A model generated the notes under the pieces. It saw nothing but the letters and a program-made list of their open reading frames with translations, did not search any database and was not told the DNA's origin. DNA of 64,000 nucleotides, from contig NZ_RJVK01000005.1 of assembly GCF_003752135.1 (NCBI RefSeq), positions 1 to 64,000 of the forward strand, given 5' to 3'. How positions within the stretch are numbered: the first letter of the stretch is position 1; every line of letters starts with the position of its first letter. The translations under genes and the position numbers were made by a program. Positions 1-64,000 of the stretch are shown piece by piece. The stretch comes from Caminibacter pacificus (GTDB lineage Bacteria > Campylobacterota > Campylobacteria > Campylobacterales > Nautiliaceae).

Positions 1-58
1 GCAACTTATATCTAAGTTATCAATCATCTCAAACGCTCTCCCGCGTTTTGGGACTGAA

Positions 59-87
59 AGTATATAATATTCCTACCCTCTTGTCAA
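59..87 (-). promoter_or_regulatory. Strong sigma-70 promoter reading out of the left edge
   Basis: On the minus strand TTGACA (87-82) and TATACT (64-59) are separated by exactly 17 bases. This is by far the closest match to a full consensus promoter in the window, where most genes show only a -10 element. Transcription would start near position 52 and run leftwards into a non-coding, structured-looking leader. A match of this quality without an adjacent open reading frame suggests an rRNA or tRNA operon just outside the window; that is inference, since the transcribed gene is not visible. Confidence 0.6.
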
Positions 88-182
88 GAGTTTTTTCCTC
101 TTTTTTAGGAAATTTTATGAAATTTTTTTAAAAATTAATATTAAACGCCGAAATCTGGGAGTTTTTCTTTGAAGAAAATTTT

Positions 183-791
183 TTATTTTTCTATGCCTTT
201 TTTTATAGGAACAAATTCACAGGCTTCAAATTCTTCTTTTTTCCCATTTTTATAAAAGCGAGTAATTATTTGAACGCCACCTTTTTCTACAGGGGCAAGT
301 ATAAATCCGTTATCTTTTAATTGTGAAAACAAATCTTTTTCAATATTATCTATATAAGCTGATAATAAAATCCTATCATAAGGAGCATATTCTCTCCAAC
401 CTCTTCTTCCGTCATCACATTTTACATTAATATTATATAAACCTAACCTCTTAAATCTCTCTTTTGCAATTTCTACAAGTTTACAGATTCTATCTATTGT
501 AAAAACTCTTCTAACTATTTTACTTAAAATAGCCGCTTGATATCCGCTACCGCATCCTATTTCCAAAACATTATCAACACCTTCAAGTTCTAAATACTTT
601 GTCATTTTAGCAACTGTTAGAGGTGAACTTATCGTAGAATCATCGGCTAATGGAAGTGCTGATATTTCATATGCTTTTCTTTCAAATCCGGGTGGAACGA
701 AGAATTTTCTATCGATTTCCAAAAAGGCTTTATATTCTTTAGGTCCCAAATCGACATAATCGGCTAATTTTTCCACTAATAATTGATTCAT
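183..791 (-). CDS. pcm: Protein-L-isoaspartate O-methyltransferase
   Basis: This enzyme repairs proteins by methylating L-isoaspartyl residues with S-adenosylmethionine. The 202-residue length is normal for PCMT. The N-terminal half carries the family segment ending ISSPLTVAKMTKYLEL, followed by SAM motif I VLEIGCGSGYQAA near residue 77 and an acidic motif (FTIDR) about 20 residues on. Its start overlaps the stop of the nitrilase-fold gene by 4 bases, so it is the last gene of a purB-nitrilase-pcm operon. The assignment is secure at family level; substrate is taken from the family. Confidence 0.9.
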   Translation of the reverse strand: MNQLLVEKLADYVDLGPKEYKAFLEIDRKFFVPPGFERKAYEISALPLADDSTISSPLTVAKMTKYLELEGVDNVLEIGCGSGYQAAILSKIVRRVFTIDRICKLVEIAKERFKRLGLYNINVKCDDGRRGWREYAPYDRILLSAYIDNIEKDLFSQLKDNGFILAPVEKGGVQIITRFYKNGKKEEFEACEFVPIKKGIEK

Positions 792-1462
792 TGTATTCCT
801 ATATTCAGCTTTTTTCTTATTTTTTTGTTTTTATTAAAATCGACCTCAACCAAAACACTCTCAACACTCACCTCAACTCCATCACCCCAAGCGTCAAAAG
901 AACATCCCCATGAAAATTCATTGGCACTATTTACAGCTATTACTTGAGACTGCGTAGATAGAGCCAATGCATTATTCAGTGTTTTAAAATGAGGCATTCT
1001 CTCTTTTCCCCACCTCGCCGGTACCAAAATCATATCAACACCTCTGAACTTTTCCCAATATTCTATAAATCTTAATTCAAAACAAATAAGACTTGCTATT
1101 TTTAACCCTCTCCATTCAAAAATTTCCGGCTTTTCTCCTATTTCAAAATATTCTTTTTCATTTCCGAAAAGATTATATTTCGCTCTTTTATATTTAAGCC
1201 CGTTATCGAATAAACAAAAATAGTTTTTATTATTATTTATTAATGTAAGCGCAAAAGCTTTTTTTAGTGAAGAAAGCTCTTGTATCGCTGTTTTTGCAAA
1301 ACGATTAACATTATCCCAATTTTCATAATCAAATCCGGTTAAACAAACTTCCGGAAAAAGTAAAAAATCAGCGGGTGAATTTTTAATTATATTTATCACC
1401 CGCTTTAGATTGTATTCGTAATCTTTTGAAGTTTTAAAGTTTACAAGTTCTATTTTTTTCAT
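788..1462 (-). CDS. Carbon-nitrogen hydrolase (nitrilase superfamily)
   Basis: A 224-residue nitrilase-fold amidohydrolase. The Glu-Lys-Cys catalytic triad is visible: Glu in FPEVCLTGFDYE (about residue 38), Lys in the YKRAKYNLFGNE segment (about 95) and Cys in ASLICFELRF (about 127). The protein is shorter than the usual 260-280 residues, and the central and C-terminal strands are compact. The substrate cannot be told from sequence; omega-amidase-like or other small-amide hydrolases are possible. Start and stop overlap pcm and purB by a few bases, giving translational coupling within the operon. Confidence 0.8.
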   Translation of the reverse strand: MKKIELVNFKTSKDYEYNLKRVINIIKNSPADFLLFPEVCLTGFDYENWDNVNRFAKTAIQELSSLKKAFALTLINNNKNYFCLFDNGLKYKRAKYNLFGNEKEYFEIGEKPEIFEWRGLKIASLICFELRFIEYWEKFRGVDMILVPARWGKERMPHFKTLNNALALSTQSQVIAVNSANEFSWGCSFDAWGDGVEVSVESVLVEVDFNKNKKIRKKLNIGIQ

Positions 1463-2793
1463 TATTCCCCATAAACTCTTTTATAAATTTTATCTACGTT
1501 TCTCGTATAATATTCATAATCGAATAAATTTCTAATTTCCTCTTCGCTCATTACTTTGTTTAAATCTTCATCTTTTAGTAAATTTTCAAGGAATAAGCTC
1601 TCACCTTTTTCGTTAATCGGCGCTTTTCCTTTTTGTAATTCTTCCCAAACTTTCATTGCGTTTCTTTGAACGATTTTATATGCGTCTTCCCTACTGATTC
1701 CTCTTTTCGGAAGCTCAAGAAGCACTCTTTGAGAAAACACAAGTCCGCCTGTTAAATTTAAGTTTTTCATCATATTTTCTGGATAAACCACAAGATTTGA
1801 AATAATATTGTTCAATCTATGAAGCATAAAATCAGTTGTAATAAACGCATCCGGAAGCCAAAATCTCTCTACAGAGCTATGAGAAATATCTCTTTCATGC
1901 CAAAGAGCCACATTTTCCATTGCAGGATTTACATATGCTCTTATAACTCTTGCAAGTCCGGTGATATTTTCGCTAAGAACTGGGTTTCTTTTATGTGGCA
2001 TAGCTGACGAACCTTTTTGACCTTTTGAGAAATACTCTTCCGCTTCATAAACTTCGGTTCTTTGAAAATGTCTTATGTTTACTGCGATTTTTTCAACCGT
2101 TGAAGCAAGCAATCCAAGTGCCGAAGCAAGTCTTGCGTATCTGTCTCTTTGGATAACTTGATTTGAAATAGGTGCGGGTTTAAGTCCTAAAAATTCGCAA
2201 GTTAATTCTTCAAGTTCAATCGGAGCGTGAGCGAAGTTACCCATAGCGCCGCTAACTTTTCCGACACTTATTACCTCGAGAGTTTCTTCAAGGTTTTTAA
2301 GATGTCTTTTCATTTCGTCATACCAGATTGACAAAACAAGCCCGAAAGTGATAGGCTCTCCGTGAATTCCGTGACTTCTTCCAACCATTAAAGTATATTT
2401 ATGCTCCATAGCTCTTTTTTTAATCGATTCCATTACTATTTTAACGTCATCAATAATTATTTTTAAAGAGTCTCTCATTTGAAGAGCTACTGCCGTATCG
2501 ATAGTATCGCTTGAAGTCATTCCGTAATGAACCCATCTGCTCTCTTCACCAAGACTCTCGGCTACACTTGTTAAAAATGCAATAACGTCGTGTTTTGTTT
2601 CTCTTTCTATTTCATCAATTCTTTTTATATCGAATTTAGCGTTTTTAATAATTTTTTCAGCATCTTCATCAGGAATAAGTCCTAATTTATTCCAAGCTTT
2701 CACAGCAGCTTTTTCCACTTCAAGCCATGCATTGAATTTAGCTTCTTGAGTCCAAAGGTTTTTCATCTCTTCACGTGCGTATCTTTCAACCAT
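1462..2793 (-). CDS. purB: Adenylosuccinate lyase
   Basis: PurB catalyses two fumarate-releasing steps of purine synthesis (SAICAR to AICAR, adenylosuccinate to AMP). The 443-residue protein starts MVERYAREEMKNLWTQEAKF, as typical PurB does, and has the fumarase/aspartase signature GSSAMPHKRNP near residue 262. The HYGMTSSDTIDT and GRSHGIHGEP active-site segments are intact. It is the first gene of a leftward operon with the nitrilase-fold gene and pcm; the stop overlaps the next start as TAATG. The divergent neighbour is tatB, 91 bases away. Confidence 0.97.
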   Translation of the reverse strand: MVERYAREEMKNLWTQEAKFNAWLEVEKAAVKAWNKLGLIPDEDAEKIIKNAKFDIKRIDEIERETKHDVIAFLTSVAESLGEESRWVHYGMTSSDTIDTAVALQMRDSLKIIIDDVKIVMESIKKRAMEHKYTLMVGRSHGIHGEPITFGLVLSIWYDEMKRHLKNLEETLEVISVGKVSGAMGNFAHAPIELEELTCEFLGLKPAPISNQVIQRDRYARLASALGLLASTVEKIAVNIRHFQRTEVYEAEEYFSKGQKGSSAMPHKRNPVLSENITGLARVIRAYVNPAMENVALWHERDISHSSVERFWLPDAFITTDFMLHRLNNIISNLVVYPENMMKNLNLTGGLVFSQRVLLELPKRGISREDAYKIVQRNAMKVWEELQKGKAPINEKGESLFLENLLKDEDLNKVMSEEEIRNLFDYEYYTRNVDKIYKRVYGE

Positions 2794-2858
2794 TATATAC
2801 CCTTTTTATTGAAATTGTATCAAATCTTTACTTAAAGATGTTTTTAACTCTTTTGTGA

Positions 2859-2864
2859 TATAAT
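2859..2864 (+). promoter_or_regulatory. -10 element for tatB
   Basis: TATAAT preceded by TG-rich sequence (GTGATATAAT) lies 20 bases before the tatB start. No good -35 hexamer is seen at 17 bases, which is common for promoters in this group. Confidence 0.5.
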
Positions 2865-2884
2865 TGTCATAAAAAAGGCCGAGC

Positions 2885-3211
2885 ATGCTTGATATAGGCT
2901 CAACTGAGTTTTTGTTTATTATTATTATCGCAATTATTGTTCTTGGTCCGGATAAGCTACCCGAAGCTCTAAAAACTACAGGTAAATTTATCGGAAAAGT
3001 AAAAAGAATGTGGAGAGACGCAACTGCGGATATCAGAAGAGAAATCGAACTTGAAGAGATGAAAGAAGAGATGAAAAAATATAAAGAAGAGCTCACAAAA
3101 CTCCAACAAAAAATAGAACAAGACACAAGAGACATTAATAAAAACCTCACAAGTTTAGACGAACTCACCGCAATGGGAAACAGCAGAAATTTTAAAGATA
3201 TGGTTAAATAA
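2885..3211 (+). CDS. tatB: Sec-independent protein translocase TatB
   Basis: TatB is a membrane subunit of the twin-arginine translocase that exports folded proteins. The 108-residue product has one N-terminal transmembrane helix (about residues 8-21), then the hallmark GPDKLPEALKTTGKF, then a long charged amphipathic/coiled-coil region rich in Glu and Lys. The length and the long charged tail favour TatB over the shorter TatA. A ribosome-binding site (AAAAAAGG) precedes the ATG. tatC is not adjacent; the next gene is a pseudouridine synthase 9 bases on. Confidence 0.85.
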   Translation: MLDIGSTEFLFIIIIAIIVLGPDKLPEALKTTGKFIGKVKRMWRDATADIRREIELEEMKEEMKKYKEELTKLQQKIEQDTRDINKNLTSLDELTAMGNSRNFKDMVK

Positions 3212-3220
3212 GGGTTTTTC

Positions 3221-4111
3221 TTGGGATTTGTTGAAAAAGAGTTTGAGATAAAAGATGAAAAAGTTCTTGATTTTTTAGTAAAAAAAGTCGGATTTAACCT
3301 AAGAGAAGCAAAAAGAGCTATTGATAGAGGAAGAGTTAGTGTTAATGGTAAAAGAGTTACTCAAAAATCACAAAAAGCGACCGGCAAACTTAAATGCATT
3401 ATGTTCGAACCCAACGGCTACGGACTAAAACCTATTTTTGAAACTACTCATTTCGCTATTTTCGATAAACCCTCAGGTGTAGCAATACATCCCAAAAAAC
3501 TTGCGAATACTAAAAGTTTACTTGACGATGTAAGGGCTTTATGGGGAAATGACGCAAATCTCGTCCATAGACTCGATAAAGAGACAAGCGGTCTTGTGAT
3601 GGCCAGCAAAAATAAATTTGCCGAAAGTATTTTAAAAAGAGCATTTCAAGATAAGGATATCAAAAAAAGTTATTTGGCACTTGTAAAAGGTCGTTTGGAT
3701 AAAGAGATGACGATAAAAAAACCGATTGCCGTTAATAAAGACGAAAACATAAAAGTAAAAGTAATTATTCACCCGGAAGGAAAAGAGTCGGTTACTATTG
3801 TAAAACCTATAAAAATTTTTGATAACTATACACTTGTAGAATGTGACCTGCTCACAGGAAGACAACACCAAATAAGAGTCCATTTATTCAGTATAGGTCA
3901 TCCGATTGTAGGAGACCCTCTTTATGGAGTGGATAACGATTTTGCCGACAGATACTTAAACAAACTCGTAACCGAAAAAGAAAGAATTGCAAAAACGGGA
4001 GCAAATAGGCTAATGCTACACTCTTATAAGCTCGAGTTTGAATTTATGAATAATAAATATATCATCAAAAGCGACAGCTTTTTTGAGGTATTAAAAAATT
4101 TTATTAACTGA
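3221..4111 (+). CDS. RluA/RluD-family RNA pseudouridine synthase
   Basis: This enzyme isomerises uridine to pseudouridine in rRNA or tRNA. The 296-residue protein has an N-terminal S4 RNA-binding domain (residues about 10-70, NLREAKRAIDRGRVSVNGKR) and the RluA catalytic domain with the catalytic Asp in VHRLDKETSGLVM (about 112). Further family segments are LVECDLLTGRQHQIRVHL and HPIVGDPLYG. Translation most likely starts at TTG 3221. Which uridine is modified (RluD-like 23S or another site) cannot be told. It is probably co-transcribed with tatB. Confidence 0.88.
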   Translation: MGFVEKEFEIKDEKVLDFLVKKVGFNLREAKRAIDRGRVSVNGKRVTQKSQKATGKLKCIMFEPNGYGLKPIFETTHFAIFDKPSGVAIHPKKLANTKSLLDDVRALWGNDANLVHRLDKETSGLVMASKNKFAESILKRAFQDKDIKKSYLALVKGRLDKEMTIKKPIAVNKDENIKVKVIIHPEGKESVTIVKPIKIFDNYTLVECDLLTGRQHQIRVHLFSIGHPIVGDPLYGVDNDFADRYLNKLVTEKERIAKTGANRLMLHSYKLEFEFMNNKYIIKSDSFFEVLKNFIN

Positions 4112-4154
4112 AAATTTAAGCGAAATTTAAGATTATTTTAATATAATTTCAACT

Positions 4155-4240
4155 GATTTCCCCTCCTTAAAAGTTTTTACCTCCTTAGTTCGGGCTTTTA
4201 AAGCCCTTGCTAATTTAACTCATCAAAGTGACTGACCCCT
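4155..4240. repeat. Hairpin-bearing intergenic repeat, possible REP/RAYT-type relic
   Basis: The 220-base gap between the pseudouridine synthase and tRNA-Asn has no gene. It holds GGGCTTTTAAAGCCC (4192-4206), a strong stem with a tiny loop, and CAAAGTGACTGACCCCT ending at 4240. The latter resembles, from memory, termini next to REP-associated tyrosine transposases in Proteobacteria. On the minus strand the block also has two purine-rich AAGGAGG-like stretches. No transposase remnant is visible. The rest of the gap is plain A/T. Confidence 0.4.
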
Positions 4241-4331
4241 GTTATTCAATAATAGTTTTATTTATTTCTTATTTCTAATTTTATTTTTTTATTTTTGATT
4301 TGGTAATTTATGAGGATTTTTTGAGTTTTAG

Positions 4332-4407
4332 TGGCTCCGGCGGCAGGACTCGAACCTGCGACCCGACGGTTAACAGCCGTCTGCTCTACCGACTGAGCTA
4401 CGCCGGA
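4332..4407 (-). tRNA. tRNA-Asn (GTT)
   Basis: Read on the minus strand this is a complete 76-base tRNA. The acceptor stem is TCCGGCG paired with CGCCGGA, followed by discriminator G and an encoded CCA. The D arm is GCTCAGTCGGTAGAGC. The anticodon stem is GACGG/CCGTC around loop CTGTTAA, giving anticodon GTT (asparagine). The T arm carries GGTTCGAGTCC. All stems pair, so the gene should be functional. Confidence 0.98.
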
Positions 4408-4443
4408 TTGTGGATTGAAATTATAACAAATTTATGAAATTTT

Positions 4444-4851
4444 TCAACCGTTTTTTTCCAATTTTTTAAGATACCAATATATCGCTGGAAATCCGGCCAA
4501 TATTTCGATAAAAATCGTAAGTATTCTACTAAAAATCGACCCTTTAAATATAACTGCTATCAATCCTATTATAGGAGTAACGATTATAAGAGCTCTCCAT
4601 AAAATACTCCAATAAATTTTAAGATATTGCTTAATTCCTTGTACTTTAAATCCATGCAGATTAAAAAAATACCCTATCGCCCAAATACTGAAAAAAATAG
4701 TAATTATAAAAATCGAAATAAATATCTCTTTCATATAAAACCAAAAATTCGTATAAGTCATAATATCACTAAAAACGATAAATCCGGCAAAAATAACCAA
4801 AAACATAAAAATTGCAATATCAAGCCATAATAAAAACGCTTTTTTCATCAT
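4444..4851 (-). CDS. Small integral membrane protein, unknown
   Basis: I do not recognise the family. The 135-residue product is strongly hydrophobic, with four likely transmembrane helices: about residues 8-28, 42-65, 83-104 and 106-125. Charges are few and mostly Lys between the helices, and the C-terminus ends KKLEKNG. The ATG is preceded by GGAATTAAA, a plausible weak ribosome-binding site. It stands alone between tRNA-Asn and a divergent AraC-type regulator 78 bases away, which may control it; that is only a positional guess. Confidence 0.6.
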   Translation of the reverse strand: MMKKAFLLWLDIAIFMFLVIFAGFIVFSDIMTYTNFWFYMKEIFISIFIITIFFSIWAIGYFFNLHGFKVQGIKQYLKIYWSILWRALIIVTPIIGLIAVIFKGSIFSRILTIFIEILAGFPAIYWYLKKLEKNG

Positions 4852-4929
4852 TTTAATTCCTTTCGCAATATTTTACTATCTAAAAATTAATTTTTTATTT
4901 ACAATAAGAAAATTGATGAAGGAAAAAAG

Positions 4930-5643
4930 ATGCTAAAAATCCAAAACGACATCTTTTTAATAACGAGCAAGTATCAAAACACCCAATTTAAACCCCATTT
5001 TCACGATACTTATTCATTCGCTTTAATAACTGACGGAGAATGCGTTGTTAATTTTAAAAACAAGACAATACATTATAAAAAAAACGATTTTAGAATAATA
5101 AATCCGTATGAAATTCATTATGTAAAAGGCGGTATTTGGGGCTATAAAAGCGTTGTCTTTGAAAAAAGCTTTGTTAATAGCATCACAAAAGAGATAATAA
5201 ATAAAGAAAATATAATTTTTAAAAACAAAATAAATTCTACAAAATTAAACTCTCTTTTTTTAAAAATGTACGAAAAACAAGAGGAAAATATCTATTTCTT
5301 TTTTGAAGAGTTACTTAGTTTTTCAAAGGAGATAAAATTACCTAAAATCACTCTTAAAAAATCTATCGAATATATAGATGAAAACTTTACTCAAAAAATA
5401 AAATTGGAAAATTTAGCCTATTTGGAGCATATCAGTAAATATCACTTCTTGAGACTTTTTAAAAATCAAACGGGACTCACTCCTCATCAATATATTATTA
5501 TCAAAAGACTTAATTTTGCTCTTGAACTTATGAAAAAAGAGAAAAACTTAGCCTATGTAGCCGTTAGAGCCGGATTTAGTGATCAAAGTCATTTTATAAA
5601 AGAATTTAAAAAAGTTTTCGGCTTTACTCCAAAAGAAAAATAA
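4930..5643 (+). CDS. AraC-family transcriptional regulator
   Basis: A 237-residue regulator with an N-terminal cupin-like effector domain (HFHDTYSFALITDGE near residue 22; IINPYEIHYVKGG near 57) and a C-terminal double helix-turn-helix. The second HTH carries the AraC signature: RAGFSDQSHFIKEFKKVFGFTPK. The layout resembles the AraC_binding plus HTH_18 proteins that sense small molecules or control transporters. It has a clear ribosome-binding site (GAAGGAAAAAAG). Candidate targets are its own gene, the divergent membrane protein or the metal operon 36 bases downstream; none is proven. Confidence 0.88.
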   Translation: MLKIQNDIFLITSKYQNTQFKPHFHDTYSFALITDGECVVNFKNKTIHYKKNDFRIINPYEIHYVKGGIWGYKSVVFEKSFVNSITKEIINKENIIFKNKINSTKLNSLFLKMYEKQEENIYFFFEELLSFSKEIKLPKITLKKSIEYIDENFTQKIKLENLAYLEHISKYHFLRLFKNQTGLTPHQYIIIKRLNFALELMKKEKNLAYVAVRAGFSDQSHFIKEFKKVFGFTPKEK

Positions 5644-5644
5644 T

Positions 5645-5673
5645 TTTGCAACTGAGTTGCATTTTGATATAAT
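5645..5673 (+). promoter_or_regulatory. Zur-operon promoter with overlapping palindromic operator
   Basis: The -10 is TATAAT (5668-5673) and the -35 is TTTGCA (5645-5650), 17 bases apart. A perfect inverted repeat TGCAAC-TGA-GTTGCA (5647-5661) lies over the -35 and spacer, where a bound repressor would block RNA polymerase. The expected transcription start falls at or next to A5680, the first base of the regulator's ATG. I read it as an autoregulatory Fur/Zur-type box; the repeat does not match the classical Fur box. Confidence 0.6.
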
Positions 5674-5679
5674 TTTATT

Positions 5680-6078
5680 ATGAGTTGTGACAAAATAGAA
5701 AATCTCAAAAAAACGGAACTTCAAATAGCATTGTTGTTAAATGAAAAAGGAATAATGAGTGCAAAAGAGTTGCAAATAAAACTAAATGTAGATAAAGCGA
5801 CTATTTATAGAAATTTAAAACATCTCTTAAAAAAACATACGATTAGAGAAATCAAAAATAGCGAAGGCATAGGGTTTTATGAACTAAACTGCAAAATTCA
5901 CAACCCCATACACCCGCATTTCGAATGCAAAATTTGTAAAAAAATATATTGCTTAAAACCTTTCAATGCGGAAGATATTTTGAGTTTATCGAATTACAGC
6001 GAATACGATATAGAAGAAATCGAGGTTAAATTTAAAGGAATTTGTGATGAATGCAAAAAAATTAAAAGTAAAAAGTGA
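5680..6078 (+). CDS. Fur-family metalloregulator, probably zinc-responsive (Zur-like)
   Basis: The 132-residue protein has the Fur winged helix (ELQIKLNVDKATIYRNLKHLLKK) and a C-terminal metal domain. Ligand-type residues include HPHFECKICKKIYC and the C-terminal pair CDEC, which together give two CxxC-type structural zinc motifs. Three metal-uptake ABC genes follow in the same operon, with the next start inside its 3' end, so zinc-dependent repression of uptake is the natural role. Fur proper or a peroxide sensor is less likely from context. No ribosome-binding site precedes the ATG, and the promoter places the RNA start at the ATG. Confidence 0.82.
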   Translation: MSCDKIENLKKTELQIALLLNEKGIMSAKELQIKLNVDKATIYRNLKHLLKKHTIREIKNSEGIGFYELNCKIHNPIHPHFECKICKKIYCLKPFNAEDILSLSNYSEYDIEEIEVKFKGICDECKKIKSKK

Positions 6079-6850
6079 AAAATTAAAAATTTTATTAATA
6101 ATGTTGTTTGTGACACCGCTTTTTGCCTTGAATATAAGTGTGACGATACTGCCGCAAAAAGGAGTTGTTAAAGCAATAGGAGGAGATAAGGTAAACGTTA
6201 ACGTTATGGTACCTCCTGGAAATTCTCCGGCTACTTACGCACCTGATTTCAAACAATTAAAGGCTCTTAAAAATTCTCAAATCTATTTCACGATAGGAGT
6301 GCCTTTTGATAAAAAATATATTGAAAAAATTAAAGAAATAAACCCTCAAATCAAAATTATAGATTTCGGAAAACTTATAAAAAGAGATTCGAATCCTCAT
6401 ATTTGGCTAAGTCCGGCTCTTTTAATGCTCCAAGCAAAAACGGTCCTTGATACGCTTATTCAAAACGACCCGAAAAACAAAGCTTTTTACCTAAAAAACT
6501 ACCAAACATTCGTATCAAAACTTTCAAATCTTGAAAAAAAAGGCTTTTTAACAATAAAACAAAAAGCATTTTTGACTTTTCATCCGTCATTTCACTATTT
6601 CGCAAAAGATTTTTTAATAAAAGAAATAGCTTTACAAAAAGAAGGAAAATCACCAAGCTTTGCATATTTGGCTAAGATTATCAAACTCGCAAAAAAAGAA
6701 AACATAAAAACGGTAATAATATCTCCGGAATTTCCGACTAAATACGCAAAAATAGTGGCAGGTAAAATCGGTGCCGATGTGGTAACTATTTCTCCTCTAA
6801 ACGAAAACCCTCTAAAAACTATAAACTCTTTAATCGAGGCTCTTAAATGA
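6047..6850 (+). CDS. znuA: Metal (zinc) ABC transporter substrate-binding protein, ZnuA-like
   Basis: This is a periplasmic cluster A-I metal-binding protein that hands zinc (or manganese) to the permease. It has an N-terminal signal peptide (LLIMLFVTPLFALN, cleavage near residue 30). The metal ligands sit in typical places: His in NPHIWLSP, His in FHPSFHYF and an acidic residue in SPEFPTKYA. The His-rich loop of many ZnuA proteins is missing. The preferred start is ATG 6047 behind AAAGGA; it overlaps the regulator gene by 32 bases. Metal identity is inferred from the Fur-family partner. Confidence 0.85.
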   Translation: MNAKKLKVKSEKLKILLIMLFVTPLFALNISVTILPQKGVVKAIGGDKVNVNVMVPPGNSPATYAPDFKQLKALKNSQIYFTIGVPFDKKYIEKIKEINPQIKIIDFGKLIKRDSNPHIWLSPALLMLQAKTVLDTLIQNDPKNKAFYLKNYQTFVSKLSNLEKKGFLTIKQKAFLTFHPSFHYFAKDFLIKEIALQKEGKSPSFAYLAKIIKLAKKENIKTVIISPEFPTKYAKIVAGKIGADVVTISPLNENPLKTINSLIEALK

Positions 6851-7569
6851 GAGCCGTAGAAGTCAAAAATCTCTATTTCAAATATGAAAAAGAGTGGGTT
6901 TTGGAAGATATTAACTTTTCTCTTGAAGATAAAGAATTTATGGCGATAATAGGACCGAACGGAGGCGGAAAAACTACTCTTTTAAAAATTCTTTTGGGAT
7001 TTTTAAAACCGAGCACGGGGGAAGTAAAAATTTATGGAAAACCTCCTAAAGACAACAGCCAAATAATAGGCTACGTACCTCAGCATACCAATTTTTCTCT
7101 TGATATTCCTATTACGGTTTTTGACATAGTACTTCAAGGAAGACTTAAAAAAGGCAAATTTTTCTACTCAAAAGAAGATAAAGAAAAAGCAAACGAAATA
7201 CTAAACAAACTAAAAATTTATCAATTTAAAGATAGAAAAATAAAAGACCTCTCAGGAGGCCAAAGACAAAAAGTTTTAATTGCAAGAGCGCTTGTAAGCG
7301 AACCCAAAATAGTAATGATGGACGAGCCGACAAGCGCAATAGACCCTACAGGTCAAAAAGAGATACTCGATTTAATCGAATCGCTTGAAATTACCCGTCT
7401 TGTAGTAAGTCACGATATAAAAATACTATTAAGAGACGTAGATAAAATAGCATATATTCACAAAAAAGCAGTAATTCACGAAGGACCGAAACTAAATATT
7501 CCAAAAGATAAACATTTTTGTGAAGTGGAACTTATAGAATTTTTAAAGGATGAGAGTTGTGGGATTTAA
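6847..7569 (+). CDS. znuC: Metal ABC transporter ATP-binding protein, ZnuC-like
   Basis: This is the ATPase subunit of the zinc-type importer. Walker A is GPNGGGKTTLLK (residues about 36-47), the ABC signature is LSGGQRQKVLIARAL, Walker B is IVMMDEPTSAIDP and the switch His is in LVVSHD. The 240-residue length fits. It overlaps znuA by 4 bases (ATGA) and the permease gene by 13 bases, so the operon is tightly coupled. Confidence 0.92.
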   Translation: MRAVEVKNLYFKYEKEWVLEDINFSLEDKEFMAIIGPNGGGKTTLLKILLGFLKPSTGEVKIYGKPPKDNSQIIGYVPQHTNFSLDIPITVFDIVLQGRLKKGKFFYSKEDKEKANEILNKLKIYQFKDRKIKDLSGGQRQKVLIARALVSEPKIVMMDEPTSAIDPTGQKEILDLIESLEITRLVVSHDIKILLRDVDKIAYIHKKAVIHEGPKLNIPKDKHFCEVELIEFLKDESCGI

Positions 7570-8336
7570 TTAACACATCAATTTATGCAAGCATACTTTT
7601 AAGTATAGCAATAGGCATAATAGGCTCTTTAATCGTAATAAATAAAGCAACCGCCATTACGGGAAGTATAGCTCACGGAAGTTTCGGAGGGATAGGAATC
7701 GGAATATTTTTAGGTACTTCGATTTTATTAACAACTACTATTTTTACCGTAATATTGGCTCTTATATTGGCTTTGATAACAATATTTTACAGACATAGAG
7801 CAGACAGCCTTATAGGTGTAATATGGGCCGTGGGTATGAGTATCGGTATTATATTTTTATCACTTGCACCTGGATACAATGCGGACGCATTGAGTTATCT
7901 ATTCGGAAATATTTTACTTGTGGAAAATAAAGATTTGCTGTTAATGGGAATAGTGGATTTGATTTTGATAGTTTCCATTCTCGTTTTATATAACAGATTT
8001 CTTGCAATGAGCTATGATATGGAGTTTTTGAAAATAAGAGGTATAAATTCGAATCTTTTGTTTACTTACTTTTTGGTTTTAACATCTCTTACGATTGTCA
8101 TAAGCGTTAGGGCTATAGGTATTATTTTGATTTTGGCGCTCTTTACGATTCCTCCACTTATTGCGGAAAAATTCACCAAAAGATTTTATCAAATGATTAT
8201 TTTAAGCTCGATTTTGGCTTTTATATTTATGAGTGCGGGAATCATAATAAGCTATTTCTACGACCTCTCTCCTACTCCTATTATCGTCATAATCGCAGCA
8301 ACGGGGCTATTTTTGTCGTTGTTTAAAAAAACTTAA
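7557..8336 (+). CDS. znuB: Metal ABC transporter permease, ZnuB-like
   Basis: An ABC-3 family permease of 259 residues with about eight transmembrane helices. Family segments are visible: GSIAHGSFGGIGIG near residue 40 and the conserved SVRAIGIILILALFTIPPLIA near 180. It starts at TTG 7557 with AAAGGA six bases upstream; the nearby ATG at 7550 runs out of frame to a stop. It is the last gene of the operon and is followed by a hairpin terminator. The substrate is zinc by context, with manganese or iron not excluded. Confidence 0.9.
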   Translation: MWDLINTSIYASILLSIAIGIIGSLIVINKATAITGSIAHGSFGGIGIGIFLGTSILLTTTIFTVILALILALITIFYRHRADSLIGVIWAVGMSIGIIFLSLAPGYNADALSYLFGNILLVENKDLLLMGIVDLILIVSILVLYNRFLAMSYDMEFLKIRGINSNLLFTYFLVLTSLTIVISVRAIGIILILALFTIPPLIAEKFTKRFYQMIILSSILAFIFMSAGIIISYFYDLSPTPIIVIIAATGLFLSLFKKT

Positions 8337-8346
8337 TTAATACTAT

Positions 8347-8372
8347 AAACTCACCAAAAAGGCGAGTTTTTA
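8347..8372. terminator. Hairpin terminator between convergent genes
   Basis: AAACTCACC and GGCGAGTTT flank an AAAAA loop, giving a 9-bp stem with one A-C mismatch, and a T run follows on the plus strand. On the minus strand the same stem is followed by T-rich sequence. It lies between the znu operon and the convergent lipoprotein gene and can serve both. Confidence 0.65.
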
Positions 8373-9371
8373 ATTATTTTTAATTTCTTTTTTCAAATTT
8401 TTAATTAAACTGTAATCAATCCCTTTTTTAGTCTCAAAAAATTTATAAATATCGTTCCAAATGAGCATAAACTGTTTTTGAGGATTATTTTTATTTTCGC
8501 ACCAAATATAACCTTTTTTACTCACAGGAAACATTTTAAGCTCAATATTAGGATTTTCGTTTTTTTCTCCGAACTGTTTATAGAGTTTATCATACATCAT
8601 AAAAAGATAATCTTTCATCGTCATTATTTTCATACCCGTCCCAACGTCGGTTGCAATATATTCAGTTCCTCCTAAATATTTACAAATAGGATATGTCGTA
8701 ATTAAATAATAATTATCTCTTCCGTAATTTTTTATTCTGTCATAATCTTTTACGATTTTATCAACATTCGAGTAATTATTATGTGTTAAAAACGGCATGA
8801 AAGAGTCTAAAACATAGTCTTTTTTTAGAGGCATCGGATTTTCATACTCAATTTTAAAATATCTATGCCATTTTATTCTTACTCCTCCGCCTAAACTTGC
8901 CGCTATGTTTTGTAATTGCGTATCGAAAAGTCCAAGTTCATATAAATAAAAATTCTTTCCGTTATTTGTTTTACACATACCAAGTCCCGGTATTGTAGTG
9001 TTTTTGTTTTTTATTGCTCTATATTTATTTATTGGATTAAGCATACCAAAATTAAGATTTAAACTTACAAATTTTTTTCCATAAAACCATTTTCCACCAA
9101 TCTTTTCACAATAATCAGCTAAATCAGTTACCGCTCTTTCAGCGTCGTTTGCATTAATGTTATCTATGCTTACCATATTCATAACTGTAAATAAAGTTTT
9201 CTTTTCGCTATCACCAAAAATCTTATAAACATATTTATTTTCATTCACAACATCTCTTGGCGTAAGGTTTTGTTTTTTAATCTGTTCCGGTGAAGCATTA
9301 AAAGTTTGAATTCCACAGCCTGTTAAAAGAAAAGTTCCCAATACCGTTACTGACACTAATAGTTTTTTCAT
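8370..9371 (-). CDS. Lipoprotein of unknown function
   Basis: The 333-residue product has a type II signal peptide with lipobox LLTGC (Cys about residue 19). I do not recognise the mature part. It has several Cys residues (CEKIGGKWFYG, GMCKTNNGKNF, YPICKYLGG, YIWCENKNN), many aromatic and Asn residues and no repeats. The ATG is preceded by AAGGAGAGAGA. It is divergent from an XRE regulator, and each gene has an ATCC(T/G)ATAGGAT site in front of its start, so the regulator probably controls it. Confidence 0.75.
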   Translation of the reverse strand: MKKLLVSVTVLGTFLLTGCGIQTFNASPEQIKKQNLTPRDVVNENKYVYKIFGDSEKKTLFTVMNMVSIDNINANDAERAVTDLADYCEKIGGKWFYGKKFVSLNLNFGMLNPINKYRAIKNKNTTIPGLGMCKTNNGKNFYLYELGLFDTQLQNIAASLGGGVRIKWHRYFKIEYENPMPLKKDYVLDSFMPFLTHNNYSNVDKIVKDYDRIKNYGRDNYYLITTYPICKYLGGTEYIATDVGTGMKIMTMKDYLFMMYDKLYKQFGEKNENPNIELKMFPVSKKGYIWCENKNNPQKQFMLIWNDIYKFFETKKGIDYSLIKNLKKEIKNN

Positions 9372-9386
9372 TCTCTCTCCTTTATA

Positions 9387-9402
9387 TTATCCTATAGGAT
9401 AA
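9387..9402. promoter_or_regulatory. Palindromic operator in front of the lipoprotein gene
   Basis: TTATCCTATAGGATAA is a perfect 16-base palindrome, 15 bases before the lipoprotein start codon. It recurs with one changed half-site base in front of the divergent regulator. Its position near the expected RNA start suggests repression. Confidence 0.6.
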
Positions 9403-9442
9403 AGACAAAAAAATTATATCTTCTTATTATTCTTATGTCAAT

Positions 9443-9458
9443 TTATCCGATAGGATTA
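9443..9458. promoter_or_regulatory. Operator copy in front of the XRE regulator
   Basis: TTATCCGATAGGATTA matches the upstream palindrome at 14 of 16 positions and ends 8 bases before the regulator's ATG. It overlaps where a ribosome-binding site would be; no other Shine-Dalgarno sequence is seen, so the RNA may be leaderless or nearly so. Confidence 0.55.
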
Positions 9459-9466
9459 TTATATTT

Positions 9467-9709
9467 ATGAACAAAGAGATAGAGGATTTTTACAAAAAAA
9501 TAGGATTTAATGTTAAGAAAAAAAGAATTCAAAAAGGATATTCCCAACTTGAACTTGCCTTAGAAATAGGTATAAAATCAGTAGCTTTTTATTCAAATTG
9601 TGAAAACGTAAGATACGGAAAACACTTCAATCTCGAACATCTTTATAAATTATCTAAAGTATTGAATATTGATATTTGCGAATTTTTTGAAGACATTAAA
9701 GATAAATAA
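9467..9709 (+). CDS. XRE-family helix-turn-helix regulator
   Basis: An 80-residue Cro/CI-type protein that is essentially one HTH domain: VKKKRIQKGYSQLELALEIG followed by the recognition-helix region VAFYSNCENVRYGKHFNLEHLYKLSKVL. There is no separate effector domain, so it resembles small autorepressors. Two near-identical palindromes in the 95-base divergent gap are its likely operators. It is convergent with the PIN-toxin module. Confidence 0.82.
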   Translation: MNKEIEDFYKKIGFNVKKKRIQKGYSQLELALEIGIKSVAFYSNCENVRYGKHFNLEHLYKLSKVLNIDICEFFEDIKDK

Positions 9710-9713
9710 AATT

Positions 9714-10127
9714 TTAATCAACTATCTTAGACAAAAACTCAACGGGAGTTAAAACTTTGACTTTTGAAGTTTTAAATCCTTTTTTATCTCTCGTTATAAT
9801 AAAATCTATACCTTGCAAATAGGCACTTGAATATATTATACTATCCTCAAAATCATTAAATCCGGAATTAAGCGCTTCTAATAACACTTCTTTAGTAACG
9901 GGTGTAACATCAAAAAGTTTTAATAATTTATATACTACATCATCAGCCGTTTTTTTATTATATGCTTTTTGCACCAAATAATGAATCGTATCCATACTTG
10001 AAGCGCATAAGAAACCGTCAATTTTTCGTTTTTCAACAGCATTAAATATTTTTTTTATTTCTTTAAAATAGGGTTCTCTTTCCATAAAAAAATCAAGTAC
10101 GATATTTATATCTAATAATACTTTCAT
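9714..10127 (-). CDS. PIN-domain ribonuclease toxin (VapC-like)
   Basis: A 137-residue PIN-fold nuclease. The first acidic ligand is in MKVLLDINIVLDFF, followed by conserved acidic residues in FNDFEDSIIYSSAYL (about residues 90-100) and ITRDKKGF near the C-terminus. These make the three- to four-carboxylate metal site of PIN RNases. The start overlaps the upstream antitoxin gene by 4 bases (ATGA), a typical toxin-antitoxin arrangement. It belongs to the DUF6364-linked kind of PIN protein rather than classical VapBC. Confidence 0.82.
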   Translation of the reverse strand: MKVLLDINIVLDFFMEREPYFKEIKKIFNAVEKRKIDGFLCASSMDTIHYLVQKAYNKKTADDVVYKLLKLFDVTPVTKEVLLEALNSGFNDFEDSIIYSSAYLQGIDFIITRDKKGFKTSKVKVLTPVEFLSKIVD

Positions 10128-10351
10128 AAATATTTTTCCTCAAGATGTTTTTCATAATCTTCTTTTGAAATATTTTTATTTTTCAATATTCCGCTAAGTG
10201 AATTAGTAATAGGAAAATCTTCTTCTTTTTCAAGTAATGATTTAAAAAATTCGTTCACTAAACTTGATACGCTCGTATTTTTTTCTTTTGCATATTTTTT
10301 TATTTTTTCTATCAATTCTTTTTCACTATACAAAGTAATTTTTGCATTCAT
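10124..10351 (-). CDS. Antitoxin, DUF6364-like (ribbon-helix-helix type)
   Basis: A 75-residue protein with an N-terminal ribbon-helix-helix-like segment (AKITLYSEKELIEKIKKYAK) and TSVSSLVNEFFKSLLEK. A short acidic tail (ISKEDYEKHLEEKYL) probably wraps the toxin. It precedes and overlaps the PIN toxin gene, so it should be the cognate antitoxin and autorepressor. DUF6364 is the closest family I recognise. The ribosome-binding site is AAGG. Confidence 0.75.
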   Translation of the reverse strand: MNAKITLYSEKELIEKIKKYAKEKNTSVSSLVNEFFKSLLEKEEDFPITNSLSGILKNKNISKEDYEKHLEEKYL

Positions 10352-10426
10352 GTTTCAACCTTGTAGTATAGTTTATTTAATATTATACGACAAATTGAGT
10401 ATAATTTCAATTAAAAAAGGAGTGAG

Positions 10427-11047
10427 GTGTATTTAGTAAGCGAAGAGAGACTCAATAAAATGAAACGTATTTTAGAGACTCGCCAAGATACTTTGAGAGT
10501 TTTTATGGATTACGTATATTCCCCTCATAACCTATCGGCAATAGTTAGAACTTGTGATGCGGTAAATGTGGGAAAATTATATTATCGTCACCAAAAAAAA
10601 GTAAAACTCAACAACGAAATCACAATGGGCGCTCATAAATGGATTTTTCACGAGTATGTGGATGATATCGAAAAGTTTTATAAAGATATCAAATCTCAAG
10701 GTTATCAGGTAGTGGTTACTCTTCTTGATGAAGACACGGTTGATTTTAGAGAAGTGGATTATACAAAGCCTACTTTAATAGTCCTCGGAAATGAAGTGGA
10801 CGGAGCAAGTGAAATTAGTATCAAATATGCTGATAAAAAAGTAATTATTCCGATGTACGGTATGAGCCAGAGTTTAAACGTATCGGTTGCAAATGCGGTA
10901 ATCTTATATGAAGCACAACGTCAAAGAGCGGCAAAAGGCATGTATGACAAACCTCAACTTCCACAAGAAATTATAGAAAAAACCCTCAAAAAATGGGCTT
11001 ATGACGATATAATCGAAGAAAATTTAAAAAGGCCGAGAAAAAAATAA
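10427..11047 (+). CDS. trmH: tRNA (guanosine-2'-O-)-methyltransferase, TrmH type
   Basis: A SPOUT-class enzyme of 206 residues. Motif 1 is SPHNLSAIVRTCDAVNVG (about residue 33), motif 2 is TLIVLGNEVDGAS and motif 3 is SQSLNVSVANAVILYE, where the knot binds SAM. The C-terminal extension rich in Lys and Arg, as in TrmH rather than RlmB, favours Gm18 methylation of tRNA. The start is GTG 10427 behind AAAAAAGGAG, with TATAAT at 10400-10405. Confidence 0.85.
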   Translation: MYLVSEERLNKMKRILETRQDTLRVFMDYVYSPHNLSAIVRTCDAVNVGKLYYRHQKKVKLNNEITMGAHKWIFHEYVDDIEKFYKDIKSQGYQVVVTLLDEDTVDFREVDYTKPTLIVLGNEVDGASEISIKYADKKVIIPMYGMSQSLNVSVANAVILYEAQRQRAAKGMYDKPQLPQEIIEKTLKKWAYDDIIEENLKRPRKK

Positions 11048-11188
11048 TCACTCTTTATCCAAATCTTTCCACGCTTTTTGAGCGTCTTGTTTTTGCATTT
11101 CAACACTCGGATTTTGTTTTTTTACAATAGTCTTCGAAGAACATCCTACGACAAAAATCGCTATCAAAGCCAATAGTATATATCTCAT
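11048..11188 (-). CDS. Very small lipoprotein (46 residues)
   Basis: A 46-residue product with a signal sequence MRYILLALIAIFVVGC whose lipobox ends at Cys16. The mature peptide is only about 30 residues (SSKTIVKKQNPSVEMQ, then a charged tail). TAAGGAG precedes the ATG at good spacing. The gene begins 9 bases after the stop of the MBL-fold gene, and its stop abuts the convergent trmH stop. I see no family. It could anchor or bridge an envelope complex, but that is a guess. Confidence 0.7.
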   Translation of the reverse strand: MRYILLALIAIFVVGCSSKTIVKKQNPSVEMQKQDAQKAWKDLDKE

Positions 11189-11197
11189 ATTTTCTCC

Positions 11198-11893
11198 TTA
11201 AAATTCAATAATTCTTCCTACTCCTCCAGGGATGTAGTTTTCTGAGTATTCAGCTTTAAAAATCTCTATTGCCAAATCTCCGGAGCAGTGAGTAGGAGTT
11301 ACGTACTCAACTCCCAAAGCTTTAAGTGCTTTTATAACTTCAATAATTTCACTCTCACCGCTTCTCATAAGATGAAACCCTCCAAGAGCGTATAAAACGG
11401 GCTTATTTAACATTTCTATAGCACGACGAACGATATTGACAATTCCCGGATGAGCACACCCTGTCACTACAATGCTAAAATCCCCCTCATCAATCACCAA
11501 AGACTGCTCCCCTATTGGCATCATAACGCCTGTAGAGTAAAATTTACCAAAAAGTTTAGTAGGATTTTCGTGGATTACTTTTACTTCTCGACTTAGTCTT
11601 TTTAAATCCCTGATATAGAGTTTTGAGAGACTATCCGGCAAAAAAAGAGTCATATAAGGATTAATATCCAAAACGCTATCAATCCCACCTATATGGTCCC
11701 AATGAGGATGTGAAATGAAAAGATACTTAAGCTCATTAATTTCAACTCCCATTTTTGCCATATTTCTTACAAGTGCACGTCCGTTGCTTCCCGTATCAAA
11801 CAGAAAATAATCGTTTATTACACAGCTAAATCCCCAAAAACTCTCAAGCTTTTCATTTGCTACGTAATTGTCAAAAACTATTGAAAATTTCAC
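11198..11893 (-). CDS. MBL-fold metallo-hydrolase
   Basis: A 231-residue metallo-beta-lactamase-fold protein. The zinc motif is SHPHWDHIGG (about residue 60); further ligands are in VVTGCAHPGIVN and TPTHCSGDL. The pattern resembles the group annotated as 7,8-dihydropterin-6-yl-methyl-4-(beta-D-ribofuranosyl)aminobenzene 5'-phosphate synthase-like hydrolases. The true substrate is unknown in bacteria without methanopterin. It overlaps the methyltransferase gene by 4 bases, so the two are co-translated. Confidence 0.82.
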   Translation of the reverse strand: MKFSIVFDNYVANEKLESFWGFSCVINDYFLFDTGSNGRALVRNMAKMGVEINELKYLFISHPHWDHIGGIDSVLDINPYMTLFLPDSLSKLYIRDLKRLSREVKVIHENPTKLFGKFYSTGVMMPIGEQSLVIDEGDFSIVVTGCAHPGIVNIVRRAIEMLNKPVLYALGGFHLMRSGESEIIEVIKALKALGVEYVTPTHCSGDLAIEIFKAEYSENYIPGGVGRIIEF

Positions 11894-12498
11894 TTTTTAC
11901 CCCTTATAACTTTAAAAGCTCCGCCGTTGCAGTCGTTTATTTTAAATTTTAAATTATCCAAGCTATCACCGTATAGGTTTTCTTTGCATTCAAAATTTTT
12001 AAATCCTGCCTTTTTCATTAGATTAATTATATCGTCTTTACTGAAAAAAGTTGCCGGCGCGTAAAATTTTGAATTTTGCTTATTTTTTTCATATGTTTTC
12101 CCAAGAGGAGAGTTTTTATCCACAAAAGCTACAAGTAAAAATCCACCTTTTTTCAAAGCCTTATAACAATTTTGAATAGTTTTTAGAGGGTCTTTTACAA
12201 AGCAAATCGTCGTTACCATCAAAATAAAATCGAATTCTTCCTCAAAATCCATCTCTTCAGCCGTAATTTCAAGGACTTCAATGCCTCTATTTCTTGCAAT
12301 CTCAGCCATTTTACGGCTTGGCTCTATACCGAATTTTATACCAAGAGGAGCGGCAAAACGTCCACTTCCGACTCCTATTTCCATTCCCCTGCCTTTTGGC
12401 AATAGGGTTTTCATTGTCTTTAGCTCTTCTTCGTAAATTTTAGGGTGTTTTTCAAACCACTTTTCATAATCTTCATAATACAAATCAAAAAGATTCAT
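11890..12498 (-). CDS. Class I SAM-dependent methyltransferase
   Basis: A 202-residue Rossmann methyltransferase. SAM motif I is GMEIGVGSGRFAAPLG (about residue 37), motif II includes IEPSRKMAEIARNRG and the post-motif is FDFILMVTTICFV. It is of the UbiE/Methyltransf_11 type, but no quinone or biotin context is visible. Coupled to the MBL hydrolase and the tiny lipoprotein, it may act in a shared pathway or envelope function; the substrate is unknown. The MazF stop lies 2 bases upstream. Confidence 0.8.
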   Translation of the reverse strand: MNLFDLYYEDYEKWFEKHPKIYEEELKTMKTLLPKGRGMEIGVGSGRFAAPLGIKFGIEPSRKMAEIARNRGIEVLEITAEEMDFEEEFDFILMVTTICFVKDPLKTIQNCYKALKKGGFLLVAFVDKNSPLGKTYEKNKQNSKFYAPATFFSKDDIINLMKKAGFKNFECKENLYGDSLDNLKFKINDCNGGAFKVIRGKK

Positions 12499-12500
12499 CT

Positions 12501-12812
12501 TTACTCCACAAGCATTATATTCAGAATTTTTTTAATTTCGGAAATAGTTTTTAAATCAATTTTTCCAAGCTGTTTAATAACTCTTTTTTTATCAATCGTT
12601 CTTATTTGATCTAACACAATGAAAGAATCATCTTTTATTTTAACTCTTGTGGGATATTCTTTTGATTTTGAAGTCATAGGAGCAATAATTAAGGTTTTTA
12701 TATTAAAATTCATTTCATTCGGGGATATAATTACACAAGGTCTAGTTTTTTTTATTTCGCTTCCTATTGTTGGGTCTAAATTGACAAGAACGATTGAATA
12801 TTGCTCATACAT
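12501..12812 (-). CDS. mazF: MazF/PemK-type mRNA interferase toxin
   Basis: The predicted product from ATG 12812 is 103 residues, the usual MazF size; I chose this start because ATGTATGA overlaps the antitoxin stop by 8 bases. Family segments are IVLVNLDPTIGSEIKKTRPCVIISP near the N-terminus, LIIAPMTSK in the middle and VLDQIRTIDKKRV with the conserved Asp-Gln. MazF cleaves mRNA at short sequences and is held inactive by its AbrB-fold partner encoded just upstream. Confidence 0.88.
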   Translation of the reverse strand: MYEQYSIVLVNLDPTIGSEIKKTRPCVIISPNEMNFNIKTLIIAPMTSKSKEYPTRVKIKDDSFIVLDQIRTIDKKRVIKQLGKIDLKTISEIKKILNIMLVE

Positions 12813-13035
12813 TAAAATCCCCATCAAGCATATCATCAATTAAAAGTTCATCATCTCCGTTTTTTCTCATTTCTTTAAAAGCTTCATTCCAACCTTTTCT
12901 CGGATTGAGCGGTTCAATAATCAATCTTTCACCTTCTTTTATGATTTTTACTTCATCACTATCTATTCTTAACTCTTTCGGGATTCTAATAGCTTGAGAA
13001 TTACCGTTATAAAAAACTTTTGCAATCGCTTCCAT
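12805..13035 (-). CDS. mazE: MazE-like AbrB-fold antitoxin
   Basis: A 76-residue antitoxin. The N-terminal swapped-hairpin DNA-binding domain reads AKVFYNGNSQAIRIPKELR, followed by EVKIIKEGERLIIEP. The acidic C-terminus (DDELLIDDMLDGDFNV) is the usual toxin-neutralising tail. The AbrB type with NGNSQAIRIP is often called VagC/MazE-like. It has its own strong promoter with GTAT repeats upstream, consistent with autorepression by the complex. Confidence 0.85.
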   Translation of the reverse strand: MEAIAKVFYNGNSQAIRIPKELRIDSDEVKIIKEGERLIIEPLNPRKGWNEAFKEMRKNGDDELLIDDMLDGDFNV

Positions 13036-13053
13036 ATAAGCTCCTTTTTAAAA

Positions 13054-13082
13054 AGTATATACAAATACATACAAAAAGTCAA
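13054..13082 (-). promoter_or_regulatory. MazEF promoter with GTAT-repeat operator
   Basis: On the minus strand TTGACT (13082-13077) and TATACT (13059-13054) are 17 bases apart. The spacer holds GTATGTATTTGTATATAC, a set of GTAT/ATAC half sites that could bind the MazE dimer. The -35 overlaps the end of nrdG. Confidence 0.6.
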
Positions 13083-13756
13083 AAATTCCTAAATTCAATA
13101 GGAATTAAATCAAGAAGTTTTGAAGTATCAAGTTTTCTTTTTTGAGGTCCGATATTTCCGATAGTCTCTTTTTCGGTTTCGAAGTAGTTTTGAAGATAAT
13201 AAGTTCCCTTGTAGCCTTTTTGGTGGAGTATTTTGATAATTTCATTGATATCGTTTTCATCTAAAAAGTCGGTATGAACGGTAGTGCGGACTTCAAAATC
13301 AACGTCACTTCCAATCAAAAAATCAAGCGTTTTTTCAAATTTTTCATAATGTCTGTTTTTGGTAATTAATTCAAACTTTTCAGGTGGCGCTTTAAAATCA
13401 AGAGCAATATAATCTACAAGATTTTTTTCAACCATATTCCTAATAACATCAAAATTTAACCCGTTGGTATCAAGTTTTATATCAAATCCCAAATCTTTAA
13501 TTTTTTGACTAAAAGGAATCAAGTTTTTATATAAAGTAGCTTCCCCTCCCGTAAAACTAACCCCGTCAAGCAAACCTACTCTTTTTTTTAAAAAGTCCAA
13601 AATTTCATCTTCTTCTATTCTTTTTTCTCCGAAAACCACATCTTTATTGTAACAATAAGGACAGCGCATATTGCACCCGCTAAACCAAATAATAGCCGCA
13701 AGGCACCCGGGAAAATCAAGAGTCGAGAATTTTTGAAACGAAAAGATACCTAACAT
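13079..13756 (-). CDS. nrdG: Anaerobic ribonucleotide reductase activating protein
   Basis: This radical SAM enzyme makes the glycyl radical on class III ribonucleotide reductase. The 225-residue protein has the 4Fe-4S motif CNMRCPYC near residue 29, GGEATLYKN as the SAM-binding GGE motif, and follows the NrdG2 pattern (starting LGIFSFQKFSTLDFPG). Its ATG lies inside the last codons of the glycyl-radical peptide gene (7-base overlap). The activase and its radical-carrying substrate peptide are therefore translationally linked. Confidence 0.93.
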   Translation of the reverse strand: MLGIFSFQKFSTLDFPGCLAAIIWFSGCNMRCPYCYNKDVVFGEKRIEEDEILDFLKKRVGLLDGVSFTGGEATLYKNLIPFSQKIKDLGFDIKLDTNGLNFDVIRNMVEKNLVDYIALDFKAPPEKFELITKNRHYEKFEKTLDFLIGSDVDFEVRTTVHTDFLDENDINEIIKILHQKGYKGTYYLQNYFETEKETIGNIGPQKRKLDTSKLLDLIPIEFRNF

Positions 13757-13917
13757 TCTTTAAAATACTTTCTCTCTTTATGCTCGGCTTTTTTACCGAT
13801 ATTGAAACTCTCTACCGGTCTATGGTATCCCATAACTCTTGTGTAAACCATACATTTTTGGCGTTTGTGTTCCACTTTTTTTAGTAATTCTTCTTTAGTT
13901 AATGTTTTTACTTCCAT
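13750..13917 (-). CDS. Detached glycyl-radical peptide of class III ribonucleotide reductase
   Basis: A 55-residue product that reads as the C-terminal end of NrdD: CMVYTRVMGYHRPVESFN then IGKKAEHKER, where RVMGY holds the radical glycine (Gly30). The large NrdD gene stops just before this module, right after its zinc ribbon. The gene has its own AAGGAG, overlapping the NrdD stop, and starts 2 bases after it in another frame. An in-frame stop at 13927-13929 makes a simple read-through fusion impossible. The first 20 residues (MEVKTLTKEELLKKVEHKRQ) are a new helical lead. Confidence 0.85.
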   Translation of the reverse strand: MEVKTLTKEELLKKVEHKRQKCMVYTRVMGYHRPVESFNIGKKAEHKERKYFKEC

Positions 13918-13919
13918 TT

Positions 13920-16016
13920 TTACTCCTTATTTTCAAGTTCTTCTAAAAGTTCTTCGTCGCAATACGGACAATATTCGTGCTCTCCTGCGATATATCCGTG
14001 TTTCGGACACACGGAAAATACCGGTGTTATCGAAATATACGGCAGTCTAAAATTAGTAATCGCTTTTTTTACCAAGTTTTTGGCAGCCTCAGGTGAGCTT
14101 AATTTTTCGCTCATATATAAATGAAGTACCGTACCTCCGGTATACATCGTTTGTAATTCATCTTGAAGCTCAAGCGCTTCAAAAGGGTCATCCGTATAAT
14201 CCACCGGCAGCTGAGATGAGTTCGTATAATATGGAGTGTCTTCAAATCCGGCTTGAATGATATCAGGAAATCTCTTTTTGTCCTCTTTTGCGAATCTATA
14301 TGTCGTACCCTCGGCAGGAGTCGCTTCAAGATTATAAAGATTACCCGTTTCTTCTTGATAAATTTTGAGTCTTTCTCTCATAAATTCAAGCACCTCTTTA
14401 GCAAACTCTATCCCTTTTTCAGTGGCAATATTTTCCCTATCACCTGTGAAATTTCTAATCATTTCATTCATTCCGTTTACGCCTATGGTTGAAAAGTGAT
14501 TATTAAATCCCGGCAAATATCTTCTCGTATACGGATAAAGACCTCTATCATACATTTCTTGAACGAATTTGCGTTTTTTCTCAAGTGTCGATTTTGCCAA
14601 ATCCATAAGCTCCGCAAGCCTTTCAAGCAAAGCTTCTTTATCACCCTTAAACAAATACCCAAGACGAGCCATATTAATAGTCACAACTCCTATACTTCCC
14701 GTCATCTCGGCACTTCCGAAAAGCCCACCGCCTCTTTTTAGAAGTTCTCTTAAATCAAGTTGAAGCCTACAGCACATACTTCTAACGGCTCCGGGTTCAT
14801 AAGCGTTAGGATTTCTTACTTTGTTGCCGTTTTCATCGATAATGTACTGACTTCCAATGAAATTTTGAAAATAACTACTCCCTATTTTTGCCGTATTTTC
14901 CCATAAAGCCTTAGCCGCTTCACTATCCCAATCAAAATCTTCGGTAATATTTACCGTCGGTATCGGAAACGTAAAAGGCTGGCCTATTGCGTCACCTTCC
15001 GTCATCACCTGATAATACGCTTTTATAATCTCTTGCATTTCAGGTTCGAAATCTTTATAGGTCGCATCTGTTAGTTTTTTGATTTTAGGGTTTCTTTTTT
15101 TAAGTTTTGCCAAAAGCTCTTCATCTTCAATACCCTCAAAAAGATGTCTGTTATTGCGAGTTGGAATTTGGTCTTTCAAATCATCCGGTACTTTAAAATC
15201 AAGGGTAATATTCGTAAAAGGACTCTGCCCCCAGCGAGCCGGTACGTTCAGGTTATACACAAAACTCTCAATTGCTTCTTTTATTTCTTTAAATAATAGT
15301 TTGTCTTTAAAAACATAAGGAGCCAAATACGTATCAAAACTACTAAAAGCCTGAGCTCCCGCCCATTCGCTCTGAAGTATCCCCAAGAAATTCGCCATCT
15401 GTCCAAGAGCGCTTCTAAAGTGGCTCGGAGCTTTTGCCTCAACCCTACCTCTAACTCCGTTAAATCCTTCGTTTAAGAGATTTCTCAAACTCCACCCCGC
15501 ACAATAAGGAGCCAAACAATCCAAGTCATGAATATGATAATCCCCTTCTCTATGAGCTTTTCCTTCTTCAGGAGAGTAGATTTTATCAAGCCAAAAGTTC
15601 GCTATAACTTTACCGGCCGTATTATTAATAAGTCCAGCGTGTGAATATCCGGTATTGGAGTTTGCATTAATTCTCCAATCGGCTTTATTTATATACTCTT
15701 CGATAGTAGTATTACAATTGATATAAGTAGCTTCTTTATCAAGCAAATTTTCGCGTTGCAATTTATGAAGATGTCTATAGAGCATAAAATTTTTCATTAC
15801 GTCAAAATAGCCGTGCTTGTATAAAGACTTCTCTATCAAATCTTGAATAAATTCAACTTCCGGTGTTTCAATTTTTTGAAGCTGTTTTATCACCTCTTCA
15901 AAAACATTAAAATCATAACTAACACCGGTCGCTTCAAAAGCTTTTTTTATTGCGTCTTCGATTTTATAAGGATAGTAGTTTTGGTAACTTCCGTCCCTTT
16001 TGATTACTTTTTTCAT
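13920..16016 (-). CDS. nrdD: Anaerobic (class III) ribonucleoside-triphosphate reductase, main body lacking the glycyl-radical tail
   Basis: From ATG 16016 (behind CAGGAGAGACA) the product is 698 residues. It has an ATP-cone (about 1-90, starting MKKVIKRDGSYQNYYPYKIE). The catalytic barrel follows, with HDLDCLAPYCAGWSL and CCRLQLDLRELLKRGGGLFG (about 415-435), then GSIGVVTINMARLGY. A C-terminal zinc-ribbon has CPKHGYIAGEHEYCPYC. It ends within 12 residues of the ribbon, exactly where the family continues into the glycyl-radical loop, which is encoded separately. It makes dNTPs without oxygen. The sequence resembles the Bdellovibrio-type NrdD group. Confidence 0.93.
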   Translation of the reverse strand: MKKVIKRDGSYQNYYPYKIEDAIKKAFEATGVSYDFNVFEEVIKQLQKIETPEVEFIQDLIEKSLYKHGYFDVMKNFMLYRHLHKLQRENLLDKEATYINCNTTIEEYINKADWRINANSNTGYSHAGLINNTAGKVIANFWLDKIYSPEEGKAHREGDYHIHDLDCLAPYCAGWSLRNLLNEGFNGVRGRVEAKAPSHFRSALGQMANFLGILQSEWAGAQAFSSFDTYLAPYVFKDKLLFKEIKEAIESFVYNLNVPARWGQSPFTNITLDFKVPDDLKDQIPTRNNRHLFEGIEDEELLAKLKKRNPKIKKLTDATYKDFEPEMQEIIKAYYQVMTEGDAIGQPFTFPIPTVNITEDFDWDSEAAKALWENTAKIGSSYFQNFIGSQYIIDENGNKVRNPNAYEPGAVRSMCCRLQLDLRELLKRGGGLFGSAEMTGSIGVVTINMARLGYLFKGDKEALLERLAELMDLAKSTLEKKRKFVQEMYDRGLYPYTRRYLPGFNNHFSTIGVNGMNEMIRNFTGDRENIATEKGIEFAKEVLEFMRERLKIYQEETGNLYNLEATPAEGTTYRFAKEDKKRFPDIIQAGFEDTPYYTNSSQLPVDYTDDPFEALELQDELQTMYTGGTVLHLYMSEKLSSPEAAKNLVKKAITNFRLPYISITPVFSVCPKHGYIAGEHEYCPYCDEELLEELENKE

Positions 16017-16168
16017 TGTCTCTCCTGAACTCAAATTCAGAAAATTATACTCCCATAAACTTATTAAAACCTTAAAAAATACCGAGATTTAGGGACTCTT
16101 TTTATCTTAAATGAAGCCAAAACCACCACAAAAACGAAGAAAAGAAGAGGAAAAAATTTACAAAAATT

Positions 16169-17134
16169 TTACAAAACTTTATATCTAAACACTCTTCCAG
16201 CAAACATAGGTTTAACTTCTCCTACGATATAAGGAGCAGTCCACTCTTCTTCTATAATTTCAACTTTTTTTTCAGGAACGTTTAGATTGAAGTTTTCTCT
16301 TGCGTTATCGCTGATAAATTTTTGGAAAGTTTCGATATCTCCGTCAAAAAACTCCGCAAGAGCAGGTAAAATAACAGGAGCACTAAACAACCCCGCCGCT
16401 CCTTTTAATTTGTTTTTTATAGGATGAGGGGCACTGTCGCTTCCGAACATCACTTTTTTATGTCCCGATTTTACGAATTTTTGGATAGCGTCTCTATCTT
16501 TTGGAGTTTTAATTACGGGTTTGCAAAAATTATGAGGGTTTAAAGCGCCTCCGATTAAATCGTCAAGAGTCAATAATAGATGATGAAGAGTAACCGTCGC
16601 ATAAAGATTATCGTATCTATCCAACAAATCAAGAAGTTCGGCACTTCCTACATGCTCCATAATTATTTTCAGCTTAGGAAAATCACGTGCGAGTTTTTCA
16701 TAAACAACGGCAAATTCTCTTTCTCTATCAAGAACAAATCCGTTTGTTTCTCCGTGTACGGAAAGCGGAATATTAAGCTCTTGCATAATCTCAAGAACGG
16801 GATATACGTTTTCTATAGACTTTACCCCGCCTTCACTATTTGTAGTAATTCCCGCCGGATAAAGTTTAATTGCAAAAATATCTTCAGCCAAATCCAAAAG
16901 CTCATCTTCAGTATATTCTCTCATAAAAACATTCATTAAAGGCGTAAAATTCTCACTATTTGCCAAAATTTCTTCTTTATAAGATTCAAGTCTTTGTCTA
17001 TTATCCACAGGAGGTACGAGGTTTGGCATAATAACCGCAGCTGCGAATTGCTTTGCGCTGTAAGGAATAACGTCTTTTAACATTTTTCCTTCTCTAAGAT
17101 GCAAGTGCATATCAATAGGAGTATTCAAAATCAT
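16169..17134 (-). CDS. pyrC: Dihydroorotase
   Basis: PyrC catalyses carbamoyl-aspartate to dihydroorotate in pyrimidine synthesis. The 321-residue protein has the metal motif DMHLHLREG at residue 8, KLYPAGITTNSEGG with the bridging-Lys region, PLSVHGE, IMEHVG and the active-site Asp in VMFGSDSAPHPI. This is the E. coli PyrC type, slightly short. The 150-base gap to nrdD on its right-hand genomic left side is A/T-rich and holds a TATAAT at 16044-16049 (minus) that may serve nrdD. Confidence 0.94.
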   Translation of the reverse strand: MILNTPIDMHLHLREGKMLKDVIPYSAKQFAAAVIMPNLVPPVDNRQRLESYKEEILANSENFTPLMNVFMREYTEDELLDLAEDIFAIKLYPAGITTNSEGGVKSIENVYPVLEIMQELNIPLSVHGETNGFVLDREREFAVVYEKLARDFPKLKIIMEHVGSAELLDLLDRYDNLYATVTLHHLLLTLDDLIGGALNPHNFCKPVIKTPKDRDAIQKFVKSGHKKVMFGSDSAPHPIKNKLKGAAGLFSAPVILPALAEFFDGDIETFQKFISDNARENFNLNVPEKKVEIIEEEWTAPYIVGEVKPMFAGRVFRYKVL

Positions 17135-17146
17135 AGCAAACCTTTT

Positions 17147-17647
17147 TTATGTAATTTTATCTAAAATATAAACCTGAGTGACCCAATCGATTTTTCTATC
17201 AAGCGAATCGTTTGAAATATTCTCTTTTAACAATCTAAACCCGTTTTTTAAAAAGAGAAATTTTAAGTTTTTCGTATTTATGCTATCAAAGCCGTCTCTT
17301 TTTTTAGTAGAAAAACTCAAAATCAAAACGCCTTTTCTTTTTAATAAACTCTTTAAGTTTTCGATAGCTTTTACATAATAAAATTTTCTTAAATGCATCC
17401 AAACGCCTATTAAAGTAACAACATCATATTTTTTTGAAAGTTTTATATGAGGAAGCTTTTGATTGTAGATTTTGATTGAAGAATCTTTTTTGGAGCAAAT
17501 TTTTCTAAATTCGATTGAAGGCTCGACACATTCTACATCAAACCCCAAACTTGTAAAAAAAGCAACGTCCCTACAACTCCCGCACCCTATATCAAGTAAG
17601 GTTTTTCCTTTTAAATAAGGAATAATAAATTCATAAAATTCCCGCAT
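17147..17647 (-). CDS. Class I SAM-dependent methyltransferase (start uncertain, extends upstream)
   Basis: From the first ATG the product is 166 residues, with motif I TLLDIGCGSCRDVAFF and VECVEPSIEF, then YDVVTLIGVWMHL. The reading frame continues upstream for 22 codons to a stop and encodes KYYDKNAEILAKRYDSADM, the usual N-terminal helix of this family. That stretch has no ATG, GTG or TTG. AAGGA at 17724-17720 lies 6 bases before an ATT codon at 17713-17711, so initiation at AUU (188 residues) is plausible. The gene follows the DUF493 gene, whose end it would overlap. Confidence 0.75.
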   Translation of the reverse strand: MREFYEFIIPYLKGKTLLDIGCGSCRDVAFFTSLGFDVECVEPSIEFRKICSKKDSSIKIYNQKLPHIKLSKKYDVVTLIGVWMHLRKFYYVKAIENLKSLLKRKGVLILSFSTKKRDGFDSINTKNLKFLFLKNGFRLLKENISNDSLDRKIDWVTQVYILDKIT

Positions 17648-17700
17648 ATCGGCACTATCGTACCTTTTAGCGAGAATTTCGGCATTTTTATCGTAATATT

Positions 17701-17949
17701 TTATAGAACGAATTTAATATCCTTATGATTTTGAAGTCTTTTGAAAAACTCGTTTCTCTCTTCTTCGCTTGTTACGTATGCTTCGAATTTTTGAGAATAA
17801 TATTTCCCTTTTTGGTTATTATCTTCTATTTTACACTCCTGATTATCAATACACTCTTTAACCGCCGCTCTCATTTTTTCTTTATCTTCACCGATAATTC
17901 TAAATCCCCACATTCTAGGATATTCGATTTTATTTTCTTTTTTTTCCAT
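17701..17949 (-). CDS. DUF493 family protein (HP0495/YbeD type)
   Basis: An 82-residue protein of the DUF493 family, a small ACT-like alpha/beta fold of unclear role. The family pattern is visible: PRMWGFRIIGED, KGKYYSQKFEAYVTSEEE and a C-terminal LQNHKDIKFVL. It is preceded by AAGGAGGGGAA and is upstream of the methyltransferase. YbeD in E. coli has been linked to lipoate metabolism by location only, so no function is assigned here. Confidence 0.82.
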   Translation of the reverse strand: MEKKENKIEYPRMWGFRIIGEDKEKMRAAVKECIDNQECKIEDNNQKGKYYSQKFEAYVTSEEERNEFFKRLQNHKDIKFVL

Positions 17950-18047
17950 ATTCCCCTCCTTAAACTTTTAGTGTTATTATATCAAGTTTCTTTATTGCTG
18001 TAAAGATAATAAGGGAAAGTGTGTTTTGAAGAAATAAAAAAAGAGGT

Positions 18048-20024
18048 TTACATAAAGTAAACCATTGGTACGATTGTAGGATATTTTTTTGTTTTTCTAA
18101 ATACGTGTTTTCTTATAACGTTTCTAAGCTCGTTTTCGAATATTCTATTTTTTTCATAAACATAATCTTTTGCATGGTCGATGTAGTTGATTAATAAATC
18201 TTCCATCTCTTTTGCGAAAGCTTTATCTTCTTTGTCGGCGATAATACCGAATGTCGTAACTCTCGGGCGTCCTATTAGTTTTTTGTTTTGTTTGTCAACT
18301 TGCGCAACTATCATTATGATACCTTCATTGGCAAGTTTTTGTCTGTCAATTACGACATCGGTTTCAATTTGCTCGTTGATTTGATTGTCAATATAGATTT
18401 TTCCTACTTTTACGTTTTTAACTTTTCTTACTTTTTTAGGTGTAATTTCCCACTGCTCTCCGTCTTCCATAACAAAAATATTTTTCTCGTCCATTCCGGT
18501 AGAAATAGCTGTTTCTCTATGTTTCATCAAGTGATTGTATTCTCCGTGTACCGGGAAGAAATATTTAGGTTTTACAAGTCTTAGCATTAATTTTTGCTCT
18601 TCTTGGCTTGCGTGCCCCGAGACGTGAATCTCACTAAATTCGTGATAAGCTACTTTTGCGCCTTTTTTCATCAAAAAGTTAATAAGCTGAGAAACGGTAG
18701 GCTCATTACCAGGAATCGCTTTTGCCGAAATAATGATTTGATCGCCCTCTTTAATTTTTACGTGTCTATGCTCATCAATCGCCATTCTATAAAGAGCACT
18801 CATACTCTCACCCTGGCTTCCAGTAGTAATAATCAAAATCTCTTCATCTTGATATTTTCCTATTTCATACGGGTCTATAAAAATATCTCTTGGCAATTTG
18901 ATATATCCCAAATCCATAGCAACATTTAGGTTTTGTTCCATACTTCTACCGATAATACACACTTTTCTTCCGAACTTAATACCTTTTTCTATAGCCTGAT
19001 ATACCCTGTGAATGTTTGACGAGAAGGTAGACATAATAACTCTGCCTTTTGTCTTCATAAACAAATCTTCAAACGTCTTACCCACTACGCTTTCACTCGG
19101 AGTAACTCCCGGTTTATATGAATTTGTAGAGTCGCTAAACAGTGCCAATACACCTTTTTCTCCGTAATGTGCGAGTCTGTGTAAATCAGGTGGATATCCG
19201 TCAATCGGTGTATGGTCGATTTTGAAGTCTCCGGTATGAATAATCGTACCGATAGGTGTTTGAATAGCAAGAGAAGAGCTATCAACGATAGAGTGAGTCA
19301 TATGAATCCACTCTACTTTAAAATCCCCGATTTGAATCGGATGACGTTTTTTTACGCTTCTAAAATAGCTTTTGTATTGAAGCATTTTGTGTTCTTTGAA
19401 CTTATTTTCTATCATTGCAAGAGGTAAACTTGTCCCGTAAATAGGAAATTGCATCTCTTTAAATAAATAAGGCACCGCTCCGATATGGTCTTCGTGTCCG
19501 TGTGTGATAATTAAACCTTTAATTTTATGTCTTATCTCTCTAAGATAACTAAAATCAGGAATCAAAATATCCACACCATGCATATCTTCGCTTGGAAAAC
19601 TCATACCGCAATCGATAATAATAGCGCTATCTTCCGTTTCTAAAACGGCACAGTTTCCACCGATTTCGTCAAGTCCGCCAAGAGGAGTAAATCTAACCCA
19701 CCCTTTTTTATTGCTATCGATTTTATTAAAACAACTTAGTCTTGCTTGATGAATTTTTTCGTTTTCGTCAAAAGCTTTATTTAAGTCTTTAAACCAAACG
19801 AAATTTTTTTCATTTACGTTTTTTTGAGGTTGGAGAGATTTATAAGTCGTTCTTTTTTGGTTGTTTTTTTGATAATTATTTTTTTTATACTCTTTTTTCT
19901 CAGATTTTTCTTGATTTTGGTTTTGATTGTTATTTTGATTTTTTTCGGTATCGTTTTTAAGATTTTCTTCTATTGTATTTTTTATTGCTTCATCAAGAGT
20001 TATCTCTTTTTTTTCTTTTTCCAT
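18048..20024 (-). CDS. rnj: Ribonuclease J
   Basis: RNase J is a metallo-beta-lactamase/beta-CASP 5'-exo- and endoribonuclease, the main mRNA-decay enzyme in this phylum. From ATG 20024 (AAGGAG upstream) it is 658 residues. The zinc motif is THGHEDHIGAVPY (about residue 176), beta-CASP segments include FSDSTNSYKPG and MSTFSSNIHR, and HVSGHASQEEQK and FFPVHGEYNH follow. As in Helicobacter RNase J, the first 90 or so residues are an extra low-complexity region rich in Asn, Gln and Lys. It overlaps ksgA by 32 bases. Confidence 0.95.
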   Translation of the reverse strand: MEKEKKEITLDEAIKNTIEENLKNDTEKNQNNNQNQNQEKSEKKEYKKNNYQKNNQKRTTYKSLQPQKNVNEKNFVWFKDLNKAFDENEKIHQARLSCFNKIDSNKKGWVRFTPLGGLDEIGGNCAVLETEDSAIIIDCGMSFPSEDMHGVDILIPDFSYLREIRHKIKGLIITHGHEDHIGAVPYLFKEMQFPIYGTSLPLAMIENKFKEHKMLQYKSYFRSVKKRHPIQIGDFKVEWIHMTHSIVDSSSLAIQTPIGTIIHTGDFKIDHTPIDGYPPDLHRLAHYGEKGVLALFSDSTNSYKPGVTPSESVVGKTFEDLFMKTKGRVIMSTFSSNIHRVYQAIEKGIKFGRKVCIIGRSMEQNLNVAMDLGYIKLPRDIFIDPYEIGKYQDEEILIITTGSQGESMSALYRMAIDEHRHVKIKEGDQIIISAKAIPGNEPTVSQLINFLMKKGAKVAYHEFSEIHVSGHASQEEQKLMLRLVKPKYFFPVHGEYNHLMKHRETAISTGMDEKNIFVMEDGEQWEITPKKVRKVKNVKVGKIYIDNQINEQIETDVVIDRQKLANEGIIMIVAQVDKQNKKLIGRPRVTTFGIIADKEDKAFAKEMEDLLINYIDHAKDYVYEKNRIFENELRNVIRKHVFRKTKKYPTIVPMVYFM

Positions 20025-20697
20025 ACTCACTCCTTTCTTTTAGCGCAGAAAAGAGCCGGAAAAAAGTAGAGCCGTCAACTTGGTGAGGTCTTATAGTATC
20101 GGCAAGCCCGAATTCTTTCGGATCGAAGTTTTTATATACTGCGGATAAATTTTTTTTGAGAGTTTTTCTCGGATTTGCAAAAGCTATTTTTAAAAACTTT
20201 GCAAACTCCTCGTCATAAGAATCTTTAAATTTTCTAAACTCTATGACACTACTTGTTACTTTCGGAGCCGGGACAAAAGCACCCGGCGGTATATCAAATA
20301 GTTTTTTAACATCAGCAACTTGACTTGCCAAAATAGCTAATGAGCTATAATTTTTCTCACCAAGTTTGGCTGAAAATTTATCCGCAACTTCTTTTTGAAT
20401 TAAAACCAAAATGTTTTTACATTTAGGGTCTCTTAAGGCCCTTAAAATTATATTGGTAGCGACGTAATAAGGAAGATTCGCAATCAAATCATAATCTTCC
20501 TCTGCTAAACTACCTTTTTGCCAATACTCTAATACATCACCGCATTTAAGATTTAGGTTAGGAAATTTCTCTTTTAAAATTTCACATAAATCTTTATCTA
20601 TTTCGTATGCCAGAACTCTTCTTTTTTCCAGCAACTTTTCTGTTAAATCGCCTAAGCCAGGCCCAATTTCAACAACTAAATTATCGGTATTGGGCAT
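19993..20697 (-). CDS. ksgA: 16S rRNA (adenine1518/1519-N6) dimethyltransferase (start uncertain, extends upstream)
   Basis: KsgA dimethylates A1518 and A1519 in the small subunit. SAM motif I is VVEIGPGLGDLTEKLL, with NLPYYVATNIILR as the NLPY catalytic motif and PPGAFVPAPKVTSSVIEF typical of the family. From the first ATG the protein is 234 residues and lacks the N-terminus. The frame continues upstream with [20 protein letters not shown], the conserved KsgA start, but with no ATG, GTG or TTG before a stop. AAGGA (20783-20779) is 6 bases before ATA 20772 and 9 before ATC 20769; one of these is probably used. Confidence 0.92.
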   Translation of the reverse strand: MPNTDNLVVEIGPGLGDLTEKLLEKRRVLAYEIDKDLCEILKEKFPNLNLKCGDVLEYWQKGSLAEEDYDLIANLPYYVATNIILRALRDPKCKNILVLIQKEVADKFSAKLGEKNYSSLAILASQVADVKKLFDIPPGAFVPAPKVTSSVIEFRKFKDSYDEEFAKFLKIAFANPRKTLKKNLSAVYKNFDPKEFGLADTIRPHQVDGSTFFRLFSALKERSEYGKRKKRDNS

Positions 20698-20831
20698 CGC
20701 TTCGGAGATTTTTTCTAAATAGTGCTTATCTTTAAGAAAATTTTGTCCGAATTTTTTCTTTGCCTTGATTATAGCATATCCTTTTTAAAAATGTAAATAG
20801 TTTGATAAAATTATAACAAAAAAGGCTATTT

Positions 20832-21593
20832 ATGGAGTATTTTGCCAAACGTATCATTCCTTGTCTTGATGTAAAAGACGGCAGGGTTGTTAAGGGAGTA
20901 AATTTTGTAGGACTGCGTGATGCGGGAGACCCTGTAGAAGCAGCTATCAGATATAACGAAGAAGGTGCGGACGAGCTCACCTTTCTTGATATTACCGCAA
21001 GTCATGAAGGAAGAAAACCTATTGTCGATATCGTAAAAGAAGTTTCAAAAGAAGTATTTATTCCTCTAACCGTAGGAGGAGGTATTAGCGAATTAAATGA
21101 TATTTACGATTTATTAAACGTCGGATGTGATAAAGTCTCTATAAATTCAGCCGCCGTCAAAAGACCGGAATTTATAAATGAAGCAAGTAAAAGATTCGGT
21201 TCTCAATGTATAGTAGTAGCGATTGACGTTAAAAAAGTCGCTCCCAATAAATGGAACGTTTTTATAAAAGGTGGTCGTGAAGATACCGGACTTGATGCTA
21301 TAAAATGGGCTAAGGAAGTCGTAGATAGAGGAGCTGGTGAGATACTCCTAACTTCAATGGACGCAGACGGCACAAAAGCCGGATTTGATATCGAAATAAC
21401 CGAAAAAATAAGCAAACTCGTAAACGTGCCCGTAATAGCAAGCGGTGGAGCAGGAAAAATGGAACATTTTAAAGAAGTTTTCGAACACTCTGCCGATGCT
21501 GCACTTGCGGCAAGTATTTTTCACTTTAAAGAAATTGATATTATCGATTTAAAAAATTACCTTAAAAATAACGGAATTTCCGTAAGAATTTAG
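20832..21593 (+). CDS. hisF: Imidazole glycerol phosphate synthase subunit HisF
   Basis: HisF is the cyclase half of the glutamine-dependent enzyme that makes imidazole glycerol phosphate and AICAR in histidine synthesis. The 253-residue (beta/alpha)8 barrel begins [20 protein letters not shown], with catalytic Asp11, and has LTVGGGI and [13 protein letters not shown] phosphate-binding loops. The second catalytic Asp is in [12 protein letters not shown]. It is not next to hisH here, so his genes are scattered. Confidence 0.96.
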
Positions 21594-21602
21594 GAGAAAA
21601 AA

Positions 21603-22034
21603 TTGAAAAAACTTTTATTTTTACTTCTTGCGATTAAACTTTTCGCTTTTGATGTTGTTTTTACAAAAGTATATAAACAATATGTAGTCCCTAAAAAAGA
21701 AGCTATCTTAATCCAAACACACGATGATACGTTAACTTTTCCTTTTAAATATTTCAGAGTTCAAAACGGATATATTTTAGTCGGTGATATTGATCAAATC
21801 AATATGTGGCTTGATAATGAGTTTTATGCTCCAGAGGATGCGAAGTTTAAAAATATTAAAATTGCTGTTGTCGATAACGATAAAATTCAATACAAAATCA
21901 TTAACAAAATAAAAAAAACATACAAAAATTGCAAAATAAAAGAAGTTATTTTTTTAACGCCTGATGAAACAAAAATCATTACAAAACCACAAACAATTGT
22001 TGAAAAATATAAAATTGTTTTAGATTGCAAATAA
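21603..22034 (+). CDS. Exported protein of unknown function
   Basis: A 143-residue product starting at TTG 21603 behind TTAGGAGAAAAA. A signal peptide (LLFLLLAIKLFA, cleavage near residue 16) is followed by a mature domain of alternating beta-like segments (TKVYKQYVVPKKEAILIQT, FPFKYFRVQNGYILVGD). A later segment reads KIQYKIINKIKKTYKNCKIKE. A single pair of Cys near the end (NCK, DCK) could form a disulfide. I recognise no family. It lies between hisF and the nucleosidase-like gene. Confidence 0.65.
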   Translation: MKKLLFLLLAIKLFAFDVVFTKVYKQYVVPKKEAILIQTHDDTLTFPFKYFRVQNGYILVGDIDQINMWLDNEFYAPEDAKFKNIKIAVVDNDKIQYKIINKIKKTYKNCKIKEVIFLTPDETKIITKPQTIVEKYKIVLDCK

Positions 22035-22036
22035 AG

Positions 22037-22050
22037 GTTTCACGTGAAAC
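22037..22050. promoter_or_regulatory. parS: parS centromere site 1
   Basis: GTTTCACGTGAAAC is the 14-base perfect core of the conserved bacterial parS sequence (TGTTTCACGTGAAACA); 15 of 16 bases match with the flanks. ParB binds such sites for chromosome segregation. The GTG inside the palindrome (22044) is also the likely start codon of the downstream gene. parA/parB are not in the window. Confidence 0.85.
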
Positions 22051-22595
22051 ATATTAAAATCATAAGTAGTGGAAACGAAGAAATATTTCCTTTTGCATTG
22101 CCTATTGGAATTGGATTGATAGATAGCGCAATAAACCTAACAAAACTTTGTGAATTTGATAAACCTGATTTTTTAATTTTTATCGGTAGTGCCGGAAGTT
22201 ATGGAAACCTAAGACCGTTTGACATTTTCGAAAGCAAAGCCGCAAGTAATATCGAACATTGCTTTTTCAAAAATGATTGTTATACTCCTATTGATAATAT
22301 CATATCGTTAAGTGACGTTTCACGTGAAACAATTGTAAATTCTTCAAACTACATTACAACTAACGAGTTAATCTCAAAAGCATATCTTAAATTAAACATT
22401 CAAGCTGAAAATATGGAATTTTTTTCAGTATTAAAAGTTGCAAAAGAGTATAATATCCCGGCATTAGGCATTTTTGTAGTCACAAATTATTGTCATAAAG
22501 AAGCTCATAAAGAATATGTTTCAAATATAAAAAAAGCAAAAGAGAAGTTAATAGAATATTTACTTGAAAAACAAATTATAAAGGAAGTTAAATGA
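22044..22595 (+). CDS. Purine-nucleoside phosphorylase/MTA-SAH nucleosidase-like protein
   Basis: A 183-residue protein of the PNP/UDP superfamily. It has [18 protein letters not shown] near residue 16, the glycine loop [18 protein letters not shown], and a late acidic motif [19 protein letters not shown] that corresponds to the ENME(T/A) purine-binding site. A short NYC.K.A segment follows. It is shorter than the usual 230 residues. The start is GTG 22044 with AAAGG upstream; both parS sites lie in this gene. It may recycle methylthioadenosine or S-adenosylhomocysteine; the exact substrate is not decided. Confidence 0.72.
22317..22330. promoter_or_regulatory. parS: parS centromere site 2, inside a coding region
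   Basis: A second perfect GTTTCACGTGAAAC, 280 bases from the first. Here it is read through as codons for Val-Ser-Arg-Glu-Thr inside the nucleosidase-like gene. Two exact 14-base copies so close together, about 10 kb from dnaA, argue strongly against chance. Confidence 0.85.
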
Positions 22596-23677
22596 AAAAA
22601 TGTTTTATGGACTATTTACCGGAAGAACTTCTTGAAATGGGAATCGAACCAAAATTTAGAGTTAAACAGCTATATAATTGGGTATATAGAAAATATGTGG
22701 ATGATTTTGAAAAAATGAGTAATCTACCAAAAGATTTAAGAGCAAAATTAAAAGAAGAGTTTTATATTAATCCTCTTGAACTTGTAAATCACGAAGTGGC
22801 AAGTGACGGAACGGAAAAATTTTTATTCAAACTACATGACAATCATACGGTCGAAACCGTACTTATCAAAATGAAAGACGAAAGAATAGAAAACGGAAAG
22901 AAAAAAGAAGCGAAATGGACGGTATGTGTCTCTACACAAGTTGGATGTAAGGTAGGATGTGCTTTTTGTCTGACCGCAAAAGGAGGTTTTGTAAGAAACT
23001 TAAGTGCCGGCGAAATAGTAGCTCAAGTTTGGTTTATGAAAAAATTTAAAAACTTTGATGAAAACAAAGCTTTAAACGTCGTATATATGGGAATGGGAGA
23101 ACCGCTTGATAATTACGATAATATGGTAAAAGCGATTAAAATAATAGCTCACCCTGACGGATTAAACATCTCGCCTAAAAGACAAACGATATCAACTTCC
23201 GGAATAGCACCGAAGATAAAAAGACTCGGAGAAGAAAACTTAGGAGTAAACCTTGCAATATCTCTACATGCCGTTGATGATAAATTAAGAGAAGAACTTA
23301 TCCCTTTAAATAAAGCGTATAATATTCAAAGCGTTATTGATGCGGTAAGAGAATTTCCGATAGATAAAAGAAAAAAAGTGATGTTCGAATATCTCGTAAT
23401 CAAAGATGTAAACGACGATATAGCAAGTGCAAAAAAACTCGTAAAACTATTAAACGGAATTCCAAGTAAAGTAAATTTAATTTATTTCAATCCTTATCCG
23501 GGCAGTCCGTATAAAAGACCTGATGAAGAGACAATGAAAAAATTTCAAAGATATTTGCTTGATAGAGGAATAACTTGTACTATTAGAGAAAGCAAAGGAA
23601 TAGATATAAGTGCCGCTTGCGGACAATTAAGAGAAAAAGAGCTAAAAAGTTGTACTCCACCTGAATTTAAGGAATAA
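22592..23677 (+). CDS. rlmN: 23S rRNA (adenine2503-C2)-methyltransferase
   Basis: RlmN is a radical SAM enzyme that methylates C2 of A2503 in 23S rRNA and A37 of some tRNAs. The 361-residue protein has the cluster motif [19 protein letters not shown] (about residue 117), [12 protein letters not shown], and the C-terminal catalytic Cys in [11 protein letters not shown]. The N-terminal segment [13 protein letters not shown] is typical. It overlaps the previous gene by 4 bases and precedes the DUF3343 gene by 2 bases. Confidence 0.96.
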
Positions 23678-23679
23678 AA

Positions 23680-24015
23680 ATGGCGGAATTAAAATATTTA
23701 CCTGCAGGAATCAGACTGCATTTAAAAGAGATAGTATATAAAATTACTGATAATTTGGATGAATATTACTATTTTCATTTCAAAGATATCCCAACAGGTC
23801 TTAAAGTAGAAAAGTTGTTAAAAAACGAAAATATAAAATCAATCCCCGTACCCGATGAAATTTTCGAAGATTGCGGAGTGGCAATTTTGACAAAAGAAAA
23901 AGACAAAATTAAAGAAATTTTATTAAAAGAAAACATAGAGTTCGAAATATGGGTCAAAAAAGACGGCTTTAAAAAAATAGAGGGAGAAATTAAAAGCAAA
24001 AGCTGTAAAATTTAA
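23680..24015 (+). CDS. DUF3343 domain protein (putative Se/S carrier-like)
   Basis: A 111-residue protein whose centre matches DUF3343: YYYFHFKDIPTGLKVEKLLK, IPVPDEI and EDCGVAILTKEKDKI, with the single conserved Cys near residue 66. DUF3343 proteins are described as putative Se/S carrier-like by association with sulfur and selenium genes. Two further Cys end the protein region (KSKSCKI). It follows rlmN closely and its stop overlaps the convergent peptidylprolyl isomerase gene by 4 bases. Confidence 0.75.
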   Translation: MAELKYLPAGIRLHLKEIVYKITDNLDEYYYFHFKDIPTGLKVEKLLKNENIKSIPVPDEIFEDCGVAILTKEKDKIKEILLKENIEFEIWVKKDGFKKIEGEIKSKSCKI

Positions 24016-24830
24016 TTATTGAAAATTTTAATATCAGCTCTATTTTTAAGTTTTGAAAAATACTCTTTTAAAATTTGCTCTCTTCTTTGTTGTGCTATTT
24101 TTTGAGCTATTATATTTTGAACGCTACTTAGCGGAAGATACTCTTCTCCGTCTTTTCTGCTTATATAATATGTGATAAAATGAGTACCTTGATTAATAAT
24201 TGGCGTGAATTGCCCTACTTTCGTTTGTTGAAATAAAAACAATAAATTTTTCGGTAAATCTTCAGGCGAATAAACTTCTGCTTTCATACTTACATTCGGA
24301 AGGTTTAATAATGTATTTTGTTGCAATTTTTTAAGAATCTCGGGATTATTCGCTACATATTTAGTAACCTGAACCGTTTTGAACGTTTTGAACTCATCTT
24401 TATGCGTTTGGTAATAGTTTTTTATATCTTGAGGTGTTATTTTAAGATTTGTATTTACGATTTGAGCAAAAAGTTTGTCTTTTAGTAGTTTTTCTTTTAA
24501 CGCTTTTTTAAATTTTTGATACTCTCCTCTTTGTTCTAAAACGTTTTTAAACTCAAACAAACTCATTCCGTTTTGTTTTGCAATTTTTTCCATTGCATTT
24601 TCCAAATCGTAATCATCAACTGTTATACCTTGTTTTTTAATCTGTTCTTGAAGAATTTTTTGATCTATCAGATAATTCAAAGCTTGGTTAGGCTGTAAAT
24701 TCATCTCTTTTGAAACTTTTGCAATTTCATAACTTGTAATCGGTTGATTATCCACAGTAGCAACGATTCTATCCACTATTTCCGCATGTAGCGAAAAAAC
24801 AAGCAGTGCCGATAATAATATTTTTTTCAT
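24012..24830 (-). CDS. SurA/PEB4-like periplasmic chaperone-isomerase
   Basis: A 272-residue exported protein. The signal peptide is MKKILLSALLVFSLHA. The mature N-terminus, EIVDRIVATVDNQPITSYEI, is the classic SurA_N start, followed by a helical chaperone domain to about residue 135. A divergent parvulin-like domain follows (KTVQVTKYV, VGQFTPIINQGTHFITYYIS). Its size and layout match Campylobacter PEB4 (Cj0596) and H. pylori HP0175, which fold outer-membrane proteins. The isomerase core is degenerate, so catalysis is uncertain. The marR-type gene just upstream is coupled. Confidence 0.82.
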   Translation of the reverse strand: MKKILLSALLVFSLHAEIVDRIVATVDNQPITSYEIAKVSKEMNLQPNQALNYLIDQKILQEQIKKQGITVDDYDLENAMEKIAKQNGMSLFEFKNVLEQRGEYQKFKKALKEKLLKDKLFAQIVNTNLKITPQDIKNYYQTHKDEFKTFKTVQVTKYVANNPEILKKLQQNTLLNLPNVSMKAEVYSPEDLPKNLLFLFQQTKVGQFTPIINQGTHFITYYISRKDGEEYLPLSSVQNIIAQKIAQQRREQILKEYFSKLKNRADIKIFNN

Positions 24831-25246
24831 TAAAAACCTTTTCTTATTTTATTTAATATTTCCAAAAGCTTATGATACTCTTCATCAGTTATTATATCTC
24901 TGATTTTTTTATGAAAATCGATTGCCACTTCATCTGCGTTTTTAAATTGCTCATATCCTAACTTTGTCATTCTTATCTCAAAAGAACGATTGTCGATTCT
25001 GTCTTTAGTAATAAAACCCTTTTTTTCAAGAGAATTTATTATTCTTGTGATTGTAGCTTTATCTCTTTGTAAAATTTCGGAAATTTTAGTAGGTGTTAAA
25101 GCACCCATTTCATCGATTAATTTTAAAACTCCGTATTGCTCCGAGCTTAAATTAAAATGCATAATTCTTGCATTAAACTCTTTTCTTAATAAATTAAGCG
25201 TTGTGGATAATGCATATCCTATCGAATTATCAATGCTGATTTTCAT
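24830..25246 (-). CDS. MarR-family transcriptional regulator
   Basis: A 138-residue winged-helix regulator. The recognition region is LTPTKISEILQRDKATITRIIN and the wing is SLEKKGFITKDRIDNRSFEIRMT, flanked by N- and C-terminal dimerisation helices. No cysteine redox switch is apparent. It overlaps the SurA/PEB4-like gene by one base and probably shares its mRNA, so it may control envelope stress functions or tpx upstream; this is inference. Confidence 0.88.
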   Translation of the reverse strand: MKISIDNSIGYALSTTLNLLRKEFNARIMHFNLSSEQYGVLKLIDEMGALTPTKISEILQRDKATITRIINSLEKKGFITKDRIDNRSFEIRMTKLGYEQFKNADEVAIDFHKKIRDIITDEEYHKLLEILNKIRKGF

Positions 25247-25308
25247 TTAAATCCTTAACAACAAATTTTAATGAGTATTATACAAAAAAGAAGAGAAAAA
25301 AAGATTAA

Positions 25309-25827
25309 TTATTTAGAAGCCGCTTCTTTAAGTGCCGCAAGCGCCGCTTCGTAGTTTGGCTCTTCTGTAATTTCAGGAACGATCTCTTTATATGTTACAG
25401 TACCTTCTTTATCAACTACGAAAATAACTCTCGCGCTTAATCCTCTAAGAGGTCCCTCAGCGATAAGCGTTCCGTATTGAGTTGAGAAACATTTTTCTCT
25501 GTAGTCGCTTAATACTTGAAGATTTTCGATTCCTTCAGTAGAACAGAATCTTTTTGCCGCAAACGGTAAGTCCATAGATACGACATAAACAGTCGCACCA
25601 TCAACAGAAGCAGCTTGGTTGTTGAATTTTGTAGTTTCCATCGCACATACAGGAGTATCAAGACTCGGTACCGCTACGATTAGTTGTGCTACACCTTGAG
25701 CTCCACCTACTGTTACTTCTTCAAGAGCAGTGTTAGGAAGTGTTACAACAGGAGCTTTATCACCTACGTTTACTTGATTTCCGTAAAGTGCTACGTCGTT
25801 ACCTTTTAATTTTGTTAATGTTGGCAT
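25309..25827 (-). CDS. tpx: Thiol peroxidase
   Basis: Tpx is an atypical 2-Cys peroxiredoxin that reduces hydroperoxides with thioredoxin. The 172-residue protein has the peroxidatic Cys in PSLDTPVCAMETTKFN (about residue 60) and the resolving Cys in AAKRFCSTEGIENLQVLSD (about 94). The Thr of TPVC and a conserved Arg (LSARVIFVVD) complete the site. AAGGAGG-like sequence precedes the ATG. It is expected for a microaerophile or anaerobe facing oxygen. Confidence 0.96.
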   Translation of the reverse strand: MPTLTKLKGNDVALYGNQVNVGDKAPVVTLPNTALEEVTVGGAQGVAQLIVAVPSLDTPVCAMETTKFNNQAASVDGATVYVVSMDLPFAAKRFCSTEGIENLQVLSDYREKCFSTQYGTLIAEGPLRGLSARVIFVVDKEGTVTYKEIVPEITEEPNYEAALAALKEAASK

Positions 25828-25915
25828 AGTGCCTCCTTTTTTTTATTTAGTATAACAAGAAAAGAAAAAATAAAATAGGATATTTTTAGTCTTTTTTGTT
25901 AAATGTTACTTTTAG

Positions 25916-26674
25916 TTACAAAAAATCTCTCTCATCTTCTTCCAAAACGGCAGTAAAACTATTTTTTACCGCTCCTTTGAAATAAAGAGTATCGTTTTTT
26001 AACATTACTTCAAGTTCTTCACCGCTTTTAGGTCTTAATTTCACTCCTGAAGCAACCAATCCTTTGTCTCTTGCGACCAAAAAGCTCGCACACATTCCCG
26101 TCCCGCATGCCAACGTTTCGTCTTCTACACCTCTTTCATAGGTCCTGACATATAAGTTTCCGTCTTTCATTTGAGCGAAATTTACGTTTGCGTTATATTT
26201 TTCTCTCATTTTTCTTGCGAGATTTTTATCGAAATTTTCAATATCTGTAATAGTTACCAAATGAGGCACGCCCGTATCGTATATTTTCCACTCGAAGCCC
26301 GCTTCTTCGAAAGTATCTTTTATCAATTTATAAGGAGTAAGCTGTGATGTTACGATATTACCCTCAACCTCGGCTTCAATCACTCCGGCAAGAGTCAAAA
26401 ATTTCATCTTTTTATCCGCAAGGTTATTTTTATACGCATAGTGCGCAGCCGCCCTGCTCCCGTTTCCGCACATTTCGGCAACGCTTCCGTCGGCGTTATA
26501 AAACTGCCATTCGAAATCGTATTTTTCATGAGGTAAAAGAACGATAAGCCCGTCCGCCCCTACTCCGTTGAATCTATCACAAAGCTTTTTTGCTATATTG
26601 CTTCTGTCTATTTTTTTAAAAACGTGATAAATTACAAAATCGTTACCGCTTGCACTGTATTTACTAACAACCAT
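25916..26674 (-). CDS. dapF: Diaminopimelate epimerase
   Basis: DapF interconverts LL- and meso-diaminopimelate for lysine and peptidoglycan. The two catalytic Cys lie in VAEMCGNGSRAAAHYA (about residue 72) and TLACGTGMCASFLVA (about 190). The N-terminus KYSASGNDFVIYHV is standard. The preferred start is ATG 26674 behind AAAAGGAAATTG; it overlaps the GGDEF/EAL stop. The 252-residue length is normal to slightly short. Confidence 0.95.
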   Translation of the reverse strand: MVVSKYSASGNDFVIYHVFKKIDRSNIAKKLCDRFNGVGADGLIVLLPHEKYDFEWQFYNADGSVAEMCGNGSRAAAHYAYKNNLADKKMKFLTLAGVIEAEVEGNIVTSQLTPYKLIKDTFEEAGFEWKIYDTGVPHLVTITDIENFDKNLARKMREKYNANVNFAQMKDGNLYVRTYERGVEDETLACGTGMCASFLVARDKGLVASGVKLRPKSGEELEVMLKNDTLYFKGAVKNSFTAVLEEDERDFL

Positions 26675-28746
26675 CAATTTCCTTTTAAAAATTTTTCTTC
26701 AAATTCTTCCGCATTAACAGGTGGAGAATAGACATATCCTTGAATAACATCTATTCCCAAAGATATTACGTATTTTTCTTGTTCTTTCGTTTCCACTCCC
26801 TCGGCTACCGTTTTTAAATTAAAGTTTTTAGCCAAATTTACAACGGTTTTGACAATTTTATCATTATCTTGATTTTGAGGCAAATCTTTTATAAATTCTC
26901 TATCGATTTTAAGCTCGCTAACCGGAAATTTATTCAAATAAGCAAGAGAAGAATAACCGGTACCGAAATCGTCAATCGCTATACCGATTCCCAAATCCGC
27001 AAGCTCTTTTACGTATTTGATAGCTTTATCAGGATTTTTCATAATATTATCTTCCGTAATTTCCATAATCAACTTTTCAGGGTCGAATTGTTCTTCTTTT
27101 ATTATCTCTTTGATTTTTTCTATCAAGTTTCCTCTTTCGATATCGAACATCGTAAAGTTACAACTGATAATGCCTGGTTTATACCCGCTTGCTTCCCATT
27201 TTTTATATTGCCAAATAGCTTTTTGAAGTACGATTTCATCAATTTTATCAATCAACCCAAGCTCTGTTGCAACGGATATGAATTTATAAGGAGGTATCAT
27301 ACCTTTTTTAGGATGTATCCACCTAACAAGAGCTTCACTTCCGTAAAGATCGCCGTTTTTATCTATTTGAGGTTGAAAATAAACTACCAATTCGTCTTTT
27401 TTTATCGCTTCTTTTAAAGAGTTTTTAATTTCAAGTTTCTCTTTTGCTTTTTCTCCCATCTCTTTTTTATAAAATTCAAAACTGTTACCGGTTCTTTTTT
27501 TAGCTTCGTACATTGCGGTATCCGCATATGTAATTAGTTTATTAATATCTTCGCTATCATCAGGAAATACGCTCAAACCGATACTTGCCGTTGTAGAAAC
27601 TTCTTTGTCGTTTAAAATAACTTTTTGTTTAATATTATTAAGAAGCCTTTGAATTAGAGAAATTATATTTTCCGGTTTTTCCACCTCATCCAAAATAAGA
27701 ACGAACTCATCCCCTCCGAACCTGCTTACAATATCACTTTTTCTAACCGTTTTTTTAATTCTTTGAGCAATTTTGATAAGTAATAAATCTCCGTAGTCAT
27801 GTCCTAAAGAGTCATTTATTTCTTTGAACTGATCCAAATCTATAAACGCGATAACCGCTTTTTTACCGTTTCTTTTTACTCTACTGGCTATTTCATTAAA
27901 TGTATTTAAAACATAGCTTCTGTTATAAAGACCTGTTAGCGGGTCTCTTATGGAGCGCTCTTTGAATTTTTCTTTCTCTTCTTGTAACTCTTTTTCATAT
28001 TTTTCATACATATCCCTAACTTGTTTTGAAATCAATAAAACTATTACTACAATAGCACCAGAAACTATAACTATAACGGCATAAATCATATCCAAAAGAT
28101 TTTGAAAAACCTTTTCCCTTTCCTTATTTTTTTTAATAAGTCTTTTATCCAAATAATCCAAATAAACCCCGCTACCTATCAAAATATCGTAAGGTTTGAA
28201 TACTTTAACGTACGAGACTTTCTCAGTAGGTTTACCTCCTGGATTGTATCCTTTATACGATACGTAAGTTCCGTTCGGATGTTCTTGGGCTTGATGAACC
28301 AATAATTGAAAAACTTTGACGCCGTTTCTTTCTAAATTCCAACGATTGATTTGCATTAATTTTTTATTAGGATGATAAAGTGTATTCCCTTTAAAATCCA
28401 AAACGAATACATACCCTTTATAAGGCCATTTTAATTGATCGAATATTTGCTGCATTTCGTGAATTACCATCTTATCGCACTCTTTTTTTGAAATATTATG
28501 AATCTTGCAATATTTCATTTTATTATGATAGATGTTATTTAAAATATTATATGCGATATCAACTCTTTGTTTAGTCGTTATTTTCAAATCGTCCATAAAC
28601 TTTTGGGTGATTCTTTTATTCTCTTCTTGAAAATAGTTGTTTATGGCAAATATTACCGCTAAGGTTAAAAACAATGCCGTAATCAACACCCCGGCCAAGG
28701 GTACTAATACTATATATCTCGATATTTTATCTTTCTCAAATTTCAT
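26674..28746 (-). CDS. Membrane sensor with Cache, GGDEF and EAL domains (c-di-GMP turnover)
   Basis: A 690-residue protein with TM helix 1 (about 12-36) and a periplasmic single-Cache sensor (about 40-210, with [21 protein letters not shown] and [17 protein letters not shown]). TM helix 2 (about 217-242) leads to a diguanylate cyclase domain with intact [11 protein letters not shown] and an EAL phosphodiesterase domain with [16 protein letters not shown] and [13 protein letters not shown]. Both catalytic motifs are complete, so either activity is possible. The ligand is unknown; small carboxylates are common for this Cache type. Confidence 0.92.
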
Positions 28747-28790
28747 GGAAAATCCTTATTTTTGATATAATGTTAATAAAAAGGCTTAAT

Positions 28791-29585
28791 ATGGTTTTGA
28801 TTGCCGGTCCTTGCGTAATTGAAAGCAAAGAACAGATATTTAAAATTGCCGATTATCTTCAAAAATATATCGGTAAATACGACTTTTACTTTAAAGCAAG
28901 TTTCGATAAAGCGAATAGAACTTCACTTGATAGTTACAGAGGTCCGGGACTTGAAAAAGGGCTTGAAATTTTAGCCGAAGTAAAAGAAAAATACGGATAT
29001 AAACTTTTAACGGACGTTCACGAAACATGGCAGGTAAAACCCGCTGCCGAAGTGGTAGACGTACTTCAAATTCCGGCATTTTTATGCAGACAAACGGACC
29101 TTCTTGTAGAAGCGGCTAAAACGGACAAAATAGTAAATATCAAAAAAGGCCAATTTATGAACCCGGCCGATATGAAATATTCGGTTTTAAAAGTTTTAAA
29201 AACCAGAGGTTGCGATGAGGTAAGTTATGAAAATTCAAAAAAATACGGTGTTTGGCTAACCGAAAGAGGTACTACTTTCGGATACGGAAATTTAGTTGTG
29301 GATATGAGAAGTCTGGTAATTATGAGAGAATTCGCACCTGTGATTTTCGATGCGACTCATAGTGTGCAAATGCCGGGAGGAGCAGGTGGAAAAAGTAGCG
29401 GAAAAAGAGAATACGTACCGTACCTAAGCAAAGCGGCGGCGGCAGTTGGGATAGACGGATTTTTCTTTGAAACTCACTATAATCCGGACGAAGCTTTAAG
29501 CGACGGACCTAATATGATTACACCCGATATGCTTGATAATATCTTAAAAGATATAGATTGTATAAATAAATGCCAAGGAGAATAG
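28791..29585 (+). CDS. kdsA: 3-deoxy-D-manno-octulosonate 8-phosphate synthase
   Basis: KdsA joins phosphoenolpyruvate and arabinose-5-phosphate to make KDO-8-P for lipopolysaccharide. The start is ATG 28791 ([12 protein letters not shown]), with AAAAAGG upstream; an earlier in-frame ATG at 28770 overlaps the TATAAT at 28766-28771 and is unlikely. Family segments are [50 protein letters not shown] and [18 protein letters not shown]. The Cys in FLCRQ, plus His and Glu ligands, suggest the common fold; metal use is not settled. Confidence 0.95.
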
Positions 29586-30050
29586 ATGAATAAAATTGAA
29601 GGTATTTTAAAGCTTGAAGGAAATGAGAAAGTAGCGATTATCGCAAGTAGATTTAATCACTTAATTACGGATAGATTAATAGAAGGCGCAAGAGACGCGT
29701 TTTTAAGAAACGGTGGCAACGACGATAATTTGGATTTGATTTTGGTACCGGGAGCTTTTGAACTTCCTTTTGCATTAAAAAGAGCGCTAAAAAGAGATAT
29801 TTACGACGGAATAGTATGTCTTGGAGCTGTAATTAGAGGAGCAACTCCTCATTTTGATTATGTAGCGGCAGAAGCTACAAAAGGTATCGCAAATACTACA
29901 CTACAACACGACACACCGGTAACGTTCGGCCTTTTAACCACCGATACGATAGAACAAGCAATAGAAAGAGCCGGAACAAAAGCCGGAAATAAAGGCTTTG
30001 AAGCAATGGTGGGTCTAATCGAAATGATTAATTTATATAAAGAGTTATGA
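29586..30050 (+). CDS. ribH: 6,7-dimethyl-8-ribityllumazine synthase
   Basis: RibH makes the lumazine precursor of riboflavin. The 154-residue protein shows [16 protein letters not shown], the [12 protein letters not shown] loop, the [17 protein letters not shown] segment with catalytic His, and [17 protein letters not shown]. It follows kdsA directly and leads through a small membrane ORF into nusB. Riboflavin synthase (ribE) is encoded elsewhere in this window, at 62.4-63.0 kb. Confidence 0.96.
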
Positions 30051-30241
30051 AATTCGATTTAAAAAACAAACTTGACTTATCAATAGCAATAAGTGCCGGA
30101 ATTTTAGTATTAACGGGAGCTTTTTTGAGATTTTTCAAATATTTTTTCACTCCCTTAGCTCTTGAAAGAGCTACATTGATTTTAATTCCGGAAACATTGA
30201 TTTTGATAATTTTAATAACTATAAAACTTTGGAGGAAATAA
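30047..30241 (+). CDS. Small membrane protein between ribH and nusB
   Basis: A 64-residue product with two probable transmembrane helices (about 13-29 and 41-60) separated by a short loop ([11 protein letters not shown]). Its ATG overlaps the ribH stop by 4 bases and its stop overlaps the nusB start as TAATG, the tight packing of a real coupled gene. Basic residues at both ends suggest an N-in/C-in hairpin. I recognise no family. Confidence 0.6.
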
Positions 30242-30657
30242 TGGCAACTATAACACACGCAAGAGAAGCTGTAGTACAAACTCTTTATGCAAAAGACCAA
30301 GGAAACGACAACGCATACGACCAATTCGAAGAGATTCTAAAAGACAAAAAAATAAAAGGCCCTAAGGCGGATTTCGCAAGAAAATTACTAAAAGGCGTTA
30401 TAGAACATCTTGAAGAGATTGACAAAACAATAAAAGACCATTTAATAGATTGGGATTTTAACAGACTCGATAAAGTAGATAAACAAATCCTAAGAGTCGG
30501 AACGTATGAACTTTTATATACCGATACGCCTTTTCAAATAGTAATAGACGAAGCGGTAAAAATAGCCAAAAACTTCTCTGAAGACAAAGCTAAAAGCTTT
30601 ATTAACGGAATTCTTGATAAGATAGCAAAAGAAGTCAGGGAAGACGCTAAAAAATAG
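30241..30657 (+). CDS. nusB: Transcription antitermination factor NusB
   Basis: NusB binds boxA RNA with S10 to support rRNA transcription. The start is ATG 30241 behind TTGGAGGAAAT, giving 138 residues. Family segments: AREAVVQTLYAKDQGN, the central ARKLLKGVIEH, and DKQILRVGTYELLY, then PFQIVIDEAVKIAKNFSEDKAKSFINGIL at the end. The ribH-nusB adjacency is common in bacteria. Confidence 0.95.
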   Translation: MATITHAREAVVQTLYAKDQGNDNAYDQFEEILKDKKIKGPKADFARKLLKGVIEHLEEIDKTIKDHLIDWDFNRLDKVDKQILRVGTYELLYTDTPFQIVIDEAVKIAKNFSEDKAKSFINGILDKIAKEVREDAKK

Positions 30658-30662
30658 CTCCC

Positions 30663-31139
30663 CTACTTCAAAATCTCCGGTTTAAACTCATCTATCAATT
30701 TATTTTTATCCGTTTTTAACAAATCTTTTTCAACGATTCTAAAAATTTTATCTCTATTTTTTATTAACGGAAGCACGTCGTTTACTATGGTTTTAGGCAG
30801 CGATAAAAATACTTTCGTTTTATTCTCTTCCTCAATTAACAAATCGATATCCTCAGCAACCGATTTTACGGCTTCTTTATAGATTTCGTCTTTTAAGGTA
30901 TGTTTTTCTCCGCTTGCGGCTCTATTTAAAAATCCCGCTTTATTAACGGTTCCCGTAGTATCCGTAATCAAATCGGAAAGTTTTTTATGAGCTTCCACTA
31001 CGTTTATACCTCTTATAAAATCAAGTTTCACTTCACTCGGTTTAAGTCCGGCCTCGGCTTCCGGAGTTCTCGGATTAGCTCTATAAGCTTTAATTTCTCC
31101 AAGACTTGCAACTATTACCAAATCACCTACTTTCATCAT
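30663..31139 (-). CDS. Host-attachment-like protein, function unclear
   Basis: A 158-residue soluble protein. The order of elements (LVIVASLGEIKAYRANPRTP, later AASGEKHTLKDEIYKEAVKSVAEDID and LSLPKTIVNDVL) recalls the host_attach family (PF10116), but similarity is weak to my eye. Such proteins share a release-factor-like or AtsE-like fold, and the family name is not a function here. It has AAAAAGGAG before the ATG and is convergent with nusB. Confidence in the gene is higher than in the name. Confidence 0.6.
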   Translation of the reverse strand: MMKVGDLVIVASLGEIKAYRANPRTPEAEAGLKPSEVKLDFIRGINVVEAHKKLSDLITDTTGTVNKAGFLNRAASGEKHTLKDEIYKEAVKSVAEDIDLLIEEENKTKVFLSLPKTIVNDVLPLIKNRDKIFRIVEKDLLKTDKNKLIDEFKPEILK

Positions 31140-31171
31140 ATCTCCTTTTTATTCAATTTATTAATTATATA

Positions 31172-31756
31172 TTAAATTTTCGGTAATTGCCAATTTTTTT
31201 TGTAAGCTATGAGTCTGATTATCACTCCCATAATTAAAGTTAATATCAAAATCTCCACATTCGTTCCGAAAATATATAAAAAAACACCGATTAAAATAGA
31301 TATAGTCGCATAAAATTTTTCTCTTAATATAAAAGGGATTTTATTTATAAGCATATCTCTAAGCATTCCTCCCCCAACAGCGGTAATAAGAGCCAAAAAT
31401 ACGACTCCGTATATGTTAAATCCGGCGTTTATACCGACAATAGCTCCCGAAATAGAAAAAGAACTAAGCCCTATCGCATCGCTAAGTACGAAAATAGTCT
31501 TATTTTCGACATCGAATTTATGGAGTTTAAAATAAAACCCTAAAACGAGCACTATCAAAACAAGCGTACCGGCCAAAAAATTACTAAAAGCAAAAATCGT
31601 CCTATCCGCCAAAACGTCTCTTATAATACCACCTCCAAGAGCCGTTAAAAAGGCACTCAAAATAACCCCTAACAAATCAAGCCTCTCTCTAACACCGATA
31701 ATAAATCCGCTGATAGAAAAAGCGATAATCCCTATAATATCGGCTATTTCTAACAT
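31172..31756 (-). CDS. TRIC-type cation channel family protein (UPF0126)
   Basis: A 194-residue membrane protein with six to seven helices made of two homologous halves. Each half carries the glycine-rich motif: [12 protein letters not shown] (about residue 41) and [12 protein letters not shown] (about 127). This is the UPF0126/YadS family, prokaryotic relatives of trimeric intracellular cation channels, likely potassium-conducting trimers. It overlaps ruvC by 7 bases and is co-transcribed with it. Confidence 0.9.
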
Positions 31757-32214
31757 TTTACCCTCTGTGCGTGAGTAATTGCTATCGCTATTGCGTCGGT
31801 AATATCAAGAGGTTTGATATCTCCTTTTATTCCCAATATTCTTTTTACCATAAATGCGACCTGTTCTTTTTTGGCCTTTCCGTTTCCCGTGACGGCCTTT
31901 TTTACCTGAAGAGGCGTATATTCGGAAAAATTGCCGTGTTTTTGAAGAATCCTAAGAGACAAAGCACCTCTAAACTGAGCCAATTTCAAAACGGTTTTAG
32001 GATTGTAAGCATAAAAAATATCTTCGATAGCAACCTCATCGATTTTGTTTTGCAAGATAATATCAAGACCCTCTATGAGTTGAGTTAATTGATATTGAAG
32101 CTCTTTTTCCGTGATTTTTATAAACCCGGCGTCAATTAGTTGAAGTTTTGGTGTAGTTTCTATTATCGCATAACCGCATCTTATGGTTCCTGGGTCAATT
32201 CCTAATATTCTCAT
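31750..32214 (-). CDS. ruvC: Crossover junction endodeoxyribonuclease RuvC
   Basis: RuvC cuts Holliday junctions. The 154-residue protein has the acidic active-site residues in [15 protein letters not shown] (Asp7), [11 protein letters not shown] (Glu about 66) and [14 protein letters not shown] (about 138-141), and the basic [15 protein letters not shown] loop. Its start codon overlaps a DnaA box at the edge of the origin region, so replication initiator binding could influence its expression. Confidence 0.95.
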
Positions 32215-32244
32215 TCACACTTCTTTCAATTTTTATTCACACCT

Positions 32245-32263
32245 TATTCACTATGTGAAAAAT
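32245..32263. repeat. 19-base origin repeat, copy 1
   Basis: TATTCACTATGTGAAAAAT occurs here and again, identical, at 32323-32341, 78 bases apart. Its core TTCACTATGTGAA is an inverted repeat of two facing half boxes, so DnaA or another dimer could bind it symmetrically. Confidence 0.75.
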
Positions 32264-32322
32264 CTTAATAGACATTTTATCTCCGATATGTTAAAATTAA
32301 ATTCACATAACTTTTCACATCA

Positions 32323-32341
32323 TATTCACTATGTGAAAAAT
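32323..32341. repeat. 19-base origin repeat, copy 2
   Basis: This is the second perfect copy of TATTCACTATGTGAAAAAT. It lies just before the last DnaA box and the dnaA ribosome-binding site, where it could also serve dnaA autoregulation. Confidence 0.75.
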
Positions 32342-32366
32342 TTTTCATTCACAAAGGAGCGCTTAA

Positions 32367-33674
32367 TTGCTATTTGACAAAATAAAAAATTCACTAAAAA
32401 GTGAAAATCCTGTGAATTATAATAAATTTATCAAAAATTTGGAATTCGATGAAGAAAATAGCGATAGTGCGAGGCTTGTTATAAGAGCCCCTAATATTTT
32501 TATAGCCAATTTCATAAAAAGAAAATACGCAAATAAAATTGCCGAACTTTATAAACAAGAAACGGGAATAGAGCCGAGTATAGAAATCGTTACGAAAGAG
32601 ATAAAACCGAAAAATTATTCGTATGAGGAGATAGCCTCCCCTACTACGCCTTCGATTTTGATACCGGAATACACATTTGAGAGTTTTATCGTCGGACCTT
32701 CGAACCAATTCGCATACACGGCCGCAAAAAGCGTTGCCGAAAATCCGGGGAAAAGTTATAACCCTTTATTTATTTACGGAGGGGTCGGACTTGGAAAAAC
32801 CCACCTCTTGCAAGCTATAGGAAACTACCTAAAAAACCACAAAAAAGTCATATACATAACAAGCGAACAATTTATGAACGAATTCAAAGAACACGTAAGA
32901 AACCAAACAATGGACAGATTCCAAGAAAAATATCGAAATTGCGATGTTTTATTAATTGACGACATTCAATTTTTAGCCGGGAAAGACAGAACTCAAGAAG
33001 AGTTTTTCCACACTTTTAACGAGCTTTATAACAACAAAAAACAGATATGTCTCACTTCGGACAGACCTCCTAAAAAACTTCATGATTTGGTAGATAGACT
33101 AAGAAGTAGATTTGAAGCCGGTCTTATAGTTGACATTCAACCCCCAGAACTTGAAACGAAAATAGAAATTATCAGAAAAAAATGCGAAATCAACGGTATC
33201 TACCTCCCTAACGAAATTATAGAATTTATAGCTACCAAACTTGATGACAATATAAGAGAAATCGAAGGAATGATATTAAAACTAAACGCAATGGCAAAAC
33301 TCTTGGGAATTACGGATATTACGCTTGATTTTGCAAAACAAGCTCTAAAAGAGTTTATAAAAGACAAAAAAGAAAACATAACACTTGAAGACATAATCGA
33401 GCTTATAGCAAAAGAATTTAACATAAAACCAAGCGAAATAACTTCAAAAAGCAGAAATCAAAACATTGTAGCGGCCAGAAGAACCGCTATCTTTTTAGCA
33501 AGAGAGTTTACAAAAGAATCGACTCCGGCAATTGCTAAGTATTTCGGTCTTAAAGACCACAGCGCAGTTAGCCACGCAATCAAAAGTTTTAACAAAAAAC
33601 TAAAAGAAGATAACGACTTCAGAATTAAAATCGAAGAACTTAAAAATAAAATTCAAATCAAAAAAGGTGAATAG
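32367..33674 (+). CDS. dnaA: Chromosomal replication initiator protein DnaA
   Basis: DnaA opens oriC and loads helicase. The 435-residue protein begins at TTG 32367 with AAAGGAG seven bases upstream. Domain I is short (about 1-75), the linker is brief, and the AAA+ domain has Walker A GGVGLGKTHLLQAIG, Walker B VLLIDDIQFLAG and sensor regions. Domain IV carries the box-binding signature LKDHSAVSHAIKSF. DnaA boxes flank the gene on both sides, consistent with autoregulation. Confidence 0.98.
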   Translation: MLFDKIKNSLKSENPVNYNKFIKNLEFDEENSDSARLVIRAPNIFIANFIKRKYANKIAELYKQETGIEPSIEIVTKEIKPKNYSYEEIASPTTPSILIPEYTFESFIVGPSNQFAYTAAKSVAENPGKSYNPLFIYGGVGLGKTHLLQAIGNYLKNHKKVIYITSEQFMNEFKEHVRNQTMDRFQEKYRNCDVLLIDDIQFLAGKDRTQEEFFHTFNELYNNKKQICLTSDRPPKKLHDLVDRLRSRFEAGLIVDIQPPELETKIEIIRKKCEINGIYLPNEIIEFIATKLDDNIREIEGMILKLNAMAKLLGITDITLDFAKQALKEFIKDKKENITLEDIIELIAKEFNIKPSEITSKSRNQNIVAARRTAIFLAREFTKESTPAIAKYFGLKDHSAVSHAIKSFNKKLKEDNDFRIKIEELKNKIQIKKGE

Positions 33675-33760
33675 TGTGAATAAAAAAGTTATTCACATTC
33701 ACGCGCTAAATTCACAAAATTCGGGAGTTTTTAGTACAATTCACTTATTCAAGTGCTTTT
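33675..33760. other. oriC: Replication origin part 2: DnaA-box cluster between dnaA and dnaN
   Basis: TGTGAATAA (33675-33683, minus-strand box) starts right at the dnaA stop, then TTATTCACA (33689-33697), an adjoining ATTCACG, AATTCACAA near 33709-33717 and AATTCACTTATTCA near 33739. The cluster is about 1.3 kb from part 1. Together they give the bipartite origin known in Helicobacter-type genomes, though the second half there may lie on the other side of the gene. Confidence 0.65.
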
Positions 33761-33800
33761 ACTATTACCACTATAAGAATTTAAACATAAGGAGAAAGTT

Positions 33801-34853
33801 ATGCACATCAAAATAGACAAGCCCGTAATAGAAAGTATAATCAACCAAGCTTTGCCTTTTACGGAAAAAAAAGACAACACACAAATCACCTCTCACATTT
33901 TACTAAAAGCGAACGACAAACTGACAATAAAAGCTACGGATAAAGAAATTGGTATCGAAATAAAAACTGATGCGAATATTCTAAATCCGGGAACGGTAAC
34001 TATAAACGGAAAAAGATTTGCGGATATTATTAAAACCCTTCAAAACAAAGAAATCGAAATAAAAAACGAAGGTGATTCGATAATTATCACACAAGATACT
34101 TCAATTTATAAACTTTCATCTTTTAACGCTCAAGAATTCCCTGAATTTCCAAATCCTGACGATTTGATAAAACTTGAAATAAAACCTGAAGAATTTACGG
34201 ACGCTATCAAAAAAATATTCCCCGTAATAGATACGAATAACCCGAAATACGAACTAAACGGAGCACTTTTCGATATAAGTGAAAATACGAATTTCGTATC
34301 TACGGACACAAGAAGACTTGCGGTATTTTATTCCGAAGCAAAATCAAAAGAAGCTCAAATAATAGTACCGAAAAGAGCGATTAGTGAAATCAAAAGAATC
34401 TATAAAGAAGATATGGAAATACTTTTTGATGAAGTTTATTTGATTTTAAAAGACGAAAATACGTTATTTTTCACAAAACTCATTAACGGAAAATTCCCTG
34501 CTTATAAAAAAATCATACCTCAAAGTTTTAAACACGAACTAAAAGTAAATAAAAGCGACTTTTTATCACATCTAAAACAAGTAAGTATTATTTCAAACGA
34601 AGTGAAAATCACTATTAAAAAAGACGCAATCGAATTTGAGAGTATAAGCGATGAAATGATGCAAGCAAAAACGTCTATGAACTTCTCAAGCGATATAGAA
34701 GAATTCACATTTGCCGTAAACAGCAGATACGTTTTTGATTTTCTAAACGTAATAAACAGTGAAAACTTCGATTTGTGTCTAAACGAACCGAATATTCCTT
34801 TCGTGTTGAGAGACGGAAATTTCATTACGATCGTGATGCCTCTTAACATTTGA
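33801..34853 (+). CDS. dnaN: DNA polymerase III beta sliding clamp
   Basis: DnaN forms the ring that tethers DNA polymerase. The 350-residue protein has three topologically equal domains; recognisable pieces are INGKRFADIIKTL, FVSTDTRRLAVFY and the C-terminal VLRDGNFITIVMPLNI, which contains the conserved P-M-x-L end. ATAAGGAG precedes the ATG. It is probably expressed with dnaA and gyrB; a TATAAT lies at the end of the gene, before gyrB. Confidence 0.97.
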   Translation: MHIKIDKPVIESIINQALPFTEKKDNTQITSHILLKANDKLTIKATDKEIGIEIKTDANILNPGTVTINGKRFADIIKTLQNKEIEIKNEGDSIIITQDTSIYKLSSFNAQEFPEFPNPDDLIKLEIKPEEFTDAIKKIFPVIDTNNPKYELNGALFDISENTNFVSTDTRRLAVFYSEAKSKEAQIIVPKRAISEIKRIYKEDMEILFDEVYLILKDENTLFFTKLINGKFPAYKKIIPQSFKHELKVNKSDFLSHLKQVSIISNEVKITIKKDAIEFESISDEMMQAKTSMNFSSDIEEFTFAVNSRYVFDFLNVINSENFDLCLNEPNIPFVLRDGNFITIVMPLNI

Positions 34854-34889
34854 TATAATTAGACAATTTTAAATTTCAAAAGGATATTA

Positions 34890-37166
34890 ATGGCTAATTA
34901 CGGTGCAGAAAATATTAAGGTTCTAAAAGGACTTGAAGCTGTTAGAAAAAGACCCGGTATGTATATCGGAGATACCGGAGTTAAAGGGCTTCATCATTTA
35001 ATTTACGAAGTAGTGGATAACTCGATAGATGAAGCGATGGCGGGATATGCCAATAAAATCAAAGTAACCGTAAAAAAAGACGGAAGCGTCGTAATCGAAG
35101 ATAACGGAAGGGGAATTCCGGTAGACATTCATCCCGAAGAAAAAATTCCTGCCGCGACGGTAGTTTTGACGGTACTTCACGCAGGTGGAAAATTTGATAA
35201 TAAAACTTATAAAGTATCAGGCGGTCTTCACGGAGTAGGGGTTTCTGTAGTAAACGCACTTTCTAAAAAGCTTATTATGACAATCAAAAGAGACGGTAAA
35301 ATCTATCGTCAAGAGTTCGAAAGAGGAAAACCTGTAACGGACCTTGAAGTAATCGGAGAAACAAGAGCGACGGGTACTACTATTCAATTTTGGCCTGATG
35401 ATGAGATTTTCGAAACGACCGAATTCAAAAGCGATATTTTAAGAAAAAGATTAAAAGAATTAGCCTATTTAAATCCGAATATTACAATCTATTTTGAAAA
35501 CGAAAACGACGGGGTAAAAGAAAAATACCACTTTGAAGGCGGTATTAAGGATTTCGTTAAAACTTTAACGAATAAAGAGTGCATAACTGAAGTAATTTAT
35601 TACAACGAACATTATAGCGACGAAGAAAAATCTCTTGATGTGGAAGTGGCTCTTTGCTATGACACGGGATATGATGAAAAAGTATTGAGCTTTGTTAATA
35701 ACATCAGAACTCCTGAGGGAGGTACTCACGAAAGCGGTTTTAAAGCCGGGCTTAGTAAAGCTATTATCAATTACATCAACAAAAATATGAAACTAAAAGA
35801 AAATATCAAAATTACGGGCGATGACGTAAAAGAGGGACTTGATGCGATTGTCAGCGTAAAAATGAGCGAGCCTCAATTCGAAGGGCAAACAAAAGGTAAG
35901 CTTGGAAGCTCTTATGTAAAACCTATCGTTCAAAAAGTAACGTATGAGTATCTAACAAGATATTTCGAAGAAAATCCTAATACTGCAAAAACTATTGCGG
36001 AAAAAGCTATAGCGGCTGCAAAAAGTAGAATTGCCGCAAAAAGAGCAAGAGATTTGACAAGAAAACAAGCGAAAGTGGGAGTAGGTACGCTTCCCGGAAA
36101 ACTTGCCGATTGTCAAACCAAAAATGCGGACGAAGCGGAACTTTATTTGGTTGAGGGTGATAGTGCGGGAGGTAGTGCGAAACAAGGAAGAGACAGATAC
36201 TTCCAAGCTATTTTGCCTCTTAGAGGAAAAATTTTAAATACTCAAAAAAGTAGTGATGCAAAAGCTCTTAGCAGCGAAGAGATAAAAAACATAATCACGG
36301 CTCTTGGTACGGGAATAGGGGCCGATTTTGACGCGGATAAGGTAAGATATAAAAAAATCATTATTATGACCGACGCGGACGTTGACGGAAGCCATATTCA
36401 AACGCTTATTATGACGTTTTTCTTTAATCACTTAAGAGAGCTTATCGAAAGAGGGTATTTGTATATAGCCCAGCCTCCGCTTTATAGATACAAAAAAGGA
36501 AAAGTCGAAAAATATCTAAAAGACGACAAAGAACTAAATGAATTTTTAATAGAGCAGGGGATTAATTCTATCGAGATAGAAGGAGTAGGTAAGCCGGAAT
36601 TAAAGGAGCTTTTAAAAAATGCGGCTTATTATAAATTATTGCTTGAAAAATTGACAAAAAGATTCAATATTCCTGAAGTTATCAGATTTTTAATCGAAAA
36701 CGGAAACTTAGACGAGCTTGAAGAGCATTTGAAAAAATTCGGATTTAGTATTATCTCCAAACACGACAATCACTATTACATTCAAACAAATAGAGGGCTT
36801 GAAGAGATTACTATTGATGAAAAACTGTTAAATCACCCTCTATTTTTGGAAGCGAAAAAAGTGTATGAAAAACTAAAAGAGTATAAAGACTTGGTAAAAG
36901 GCGATTATTTAGAGCTTCTTGATGAGGTTATCAATAAAGCGAGAAAGGGAGCTCATATCCAAAGATACAAAGGTCTTGGGGAGATGAACCCGGATCAGTT
37001 ATGGGATACTACAATGGACCCGGAAAACAGAGTGCTTATTCAAGTAACGCTTGAAGATGCCGAAAATGCGGCAAAACATTTCGAATTGTTTATGGGAAGT
37101 GACGTAGGACCAAGAAGAGAATATATTCAAGCAAATGCAAAAGAAGTCGAAAATATCGATGTATAA
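34890..37166 (+). CDS. gyrB: DNA gyrase subunit B
   Basis: GyrB is the ATPase subunit of gyrase, which adds negative supercoils. The 758-residue protein has the GHKL ATPase motifs VLKGLEAVRKRPGMYIGDTG, EVVDNSIDEAMAG, IEDNGRGIP and SGGLHGVGVSVVNAL. The TOPRIM domain follows, with LVEGDSAGGSAKQGRDR and MTDADVDGSHI. The C-terminal IQRYKGLGEMNPDQLWDTTMDP is complete. Its position right after dnaA-dnaN, with no recF between, is typical of this phylum. Confidence 0.98.
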   Translation: MANYGAENIKVLKGLEAVRKRPGMYIGDTGVKGLHHLIYEVVDNSIDEAMAGYANKIKVTVKKDGSVVIEDNGRGIPVDIHPEEKIPAATVVLTVLHAGGKFDNKTYKVSGGLHGVGVSVVNALSKKLIMTIKRDGKIYRQEFERGKPVTDLEVIGETRATGTTIQFWPDDEIFETTEFKSDILRKRLKELAYLNPNITIYFENENDGVKEKYHFEGGIKDFVKTLTNKECITEVIYYNEHYSDEEKSLDVEVALCYDTGYDEKVLSFVNNIRTPEGGTHESGFKAGLSKAIINYINKNMKLKENIKITGDDVKEGLDAIVSVKMSEPQFEGQTKGKLGSSYVKPIVQKVTYEYLTRYFEENPNTAKTIAEKAIAAAKSRIAAKRARDLTRKQAKVGVGTLPGKLADCQTKNADEAELYLVEGDSAGGSAKQGRDRYFQAILPLRGKILNTQKSSDAKALSSEEIKNIITALGTGIGADFDADKVRYKKIIIMTDADVDGSHIQTLIMTFFFNHLRELIERGYLYIAQPPLYRYKKGKVEKYLKDDKELNEFLIEQGINSIEIEGVGKPELKELLKNAAYYKLLLEKLTKRFNIPEVIRFLIENGNLDELEEHLKKFGFSIISKHDNHYYIQTNRGLEEITIDEKLLNHPLFLEAKKVYEKLKEYKDLVKGDYLELLDEVINKARKGAHIQRYKGLGEMNPDQLWDTTMDPENRVLIQVTLEDAENAAKHFELFMGSDVGPRREYIQANAKEVENIDV

Positions 37167-37177
37167 CGGAGCTGAGA

Positions 37178-37576
37178 ATGAATGAATTGAGATACGGGGA
37201 AAAAGAGATAGTTGAATTCGACCCTGAAAAAATGGAAATATGGCCGAATAAAAATAAAAAAAATTACAAAATAAAAATTACTTTGCCTGAATTTATGTGT
37301 AAGTGTCCGCGCTCGGGATATCCCGACTTTGCGACCGTTTACCTTGAATATATTCCCGATGAGTGGGTTGTGGAGCTAAAAGCTCTAAAACTTTACATCA
37401 ACTCTTTTATGAACAGATATATCTCTCATGAAGACAGTGCAAACGAGATTTTCGATACTTTATATAATAAGCTGAAACCTAAATGGATGAAAATCGTTAT
37501 GGATTTCAACCCCAGAGGTAACGTTCATACGGTAATAGAAATCGACTCTGATACCATAAGTAAAACTACAGAATAA
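37178..37576 (+). CDS. queF: NADPH-dependent preQ0 reductase (7-cyano-7-deazaguanine reductase)
   Basis: QueF reduces preQ0 to preQ1, the base inserted into tRNA on the way to queuosine. The 132-residue short (YkvM/unimodular) form has the catalytic Cys in EFMCKCPRSGYPDFATVY and the substrate segment VELKALKLYINSFMNRYISHE. It starts 11 bases after gyrB. QueH, for the last step of the same pathway, is at 54.5-55.5 kb. Confidence 0.95.
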   Translation: MNELRYGEKEIVEFDPEKMEIWPNKNKKNYKIKITLPEFMCKCPRSGYPDFATVYLEYIPDEWVVELKALKLYINSFMNRYISHEDSANEIFDTLYNKLKPKWMKIVMDFNPRGNVHTVIEIDSDTISKTTE

Positions 37577-37673
37577 TTCTTCATCTTTTTTTTCACTTTT
37601 ATTTTTTCTTTGTCACTATTTATGATAAAATTTTTTGATTGGGGATAATTTTAAAAATAAAAAGGGGAAAGGT

Positions 37674-40600
37674 ATGAAAAAAATAACGGGTATGTCGGTT
37701 GTTGCCTCTAGTTTATTGTTTGCACTTCAGTTTTCAAGTGTAAATATTATAAAGCAAAATGATGAAAATATAATTAAAAAAATAACTCCTACTACTATTT
37801 TTCAAACAAAAAAACTTAGTTTTCAAGATATTAAACCTGCTTTTGAAAATGTAAATTATGATAAAAGCACTATTATCGTCGAATTTAGAAATAAAAATAT
37901 TTCTTTGATTGGCAGCGAACTTAAATCGTTAGGCGTTAAAGTTAAATTTTTAAATTCTATAAACAAACACTCTTCTACGGCTTTTGGAATTTTAAAGTTA
38001 AATAGTACACAAAATGTTTTTAAAGTAATGAAAGAACTAAAAAGAAATCCTTTAGTAAAAGCGGTTTCTTTAAACTACGCAAGAAAACCTCAAGCGACTC
38101 CTAACGATCCTATGTTTACGAGTCAGTGGCATTTAGACGGAGCCGATAATAACGCAATTGATATTAACGTTCAAAACGTTTGGGATAAAAGTACCGGAAG
38201 TAGTGATGTAGTTGTGGCGATTTTCGATACGGGATTATCTCTTCAACACGAAGATTTAAAAGATAATATTTGGGTTAACGAACAAGAACTTAACGGAGAC
38301 CCAGGAGTTGATGACGACGGCAACGGATACGTCGATGACGTATACGGGTATGATTTTGCGTATGACTTAGACGGAAACAATGCACCTTTAACCGGAGATA
38401 TAGATTCTCACGGAACTCACGTTGCCGGAATTGTTGGTGCTGTCGGAGATAACGGAGTAGGTATTAGCGGTGTTAATTGGAATGTAAAGATTTTGTCTTT
38501 AAAAGTTTTCAGACCGAATTTGGGAGCGTATGACAGCGATATTTTAGAAGCGATAGATTATGTTTTGAAAATGAAAGACAATGGTGTAAATATCGTAGCT
38601 ATCAACGCTTCTTACGGAGGATTCGGAGGAGATGCCGATAACTCTCCTATGAAAGATGCGATTGCTTCTCTTGGAGATAAAGGAATAGTATTTTTTGCGG
38701 CCGCAGGAAATAGCGGAGTGGATAACGACGCTCTTTATTACGATTTGCCGGCACTTCCTGCAAGTTATAACGTGGATAATTTAGTAGCCGTTGCAGCGAC
38801 AGACGAAAATCAGCAATTGACTTATTTTTCTCAATACGGTAAAAAAACGGTTCAAGTTGGGGCTCCTGGAATTAATATCTTAAGTACGACCGATTTTATA
38901 GACGGAAATGATACTGGAAATCAAGATTTTGACGACGGATTTGAAAACGGGCTTGGCAATTGGACCGTAGATAGCGGGGATTGGAATACTACGGATTCGA
39001 AAGCTCATGAGGGGACTTATTCTCTTACGGATTCTCCAGGAGGAAATTACGACGATAGCGCAGGTGTAAAAGTTATTTATTCCGGAAATATAGATTTAAG
39101 TTCTGAAAAAGGAAATCCTATCGCGCTTGATTTTTGTATGAATAACGATTTGGCGGCGGGTGATTATTTGCTTGTAGGGTTTTATGATAAAAATAGCGGT
39201 GAAGTAAATGTTGTTTATTATACTACCGGTTCTACTAACGGGGATTGGAAATGTGTAGGTATTCCTATTCCTGAATATTATAAAACGGATGAATTTAAAA
39301 TCGTATACGGGTTATCTACGAACGGAGACGGTAATAACGGAGACGGCGTATATATCGATGACGTTAGGATAGGTGATTTTAATAATACCAACACTTACGA
39401 AGCGTGGGCAGGTACCTCTATGGCGACGCCTGTAGTTACGGGTACTTATGCACTTCTTAGTTCTTTAAACAACGAAGATATGATTTCTAAGATTTCAAGA
39501 GTTATCGGTGATGGCGATAGAGTGGATTTACCTATTATGGGTACGGTTGATGATGTGGAAAATATCGTAAACGGACCTACACCGCCATTTATTTACGGAA
39601 CTAAAAAAGTAATGAGCGTTACCGGAGATACTGCTACGATAAAAGTTGCAAATGCGGGTAGCGAGCCTAAAGTTTGGCTTGGAGATACTGAAGCTGAAGT
39701 TACTAATGTGGACGGGGAAAACATAACTTTCAAAGTGCCTGTAGATTCTCAAAGGGAAGTTATCGTTCAAAACGGAGATGTAAATTCTTCAAACACTTTA
39801 TATATTTCTAAATGGCAAATGATTGCGAATATGCCGAATCAGCACGCTTATGGTGGAGTTGCTGGATTATATGACGGAAAAATTTACGTTGCCGGAGGAG
39901 GAGATTTTCTTTATACGGGAGATTATACGAAAATTGACGTTTATGACCCAAGCAATGATAGTTGGGATAGTATAACTCCTTCTACTACCGAAGATAAATT
40001 ATATAACGGCGGAGCGGTTGTTGATGGTAAAATTTATTTAATAGGCGGTATAGATTTAAACGGAGATAATGAAACCGTAAAATATTATGATATTGCAAAC
40101 GATCAATGGGTAAACGGAGCAGATTTACCGCAACAAATCAGTTTCCCGAAAACTGTAGTTTTAGGAAAATATATCGGTATTATAGGTGGTTTTGATAGTA
40201 ATAATAACGTTTTAAGTAATGTGTATGCTTACGATACTTCAAATGATACGGTTACTCAGCTTGCAAGTATGAACGAGCCGAGAGTTAGACCGGCTGCTTG
40301 TGAGTTCGGTGGAAAAGTATATGTATTCGGAGGATATACTACAAACGGAGAAATTTCGGATACGGCGGAAGTTTATGACCCTGATAACGACACATGGACT
40401 AATATCGCTAATCTTCCTGGAAAATGGTATTTAGGAGAATGTGTAAACGTTGATGATAAATATATCTTGTTATTCGGTGGAGTTGATGAAAACGCACAAT
40501 CTATTGATGCGGTAGTTAAATATTATCCGGATGAAAACAGATACGAAGTTATGGATAACTCTCAATTTGAAAATATTGTTAATAGATTCAGTATTGCCGG

Positions 40601-40868
40601 TAGTCATGTTGTAACTGACGGAAGTGACGTTTATTACATAGGCGGATACAATATGTATCTATACGGAACTTATACTTCTGAAAAATTCGATACAAAAACT
40701 CTATTTGAGAATACAACTGATGATACCGGTACTAATACGGGAGATGATAATACCGGTGATGACGGAAGCAATGATGGCGGAAGCGGAGGAGGTTCCGCTC
40801 CGTTATTCGATTTTGCGACACTTCTTGCACTTCTTGGAGGAGCGCTATTAATCTTCAGAAGAAAATAA
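37674..40868 (+). CDS. Secreted subtilase (S8) with kelch repeats and a C-terminal sorting tail
   Basis: From ATG 37674 (AAAAAGGGGAAAGG upstream) the product is 1064 residues with a signal peptide, then an inhibitor-like prodomain to about 140. The protease triad is Asp185 in AIFDTG, His247 in DSHGTHVAG and Ser582 in GTSMATPVV. About 165 residues are inserted before the Ser: a jelly-roll-like domain (FDDGFENGLGNW to VYIDDVRIGDF). An IPT/TIG-like domain (about 640-730) and five to six kelch repeats (about 735-1010) follow. The last 35 residues are Gly/Ser-rich, then hydrophobic (FATLLALLGGALLIF), then RRK. That tail is the layout of exosortase or rhombosortase substrates, and an exosortase-like gene follows. 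Confidence 0.88.
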   Translation: MKKITGMSVVASSLLFALQFSSVNIIKQNDENIIKKITPTTIFQTKKLSFQDIKPAFENVNYDKSTIIVEFRNKNISLIGSELKSLGVKVKFLNSINKHSSTAFGILKLNSTQNVFKVMKELKRNPLVKAVSLNYARKPQATPNDPMFTSQWHLDGADNNAIDINVQNVWDKSTGSSDVVVAIFDTGLSLQHEDLKDNIWVNEQELNGDPGVDDDGNGYVDDVYGYDFAYDLDGNNAPLTGDIDSHGTHVAGIVGAVGDNGVGISGVNWNVKILSLKVFRPNLGAYDSDILEAIDYVLKMKDNGVNIVAINASYGGFGGDADNSPMKDAIASLGDKGIVFFAAAGNSGVDNDALYYDLPALPASYNVDNLVAVAATDENQQLTYFSQYGKKTVQVGAPGINILSTTDFIDGNDTGNQDFDDGFENGLGNWTVDSGDWNTTDSKAHEGTYSLTDSPGGNYDDSAGVKVIYSGNIDLSSEKGNPIALDFCMNNDLAAGDYLLVGFYDKNSGEVNVVYYTTGSTNGDWKCVGIPIPEYYKTDEFKIVYGLSTNGDGNNGDGVYIDDVRIGDFNNTNTYEAWAGTSMATPVVTGTYALLSSLNNEDMISKISRVIGDGDRVDLPIMGTVDDVENIVNGPTPPFIYGTKKVMSVTGDTATIKVANAGSEPKVWLGDTEAEVTNVDGENITFKVPVDSQREVIVQNGDVNSSNTLYISKWQMIANMPNQHAYGGVAGLYDGKIYVAGGGDFLYTGDYTKIDVYDPSNDSWDSITPSTTEDKLYNGGAVVDGKIYLIGGIDLNGDNETVKYYDIANDQWVNGADLPQQISFPKTVVLGKYIGIIGGFDSNNNVLSNVYAYDTSNDTVTQLASMNEPRVRPAACEFGGKVYVFGGYTTNGEISDTAEVYDPDNDTWTNIANLPGKWYLGECVNVDDKYILLFGGVDENAQSIDAVVKYYPDENRYEVMDNSQFENIVNRFSIAGSHVVTDGSDVYYIGGYNMYLYGTYTSEKFDTKTLFENTTDDTGTNTGDDNTGDDGSNDGGSGGGSAPLFDFATLLALLGGALLIFRRK

Positions 40869-40927
40869 TAATCTCTCTTGGGCTTTTCGCCCTCTATTTT
40901 TTATTAAACCCTCTTTTTACAAAGCTG

Positions 40928-41278
40928 ATGATATTGATTTTAAAGCTTTTATTGCCGTTTGAAAATATAAAAAATTACTTTGTTTTGGATAACGGCTTTA
41001 AAATTTATATTTTGGATTCTTGTAACGGATTTTTGGGAATTATTATATGGTTTTTGATATTGTTGTTTTTTGATATTAAAAGATTAAAATATTACTTTTT
41101 AGGGGCTTTGTTTTTGTATTTTGTAAATCTTTTGAGAGTTGTTTTTGTTGTTTTTCTTTCGAATATAAACGCTTCTTATTTTGATTTGGCTCATAATGTA
41201 TTGGGGAGAATTTTATATGTGGTTTGTTTTTTGTGTGCTCTTTGGTATGTAAAAACTACCTCATCACATTCATACTGA
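40928..41278 (+). CDS. Exosortase/archaeosortase-like transpeptidase, small form (start uncertain)
   Basis: The 116 residues from the first ATG form about four membrane helices and carry the exosortase catalytic pattern in order: Cys32 in DSCNGFLG, Arg70 in VNLLRVVFVV and His89 in LAHNVLGRILY. The frame stays open upstream into the end of the protease gene and encodes a further helix (ISLGLFALYFLLNPLF) without ATG, GTG or TTG. GGAGGAG at 40836-40842 precedes ATT 40847, which would give 143 residues. The partner substrate is probably the protease just upstream. It converges with gspF, overlapping 23 bases. Family membership is by motif, not overall similarity. Confidence 0.65.
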   Translation: MILILKLLLPFENIKNYFVLDNGFKIYILDSCNGFLGIIIWFLILLFFDIKRLKYYFLGALFLYFVNLLRVVFVVFLSNINASYFDLAHNVLGRILYVVCFLCALWYVKTTSSHSY

Positions 41279-42443
41279 ATATCGGTAAAAGCATTGATAT
41301 TACGATAAATCCTATAACTCCGCCCACTATCAAAATCATAATCGGTTCTAATAAAGAGAGCAGTATCGAAACTTTTGAGTGGTATTCTTGAAGATATATT
41401 TCTTTTAGATTTTGCATAATGTTTTTGCTTTCACCCGTTTCTTCTATCAAAGCTATCGCTTCAATAAAACTTATATCGGGAAAATTTTGTTTTTTAAGGG
41501 AAGTTGATAGTTTTTTACCTTCCAAAACTTCATTTAGGGCTTTTTGAAATTTCTCTTTTAATATTTCGTTATCTATCGTTTTCGAGGCTAAATTGACCGC
41601 ATTCATAAAATGGATTCCTGAATTTGTCAGAGTATACGTTAGCGATGAAAATCTGCCTAAATTTTTTGAGATGGATAATCTTTTTAAAAGAGGAGTTTTA
41701 AGAATTAAAGAGTCGATTATTTTTCTAAAAAACAATACTTTTTTATATGCAAACGAAAAGGCTAAAAGAGCGATAATAAAACCTACGGATAGTAAAATGT
41801 AATTATTTTGCAAAAAATGAGAAATTGAGATTGTTATTTTCGTAACGTTAGGCAAATTTTGGTTGAGATTTTGGAATATTTTTATTATTTTAGGCACTAC
41901 CGTATTCATCATAACTATTACGAGTATGAGGCTTATTATGATTATAAAGCTCGGATAGATTAAAGCTTGGGTCGATTTTGAGTTTATTTTATCTTCTTCT
42001 TGTAAAAATTTTGCGTTTTCAATAAGTATCAAATCCAAATTGGAGCTGTTTTGGGCTATTTGTATAGAGTGAATGATATATGGAGGTAGTTTTATGATTT
42101 TTTGGTTTTTAATCGCTTCACTTAACGTTTTTCCTTCTTTTATCTCATCTTCGATAAAAGATAGGAATTTTTGTAGTTTCTGATTTTGAGTTTGATTTTT
42201 TGCAAGATTAATCGCTTTTTTTAGAGGAATGGAAGCTTTTAAGTATAAGCCTATAACGTTTAAAATTTTAGCAAGCTCGCTTTTTTTTACGCTGCCAAAA
42301 GAGATATTAAAGCCTCTTTTTTGTTTGATATCTATAATTGCGATATTGCTTAGTTTTTGTTTGGCTTCTTGAATATCGGAAGCTTCTATTATGCCTTTTA
42401 CTTTTTTACCCTCTTTATTAAATCCTACGTATTTAAACTTCAA
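41256..42443 (-). CDS. gspF: Type II secretion inner-membrane protein GspF
   Basis: GspF is the polytopic platform protein of the type II secretion system. The 395-residue protein has two copies of the T2SSF domain: about residues 55-180 (ILNVIGLYLKASIPLKKAINLA) and about 260-385 (GRFSSLTYTLTNSGIHFMNAVNLA). Each is followed by membrane helices (IYPSFIIIISLILVIVMM and LEPIMILIVGGVIGFIVI). It is the last gene of the leftward gsp operon, 1 base after gspE. Confidence 0.93.
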   Translation of the reverse strand: MKFKYVGFNKEGKKVKGIIEASDIQEAKQKLSNIAIIDIKQKRGFNISFGSVKKSELAKILNVIGLYLKASIPLKKAINLAKNQTQNQKLQKFLSFIEDEIKEGKTLSEAIKNQKIIKLPPYIIHSIQIAQNSSNLDLILIENAKFLQEEDKINSKSTQALIYPSFIIIISLILVIVMMNTVVPKIIKIFQNLNQNLPNVTKITISISHFLQNNYILLSVGFIIALLAFSFAYKKVLFFRKIIDSLILKTPLLKRLSISKNLGRFSSLTYTLTNSGIHFMNAVNLASKTIDNEILKEKFQKALNEVLEGKKLSTSLKKQNFPDISFIEAIALIEETGESKNIMQNLKEIYLQEYHSKVSILLSLLEPIMILIVGGVIGFIVISMLLPIFSMNVMR

Positions 42444-42444
42444 C

Positions 42445-43956
42445 TCAGTCCTTTAATCCTACTCTAATCGCTTCTTTTAAAGAGGTCGTGCCGTTTAGTA
42501 CTTCTTCGAAAATCGCTTCTTTTAAAGTTTTCATTCCGTGTTTTATCATAGCGCTTTTGAGCTCTATATCGTTTGTGCCTTTTGCTATCATCTCTTTTAT
42601 TTCATCATTCATTATAAAAAGCTCTCCTACCGCTTTTCTTCCGACATATCCTGTAAAATTACACTTAGCGCAGCCGTTTGGTTTATAGATTTTTGAAATT
42701 TCGTATTTTTGCAAAAGAGGCTCTTTTTTAACGATTTTTTCAATTTCTTCCAAGCTGTCTTCCGTTTTGCAATCGCAAAGTTTTCTAACGAGTCTTTGAG
42801 ATAAAATACCTATCAGGCTTGATGAAATTAAAAAAGGCTCAATCCCTATATCCATAAGTCTCGTAATCGTAGCGGCTGCGTTATTGGTATGCAAAGTAGA
42901 TAGCATCAGATGTCCGGTAAGTGCCGCTTGGATGGCTATTGTGGCCGTTTCTTTATCTCTTATTTCACCTACCATTATGATATCGGGGTCTTGGCGCAGA
43001 ATACTTCTTAAGGCTTTTGCAAAAGTTAGTCCCACTTTGTTATTTACTTGAATTTGGTTGATATTGTCCGCTTTGTATTCTACAGGGTCTTCTACGGTTA
43101 TAATATTTTTTTCCGGTGTCGAGATTGTCTGTAAGAAGCTATGAAGGGTGGTCGATTTTCCGCTTCCGGTAGGTCCCGTAACCAAAATCATTCCGTATGA
43201 ATGCTCCAAAAGCTCTTTAAAACCTTGTGTTATTTCTTCGTTAAAGCCGAGCTCTTTTAGACTCGGAATATCCTCACTCTCCATCAAAATCCTCATAACG
43301 GCTTTTTCGCCGAAATAGGTAGGAATGATAGAGACCCTGATATCGGTCGTTTTATTTGCTATTTTTATCTGACATCTTCCGTCTTGGGGGACTCTTTTTT
43401 CCGAAATATCCAAGTTAGAAATAACTTTTATTCTGTTAATTACAAGTTCTGTCAGTTTTTTTTGGATTTTTGCCTGAGTTATAAGCACGCCGTCTATTCT
43501 GAATCTGATAAGTCCGAAAAGTTCGTGTGTTTCTATGTGTATGTCGCTCGCTCTTTTTTTGATGGCTTGAAAAAACATAGAGTTTACGAATTTTATAACA
43601 GGAGCTGAGTTTTCAGAGTTTAGAATATCAACACTCTCTTTTACGAAATCTTCAAGTGAGAGTTCTTCTTCTATCACTTCATCGATATTGTCTTCAAGGT
43701 CTTTTTTTGTTTTTACTTCTAAATATTGATTCAAAAGCCTATTAAAAGACTCTTCGTCAGTCATAATTATTTCAAAAGGAATGGAGAGTTTATTGTAGTA
43801 GTTTAGTGCATCTACATAGTCGTTTTCTTTTGTTACGAAAACTTTTTTATCTTCTAAGAGTGCGGGAAGAAGAGAAAATTTAATTCCCTCTTCCAAATTA
43901 AAATTCTCAAGCTCTATCGCTTTTGGGTTTATATTTTTAACGCTCTTCATAATCAT
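42445..43956 (-). CDS. gspE: Type II secretion ATPase GspE
   Basis: GspE is the cytoplasmic hexameric ATPase that drives pseudopilus assembly. The 503-residue protein has an N-terminal N2-like domain, Walker A GPTGSGKSTTLHSFL (about residue 256), the Asp box VEDPVEYKADNINQIQV, Walker B DPDIIMVGEIRDKETA and the His box LTGHLMLSTLHTN. The tetracysteine zinc segment near the end (CDCKTEDS... KPNGCAKCNFTGYVGR) marks GspE/PilB. It overlaps gspD by 20 bases. Confidence 0.95.
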   Translation of the reverse strand: MIMKSVKNINPKAIELENFNLEEGIKFSLLPALLEDKKVFVTKENDYVDALNYYNKLSIPFEIIMTDEESFNRLLNQYLEVKTKKDLEDNIDEVIEEELSLEDFVKESVDILNSENSAPVIKFVNSMFFQAIKKRASDIHIETHELFGLIRFRIDGVLITQAKIQKKLTELVINRIKVISNLDISEKRVPQDGRCQIKIANKTTDIRVSIIPTYFGEKAVMRILMESEDIPSLKELGFNEEITQGFKELLEHSYGMILVTGPTGSGKSTTLHSFLQTISTPEKNIITVEDPVEYKADNINQIQVNNKVGLTFAKALRSILRQDPDIIMVGEIRDKETATIAIQAALTGHLMLSTLHTNNAAATITRLMDIGIEPFLISSSLIGILSQRLVRKLCDCKTEDSLEEIEKIVKKEPLLQKYEISKIYKPNGCAKCNFTGYVGRKAVGELFIMNDEIKEMIAKGTNDIELKSAMIKHGMKTLKEAIFEEVLNGTTSLKEAIRVGLKD

Positions 43957-45730
43957 ATCCGTTTGCCGGGTCGTAAGTTATTTGTTTTTTTGGCTTTTTG
44001 ATTGTTATTTTGTGTTTTTTGATGTACTCTTTTACGAATTTTTTCTCAAGTGCGTTTAGTTTTGATAGTGTCATTCTAAGCTTATCCAAATCGCTGCTTT
44101 TTTTGATGATATAAGGTGTTAGGATAATTGCAAGGGTCGTTTTGTCGTTGTTTACCTCTTTGTGTCTGAAAATAGCTCCGATAATCGGAATATCTCCAAG
44201 AAGCGGTACTTTTTTTATAGTGATGTCTTTGTTGTCTTTTACAAGTCCTCCGATAATTATGCTTTGGCCGTTGTTTACGATTGTAGTCGTTTTGATTTCT
44301 CTTTTGGAAGTGGTAGGAAGCCCTACGACGGAGCCCGGGAGTATATCTTCGATAACGGATTCGACTTTTAAAGATACTTTGTTATCGCTGTCGATTCTCG
44401 GGGTGATTTTTAAAGTAAGACCGATATCTTGTCTTGTATAGCTCTCGCTCGTAACTGTGGAAGTGGTTTTTCCGGTAAGTACCGATACCGTTTTTCCTAC
44501 GTAAATGGTTGATGGTGTGTTGTTTATACATAAAATCGAAGGTTCGCTAAGTTTTTTAGCCGCACCTAAAGTTTCCAATAAATCAAGAGTGGCCCCAAGA
44601 GCAATACCTTGTTTTAGTGTCGGAATTGCAAGCCCTAAATCCGCTACGTTAAATGCGACGGCAGGACCTCCCAAATTCGCACTTAGAGTATATAATCCGT
44701 TTTCTCCGCTACCTGCGTAAATTCCGAATTTGGCTCCTATTTGAGAAGCTTTAGAGTTACTGATTTCTAAGATTTTAGCTTTAACGTAAACTTGTTGTTT
44801 TGGTATGTCAAGTGCGCTTATTACCATTTTTAGCATCTGTATCTGTTTTAAATCACCTACGATAATAAGAGAATTGGTCTCTTTTGCCGCCGTAATGGAT
44901 GGCGGATTTTTTTTGAATTTTACTTTTATTATGTTTTGAAGTACTTTTGCCACGTTCGTGACGTCCGAATTTTTTAGAGTGATTACTTGAGTTATTTGGT
45001 TTGTAGGTTTAGGTCTGATGTCTAAGTTTTTTGCGATTGAGTAGAGTTTGTTTACGACTCTTTTTTCACCTACGATAATTAAGGTATTGGAATTTTCGTC
45101 GGCTATGATTTTGTATTGGTAGATTTTGTTATCGAATATTCCGTTTGCTATATCTTTGATTTTGCCGTAAATATTGGCGGCGTCGGTATATTTTAAGTGA
45201 ATGAATTTGACGTCTTTTGCTTTTTGGTTGTCTATTTTTGCGATAATTTCTTTTATAAGTTTTATGTTTTTAGGATAGTCTGTTACGATTAAGAGGTTTT
45301 TTGGGATATTCAGGACTATTTTTCCGTATCTGCTTACCAAATAATTTACAAGAGTATAAGCGTCTCTTGCCGAGATGTTATGAAGAGGAATAATAGCCGT
45401 TTGTATTTCGTAAAATTTAGAATTTAGAGGAGGCGCTTCTTTTATAGCTTCGGAACTTCTTACCACTTTTAGGACGTTTCCGTCTTTGATAATCGTATAT
45501 CCTTTGCTTTTTAATACGCTAAGCAAAATATCATAAACTTCGCTTTCGCTAACGGGTTTGACCGATACGAAATTGACCTTCCCGACAAGCGGTTGGGTTA
45601 TGAGGATGTTTTTATCAGTTATTTTGGCAACCATTCTTATGAAGTCGTTGATATCCAAATTTTGAAAATTAAGATTGACTTTTGCAAACGTCAATACGAA
45701 AATCAGTGGTAAGAGTTTAATCAATTTCAT
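43937..45730 (-). CDS. gspD: Type II secretion secretin GspD
   Basis: GspD forms the outer-membrane gate. The 597-residue protein has a signal peptide, an N0 domain (LNFQNLDINDFIRMVAKITDKNILI), two or three N1-N3 domains (IIPLHNISARDAYTLVNYLV, KFIHLKYTDAANIYGKI, QVITLKNSDVTNVAKVLQNI) and the secretin core. Core motifs are EPSILCINNTPSTIYVG, GLTLKITPRI and VPLLGDIPIIGAIFRH. No S-domain is seen, so a pilotin may be unnecessary or different. It overlaps gspC by 14 bases. Confidence 0.95.
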   Translation of the reverse strand: MKLIKLLPLIFVLTFAKVNLNFQNLDINDFIRMVAKITDKNILITQPLVGKVNFVSVKPVSESEVYDILLSVLKSKGYTIIKDGNVLKVVRSSEAIKEAPPLNSKFYEIQTAIIPLHNISARDAYTLVNYLVSRYGKIVLNIPKNLLIVTDYPKNIKLIKEIIAKIDNQKAKDVKFIHLKYTDAANIYGKIKDIANGIFDNKIYQYKIIADENSNTLIIVGEKRVVNKLYSIAKNLDIRPKPTNQITQVITLKNSDVTNVAKVLQNIIKVKFKKNPPSITAAKETNSLIIVGDLKQIQMLKMVISALDIPKQQVYVKAKILEISNSKASQIGAKFGIYAGSGENGLYTLSANLGGPAVAFNVADLGLAIPTLKQGIALGATLDLLETLGAAKKLSEPSILCINNTPSTIYVGKTVSVLTGKTTSTVTSESYTRQDIGLTLKITPRIDSDNKVSLKVESVIEDILPGSVVGLPTTSKREIKTTTIVNNGQSIIIGGLVKDNKDITIKKVPLLGDIPIIGAIFRHKEVNNDKTTLAIILTPYIIKKSSDLDKLRMTLSKLNALEKKFVKEYIKKHKITIKKPKKQITYDPANGYDYEER

Positions 45731-46439
45731 AGTGTAATACCTTTATTTGATAGTTTCTTTTAATAGTCAAATCGATTTGATTAAAATTATCAATAGAATT
45801 ATAAGCCCTCCAAGCATCAGCGTCGCTTTTTAGAGGAATATCGTTTATTTCGAGTATATAATCGCCTTTTTTCAATCCTAATTTATCGAAAATGCTTTTA
45901 GGTTTTACGTATGTGACCAAATATCCGTTTTTTGTTTTTATTATACCTATTTCTTTCCACACTTTAGCGAGGTTTCTTTTGTAGTTTTCAAGAGTCTCTT
46001 TTTTAATAGTTTTTACATCCGGGACGTTGTAAATTTTAGGGGTTTTTATTTTTTTGAATGTTAAGATGTATTTTTTGGAGTTTTTTTCGAAAACGGCCGA
46101 ATTTTGGTTGATTTTTACGAGTTTGTAGCCGTTAATGGATTTGTTTAAATCCACAAAATAAGTTTTTTTGTTTTTTTCAAGCACTACAAATCCTCTGCCG
46201 TCGTTTTGATATACGGCTTTTAGCGTGAAATTTTGCAAAGTATCGTATCTATTTGTTACTATTTGAGGTTTTGTTTTTGAAAATATTCTTCTTAAGTCTA
46301 TATCGAAATATAAAAACTCTTTTTTTATATTTACGAAAATTTTAGGAGCGTGAGGCAAAAATATCTCAACTACACTCCATAAAAAAAGAGCACCGACAAG
46401 ACCTAAAACGAATAATAAAATATTTTTAATAGCGCTCAT
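45717..46439 (-). CDS. gspC: GspC-like type II secretion protein with PDZ domain
   Basis: GspC links the inner-membrane platform to the secretin. The 240-residue protein has one N-terminal membrane helix (about 6-24) and a homology region with FTLKAVYQNDGRGFVVLEKN and a VDLNKSINGYKLVKI element, the HR domain pattern. A C-terminal PDZ domain follows (VTYVKPKSIFDKLGLKKGDYILEINDIPL). The PDZ is thought to take part in substrate choice. It lies between gspN- and gspD-type genes, as in other systems. Identification rests on layout and position. Confidence 0.82.
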   Translation of the reverse strand: MSAIKNILLFVLGLVGALFLWSVVEIFLPHAPKIFVNIKKEFLYFDIDLRRIFSKTKPQIVTNRYDTLQNFTLKAVYQNDGRGFVVLEKNKKTYFVDLNKSINGYKLVKINQNSAVFEKNSKKYILTFKKIKTPKIYNVPDVKTIKKETLENYKRNLAKVWKEIGIIKTKNGYLVTYVKPKSIFDKLGLKKGDYILEINDIPLKSDADAWRAYNSIDNFNQIDLTIKRNYQIKVLHYEID

Positions 46440-46890
46440 CTAAAACATATCCTTTTTCAGTTTTTTTGAGAAATCCTCTGATTGATGAAGGAGGATTTTT
46501 AAAGGTTATATGGATTTTTCTCTCTTTTAAATTTATAAAACCGTTTAAGTTGTCTCCGAAAATAAAAGCTTTTATAGGATAAAACGGAGTAAAAATTATT
46601 TTTATGTTTTTAAGAGTTAAATTTATCGATTTTACGTTTAAGTCGTAAATGTCGGCTTGGTTGTATAAAATAAAAGGAAAAATTTTCACTTTTTTTATAT
46701 CGGCCGAATCTATTGAGGCATAAAAAATCTTTACGTTTTGTAAATTTAGAGAAATCGGGGTTTGTTTTGTTTGAGCCTCAATATTTATTTGCGGGATTAA
46801 TTCCTGGATTTTATAAAAAATGGCTTTTTTAGGCATAAAAATTACAGCCCCGATATAAAACCCCAAAAGAAAAATTAAAATCTTTTTCAT
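46426..46890 (-). CDS. GspN-like type II secretion protein
   Basis: A 154-residue protein with one N-terminal membrane helix (MKKILIFLLGFYIGAVIF) and a beta-rich periplasmic part with repeated hydrophobic strands (ISLNLQNVKIFYASIDSADIKKV, SINLTLKNIKIIF, KIHITFKNPPSSIRGFLKK). The pattern and the place between the M- and C-type genes fit GspN, but it is much shorter than the roughly 250-residue classical GspN. It overlaps its neighbours by 4 and 14 bases. Confidence 0.6.
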   Translation of the reverse strand: MKKILIFLLGFYIGAVIFMPKKAIFYKIQELIPQINIEAQTKQTPISLNLQNVKIFYASIDSADIKKVKIFPFILYNQADIYDLNVKSINLTLKNIKIIFTPFYPIKAFIFGDNLNGFINLKERKIHITFKNPPSSIRGFLKKTEKGYVLDERY

Positions 46891-47234
46891 TTTTCAATCT
46901 CCAAAACCGCTTTTAGGGTTTTGTTTTTTTCTATGTTTAGTGAGATGATTTTGGAATTTTTAAGTACTCTATTTATTTCTCTAAGTTTATAAGAATTTAG
47001 GTTATCGCACGTTAGGGTTATTTTTCCGTCGTTTTGATTTGCTTTGCAGTATCTCGGGATTATAGGTTTGAATCTTGTTTTTAGATACTCTATCTCTTTT
47101 GCTGTTTTTATGATTTTTGTCGAATATTGGTATTCTTCTTTTAGTTGGTTTAGGGTTTTTAGGTACTCTTTAAATAAAAAAGCTGTTATCAAAACCGCCA
47201 AAATCCCAAGTAAAATCACTACTCTTTTATTCAT
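46887..47234 (-). CDS. GspM-like type II secretion protein
   Basis: A 115-residue protein with one membrane helix (VVILLGILAVLITAFLF), a coiled-coil-like segment (LKTLNQLKEEYQYSTKI) and a small ferredoxin-like domain with one Cys pair (YCKANQNDGKITLTCDN). This is the GspM/PilO layout. It sits between the L-like and N-like genes with 4-base overlaps. The assignment comes from topology and order, since sequence similarity in this class is low. Confidence 0.62.
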   Translation of the reverse strand: MNKRVVILLGILAVLITAFLFKEYLKTLNQLKEEYQYSTKIIKTAKEIEYLKTRFKPIIPRYCKANQNDGKITLTCDNLNSYKLREINRVLKNSKIISLNIEKNKTLKAVLEIEK

Positions 47235-48082
47235 TTCATACTCGCTTTATAAATTCCGTTTTGGTATGAGGAATTTAAAATCTCAAATCTTTTTTTAAAG
47301 TAACCGTCTAAATTTTTCGAAGTTTTGATTACCACTTCATACGTTTTATCAAACGATAGTTTTTTGAAAAAATCCCCTTTATTAAGAGGTGTTTTTGTTA
47401 CGAATTCCAAATCTTTTTTTATTTTTACCTGTTTTTGATATTCGGTTTTTAGGTTTTGAAGAATTGAATTTAGCTCAAAAGATGTTTTTGGTAATTTGTA
47501 TTCGCTTAAAATTTTATCTTTTTGGTTTTGTATGGAGGTTAGCTCTTTTTTTAGCGAAAAGATTTTTAAAATAATAGCCGAATTTAAAAGTATAAATATC
47601 AAAACCGAAGATATCAGTATCGATTTGTCTATTTCGAGGCGGTTTATGAGATTAAATTTTTTGTTTGAGAGTTTTATTTCTTTTAGAATTTCTTCCGCAC
47701 TTTTGCAATTTCCGCTTTGAGGAAAACAAAAAAGCAAATCGTCAATTTTTCTAATCGAATGGTTTTGGTCTATTTTTACGCACTCATAATCAAAAAATTC
47801 CACTTGTGCTATTCTTATCGAATTTATGAATTTTTGAGGGATATTTAATTTGAGGTCTTTTTCAAAAGCGAGTGCGTAAAATTTTCCGTTTAGCTCTATC
47901 GCATCGAAGATATATTTTTTTTCGTCGAGTTTGAATTGGGTTTTTGCTATTTTTTTGGCGTCTTTTAGGGATTTTATCGGAATATCTATTTTTTTTATCC
48001 AATAAAATTCGGGCGAGAGGATAACATTTACGGGTTCTTTTATCTCTTCTTTGAAAAATTTAGTATATAGGATCGACCTCAA
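47231..48082 (-). CDS. GspL-like type II secretion protein
   Basis: A 283-residue protein with a cytoplasmic actin-like/PilM-type half (about 1-145: VILSPEFYWIKKIDIPIKSLKDAKKIAKTQFKLDEKKYIFDA in parts), one membrane helix (ILISSVLIFILLNSAIIL) and a periplasmic coiled coil plus ferredoxin-like end. This is the GspL plan, with the first half reduced. It should couple GspE to GspM. It overlaps the K-like gene by 23 bases. Confidence 0.62.
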   Translation of the reverse strand: MRSILYTKFFKEEIKEPVNVILSPEFYWIKKIDIPIKSLKDAKKIAKTQFKLDEKKYIFDAIELNGKFYALAFEKDLKLNIPQKFINSIRIAQVEFFDYECVKIDQNHSIRKIDDLLFCFPQSGNCKSAEEILKEIKLSNKKFNLINRLEIDKSILISSVLIFILLNSAIILKIFSLKKELTSIQNQKDKILSEYKLPKTSFELNSILQNLKTEYQKQVKIKKDLEFVTKTPLNKGDFFKKLSFDKTYEVVIKTSKNLDGYFKKRFEILNSSYQNGIYKASMK

Positions 48083-48848
48083 CTCTTAAAACCTTTTTAT
48101 TTTTTATATCGTAAATTATATTTATCTTTTGTTTGGAATGATAAGCATAATCTATTCCTATTTCGACGTAGAAATTTTTTGCTTTCTCAAAAGATATTAT
48201 ATTAAAATCGGTTTCGTTTTTTTCATTGAGAGTAATTATATCCTTTTGCGGATTATAAAGTTGCGAAATATAGAAATTAAAGTATTTTTTCCAAGGTACT
48301 TTTTTTACATTTTTATCAAGGGTCTGTTTTTGATAGTAGTTTAGTAGTTCTGAAAATTGTTTTTTGGTGTAAATTTTTCCGTTTTGAAAAAAAGGATTTT
48401 CGTTTATTATTTCGCTGTATGCGCTTCTTTCGATTTTATCTTTATCTATCGTATCCAAAATCAAATCTTTTAAATAAATAGGGTCTTTAATATCGTATTT
48501 TAAAGCCAAAAAATCGATTAATTTATCTATGTTTTTGTCTATTTTTTTGTTTTTGTAATAGTCGTTGATGTTTATCGTAGAAATAGCCGATATGGAAATA
48601 ACACCTCTAAATTCGCCGTTTTTTGAAGTTATAGGAAATTCTCCCAAGATTTTATTTAAATCTTCGGATGAGTTGATATCCAAATTTTTCAAGGTATTTA
48701 GAGTATCGCTAATTATTACGCTGTTTTGAGAGATAAAAGTGTAATCTTTTGAGGTTATTTTTTGGTAGTTTTTTATTATCATACCGATAATTACAAAAGC
48801 GGCCGTTAAAAATATAAGTGTTAAAAAAAGAGCTATTGATTTTCTCAT
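48060..48848 (-). CDS. GspK-like minor pseudopilin
   Basis: A 262-residue protein with an N-terminal hydrophobic helix (RKSIALFLTLIFLTAAFVIIG) and a large soluble part containing INDYYKNKKIDKNIDKLIDFLA, which recalls the DINxA(S) turn of GspK. The expected Gly at -1 of the prepilin site is Ser, and Glu at +5 is absent, as usual for GspK. It is the first gene of the leftward operon, divergent from gspG with a 39-base gap. It should cap the pseudopilus tip. Confidence 0.65.
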   Translation of the reverse strand: MRKSIALFLTLIFLTAAFVIIGMIIKNYQKITSKDYTFISQNSVIISDTLNTLKNLDINSSEDLNKILGEFPITSKNGEFRGVISISAISTININDYYKNKKIDKNIDKLIDFLALKYDIKDPIYLKDLILDTIDKDKIERSAYSEIINENPFFQNGKIYTKKQFSELLNYYQKQTLDKNVKKVPWKKYFNFYISQLYNPQKDIITLNEKNETDFNIISFEKAKNFYVEIGIDYAYHSKQKINIIYDIKNKKVLRVEVDPIY

Positions 48849-48887
48849 AAATACCTTTTTTGATAAAATTATACAAAAAGGTCAAAG

Positions 48888-49307
48888 ATGAAAAAGGCTT
48901 TCAGTTTAATTGAGCTTATGATTGTTATAATTATTTTAGGATTAATTGCCGGACTTGTGATACCTAATATCATCGGACAAGGCGAGCAGGCAAAAGAGAA
49001 ATTGGTATGCGTTCAGATGAAAAATCTAAAAAACGCGCTTGATAGTTTTAAAATTCAAGAAGGTACCTATCCTACGACTCAAGAAGGCCTAAAAGCTCTC
49101 ATTCAAAATCCGAATCCCCAAAAATATAAAAACTATCCCGAAGGAGGATTTTTAAATTCAAACAAACTACCGCGCGACCCGTGGGGACATCCGTATATTT
49201 ACGTAAATAACGGAGGAAAAATAGATATCATATCTCTTGGTGCCGACGGAAAAGAGGGCGGCAGCGGCGAGAATAAAGATATAAGACTCTCAGAGTGTCA
49301 GCAATAA
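48888..49307 (+). CDS. gspG: Major pseudopilin GspG
   Basis: GspG is the main pseudopilus subunit. The 139-residue protein starts MKKAFSLIELMIVIIILGLIA; the prepilin site here has Ala before the Phe, followed by Glu5. The calcium-binding loop LPRDPWGHPYIYVNNGG and the end IDIISLGADGKEGGSGENKDI are classic GspG. The G-H-I-J genes run rightwards with overlapping ends. A prepilin peptidase (gspO/pilD) is not in the window and must be encoded elsewhere. Confidence 0.95.
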   Translation: MKKAFSLIELMIVIIILGLIAGLVIPNIIGQGEQAKEKLVCVQMKNLKNALDSFKIQEGTYPTTQEGLKALIQNPNPQKYKNYPEGGFLNSNKLPRDPWGHPYIYVNNGGKIDIISLGADGKEGGSGENKDIRLSECQQ

Positions 49308-49723
49308 AAAGAGCTTTTACTTTAATCGAGCTTATTTTAGTAATCTTTTTAATCTCTCTTGTCTCTTTTTTGGTGATAAAACTTCCGAGTTACTCGAAAA
49401 CTTATACTTTCAAAGACATAAGGGCTCTTTTATACCCAGGCGGAGAGCTTTATATTGATAAAAATTCGGTTTATATAATAAAAAACGGCAAAAAAAAGAA
49501 AATAAACTTCAGATACTCCGAATTTCAAACTTACGATAACAATTTCAATCCTTTGAAATTTAAAAATCATCTTTTCGTTTATAAAATGAAAAACGGAGTA
49601 GGAGATTCTTTGATAGTAAAAGAGAAAAAAGTCTATTTTTTCAAACCTCTTTGGGTTAGGGAATTTTCTTCTTTAAAAGACGCTAAAGATTATATGAATT
49701 CTCTAAACGAGGCGTTAAAATGA
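49295..49723 (+). CDS. gspH: GspH-like minor pseudopilin
   Basis: A 142-residue pseudopilin starting at GTG 49295 inside the end of gspG. The N-terminus AFTLIELILVIFLISLVSFLV has the prepilin helix with Glu5. The soluble part is beta-rich (YPGGELYIDKNSVYIIKNGK, KVYFFKPLWVREF). Its order after gspG and its size fit GspH. The -1 residue is again Ala, as in gspG, suggesting a peptidase that accepts Ala. Confidence 0.75.
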   Translation: MSAIKRAFTLIELILVIFLISLVSFLVIKLPSYSKTYTFKDIRALLYPGGELYIDKNSVYIIKNGKKKKINFRYSEFQTYDNNFNPLKFKNHLFVYKMKNGVGDSLIVKEKKVYFFKPLWVREFSSLKDAKDYMNSLNEALK

Positions 49724-50085
49724 GAGCTTTTACACTTATTGAGGTGCTTATATCCGTGATGATTTTGTTTTTTGCGGCGGCTGTTTTTTTGAATTTGAGT
49801 TCCGATTCTTTTAGTTTGTATGAAAAATTTAAAAAAAGAAACGATTTTTTGCTCGATTCGTCTCTTGTTTTTTGCGAAAAAAGAGGCGGAAGACTTGATG
49901 AGGTGGTGAGAGATTTTAATATTACGGACGATTTTACGCTTGATATTTTAAAAAGAAAAAAGATAAATTTCGAAAAAAGAATCGACTTAAAAACCCAAAT
50001 CGAAAATAAAAACATCCAAATAAACAGACTCGTATCTTTTGATAAGGAAAACAGAGCCGAAGTGTTCGGAGTGGAGGTAAAATGA
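49720..50085 (+). CDS. gspI: GspI-like minor pseudopilin
   Basis: A 121-residue pseudopilin (MRAFTLIEVLISVMILFFAAA) with Ala at -1 and Glu5. The rest is a small, charged domain ending VSFDKENRAEVFGVEVK. It overlaps the H- and J-type genes by 4 bases each (ATGA). It would form the tip complex with the J and K proteins. Confidence 0.72.
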   Translation: MRAFTLIEVLISVMILFFAAAVFLNLSSDSFSLYEKFKKRNDFLLDSSLVFCEKRGGRLDEVVRDFNITDDFTLDILKRKKINFEKRIDLKTQIENKNIQINRLVSFDKENRAEVFGVEVK

Positions 50086-50534
50086 GAAAATCCTTTACGT
50101 TACTTGAAGTTTTGATATCCACTCTTCTTTTGGCTTTTGTGTTTGTGGCTATGAGCAATATCTTAACTTCTCTAAAAAGAACCGAGTCTATTTTGCAAAG
50201 CAAAAAAGAAGACAAAAGCGACTATCTTATAAAAACTCTCTATTACGACATAATAAACGCCGATGAAATAAACGTCTCAAAAACCGCAAACCCCAAAATC
50301 GATACCATAACGCTTAGAACTTTTAATTCGTTATATAAAATCCCGAAACCCTACGTAAAATGGGTGGTATATAAAGGTGCTTTGATAAGAGCTGAGAGTG
50401 TTGATAATTTCAAAGAAAATGTCGGTACTATAGATAAATTCGCAAAAAATGTTAAAATATTCAAAATTTATAAAAAAGACGGGAAATTTTTGATTTTTGT
50501 CAATAATAAATTTTTCGAATTTAAAGGGCGCTGA
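50082..50534 (+). CDS. gspJ: GspJ-like minor pseudopilin
   Basis: A 150-residue pseudopilin, MRKSFTLLEVLISTLLLAFVFVA, with Ser at -1 and Glu5. The soluble part has NADEINVSKT, ITLRTFNSLYKIPKPYVKW and VRAES-like segments of GspJ type. It ends the rightward operon; its stop overlaps the thyX start by one base, so thyX may be read from the same message. Confidence 0.72.
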   Translation: MRKSFTLLEVLISTLLLAFVFVAMSNILTSLKRTESILQSKKEDKSDYLIKTLYYDIINADEINVSKTANPKIDTITLRTFNSLYKIPKPYVKWVVYKGALIRAESVDNFKENVGTIDKFAKNVKIFKIYKKDGKFLIFVNNKFFEFKGR

Positions 50535-51880
50535 TGAATATAAAAATACTTGATTTAAACTACAAACCAACGGATATTGCGGTAGGAAGTGCGAGGAGCT
50601 GTTATTTCGGAAAACATATCGTAACTCCGGAAGATGCTGCAAAGTGGGATAAGAAAAATGAGCTTTTAGATTCTATATTCAAAGCCGGACATCACACGAC
50701 TCTTATGCATTATCATTTTACTATTTTGATTGAAGGGATGAGTAGGCTTTTGATTTGGAGAATGCTTCACTCTCATCCGTTTTACAATTCCGAGCAGGTA
50801 AGCCAAAGATATGCGAAAATGAAAATAGAAAACTTCACATATCCTAAAAATGCCGACAAAGAAAAGTGGAAAAAATACTATGAAAAGATGTTTTTTTATT
50901 ATGAAGAGCTTATTGAAAAACTGACTCCCGAAATAGAAAAAGTACTTCCTAAATTCAAGAAAAAAGAGGCTAAAAAAAGAGCTCAGGAATTTGCGAGATA
51001 CCTGCTGCCCCAAGGTATGAACGCACACCTTTATCATACGATAAACGTAATTACGGCACTTAGATACATAACAGCCGCAAAAGTTATGCCTGAAGCCAAC
51101 GAAGAAGCAAAAGAGTTTGCAAAAAAACTTGAAATCGAGATGTTAAGAATAGATGAAAACTTAGCGCCTTTGATTGATTTTGCAAAAAACGAAAAAGTAG
51201 TTTTTCCGAAAATCGATATTGAAAAAATCAAAAAAGCCAAAAATATTGGCGATGAGAGAGTAAAAGTTTTTGATATCGTAGATTACGATTTCGAGCTAAA
51301 CGAAAATTTTGCCGGAGTTATGAGGCTTAGCAGTATGCTTTTGGACGAATCGATTCTTGGCGGTTTTAATTCTTATATCAAGCTCTCACTAAGTGCCGAC
51401 GCTCAAAATCAGCGCCACAGACGCTCTCCCGCCGTACGTCCCAAACTCGAAGATATCTACAAAAGAGACTATTATATTCCGCCTATCATTCAAGGCGAGA
51501 GTCTTGAAATTTATAAAAGGGCAGTGGAAGAGTCGTATGAGTTTTTCGAAAAAGAAAGAGACGTTTTGGGATTCGGTGAAGCCGCTTACGCGTTACTCAA
51601 CGCTCACAATATCGAGATTGTAGAACATGACGATTTTAACGAGTTTGCGCATAAAGCTCAAATGAGGCTATGTTATAACGCTCAAGAGGAGATTTTCGAT
51701 ATCGTATACGAGCAGGTAAAACAGCTAAAAAAAGCCGGTGTAAAAGCTGCGGATAAATTCCTGCCGCCGTGCAGCATAAGATACGCTCAGGGAATCAGAC
51801 CTGTATGTCCGGAGGGAGAGAGATTTTGCGGGGTTAAGGTGTGGAAACTCGGATTTGACGAATACGAAAGGGTTATTTGA
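50534..51880 (+). CDS. thyX: FAD-dependent thymidylate synthase, double-length form
   Basis: ThyX makes dTMP from dUMP with FAD and folate. The protein has 448 residues, about twice the usual 210-250. The first half has FKAGHHTTLMHYHFTILIEG and SHPFYNSEQVSQRYA, an altered form of the ThyX motif RHRxxSxNExSxRY. The second half has LSADAQNQRHRRSPAVRP and a normal ThyX ending (MRLCYNAQEEIFDIV, then IRPVCPEG). This suggests a tandem duplication whose halves have divided the active site. Confidence 0.85.
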   Translation: MNIKILDLNYKPTDIAVGSARSCYFGKHIVTPEDAAKWDKKNELLDSIFKAGHHTTLMHYHFTILIEGMSRLLIWRMLHSHPFYNSEQVSQRYAKMKIENFTYPKNADKEKWKKYYEKMFFYYEELIEKLTPEIEKVLPKFKKKEAKKRAQEFARYLLPQGMNAHLYHTINVITALRYITAAKVMPEANEEAKEFAKKLEIEMLRIDENLAPLIDFAKNEKVVFPKIDIEKIKKAKNIGDERVKVFDIVDYDFELNENFAGVMRLSSMLLDESILGGFNSYIKLSLSADAQNQRHRRSPAVRPKLEDIYKRDYYIPPIIQGESLEIYKRAVEESYEFFEKERDVLGFGEAAYALLNAHNIEIVEHDDFNEFAHKAQMRLCYNAQEEIFDIVYEQVKQLKKAGVKAADKFLPPCSIRYAQGIRPVCPEGERFCGVKVWKLGFDEYERVI

Positions 51881-52773
51881 TGGAGAAGGTGTTTTTTGAG
51901 AGAATCGAAAAGATAAATCCAAAAATAATCGACGGATTAAAAGAAAAAAAAGAGTTTTCATTTCGTATAAACAGACACAAAGCGGATTTGGAGGCGATTG
52001 ATGAGCTAAGAGAAGAGGGGTATAATCCTAAAAAGGTTGAGTGGAGCGATTACGTATATACGCTGCCTATCGAGGATAGAAAAAAGGTGACAAAATCAAA
52101 ACCTTACACTTCAAATAAAATCTATATCCAAAACCTCTCTTCGATAATAGCCGCAAACTCTCTTGATATCGACGAAAATGACTGGGTATTGGACTTGGCA
52201 GCGGCACCGGGTGGGAAAAGTTTGATTTTTAGCGAAAAAGCAAGTAAAGTCAGCGCCGTAGAGCCCGATAAAAAGAGATTTTTCAGAATGAAAAGAAACT
52301 TTAAAGAACACGGCGCAAAAAATATCCAAACATACAACAAAGACGGAAGATTCGTCTATAAAGCGACGGGTCCTATTTTTGATAAGGTGTTTTTGGACGC
52401 GCCTTGTAGCAGCGAAGCTCATATAGATTTGGACGAAGGGATTACATGGTGGAACTTAAAAAGAGTAAGAAGATTTTCAAAACTCCAAAAAGAGCTTATT
52501 ATTTCGGCGTTTGAGTGTTTAAAACCCGGAGGCGAGATGATATACGCCACTTGTACGTTTTCTCCCGAAGAAAACGAAGAAGTTATCGACTTTTTATTAA
52601 ACAGATACGATAACGCCGAGGTTGTTAAAGTAGATTTGCCAATAGACAATATTCAAGAGGGAATGACAAAATGGGAAGATAAAGAGTATAATCCCGAAGT
52701 CAAAAAATGTATAAGAATCCTCCCAAAAGACGCTTACAGCGGATTTTTCTTTACGAAAATAAAGAAAAATTAA
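51880..52773 (+). CDS. rRNA cytosine-C5 methyltransferase (RsmB/NOP2-SUN family)
   Basis: A 297-residue m5C RNA methyltransferase starting at ATG 51880, overlapping the thyX stop. The SAM motif is WVLDLAAAPGGKSLIFSEKAS, the proline-cysteine motif is FLDAPCSSEAHI and the catalytic Cys region is ATCTFSPEENEEVI. A short N-terminal PUA-like or RNA-binding segment precedes it. It could be RsmB, RsmF or a tRNA enzyme; length fits the shorter epsilonproteobacterial members. Confidence 0.88.
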   Translation: MEKVFFERIEKINPKIIDGLKEKKEFSFRINRHKADLEAIDELREEGYNPKKVEWSDYVYTLPIEDRKKVTKSKPYTSNKIYIQNLSSIIAANSLDIDENDWVLDLAAAPGGKSLIFSEKASKVSAVEPDKKRFFRMKRNFKEHGAKNIQTYNKDGRFVYKATGPIFDKVFLDAPCSSEAHIDLDEGITWWNLKRVRRFSKLQKELIISAFECLKPGGEMIYATCTFSPEENEEVIDFLLNRYDNAEVVKVDLPIDNIQEGMTKWEDKEYNPEVKKCIRILPKDAYSGFFFTKIKKN

Positions 52774-53003
52774 TTTCCGAATTTCTCTTTTGCTTCTTGT
52801 AAAGCGGCAATTACGTCGTCTATGTTTTCATAAGGAATATGTGCTTTCCAATCCGGTTTGCTTTCGTCTCCGTCAAGTGAAATTCCGATACTAACTACCG
52901 GCTTGCTACCTTCGCCGTAAGGCTCTTCGATGTGAGAGATTGAGATGATACCTTCTTTTGTATTTGCAAGCGGTATTGATTTTACAGGGATTGTTTTTTT
53001 CAT
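52770..53003 (-). CDS. Small conserved protein, unknown
   Basis: A 77-residue soluble protein of alternating strands: TIPVKSIPLANTKEGIISIS, KPVVSIGISLDGDESKPDW and a C-terminal helix IDDVIAALQEAKEKFGN. It has AAGGAGGGGAA before its ATG. No family is recognised. It is convergent with the methyltransferase gene (4-base overlap) and upstream of coaE's stop by 35 bases on the other side. Confidence 0.6.
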   Translation of the reverse strand: MKKTIPVKSIPLANTKEGIISISHIEEPYGEGSKPVVSIGISLDGDESKPDWKAHIPYENIDDVIAALQEAKEKFGN

Positions 53004-53038
53004 TTTCCCCTCCTTTTTTGGTTAATTATAACAAAAAC

Positions 53039-53605
53039 TTATATTTTTTTAATAAACTCTTCGATTTCTTTTTGAAGATGTTTCAAATCTTTTGAATTAT
53101 CAATAACGAAATCGGCTTTTTGTTTTTTTATTTCTATATCCGTTTGATTGTTTAAAACGGCTATTGCGTCTTCTTCGCTGACATTGTCTCTTTGGACTAC
53201 TCTTTTGATTTGAAGCTCTTTTGGAGCATATACGACTAAAACTTTGTCAAATTCGGGATAGTTTTGTTTTTCGAAAAAAAGAGGCAAATCCACAAAATAG
53301 GCGACTCCGTCTTTTTCGTATTTTTTTGCCATCTCAAGCACTCTGTCTCTCACTTCCGGTAAGATAAGATTTTCTAATGTTTTTAGTTTTTCTTTGTCGT
53401 TAAAGACTATTTTTCTTAGCTCTTTTCTATCCGTTGTGCCGAAAATCTCTTTTATCGTCTCTTTTTTTTCTTCGAAAACTTTACGGCTTATTTCGTCCGC
53501 GTCTATTATTTTGTAGCCGTACATTTTTAAAAAAGAGGCCACGGTGCTTTTGCCCGTGCCTATGCCGCCCGTGAGGACTATTGCGTTTGAAAATTTAGTA
53601 TTCAT
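53039..53605 (-). CDS. coaE: Dephospho-CoA kinase
   Basis: CoaE adds the 3'-phosphate in the last step of coenzyme A synthesis. The 188-residue protein has the P-loop LTGGIGTGKSTVASFL at residue 11, DADEISRKVFE, YFVDLPLFFEK and KRVVQRDNVSEEDA. It starts 1 base after the speE-like gene; the same speE-coaE pairing is known in Helicobacter pylori. Confidence 0.95.
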   Translation of the reverse strand: MNTKFSNAIVLTGGIGTGKSTVASFLKMYGYKIIDADEISRKVFEEKKETIKEIFGTTDRKELRKIVFNDKEKLKTLENLILPEVRDRVLEMAKKYEKDGVAYFVDLPLFFEKQNYPEFDKVLVVYAPKELQIKRVVQRDNVSEEDAIAVLNNQTDIEIKKQKADFVIDNSKDLKHLQKEIEEFIKKI

Positions 53606-54100
53606 TTATAGTTTTATTACGTCTTTGATTTGTTCGAAAATATATTTCGGAAGAGTGAAAGCAGCGATATGAACGTCCGTTGTGTAATATTTCGTATTTT
53701 CCACGAAATCGCTTCTGTGTCTTATGATATCCGCTGTCGGGTGGAATTTTTTGCTTGCGAAAACAAGAGGTTTTGCGTTTAGGTTTTCGTCAAGGTAATA
53801 AAAAGGAAGCACTATCCAATAAAGTTTGCTAAGAGACGCGAACAAATCCCTATCCGTCAAACTTTTAGGAGTTGTGATATAGATACCTTTGTCGTTTAGT
53901 TTTTCATATCCTTTGATTAAATCCCCGGGTGTTTCTTCTATTATCAAATCATATCCGTTTGAGTCGTCTTGCGTGTGGATATCAAAAGTAGTAATCGTTA
54001 TTTTTTTAAATTCGTCTTTTAGATTTTGTGGTACTAATATTTTGGTACCCTCGCTCGTACATCCGCCGACAAGCGCCGTCATTTCGTTTTTGATACTCAT
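53606..54100 (-). CDS. Spermidine-synthase-like protein, N-terminally reduced
   Basis: A 164-residue protein whose C-terminal end (KKFHPTADIIRHRSDFV, then TKYYTTDVHIAAFTLPKYI) matches the end of epsilonproteobacterial SpeE, and whose start (KNEMTALVGGCTSEG) matches its middle. The N-terminal 80-100 residues of a normal 260-residue SpeE are absent. A proper AAAAGGAAACCC ribosome-binding site sits at this start, so it is not a sequencing artefact of a longer gene. The SAM-binding GGG.G motif is degraded (GGCTSEG), so catalytic activity is doubtful. Confidence 0.68.
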   Translation of the reverse strand: MSIKNEMTALVGGCTSEGTKILVPQNLKDEFKKITITTFDIHTQDDSNGYDLIIEETPGDLIKGYEKLNDKGIYITTPKSLTDRDLFASLSKLYWIVLPFYYLDENLNAKPLVFASKKFHPTADIIRHRSDFVENTKYYTTDVHIAAFTLPKYIFEQIKDVIKL

Positions 54101-54196
54101 GGGTTTCCTTTTTTTTGGCTTAATATATCAAAAAAATTGTAATTTGCAAAAAAATTTGATATATTTCGGACAAATTTTATCTTAAAAGGAGCAAAT

Positions 54197-54415
54197 ATGT
54201 ATAAAGTGGATATAGAAAAAAGATGCGGATGCGTAAAAAGAGCGGAGATGGAATTTCCGAAAACTTTCCAAACAAAAGAAGAAGCGGAGCTTGAAGCTCT
54301 AAAACTTGCAAACTATATGAACGGAAAATTTTGTAAAAAACACAGATTCGTAGTAAACGAAGAGGGTGATACGTTTTTGATTTACGTAGAAATAAGCTGT
54401 CCGGAGGTTAGCTAA
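54197..54415 (+). CDS. Small cysteine-containing protein, unknown
   Basis: A 72-residue soluble protein with a CGC near residue 10 (IEKRCGCVKRAEMEF), a third Cys in GKFCKKHRFVV and a fourth in ISCPEVS, a possible metal or disulfide site. The middle is helical (TKEEAELEALKLANYMN). It has AAAAGGAGCAAAT before the ATG and a terminator at its end, so it is a single-gene unit. I recognise no family beyond small conserved Campylobacterota proteins. Confidence 0.65.
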   Translation: MYKVDIEKRCGCVKRAEMEFPKTFQTKEEAELEALKLANYMNGKFCKKHRFVVNEEGDTFLIYVEISCPEVS

Positions 54416-54427
54416 TCTCCTCTTTTT
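54403..54427 (+). terminator. Rho-independent terminator after the small Cys protein
   Basis: GGAGGTTAG and CTAATCTCC form a continuous palindromic stem (one G-T pair), followed by TCTTTTT. The stem overlaps the last codons and stop of the gene. Confidence 0.6.
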
Positions 54428-54467
54428 CTGCTATTATTCTTCAAACTTACACTCTTAAAGGCCGAAA

Positions 54468-55541
54468 ATGATTGCTCATCTTTGTTGTAGTGTCGATGCC
54501 GGGTATTTTTTGAAAAGATTAAAAGAAGAGTATCCTAATGAAGAGATTGTAGGCTATTTTTACGACCCCAATATTCACCCTTACAGCGAATTTAAACTAA
54601 GAAGTCTCGATACCAAAAGAATTTGCGAAAAATTGGGAATTGAGTATGTTGAGGGAGAGTATGATTATTTGACCTGGTATCAAAAGACCAAAGGCTTGGA
54701 AAACGAGCCCGAAAAGGGTAGCAGGTGTAGTGTCTGTTTTGATTTGTCTTTGGAAGAAGCTGCGAGATTCGCAAAAGAAAAGGGTGATAATAAAGTGACT
54801 ACTTCACTTCTTATGTCTCCTATGAAATCTCACGAACAGCTCGAAGCTATAGGCAAAGTGGTAAAAAGAAAATACGGAGTTGATTTTATAAACGTTGATT
54901 TTCGCAAAAAAGGCGGTACTCAAGCCCAGCAGCAATACGCCAGAGAAAATCAGATGTATAGGCAGGATTATTGCGGGTGTATTTACGGAATATGGCAGCA
55001 AAAATCACATCAGGAGATTATCGACGAGCTTATTTCGCCTTGGCCTTTTCAAATACTTCCGAGCAGTATAGAAGAAAAACTCGAAATTTACGAAAAGAGA
55101 ATCGAACTTGAAGATAAAGGGAAAAAATATAAGATTATAAAAGAGAATTTTTTAAATTATAGACTTTTGAGTGCTAAAGTTGAGGTTAAAAAAAAGGTCA
55201 TTGCAAATTATGTGCTTTTTTATTCGTATCTTGATAGACCCCAAAGAGTCCGAATAGAGTTTGAAAAAAACGGCATAGGATATGCCAACAGAGCTCAGGT
55301 AATTTTTGTAAAAGTTTCCAAAATTAACGAAATTTTAAATAAAAGATACGATAATGTTTCAGAAATTTATAAAAAACCTATAACTATTCAAGAAGAACTT
55401 GAAGTTAGAAAAAATATAACCGAAACGGAATTTAATCTCAGTCCGATAATAGTTTTGGACGAATTTGAGGAAGTGAGATACGATATCGATATAAATTCCA
55501 AAATCTACTCTGACAATAAAGAAATTTTGATAGAATTTTAA
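54468..55541 (+). CDS. queH: Epoxyqueuosine reductase QueH
   Basis: QueH reduces epoxyqueuosine to queuosine in tRNA, using iron-sulfur and metal centres (a non-homologous alternative to QueG). Key Cys motifs are HLCCSVDAG at residue 4, [14 protein letters not shown] near 88 and [16 protein letters not shown] near 164. The QueH domain covers about 1-195; a further 160 residues with no recognised domain (beta-rich, with [21 protein letters not shown] in parts) extend the C-terminus. That extension is common in this group as far as I recall. Confidence 0.9.
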
Positions 55542-55557
55542 TAAAAAAAGGGTTCAT

Positions 55558-55998
55558 ATGGTTTTCGATATCAATCAGATTCAAGAAATGCTTCCTCATA
55601 GATATCCGTTTTTATTAGTGGATAGAATTACTGATGTAAAAAATGGCGAATACGTTGAAGGGTATTTGAATATTTCGATTACTAATAGCGTATTTCAAGG
55701 ACATTTTCCCGGACATCCGATATATCCGGGAGTATTGATAATCGAAGGGATGGCTCAAACTGGAGCGATTTTGCCTTTTACGGTAATGGATAAAGACGAA
55801 TTAAGCGAAAAAGTCGTATATTTTATGAGTATCGACAAAGCGAAATTCAGAAAGCCGGTACTTCCGGGAGATAAACTCGTATATAAAGTATCGACTATCA
55901 AACACAGAGGTAAAATCTGGCATTTAAAAGGTGAAGCGTATGTTGACGGCGAGCTTGTAAGCGAAGCCGAGCTAAAAGCTATGATTATGGATAAATAG
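55558..55998 (+). CDS. fabZ: 3-hydroxyacyl-ACP dehydratase FabZ
   Basis: FabZ dehydrates beta-hydroxyacyl-ACP in fatty-acid elongation. The 146-residue hot-dog protein has [14 protein letters not shown] and the catalytic [22 protein letters not shown], with His and Glu in place. It precedes lpxA, the usual pairing that balances fatty acids against lipid A. Confidence 0.96.
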
Positions 55999-56031
55999 GG
56001 AGAGCAGGGGGAAATTAACAAAGGTATAAAC

Positions 56032-56793
56032 ATGAAAGCGATTATTAAAGGAAAAATAGGTAAAAACTGCAAAATAGGCGAAGGTGCAATAATCGACGAA
56101 AACGTTGTAATAGGAGACAATAATATTATCGAGCCGTATGCGGTTATTACGGGTTATACTACGATAGGAGACAATAACCATATCTATTCCCATGCGGTGC
56201 TTGGAAGCGAACCTCAGGATTTGAAATATCACGGGGAAAAAACCGAACTGATTATCGGAAACAACAATAAAATCAGAGAATTCACTCTTATAAATCCGGG
56301 TACCGAAGGTGGCGGCGGAGTTACTAAAATAGGAGATAACAATCTTTTAATGGGATACGTTCACGTAGCTCACGACGTAATTATCGGAAACAATTGTATT
56401 TTGGCAAACGCTGCGACACTTGCGGGGCACGTGGTGCTTGAAGATTATGTCGTAATAGGCGGAATGACACCTATTCATCAGTTCGTAAAAATAGGAGAAC
56501 ACGCAATGATAGGAGGAGCCAGCGCGGTAGCTCAGGATATTCCTCCTTATACTATCGCCGAAGGAAACAGAGCAAAACTCAGAGGTCTTAATTTTACGGG
56601 GCTTAGGAGAAGATTTCAAGATAGAAGCGATATAGACGAAATAAAAAGAGCTTATAAAGCGCTTTTTGAGAGCGGAAAGCCTATTAAAGAGGTGGCCGAG
56701 GAGCTTATGAAAAGCGAAAATCAGTATGTCAGACATTTGGCAGAGTTCGTATTAAATTCGAAAAGGGGAATACCATATGATAGAAAAGTGTAG
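56032..56793 (+). CDS. lpxA: UDP-N-acetylglucosamine acyltransferase
   Basis: LpxA performs the first acylation of lipid A synthesis. The 253-residue protein is a left-handed beta helix of hexapeptide repeats ([27 protein letters not shown]) with the catalytic His in [14 protein letters not shown] (about 120). It has a C-terminal helical domain ([17 protein letters not shown]). The expected neighbours lpxD and lpxB are not here. It overlaps clpX by 17 bases. Confidence 0.95.
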
Positions 56794-57994
56794 TTTTTGC
56801 GGCAGTGTGGAAACCGAAGACAATCCGCTTTTAGCCGCGCCGGATAATAAAGCGTTTATTTGTAAAAATTGTGTGCTTCATGCGTACGATATTATTATGG
56901 GCGCCGTTAAAAAACAAAAAAAACATACCGGAGAGATTAAACTATTGACTCCAAAAGAGATAAAAGCTCATCTTGACGAATACGTAATAGGACAAGAAAG
57001 AGCGAAAAAAATTATTTCGGTTGCCGTTTATAACCATTATAAAAGAATTCTTTTCGGGGACACTCAAGACGTTGAGATTCAAAAATCGAATATCTTAATG
57101 ATAGGACCGACAGGTAGCGGTAAAACGCTTATAGCAAGAACGCTTGCTAAAATGCTTGACGTACCTCTTGCGATAGCGGACGCTACATCTCTAACAGAAG
57201 CCGGATATGTAGGAGAAGACGTCGAAAACGTACTTTTGAAGCTTATCCAAGCGGCTGACGGAGATATTAAAAGAGCCGAAACGGGTATCGTATTTATCGA
57301 TGAAATAGATAAAATCGCAAGAAAAAGTGAAAATCCTTCCATTACAAGAGACGTAAGCGGTGAGGGAGTGCAACAAGCTCTTTTGAAAATTATCGAGGGT
57401 TCTATCGTAAACGTACCGCCTCAAGGCGGAAGAAAACATCCTCACCAAGAGTTTATTCAAATAGATACGACCAATATTCTTTTTATCTGCGGCGGTGCTT
57501 TTGAGGGACTTGAAGAGATTATCCAAAGAAGACTTGAGGGTGCGACCGTCGGATTTTTGGGTAAAACGAAAGAAAAACTCTCAAAAGACGATATTTTCTC
57601 ACTCGTAGAACCTGAAGACCTTGTAAAATACGGACTTATCCCTGAGCTTGTGGGAAGACTTCCGGTTATTGCCACTTTAAAAGAGCTTGATAGAGACGAT
57701 TTGATAAGAGTTTTAACGGAACCGAAAGATGCGTTAATCAAACAATACCAAGCTCTTTTTGCGCTTGACGGAGTTGAGCTTGAGTTTGAAAGAGACGCTC
57801 TTGAAGCTATTGCCGATAAAGCTATCAAAAGAGGAACGGGTGCAAGAGGACTTAGAGCGATTTTGGAAGAAGCGATGGTTGATATTATGTTTAATCTGCC
57901 TGAATATAAAGGCTACAAAGTTGTAATTACAAGAGATGTTATCGAAAATAAAGCTGAGCCTATTTTGATTAAAAAGGAAGAGAATGCTAAATAA
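56777..57994 (+). CDS. clpX: ATP-dependent protease ATPase subunit ClpX
   Basis: ClpX unfolds substrates for ClpP. The 405-residue protein has an N-terminal zinc-binding domain (CSFCGS and CKNC at residues 5-32), Walker [17 protein letters not shown], Walker [12 protein letters not shown], the [11 protein letters not shown] pore regions and [13 protein letters not shown]. Sensor 2 is in [13 protein letters not shown]. clpP is not adjacent. It overlaps mreB by 11 bases. Confidence 0.97.
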
Positions 57995-59009
57995 AATACT
58001 CGGTATGTTTAGTAACGACTTGGCTATCGACCTTGGGACCGCAAATACGCTTGTTAGCGTAAAAGGAAAAGGAATCGTAATAAACGAGCCAAGCGTGGTG
58101 GCTATTAAAGAAGGAAAACATAGAAAAAAAGTGTTGGCGGTTGGTAAAGAAGCAAAAGATATGATCGGAAAAACACCAAAAGACATCGTAGCGATTCGTC
58201 CGATGAAAAACGGGGTTATCGCCGATTTTAGCGTAACCGAAGAGATGATAAGATATTTCATTCAAAAAGTGCATAATAGAAAAACTTTAATCAGACCGAG
58301 AATCGTAATTTGCGTGCCGTACGGACTCACTCAAGTAGAGAGAAAAGCCGTAAAAGAATCGGCTATGAGTGCGGGGGCAAGAGAAGTTTATCTTATAGAA
58401 GAGCCTATGGCAGCGGCGATAGGAGCCGGACTTCTGGTAAAAGACCCTCAAGGTAGTATGGTTATCGATATCGGTGGAGGTACGACCGAAATCGGGGTTA
58501 TTTCTCTTGGCGGGCTTGTCGTGAGTAAATCGATAAGAGTAGCTGGGGATAAATTCGATAGAAGTATAGTGGATTACGTAAATAAAAAATACAATCTCGT
58601 AATCGGTGAGAGAACTGCCGAAGAGATAAAAATAGAAATCGGAAGTGCCGTTAAGCTTGATAAAGAATTGAAAATGCTTGTAAAAGGTAAAAACAGAATC
58701 TCAGGACTTCTTGAGACTATCACCGTAACGAGCGAGGATGTTAGAGAAGCGTTAAAAGAGCCTGTAAAAGAGATAGGCGAGGCTGTAAAACAAGTACTTG
58801 AAGAGACACCTGCTGATTTGGCGGGAGATATCGTTGAAAACGGAATCGTTTTAACGGGTGGAGGAGCTCTTTTAAGAGGGCTTGATAAATACTTAAGCGA
58901 CCTTGTGTCACTGCCTGTGTATATTGCCGAAGAGCCTCTTTTGGCGGTAGCCAAAGGGACCGGAAAAGCGCTCGACCAAATAGAGCTTTTAGCAAGTATA
59001 GATGAATAA
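57984..59009 (+). CDS. mreB: Rod shape-determining protein MreB
   Basis: MreB is the bacterial actin that guides lateral wall synthesis. The 341-residue protein has the phosphate 1 motif [12 protein letters not shown], phosphate 2 [14 protein letters not shown] and the adenosine motif [18 protein letters not shown]. It implies a rod-shaped cell. It is coupled to clpX upstream and mreC downstream by 8-11 base overlaps. Confidence 0.97.
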
Positions 59010-59802
59010 ACGCTACATCTTTCTTTTTTCCGTTCTTCTTATTTTGTTTTTTCAAATTCCGTTTGTAAAGAAAAACGTCATTATTGCATTTAACGTGATA
59101 AAAGAGACTTTTTTAAACCTCAAAAAAAACATAAACGACGAACTAAACGCAATTTCAAACAACAAAAAACTAATTAAAGAACTTGAAGAAAAAAACAAAA
59201 AACTCTCATTTGAACTTAGCAGACTAAATGCGATATTTTATACTTGCAAAGATTTAAAAAAATTCAAATTCATCCGAAAACCGGGGCTTGAATTTACTCA
59301 AGCGGTTTCATACGTAAAACTTCCCGATTTCACTTCCGTATATGTTACGTTTGATAAGCCCGTACCTCATCCGATAGGGCTTGTTTATAATAATTTCGCT
59401 GCCGGAATGATAGTAAAAAGAGTCGGTAATTACGGAGTGGCTCTTTTAAATTCAAACCCTAAAACTTCATATGCCGTTTATATCGGAAAAAACGAAATTC
59501 CGGGTATTTTTTACGGAAAAGAAAACATAATCAAATATATCCCGAAATTCAAACCTATAAAAGTCGGAGATTTGGTAATAACAAGCGGACTTGACAATAT
59601 CTTTTATAAAGGTGCATTGGTTGGGAAAATTACGGAAATAAAAGAGAAAAAACTATACCAAGAAGCAAAAATAAAACTCTTTTACGATACGCTAAATCCT
59701 ACATACTTTTATGCCGTGACAAATAAAGCTTTGATAGCTCCTGATACTAACGCAACTGATACCGATACTACTGAAGAAAATTTAACAAAACCCACTAAAT
59801 AA
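59002..59802 (+). CDS. mreC: Rod shape-determining protein MreC
   Basis: MreC links MreB to the periplasmic wall machinery. The 266-residue protein has one N-terminal membrane helix (YIFLFSVLLILFFQIPFV), a coiled coil (NNKKLIKELEEKNKKLSFEL in part) and the beta-barrel domain (VYVTFDKPVPHPIGLVYNNFA, GDLVITSGLDNIFYKGALVG). A short Thr/Asp-rich tail ends it. mreD is not next; an acidic protein gene follows after a new TATAAT. Confidence 0.9.
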   Translation: MNKRYIFLFSVLLILFFQIPFVKKNVIIAFNVIKETFLNLKKNINDELNAISNNKKLIKELEEKNKKLSFELSRLNAIFYTCKDLKKFKFIRKPGLEFTQAVSYVKLPDFTSVYVTFDKPVPHPIGLVYNNFAAGMIVKRVGNYGVALLNSNPKTSYAVYIGKNEIPGIFYGKENIIKYIPKFKPIKVGDLVITSGLDNIFYKGALVGKITEIKEKKLYQEAKIKLFYDTLNPTYFYAVTNKALIAPDTNATDTDTTEENLTKPTK

Positions 59803-59846
59803 TTTGCTATAATAAAGTAGGTTAAAAAACTTTTAAGGAGAGGAAA

Positions 59847-60416
59847 ATGGATATGCAAAGTATGGAAAATACACTTAAAAAAATGGGAATGGTGCTTGAA
59901 AAACTCGTTCAAAAAGTGGACGAGCTTGACAAAAGAGTCGCTAAAATAGAAGAAAAATTGGGAGAAGGCGAAAAAAAGTTCTCAAGCCAAGATTTGAAAG
60001 CGGCTCAACCTCAACAAAACCAGCCTCAGAATTCGACTTCAGGGAGTTTTGGAAGCGGCTTTGGAAGTAGCTTTTTAGGCTCTATGGCGGGAGCGATGGC
60101 CGGAATGGGGCTTTATAATCTGCTTTTTAACCATTCGGTATCACCTGCGCAGTTCGGACACGATATCGGTTTGGATGAGCAAGAAATTAATAACGTTTTG
60201 GATAACGAACTTAGCGAAATAGACTCTAAGCTTGACGAAATAGATTCCAAACTTGATGAGCTTGATACGAAAGTGGACGAGCTTTCGGATGAAGTTGCGA
60301 GTGACGATATAATGAATAGCGACTATTTTGAAAGCTACGAAGAAGATTTGGCAGATAACGATTTTGATAGCGGATTTGACGATTTCGGTGATTTCGGAGG
60401 AGATTTCGACGTTTAA
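59847..60416 (+). CDS. Acidic coiled-coil protein with glycine-rich middle, unknown
   Basis: A 189-residue protein in three parts. The N-terminal 45 residues are a charged coiled coil (MVLEKLVQKVDELDKRVAKI). The middle is Gln/Ser/Gly-rich with a hydrophobic stretch (FLGSMAGAMAGMGLYNLLF). The C-terminal 80 residues are very acidic, with a seven-residue repeat (SEIDSKLDEIDSKLDELDTK) and a DFDSGFDDFGDFGGDF tail. I recognise no family. It has its own promoter (TATAAT near 59807) and AAGGAGAGG ribosome-binding site. Confidence 0.68.
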   Translation: MDMQSMENTLKKMGMVLEKLVQKVDELDKRVAKIEEKLGEGEKKFSSQDLKAAQPQQNQPQNSTSGSFGSGFGSSFLGSMAGAMAGMGLYNLLFNHSVSPAQFGHDIGLDEQEINNVLDNELSEIDSKLDEIDSKLDELDTKVDELSDEVASDDIMNSDYFESYEEDLADNDFDSGFDDFGDFGGDFDV

Positions 60417-60487
60417 TCTTCTCCTTTTTTTCTTTTTAAAAATAGGTGTCTGAGAGATATTTTTGCAAAATAAAAAAGAGGAGAGAA

Positions 60488-61873
60488 TTAAAGTTGAACG
60501 ATAAAGAGTTGATTTTTTCTCTCCACTTCGATTAGAGCATCGCCTCTATCAAGCCCTTTTAGTAGATTTTTGAGCTCGTCTATTGATGTGACTTTTACCC
60601 ATTTTCCTGTTTTGATTGTTTTTACTCTTACGATTTTGTCACCTTTTTGTAGTCCCATCATAGCTGCGTAGCTGTTAGGGTCCACTTTTTCGATGACAAC
60701 GCTATTTTTTTCTTCTTTTAGAGTTAATCCTTTGAGTAATTTAACGTTTTGGATTGTCTCTTGTTTTGTTTTTAGAGCTTTTAGAGTCGCTTCGATTGTG
60801 ATGAATTTTCCGTTTCTATATACTCTTAGTTTTACTTTCGCTCCAGCACCTTTAAATGCGATTTTGTTTCTAAGTTCTCCGGCGTTTGTTACTTTTTCGC
60901 CGTCAACCGCTACGATGATGTCTCCCGGTTTGAGTCCGGCTTTTGCCGCCGCGCTGTTAGGTTCTACTTTATTTATGAGTACTCCGTATCCGATTCCGTA
61001 TAGTTTTGCTTTGCTTGAATCGATATTGCTTATTAATACTCCCAAATATCCTCTAACCACTTTTCCTTTTGTAATCAAAGATACCGCTACGAATTTAACC
61101 ATATTACTCGGAATAGCAAATCCGATACCGTTGTTTCCGCCGCTTCTGCTGATAATTGCGGAATTGATACCGATAAGTCTTCCTTTTAAATCCACAAGTG
61201 CGCCGCCGCTATTTCCGGGATTGATTGCAGCGTCCGTTTGGATGTAATTTTCGTATGCGTTTAGACCGATTGAGTTTCTATTTAGCGCACTAACTATTCC
61301 GTGCGTTACGCTTTCGCTAAGTCCGAAAGGATTTCCTATCGCAAGTACCATATCTCCGACTTTTACCTTGCTTGAATCCGCAAAAGTGATAGGATGTAGG
61401 TTTTTTGCGTCGATTTTGATTACCGCAAGGTCTGTTTTAGGGTCGCTACCGATGAGTTTGGCTTTGTATTTTTTTCCGTCGTGTGTTTTGACGATGATTT
61501 TGGTAGCACCGCTGATTACGTGATAGTTTGTTACGATATATCCGTTTTTAGAGATAATAACACCGCTTCCGAGGGCAAACTCTTTTCTTTTTTGCGGTTG
61601 ATTAGGAATATTTCCGAAAGGTCCGAAAAATCTTCTTAAAAACGGGTCTTCGAAAAATCTTCTGAATTGTTCCGGAATTCTTGTCTCAACCACTTTTTCG
61701 GTCGAGATATTTACTACGCTTGGAATTACTTTTTGCACTATAGGCGCAAAAGACATTACAAGCCCGTTTTGATTCGGCGCCACTCTTTTAATAGGCGTTT
61801 TATCTACGTTTAGGTGAATATTCGCCGCAAACAAAAACGCACTAAGTGCTGTTGCCAATGCTAATTTTTTCAT
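60488..61873 (-). CDS. Periplasmic serine protease DegP/HtrA
   Basis: HtrA proteases degrade and refold damaged envelope proteins. From ATG 61873 (AAGGAGTGGAA) the product is 461 residues with a signal peptide. The trypsin-like domain has His in IVTNYHVISGA, Asp in GSDPKTDLAVIKID and Ser in INPGNSGGALVDL. Two PDZ domains follow: about 275-360 (YLGVLISNIDSSKAK, KAGLKPGDIIVAVDG) and about 375-461 (MMGLQKGDKIVRVK). All catalytic residues are present. It is a stand-alone gene. Confidence 0.95.
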   Translation of the reverse strand: MKKLALATALSAFLFAANIHLNVDKTPIKRVAPNQNGLVMSFAPIVQKVIPSVVNISTEKVVETRIPEQFRRFFEDPFLRRFFGPFGNIPNQPQKRKEFALGSGVIISKNGYIVTNYHVISGATKIIVKTHDGKKYKAKLIGSDPKTDLAVIKIDAKNLHPITFADSSKVKVGDMVLAIGNPFGLSESVTHGIVSALNRNSIGLNAYENYIQTDAAINPGNSGGALVDLKGRLIGINSAIISRSGGNNGIGFAIPSNMVKFVAVSLITKGKVVRGYLGVLISNIDSSKAKLYGIGYGVLINKVEPNSAAAKAGLKPGDIIVAVDGEKVTNAGELRNKIAFKGAGAKVKLRVYRNGKFITIEATLKALKTKQETIQNVKLLKGLTLKEEKNSVVIEKVDPNSYAAMMGLQKGDKIVRVKTIKTGKWVKVTSIDELKNLLKGLDRGDALIEVERKNQLFIVQL

Positions 61874-61996
61874 TTCCACTCCTTAAAAGTTTAGTTTAGA
61901 CATATAAGTATAAATCACATAAGTTAAAAAAAGGTTAAAACATTAAATTTCTTAAAGTTTGCTTAATTGTGTATAATTCCAAAAAAAAGAGGCACA

Positions 61997-62392
61997 ATGG
62001 ATTTGAGTAAATTTAGCGTTGAAGAGCTTCACGAGCTTATAGAAAAAGCAAAAGCCGAACTTCTAAAAAGAAGAGAAGGCAAATGGATACACTTTAAAAC
62101 CGATGATTGTTTTACTCCCAAATTCGGTCCTGCTTATGTAGCGAAGCTTTTTTTGGTAGGAGATGAAATAGAGAGGGAATTTTACGCATCAAACGGCAAA
62201 GAGTGGTGCAAAAAAGGCAAATCCTACAAAGAAGATTGGGATATAGAGATTTTCGAAAACGACGTAATAGAAGCGAGGCTAACAACCGGTAAAAAAGTGG
62301 ATAAAAGAGAGTGGTATTACGTAAAAAACGGAGAATTGATACCTCTTTTCGATTTGGATGAAGCCAAACAATTTTTGAAAAACCTTAAATAA
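61997..62392 (+). CDS. Conserved protein of unknown function
   Basis: The start is ATG 61997 (AAAAAGAGGCAC upstream; TATAAT at 61972), giving 131 residues; an earlier in-frame start would include the promoter. The N-terminus is a short helix pair (LSKFSVEELHELIEKAKAE). The rest is beta-rich with many Lys, Asp and aromatic residues (KWIHFKTDDCFTPKFGPAYVA, GKEWCKKGKSYKEDWDIE). No family is recognised. It is convergent with ribE, with no gap. Confidence 0.65.
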   Translation: MDLSKFSVEELHELIEKAKAELLKRREGKWIHFKTDDCFTPKFGPAYVAKLFLVGDEIEREFYASNGKEWCKKGKSYKEDWDIEIFENDVIEARLTTGKKVDKREWYYVKNGELIPLFDLDEAKQFLKNLK

Positions 62393-62998
62393 TCACCACC
62401 AAGCTAAAATTTTTTCGTTTATATCTTCGGGGGATTTTTTTAGCATATGATAGATGTATCTTGCAAACATATCCGTTTCGATATTTACTTTTTGGTGGAT
62501 TTTGTAGTATTTAAAAAGCGTATTTTCAAACGTATGAGGGATAATAGTCAGACGAAATCTGTCGCTAAATACCTCGTTTATCGTAAGACTCACCCCGTCA
62601 ATTGCAATACTGCCTTTTGGAGCGATATATTTCATAATTTTGGGGTCCGTTTTTATAATTACGTCGTATGAATTTTGTGTTTTTTTGATTTCAAGTATCT
62701 CTCCGATAGCATCGACGTGTCCTTGAATCAAATGTCCGTCAATCCTATCCCCGAATCTCAAAGCAGGTTCGATATGTACGTATTTTCCGGCTTGATAATT
62801 CTCAAGAGGTACTATTTTTTGAGTCTCGGGAGATAACTCCACCTCAAACCCGTCGGGATATATTTTCGTAGCCGTCAAACAAACCCCGTTTATTGCTATG
62901 CTATCCCCGATTTGAGGTTTATATTTTGCAATAACTCTCAGTTTATTGTTGCTAAAACTTTTAATTTTCGCCGTTTCTCTTATCAGTCCGTTAAACAC
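62393..62998 (-). CDS. ribE: Riboflavin synthase alpha subunit
   Basis: This enzyme dismutates two lumazines to riboflavin and pairs functionally with RibH at 29.6 kb. The 201-residue protein is an internal duplication: each half has a lumazine-binding barrel (MFNGLIRETAKI ... SIAINGVCLTATKI and VKIIGHV-like GHLIQGHVDAIGEI ... SIAIDGVSLTINEV). It overlaps dusB by one base and is translated after it. Confidence 0.94.
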   Translation of the reverse strand: MFNGLIRETAKIKSFSNNKLRVIAKYKPQIGDSIAINGVCLTATKIYPDGFEVELSPETQKIVPLENYQAGKYVHIEPALRFGDRIDGHLIQGHVDAIGEILEIKKTQNSYDVIIKTDPKIMKYIAPKGSIAIDGVSLTINEVFSDRFRLTIIPHTFENTLFKYYKIHQKVNIETDMFARYIYHMLKKSPEDINEKILAWW

Positions 62999-63927
62999 TA
63001 AAAATACTCCTCAATAAGTTCTCTGGCTGTTTTGGCGTCTTTTACTTCGTTTATTTTGCTTCTGAATTCTGAGGCTTTTGCAATTCCTTTTGAGTAGGCG
63101 TGAGCGTGTTTTCTAAACAAAATCACTCCGTATTCGCCGTACCAATATATCATCTGGTCGAAATGTTCCAAAATCACCTCTTTTTTCTGCTGTGGAGTGA
63201 TATCTCCTTGTTGTTTCATTTCAAGAAAAATCCAAGGTTTTCCGATAGCTCCTCTACCGATAGCAACTCCTACGGCTCCGGTATATTCAAGAACGAATTT
63301 CGCTTTTTCGTAGTCGGTAATGTCTCCGTTTGCGATTACGGGAATATTTACGGCTTCTACTACTTTTTTTATCTCTTCGTAGTTTGCTTGACCTTTATAC
63401 ATCTGTTTGACCGTTCTTCCGTGTACGGTTAGAAACTCTATTCCCAAATCTTCAAGCATTTTAGCTCTATCTACGGCGACTATCTCGTCAAATCCGAGTC
63501 TCATTTTGGCGCTTACGGGTTTTTTTGAGGTTTTTACGATAGCACTTACTATCTCTTTTAGTTTTTCTTTGTTTTCGTCTTTAAGAAGCACTCCTCCAAA
63601 TCCGCTTCTTCTGGCTTTATTTACGGGACAGCCCAAATTTATATCTATTCCGTCGACTTCTTCCATTTCGTTTATGATTTCTACGGCTTTTATAGCGTTT
63701 TCGACGTTATTTGCGGCTACTTGAATGAAATAAGGGGTTTCAAGAGGAGATTTTTGCATCATTTTTTTCGTTTTTTCGTTGTTGTAAGCGATTGCGTTGA
63801 CGTTTATCATTTCGCTAAACGTCATATCGCAGCCGAATTTTTTTACAACACTTCTAAAAGGTAGGTCGGTATATCCCGCAAGGGGAGCTAAGAAATATTT
63901 AGCAGATTTGTGAGTCGATGTACTCAT
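62998..63927 (-). CDS. dusB: tRNA-dihydrouridine synthase DusB
   Basis: Dus enzymes are flavoproteins that reduce uridine in tRNA D-loops. The 309-residue protein has the N-terminal APLAGYTDLPFRSVVKKFG, the catalytic Cys in GIDINLGCPVNKARRSGFGG, VSAKMRLGFDE and the flavin-binding VTVHGRTVKQMYKG with VIANGDITDYEKA. GRGAIGKPWIF follows. DusB is the usual bacterial ancestor type. Its start lies inside the end of the upstream gene (29-base overlap). Confidence 0.92.
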   Translation of the reverse strand: MSTSTHKSAKYFLAPLAGYTDLPFRSVVKKFGCDMTFSEMINVNAIAYNNEKTKKMMQKSPLETPYFIQVAANNVENAIKAVEIINEMEEVDGIDINLGCPVNKARRSGFGGVLLKDENKEKLKEIVSAIVKTSKKPVSAKMRLGFDEIVAVDRAKMLEDLGIEFLTVHGRTVKQMYKGQANYEEIKKVVEAVNIPVIANGDITDYEKAKFVLEYTGAVGVAIGRGAIGKPWIFLEMKQQGDITPQQKKEVILEHFDQMIYWYGEYGVILFRKHAHAYSKGIAKASEFRSKINEVKDAKTARELIEEYF

Positions 63928-64000
63928 CGATATCGTCTTTTTGAGGTAGGTTGAGGTAATATTCGAAAAATTTCAGGTTGTTTTCTTCTACTATTTGTCT
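63899..64000 (-). CDS. C-terminal end of a protein running off the window (possibly TilS)
   Basis: The last 33 codons of a minus-strand gene are visible, containing NLKFFEYYLNLPQKDDIDEY and ending QIC before TAA at 63899. Its stop lies 29 bases inside dusB. In Helicobacter the gene upstream of the dus homologue is tilS (tRNA lysidine synthetase), so TilS is the positional guess. The fragment alone does not identify it. Confidence 0.6.
   Translation of the reverse strand, partial: RQIVEENNLKFFEYYLNLPQKDDIDEYIDSQIC

What the first reader, a model, noticed from the sequence alone, without database searches (positions are those of the whole stretch)
37674..50534. Candidate dedicated system: type II secretion, exosortase-like enzyme and one kelch-subtilase substrate
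A secreted subtilase with a GGSGGGS-hydrophobic-RRK tail is followed at once by a small membrane protein with the ordered Cys, Arg and His of exosortases. It converges on a full K-L-M-N-C-D-E-F / G-H-I-J type II secretion locus. In Vibrio, GlyGly-CTERM proteases such as VesB are processed by rhombosortase and use type II secretion; here an exosortase-like protein would replace rhombosortase. Exosortases usually serve polysaccharide-linked PEP-CTERM sets, so a one-substrate pair beside a secretion system is unusual. The kelch domain suggests surface adhesion as well as proteolysis.
Basis: partly seen in the sequence, partly recalled or inferred. Interest (0 to 1): 0.82.

Follow-up and report, generated by a model that had tools for sequence, protein, structure and literature searches.

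The report
Exosortase paired with T2SS-linked kelch subtilase
Beside a protein-secretion machine, this bacterium carries a secreted protease with a removable tail and a small membrane enzyme that probably cuts it; related bacteria place the same kind of enzyme inside the secretion locus, hinting at how such proteins cross the outer membrane.

Summary
The small protein matches the exosortase/archaeosortase signature TIGR04178 (42.8 bits, cut-off 23), and its Cys, Arg and His are invariant in 30 homologues. It reaches no named exosortase type. Its true start probably lies upstream of the ATG, overlapping the protease gene. The protease tail matches neither GlyGly-CTERM nor any other NCBIfam tail model. 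The genome shows no other such tail, no rhombosortase over cut-off and no second exosortase.

No other of 21 genomes of the family has the pair. Two genomes of another family do have an adjacent exosortase and subtilase near T2SS, with the same tail motif (G-[SG]-A-P-L-x-D). In a third family the exosortase often lies inside the T2SS locus, and a C-terminal tail (about SD-x-x-x-A-[LM], helix, RREE) occurs in 22 of 27 exosortase-positive genomes but 0 of 11 T2SS-positive, exosortase-negative relatives.

Best reading: the exosortase frees a Sec-exported, membrane-held substrate so that T2SS can carry it out. Cleavage, T2SS passage and surface retention are inferred. It is a new variant of a known kind, and bears on the unsolved question of how exosortase substrates cross the outer membrane.

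The parts
37674..40868 (+). Sec-exported kelch-subtilase, proposed sole exosortase substrate (1064 aa from ATG 37674)
   Evidence: Peptidase_S8 E 7e-38, Kelch_1 E 2e-35; signal-peptide-like N-terminus; homologues with the same tail motif next to exosortases in G129 and G180
40776..40865 (+). C-terminal tripartite tail: Gly/Ser-rich motif with GGGSAPLFD, hydrophobic helix, RRK
   Evidence: sequence; tail profile A2 finds only this tail in the genome and one each in G129 and G180, four in G025; no NCBIfam tail model matches over cut-off
40847..41278 (+). exosortase (143 aa if started at ATT 40847; 116 aa from ATG 40928); catalytic residues C59, R97, H116
   Evidence: TIGR04178 over cut-off; invariant C/R/H; homology upstream of the ATG; AlphaFold pLDDT 83, pTM 0.73, with the first helix at residues 3-35
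40836..40840 (+). possible ribosome-binding site GGAGG, six bases before ATT 40847 (may be chance: it also encodes Gly-Gly of the tail helix)
   Evidence: inspection
41256..42443 (-). gspF, convergent with and overlapping the exosortase gene
   Evidence: TIGR02120 250 bits, below equivalog cut-off 424 but best match
42445..43956 (-). gspE
   Evidence: TIGR02533 556.5 bits, best match, just below cut-off 630
43937..45730 (-). gspD secretin
   Evidence: TIGR02517 366 bits, over cut-off 351
45717..46439 (-). gspC candidate (PDZ domain)
   Evidence: PDZ_6 E 6e-8; position
46426..46890 (-). gspN candidate
   Evidence: position and homologues in the same order; no profile match
46887..47234 (-). gspM candidate
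   Evidence: position and homologues in the same order; no profile match
47231..48082 (-). gspL candidate
   Evidence: position and homologues in the same order; no profile match
48060..48848 (-). gspK candidate
   Evidence: position and homologues in the same order; no profile match
48888..49307 (+). gspG major pseudopilin
   Evidence: TIGR01710 140.7 bits, over cut-off 88.85
49295..49723 (+). gspH-like pseudopilin
   Evidence: weak N-methylation motif; position
49720..50085 (+). gspI-like pseudopilin
   Evidence: weak N-methylation motif; position
50082..50534 (+). gspJ-like pseudopilin
   Evidence: weak N-methylation motif; position

Best explanation
A dedicated exosortase-substrate pair that works with the adjacent type II secretion system. 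The subtilase is exported by Sec and held in the inner membrane by its C-terminal helix. The exosortase cuts in or beside the GGGSAPL motif with its Cys, assisted by Arg and His, and may transfer the new C-terminus to an unknown lipid or glycan. The freed, folded protease is then carried over the outer membrane by T2SS and probably stays at the cell surface. Shown here: the genes, the profile matches, the invariant catalytic residues, the shared tail motif, adjacency recurring across families, and co-occurrence. Inferred: cleavage, transfer, use of T2SS, and surface retention.
For: Exosortase signature over cut-off and invariant C/R/H in 30 homologues. Single tail in the genome; no rhombosortase over cut-off. 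In G129 and G180 (another family) the exosortase overlaps the start of a subtilase homologue ending GSAPLVD or GGAPLID plus a hydrophobic helix, a few kb from T2SS genes. In the 21 genomes of this family plus the 18 of genus g7, exosortase and this subtilase are both present in 3 and both absent in 36 (Fisher p 1e-4). Exosortase genes lie within about 15 kb of T2SS genes in 20 of 30 genomes, in 6 of 9 genera (chance about 1e-8 if genera were independent). All 30 have gspG. In family f6 a related tail occurs in 22 of 27 exosortase-positive and 0 of 11 exosortase-negative, T2SS-positive genomes (p 4e-6, or 1e-5 without the three profile seeds); these matches all end at or near the protein's C-terminus. 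Precedents in which the sorted protein uses T2SS: rhombosortase (PMC6219818, abstract) and myxosortase (PMC11980579).
Against: No experiment. The exosortase lacks a canonical start codon for its conserved N-terminus and is a very long branch (5.17 changes per column), so it could be decaying. It is the only one among 21 genomes of the family, where T2SS exists without it. In several genera (g9, g33, g65, part of g78 and g55) the exosortase is not near T2SS. Genomes in the counts are related, so the p-values overstate independence. The own tail differs from the f6 tails (A5 does not hit it).
Confidence: 0.66

Rival explanations
1. The exosortase does process the subtilase tail, but T2SS is not the route over the outer membrane; the gene neighbourhood reflects shared regulation or chance, and the product stays in the periplasm or leaves another way.
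For: Other exosortase systems sit with polysaccharide loci and their outer-membrane route is unknown (PMC12188702). In genera g9, g33 and g65 the exosortase is far from T2SS.
Against: Neighbourhood recurs in 6 genera of 3 families in different arrangements; every exosortase genome of this type has T2SS.
Confidence: 0.15
2. The tail is only a membrane anchor and the exosortase acts on something else.
For: The tail matches no curated sorting-signal model.
Against: Adjacent pair with the same tail motif in another family; strict co-occurrence in 39 genomes; exosortase-linked tails in f6.
Confidence: 0.08
3. The exosortase gene here is a degenerating remnant and the pair no longer works.
For: No ATG/GTG/TTG for the conserved N-terminus; long branch; sole case in its family.
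Against: Frame open over the whole length; all catalytic residues kept; AlphaFold model confident from the first residues; substrate frame and tail intact.
Confidence: 0.08
4. A rhomboid or other protease processes the tail as in GlyGly-CTERM or JDVT-CTERM systems.
For: Gly/Ser-rich motif resembles GlyGly-CTERM; subtilase homologues in f6 carry JDVT-CTERM.
Against: TIGR03501 does not match anywhere in the genome; no rhombosortase over cut-off; the tail lacks the Cys of JDVT-CTERM and does not match that model.
Confidence: 0.03

Closest known systems
Exosortase/archaeosortase family (TIGR04178; nearest named types XrtX, XrtG, ArtE, XrtH)
   Same: signature match over cut-off, invariant Cys/Arg/His, tripartite C-terminal tail on the partner protein
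   Different: below every named type's cut-off (31.7 of 170 bits for XrtX); tail has no PEP motif; sits by T2SS and not in a visible polysaccharide locus; one substrate
GlyGly-CTERM / rhombosortase (Vibrio VesB; PMC3237569, PMC6219818)
   Same: Gly/Ser-rich motif, helix, basic end; secreted serine protease; T2SS; enzyme and target adjacent where there is one target
   Different: TIGR03501 does not match; the enzyme is an unrelated exosortase; no rhombosortase over cut-off in the genome
MYXO-CTERM / myxosortase (PMC11980579)
   Same: C-terminal tail removed in the inner membrane, then T2SS to the surface
   Different: tail here has no invariant Cys; enzyme family differs
JDVT-CTERM (NF033191)
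   Same: carried by subtilase homologues in related genomes
   Different: own tail has no match and no Cys; no such partner enzyme was looked for here

Membership tests
Exosortase/archaeosortase family (TIGR04178) | profile match over curated cut-off | tested here: met
   42.8 bits against 23
Exosortase/archaeosortase family (TIGR04178) | conserved Cys, Arg, His | tested here: met
   C59, R97, H116 invariant in 30 sequences
Exosortase/archaeosortase family (TIGR04178) | cognate protein with signal peptide and C-terminal motif-helix-basic tail | tested here: met
   adjacent subtilase; same tail motif beside exosortases in G129 and G180
Exosortase/archaeosortase family (TIGR04178) | transpeptidase or protease activity | not testable with these tools
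   needs experiment
Named exosortase types (XrtA, XrtH, XrtX and others) | type-specific cut-off | tested here: not met
   no named type reaches its cut-off
PEP-CTERM/EPS exosortase systems | PEP motif in the tail | tested here: not met
   tail GGGSAPLFD; no PEP-CTERM model match
PEP-CTERM/EPS exosortase systems | polysaccharide genes in the neighbourhood | not tested
   none evident in the window by inspection of the ORF list, but no profile or genome-wide search was done
GlyGly-CTERM / rhombosortase | TIGR03501 tail match | tested here: not met
   no match at E<=10 in the genome
GlyGly-CTERM / rhombosortase | rhombosortase TIGR03902 in the genome | tested here: not met
   best 13 bits against cut-off 84
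JDVT-CTERM | NF033191 match with Cys motif | tested here: not met
   own tail no match; f6 subtilases match
Type II secretion system | secretin GspD and major pseudopilin GspG | tested here: met
   both over equivalog cut-offs
Type II secretion system | GspE and GspF | tested here: inconclusive
   best matches but below equivalog cut-offs
Type II secretion system | GspC, K, L, M, N and minor pseudopilins | tested here: inconclusive
   PDZ domain in C and weak pilin motifs in three; K, L, M, N by position and homology only

The most novel reading that the evidence does not exclude
Members of this order (Campylobacterales by one named relative) have a branch of exosortases that forms part of the type II secretion locus: the sorting enzyme is the inner-membrane release step for T2SS cargo, with at least two new tail classes (GGGSAPLxD-like here and in G129/G180; SD-x-x-x-A-[LM]...RREE in family f6). 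This would give exosortase substrates a defined route over the outer membrane.
Probability: 0.5. Interest if true: 0.76.

Novelty: new variant of a known kind. Interest (0 to 1): 0.64.

Why it matters
How exosortase-processed proteins cross the outer membrane is unsettled; a 2025 study of a cyanobacterial exosortase calls it 'currently unclear' (PMC12188702). Recurrent placement of exosortase genes in T2SS loci, with a matching tail in the same genomes, names a route that one double-mutant experiment could test. It would also be a third unrelated kind of sorting enzyme (after rhombosortase and myxosortase) found working ahead of T2SS, suggesting that cut-and-release from the inner membrane is a general entry step for membrane-held T2SS cargo. 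The one-enzyme, one-substrate pair is a small system for finding what, if anything, an exosortase attaches to the cut end.

Tried and rejected

GlyGly-CTERM model on the genome: no match. Rhombosortase: only noise.

Search for the exosortase among named genomes: own protein found nothing; the G129/G180 alignment found only the G129 MAG. Viral contigs: nothing. An 8-row alignment was too diverse for this search.

Solved structures: none by sequence or fold (all E>1).

Exosortase tree: own sequence is a long branch and its place is unresolved, so no claim of transfer between families. Subtilase catalytic-domain tree: tail types do not form resolved groups, which fits exchange of tails but does not prove it.

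A claim that exosortase presence follows T2SS presence was weakened: T2SS is common (187 of 399 genomes), so co-presence alone says little; the linkage and the tail counts carry the argument.
Full report
WHAT IS THERE. The locus reads: gyrB, a 132-aa ORF, a kelch-subtilase (37674-40868, +), a small membrane protein, then a convergent T2SS locus (gspF to gspK candidates on the minus strand, gspG to gspJ on the plus strand), then genes I read as thyX and rsmB (these two names are from inspection, not from a profile). The subtilase has Peptidase_S8 and Kelch_1 domains, a signal-peptide-like start and the tail GGSGGGSAPLFDFATLLALLGGALLIFRRK. It is the only ORF in the window whose end looks like a sorting tail by a simple hydrophobicity rule; the other ORF flagged, at 31172-31756, appears to be a membrane protein.

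THE SMALL PROTEIN IS AN EXOSORTASE. It matches TIGR04178 at 42.8 bits (cut-off 23) and no named exosortase type at its cut-off. Thirty sequences from the order keep C59, N60, G61, N94, R97, F112 and H116. A profile made without it scores 58.6 bits on the 143-residue version and 52.4 on the version from ATG 40928, and the added alignment covers a conserved LN-x-x-x-T-K-L segment. The AlphaFold model (pLDDT 83, pTM 0.73) places a confident helix at residues 3-35, spanning the ATG. So the frame very probably starts upstream, inside the end of the protease gene. No ATG, GTG or TTG is available there. ATT 40847 after GGAGG is my candidate by inspection; the GGAGG also encodes glycines of the tail helix, so this is uncertain.

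ONE SUBSTRATE, NO RHOMBOSORTASE. A profile of five tails finds one tail in this genome even at E<=10. GlyGly-CTERM does not match; the best rhombosortase-like hit is 13 bits against a cut-off of 84. No second homologue of this exosortase and no second match to TIGR04178 was found.

NOT CONSERVED IN THE FAMILY, BUT RECURRENT OUTSIDE IT. Of 21 genomes of the family only this one passes the TIGR04178 cut-off, though nine others carry gspG and several show the same T2SS locus beside the thyX-like gene. In another family two genomes, G129 (MAG JAMOOM010000012.1, Campylobacterales bacterium) and G180, have an exosortase overlapping the start of a subtilase homologue (46-47% identical over the N-terminal and catalytic part) whose tail reads GSAPLVD or GGAPLID and then a hydrophobic helix, with T2SS genes a few kb away. 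Among the 21 genomes here plus the 18 of that genus, exosortase and this subtilase are both present in three and both absent in 36 (p 1e-4; relatedness not corrected).

THE BROADER PATTERN. In 399 genomes of the order a profile of eight exosortases finds 30 genomes with this type, counting one broken copy in G325. All 30 have gspG, against 187 of 399 overall. In 20 of the 30, from six of nine genera, the exosortase lies within about 15 kb of T2SS genes. In many f6 genomes it sits between the pseudopilin genes and gspF, convergent with the last pseudopilin and overlapping its end (for example L062, L064, L066); in others it is next to a gspJ-like gene (L076) or about 1 kb from gspE (L022, L063). 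If genera were independent this linkage has a chance near 1e-8; they are not fully independent, but the arrangements differ. A profile of three tails from f6 then found C-terminal tails in 22 of 27 f6 genomes with the exosortase and in none of 11 f6 genomes with T2SS but without it (p 4e-6, or 1e-5 leaving out the seeds). The contrast holds within genera g9, g55 and g65. Every listed match ends within 16 residues of a stop codon. The motif is roughly S-D-x-x-x-A-[LM], a helix, then a charged end such as RREE, often after a Cys-containing stretch.

SWAPPED TAILS. Subtilase homologues in f6 (G130, G161, G277, G301, G307) carry GGGC-[TS]-YNP tails; the three tails scanned match JDVT-CTERM over cut-off. 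G025 has GGGSGGGSAGGF instead. The catalytic-domain tree does not group tail types. In four relatives of this family a gene in or next to the T2SS locus encodes a large lipoprotein with an LIGC-, VVGC- or IIGC-type lipobox. Membrane-held cargo therefore seems to be a theme of these T2SS loci (inference).

MECHANISM. Shown: genes, profile matches, invariant residues, shared tail, adjacency and co-occurrence. Inferred: Sec export, holding by the tail helix, cutting by the exosortase, release to T2SS, passage over the outer membrane, and surface retention. Precedents for the later steps are VesB and rhombosortase (PMC6219818) and TraA and myxosortase (PMC11980579), both with T2SS. For exosortases the outer-membrane route is stated as unclear (PMC12188702). 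In five literature searches of the open library I found no paper that links exosortases to T2SS loci in this group; subscription papers are not held, so absence is not proven. One paper supposes T2SS export for a PEP-CTERM protein without test (PMC9850573).

VERDICT. The finding is a new variant of a known kind (exosortase sorting). Its value is less the single pair than the recurring tie between exosortase, tail and T2SS.

Noticed in passing
L130-L151, L153-L159 (C-termini): A C-terminal tail class, about SD-x-x-x-A-[LM] plus helix plus RREE, found with a three-sequence profile in exosortase-positive f6 genomes only; looks like a new sorting signal, often on very large surface-type proteins.
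   Followed up: partly
L022:8766-9389, L023:11287-11910, L063:12651-13274, L079:3848-4546, L024:4768-5412, L077:13221-13880, L073:1-435: A small outer-membrane beta-barrel gene (OMP_b-brl in the two tested) lies next to the exosortase or the tail-bearing giant gene in several f6 genomes; possible partner of the surface protein.
   Followed up: partly
L111:129-7286, L112:6111-7628, L113:9690-12074, L115:2692-4986: In family relatives without exosortase the T2SS locus adjoins large lipoproteins (lipobox then Gly run) with almost no Pfam match; possible T2SS-linked surface lipoproteins.
   Followed up: partly
L028:2727-6619, L029:9251-10878: A more distant exosortase group (families f18 and f21) lies next to proteins ending VPLSNSSKLLMIFGIIALVGFFYQRRE or VPISDFAKVLLFLSILYIGLYYSREL; another probable tail class.
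   Followed up: no
G325:C192:10134-10597: The T2SS-linked exosortase of G325 is broken by several stops or a frameshift in that assembly.
   Followed up: no
L108:5035-14312; L109:11412-15902: Second T2SS/type IV pilus-like cluster in two genus relatives, one of them beside genes that look like nucleotide-sugar genes.
   Followed up: no
window 9714-10351 and 12501-13035: Two small gene pairs that look like toxin-antitoxin modules (PIN-like with a ribbon-helix-helix-like partner; MazF-like with an AbrB-like partner), judged by eye only.
   Followed up: no
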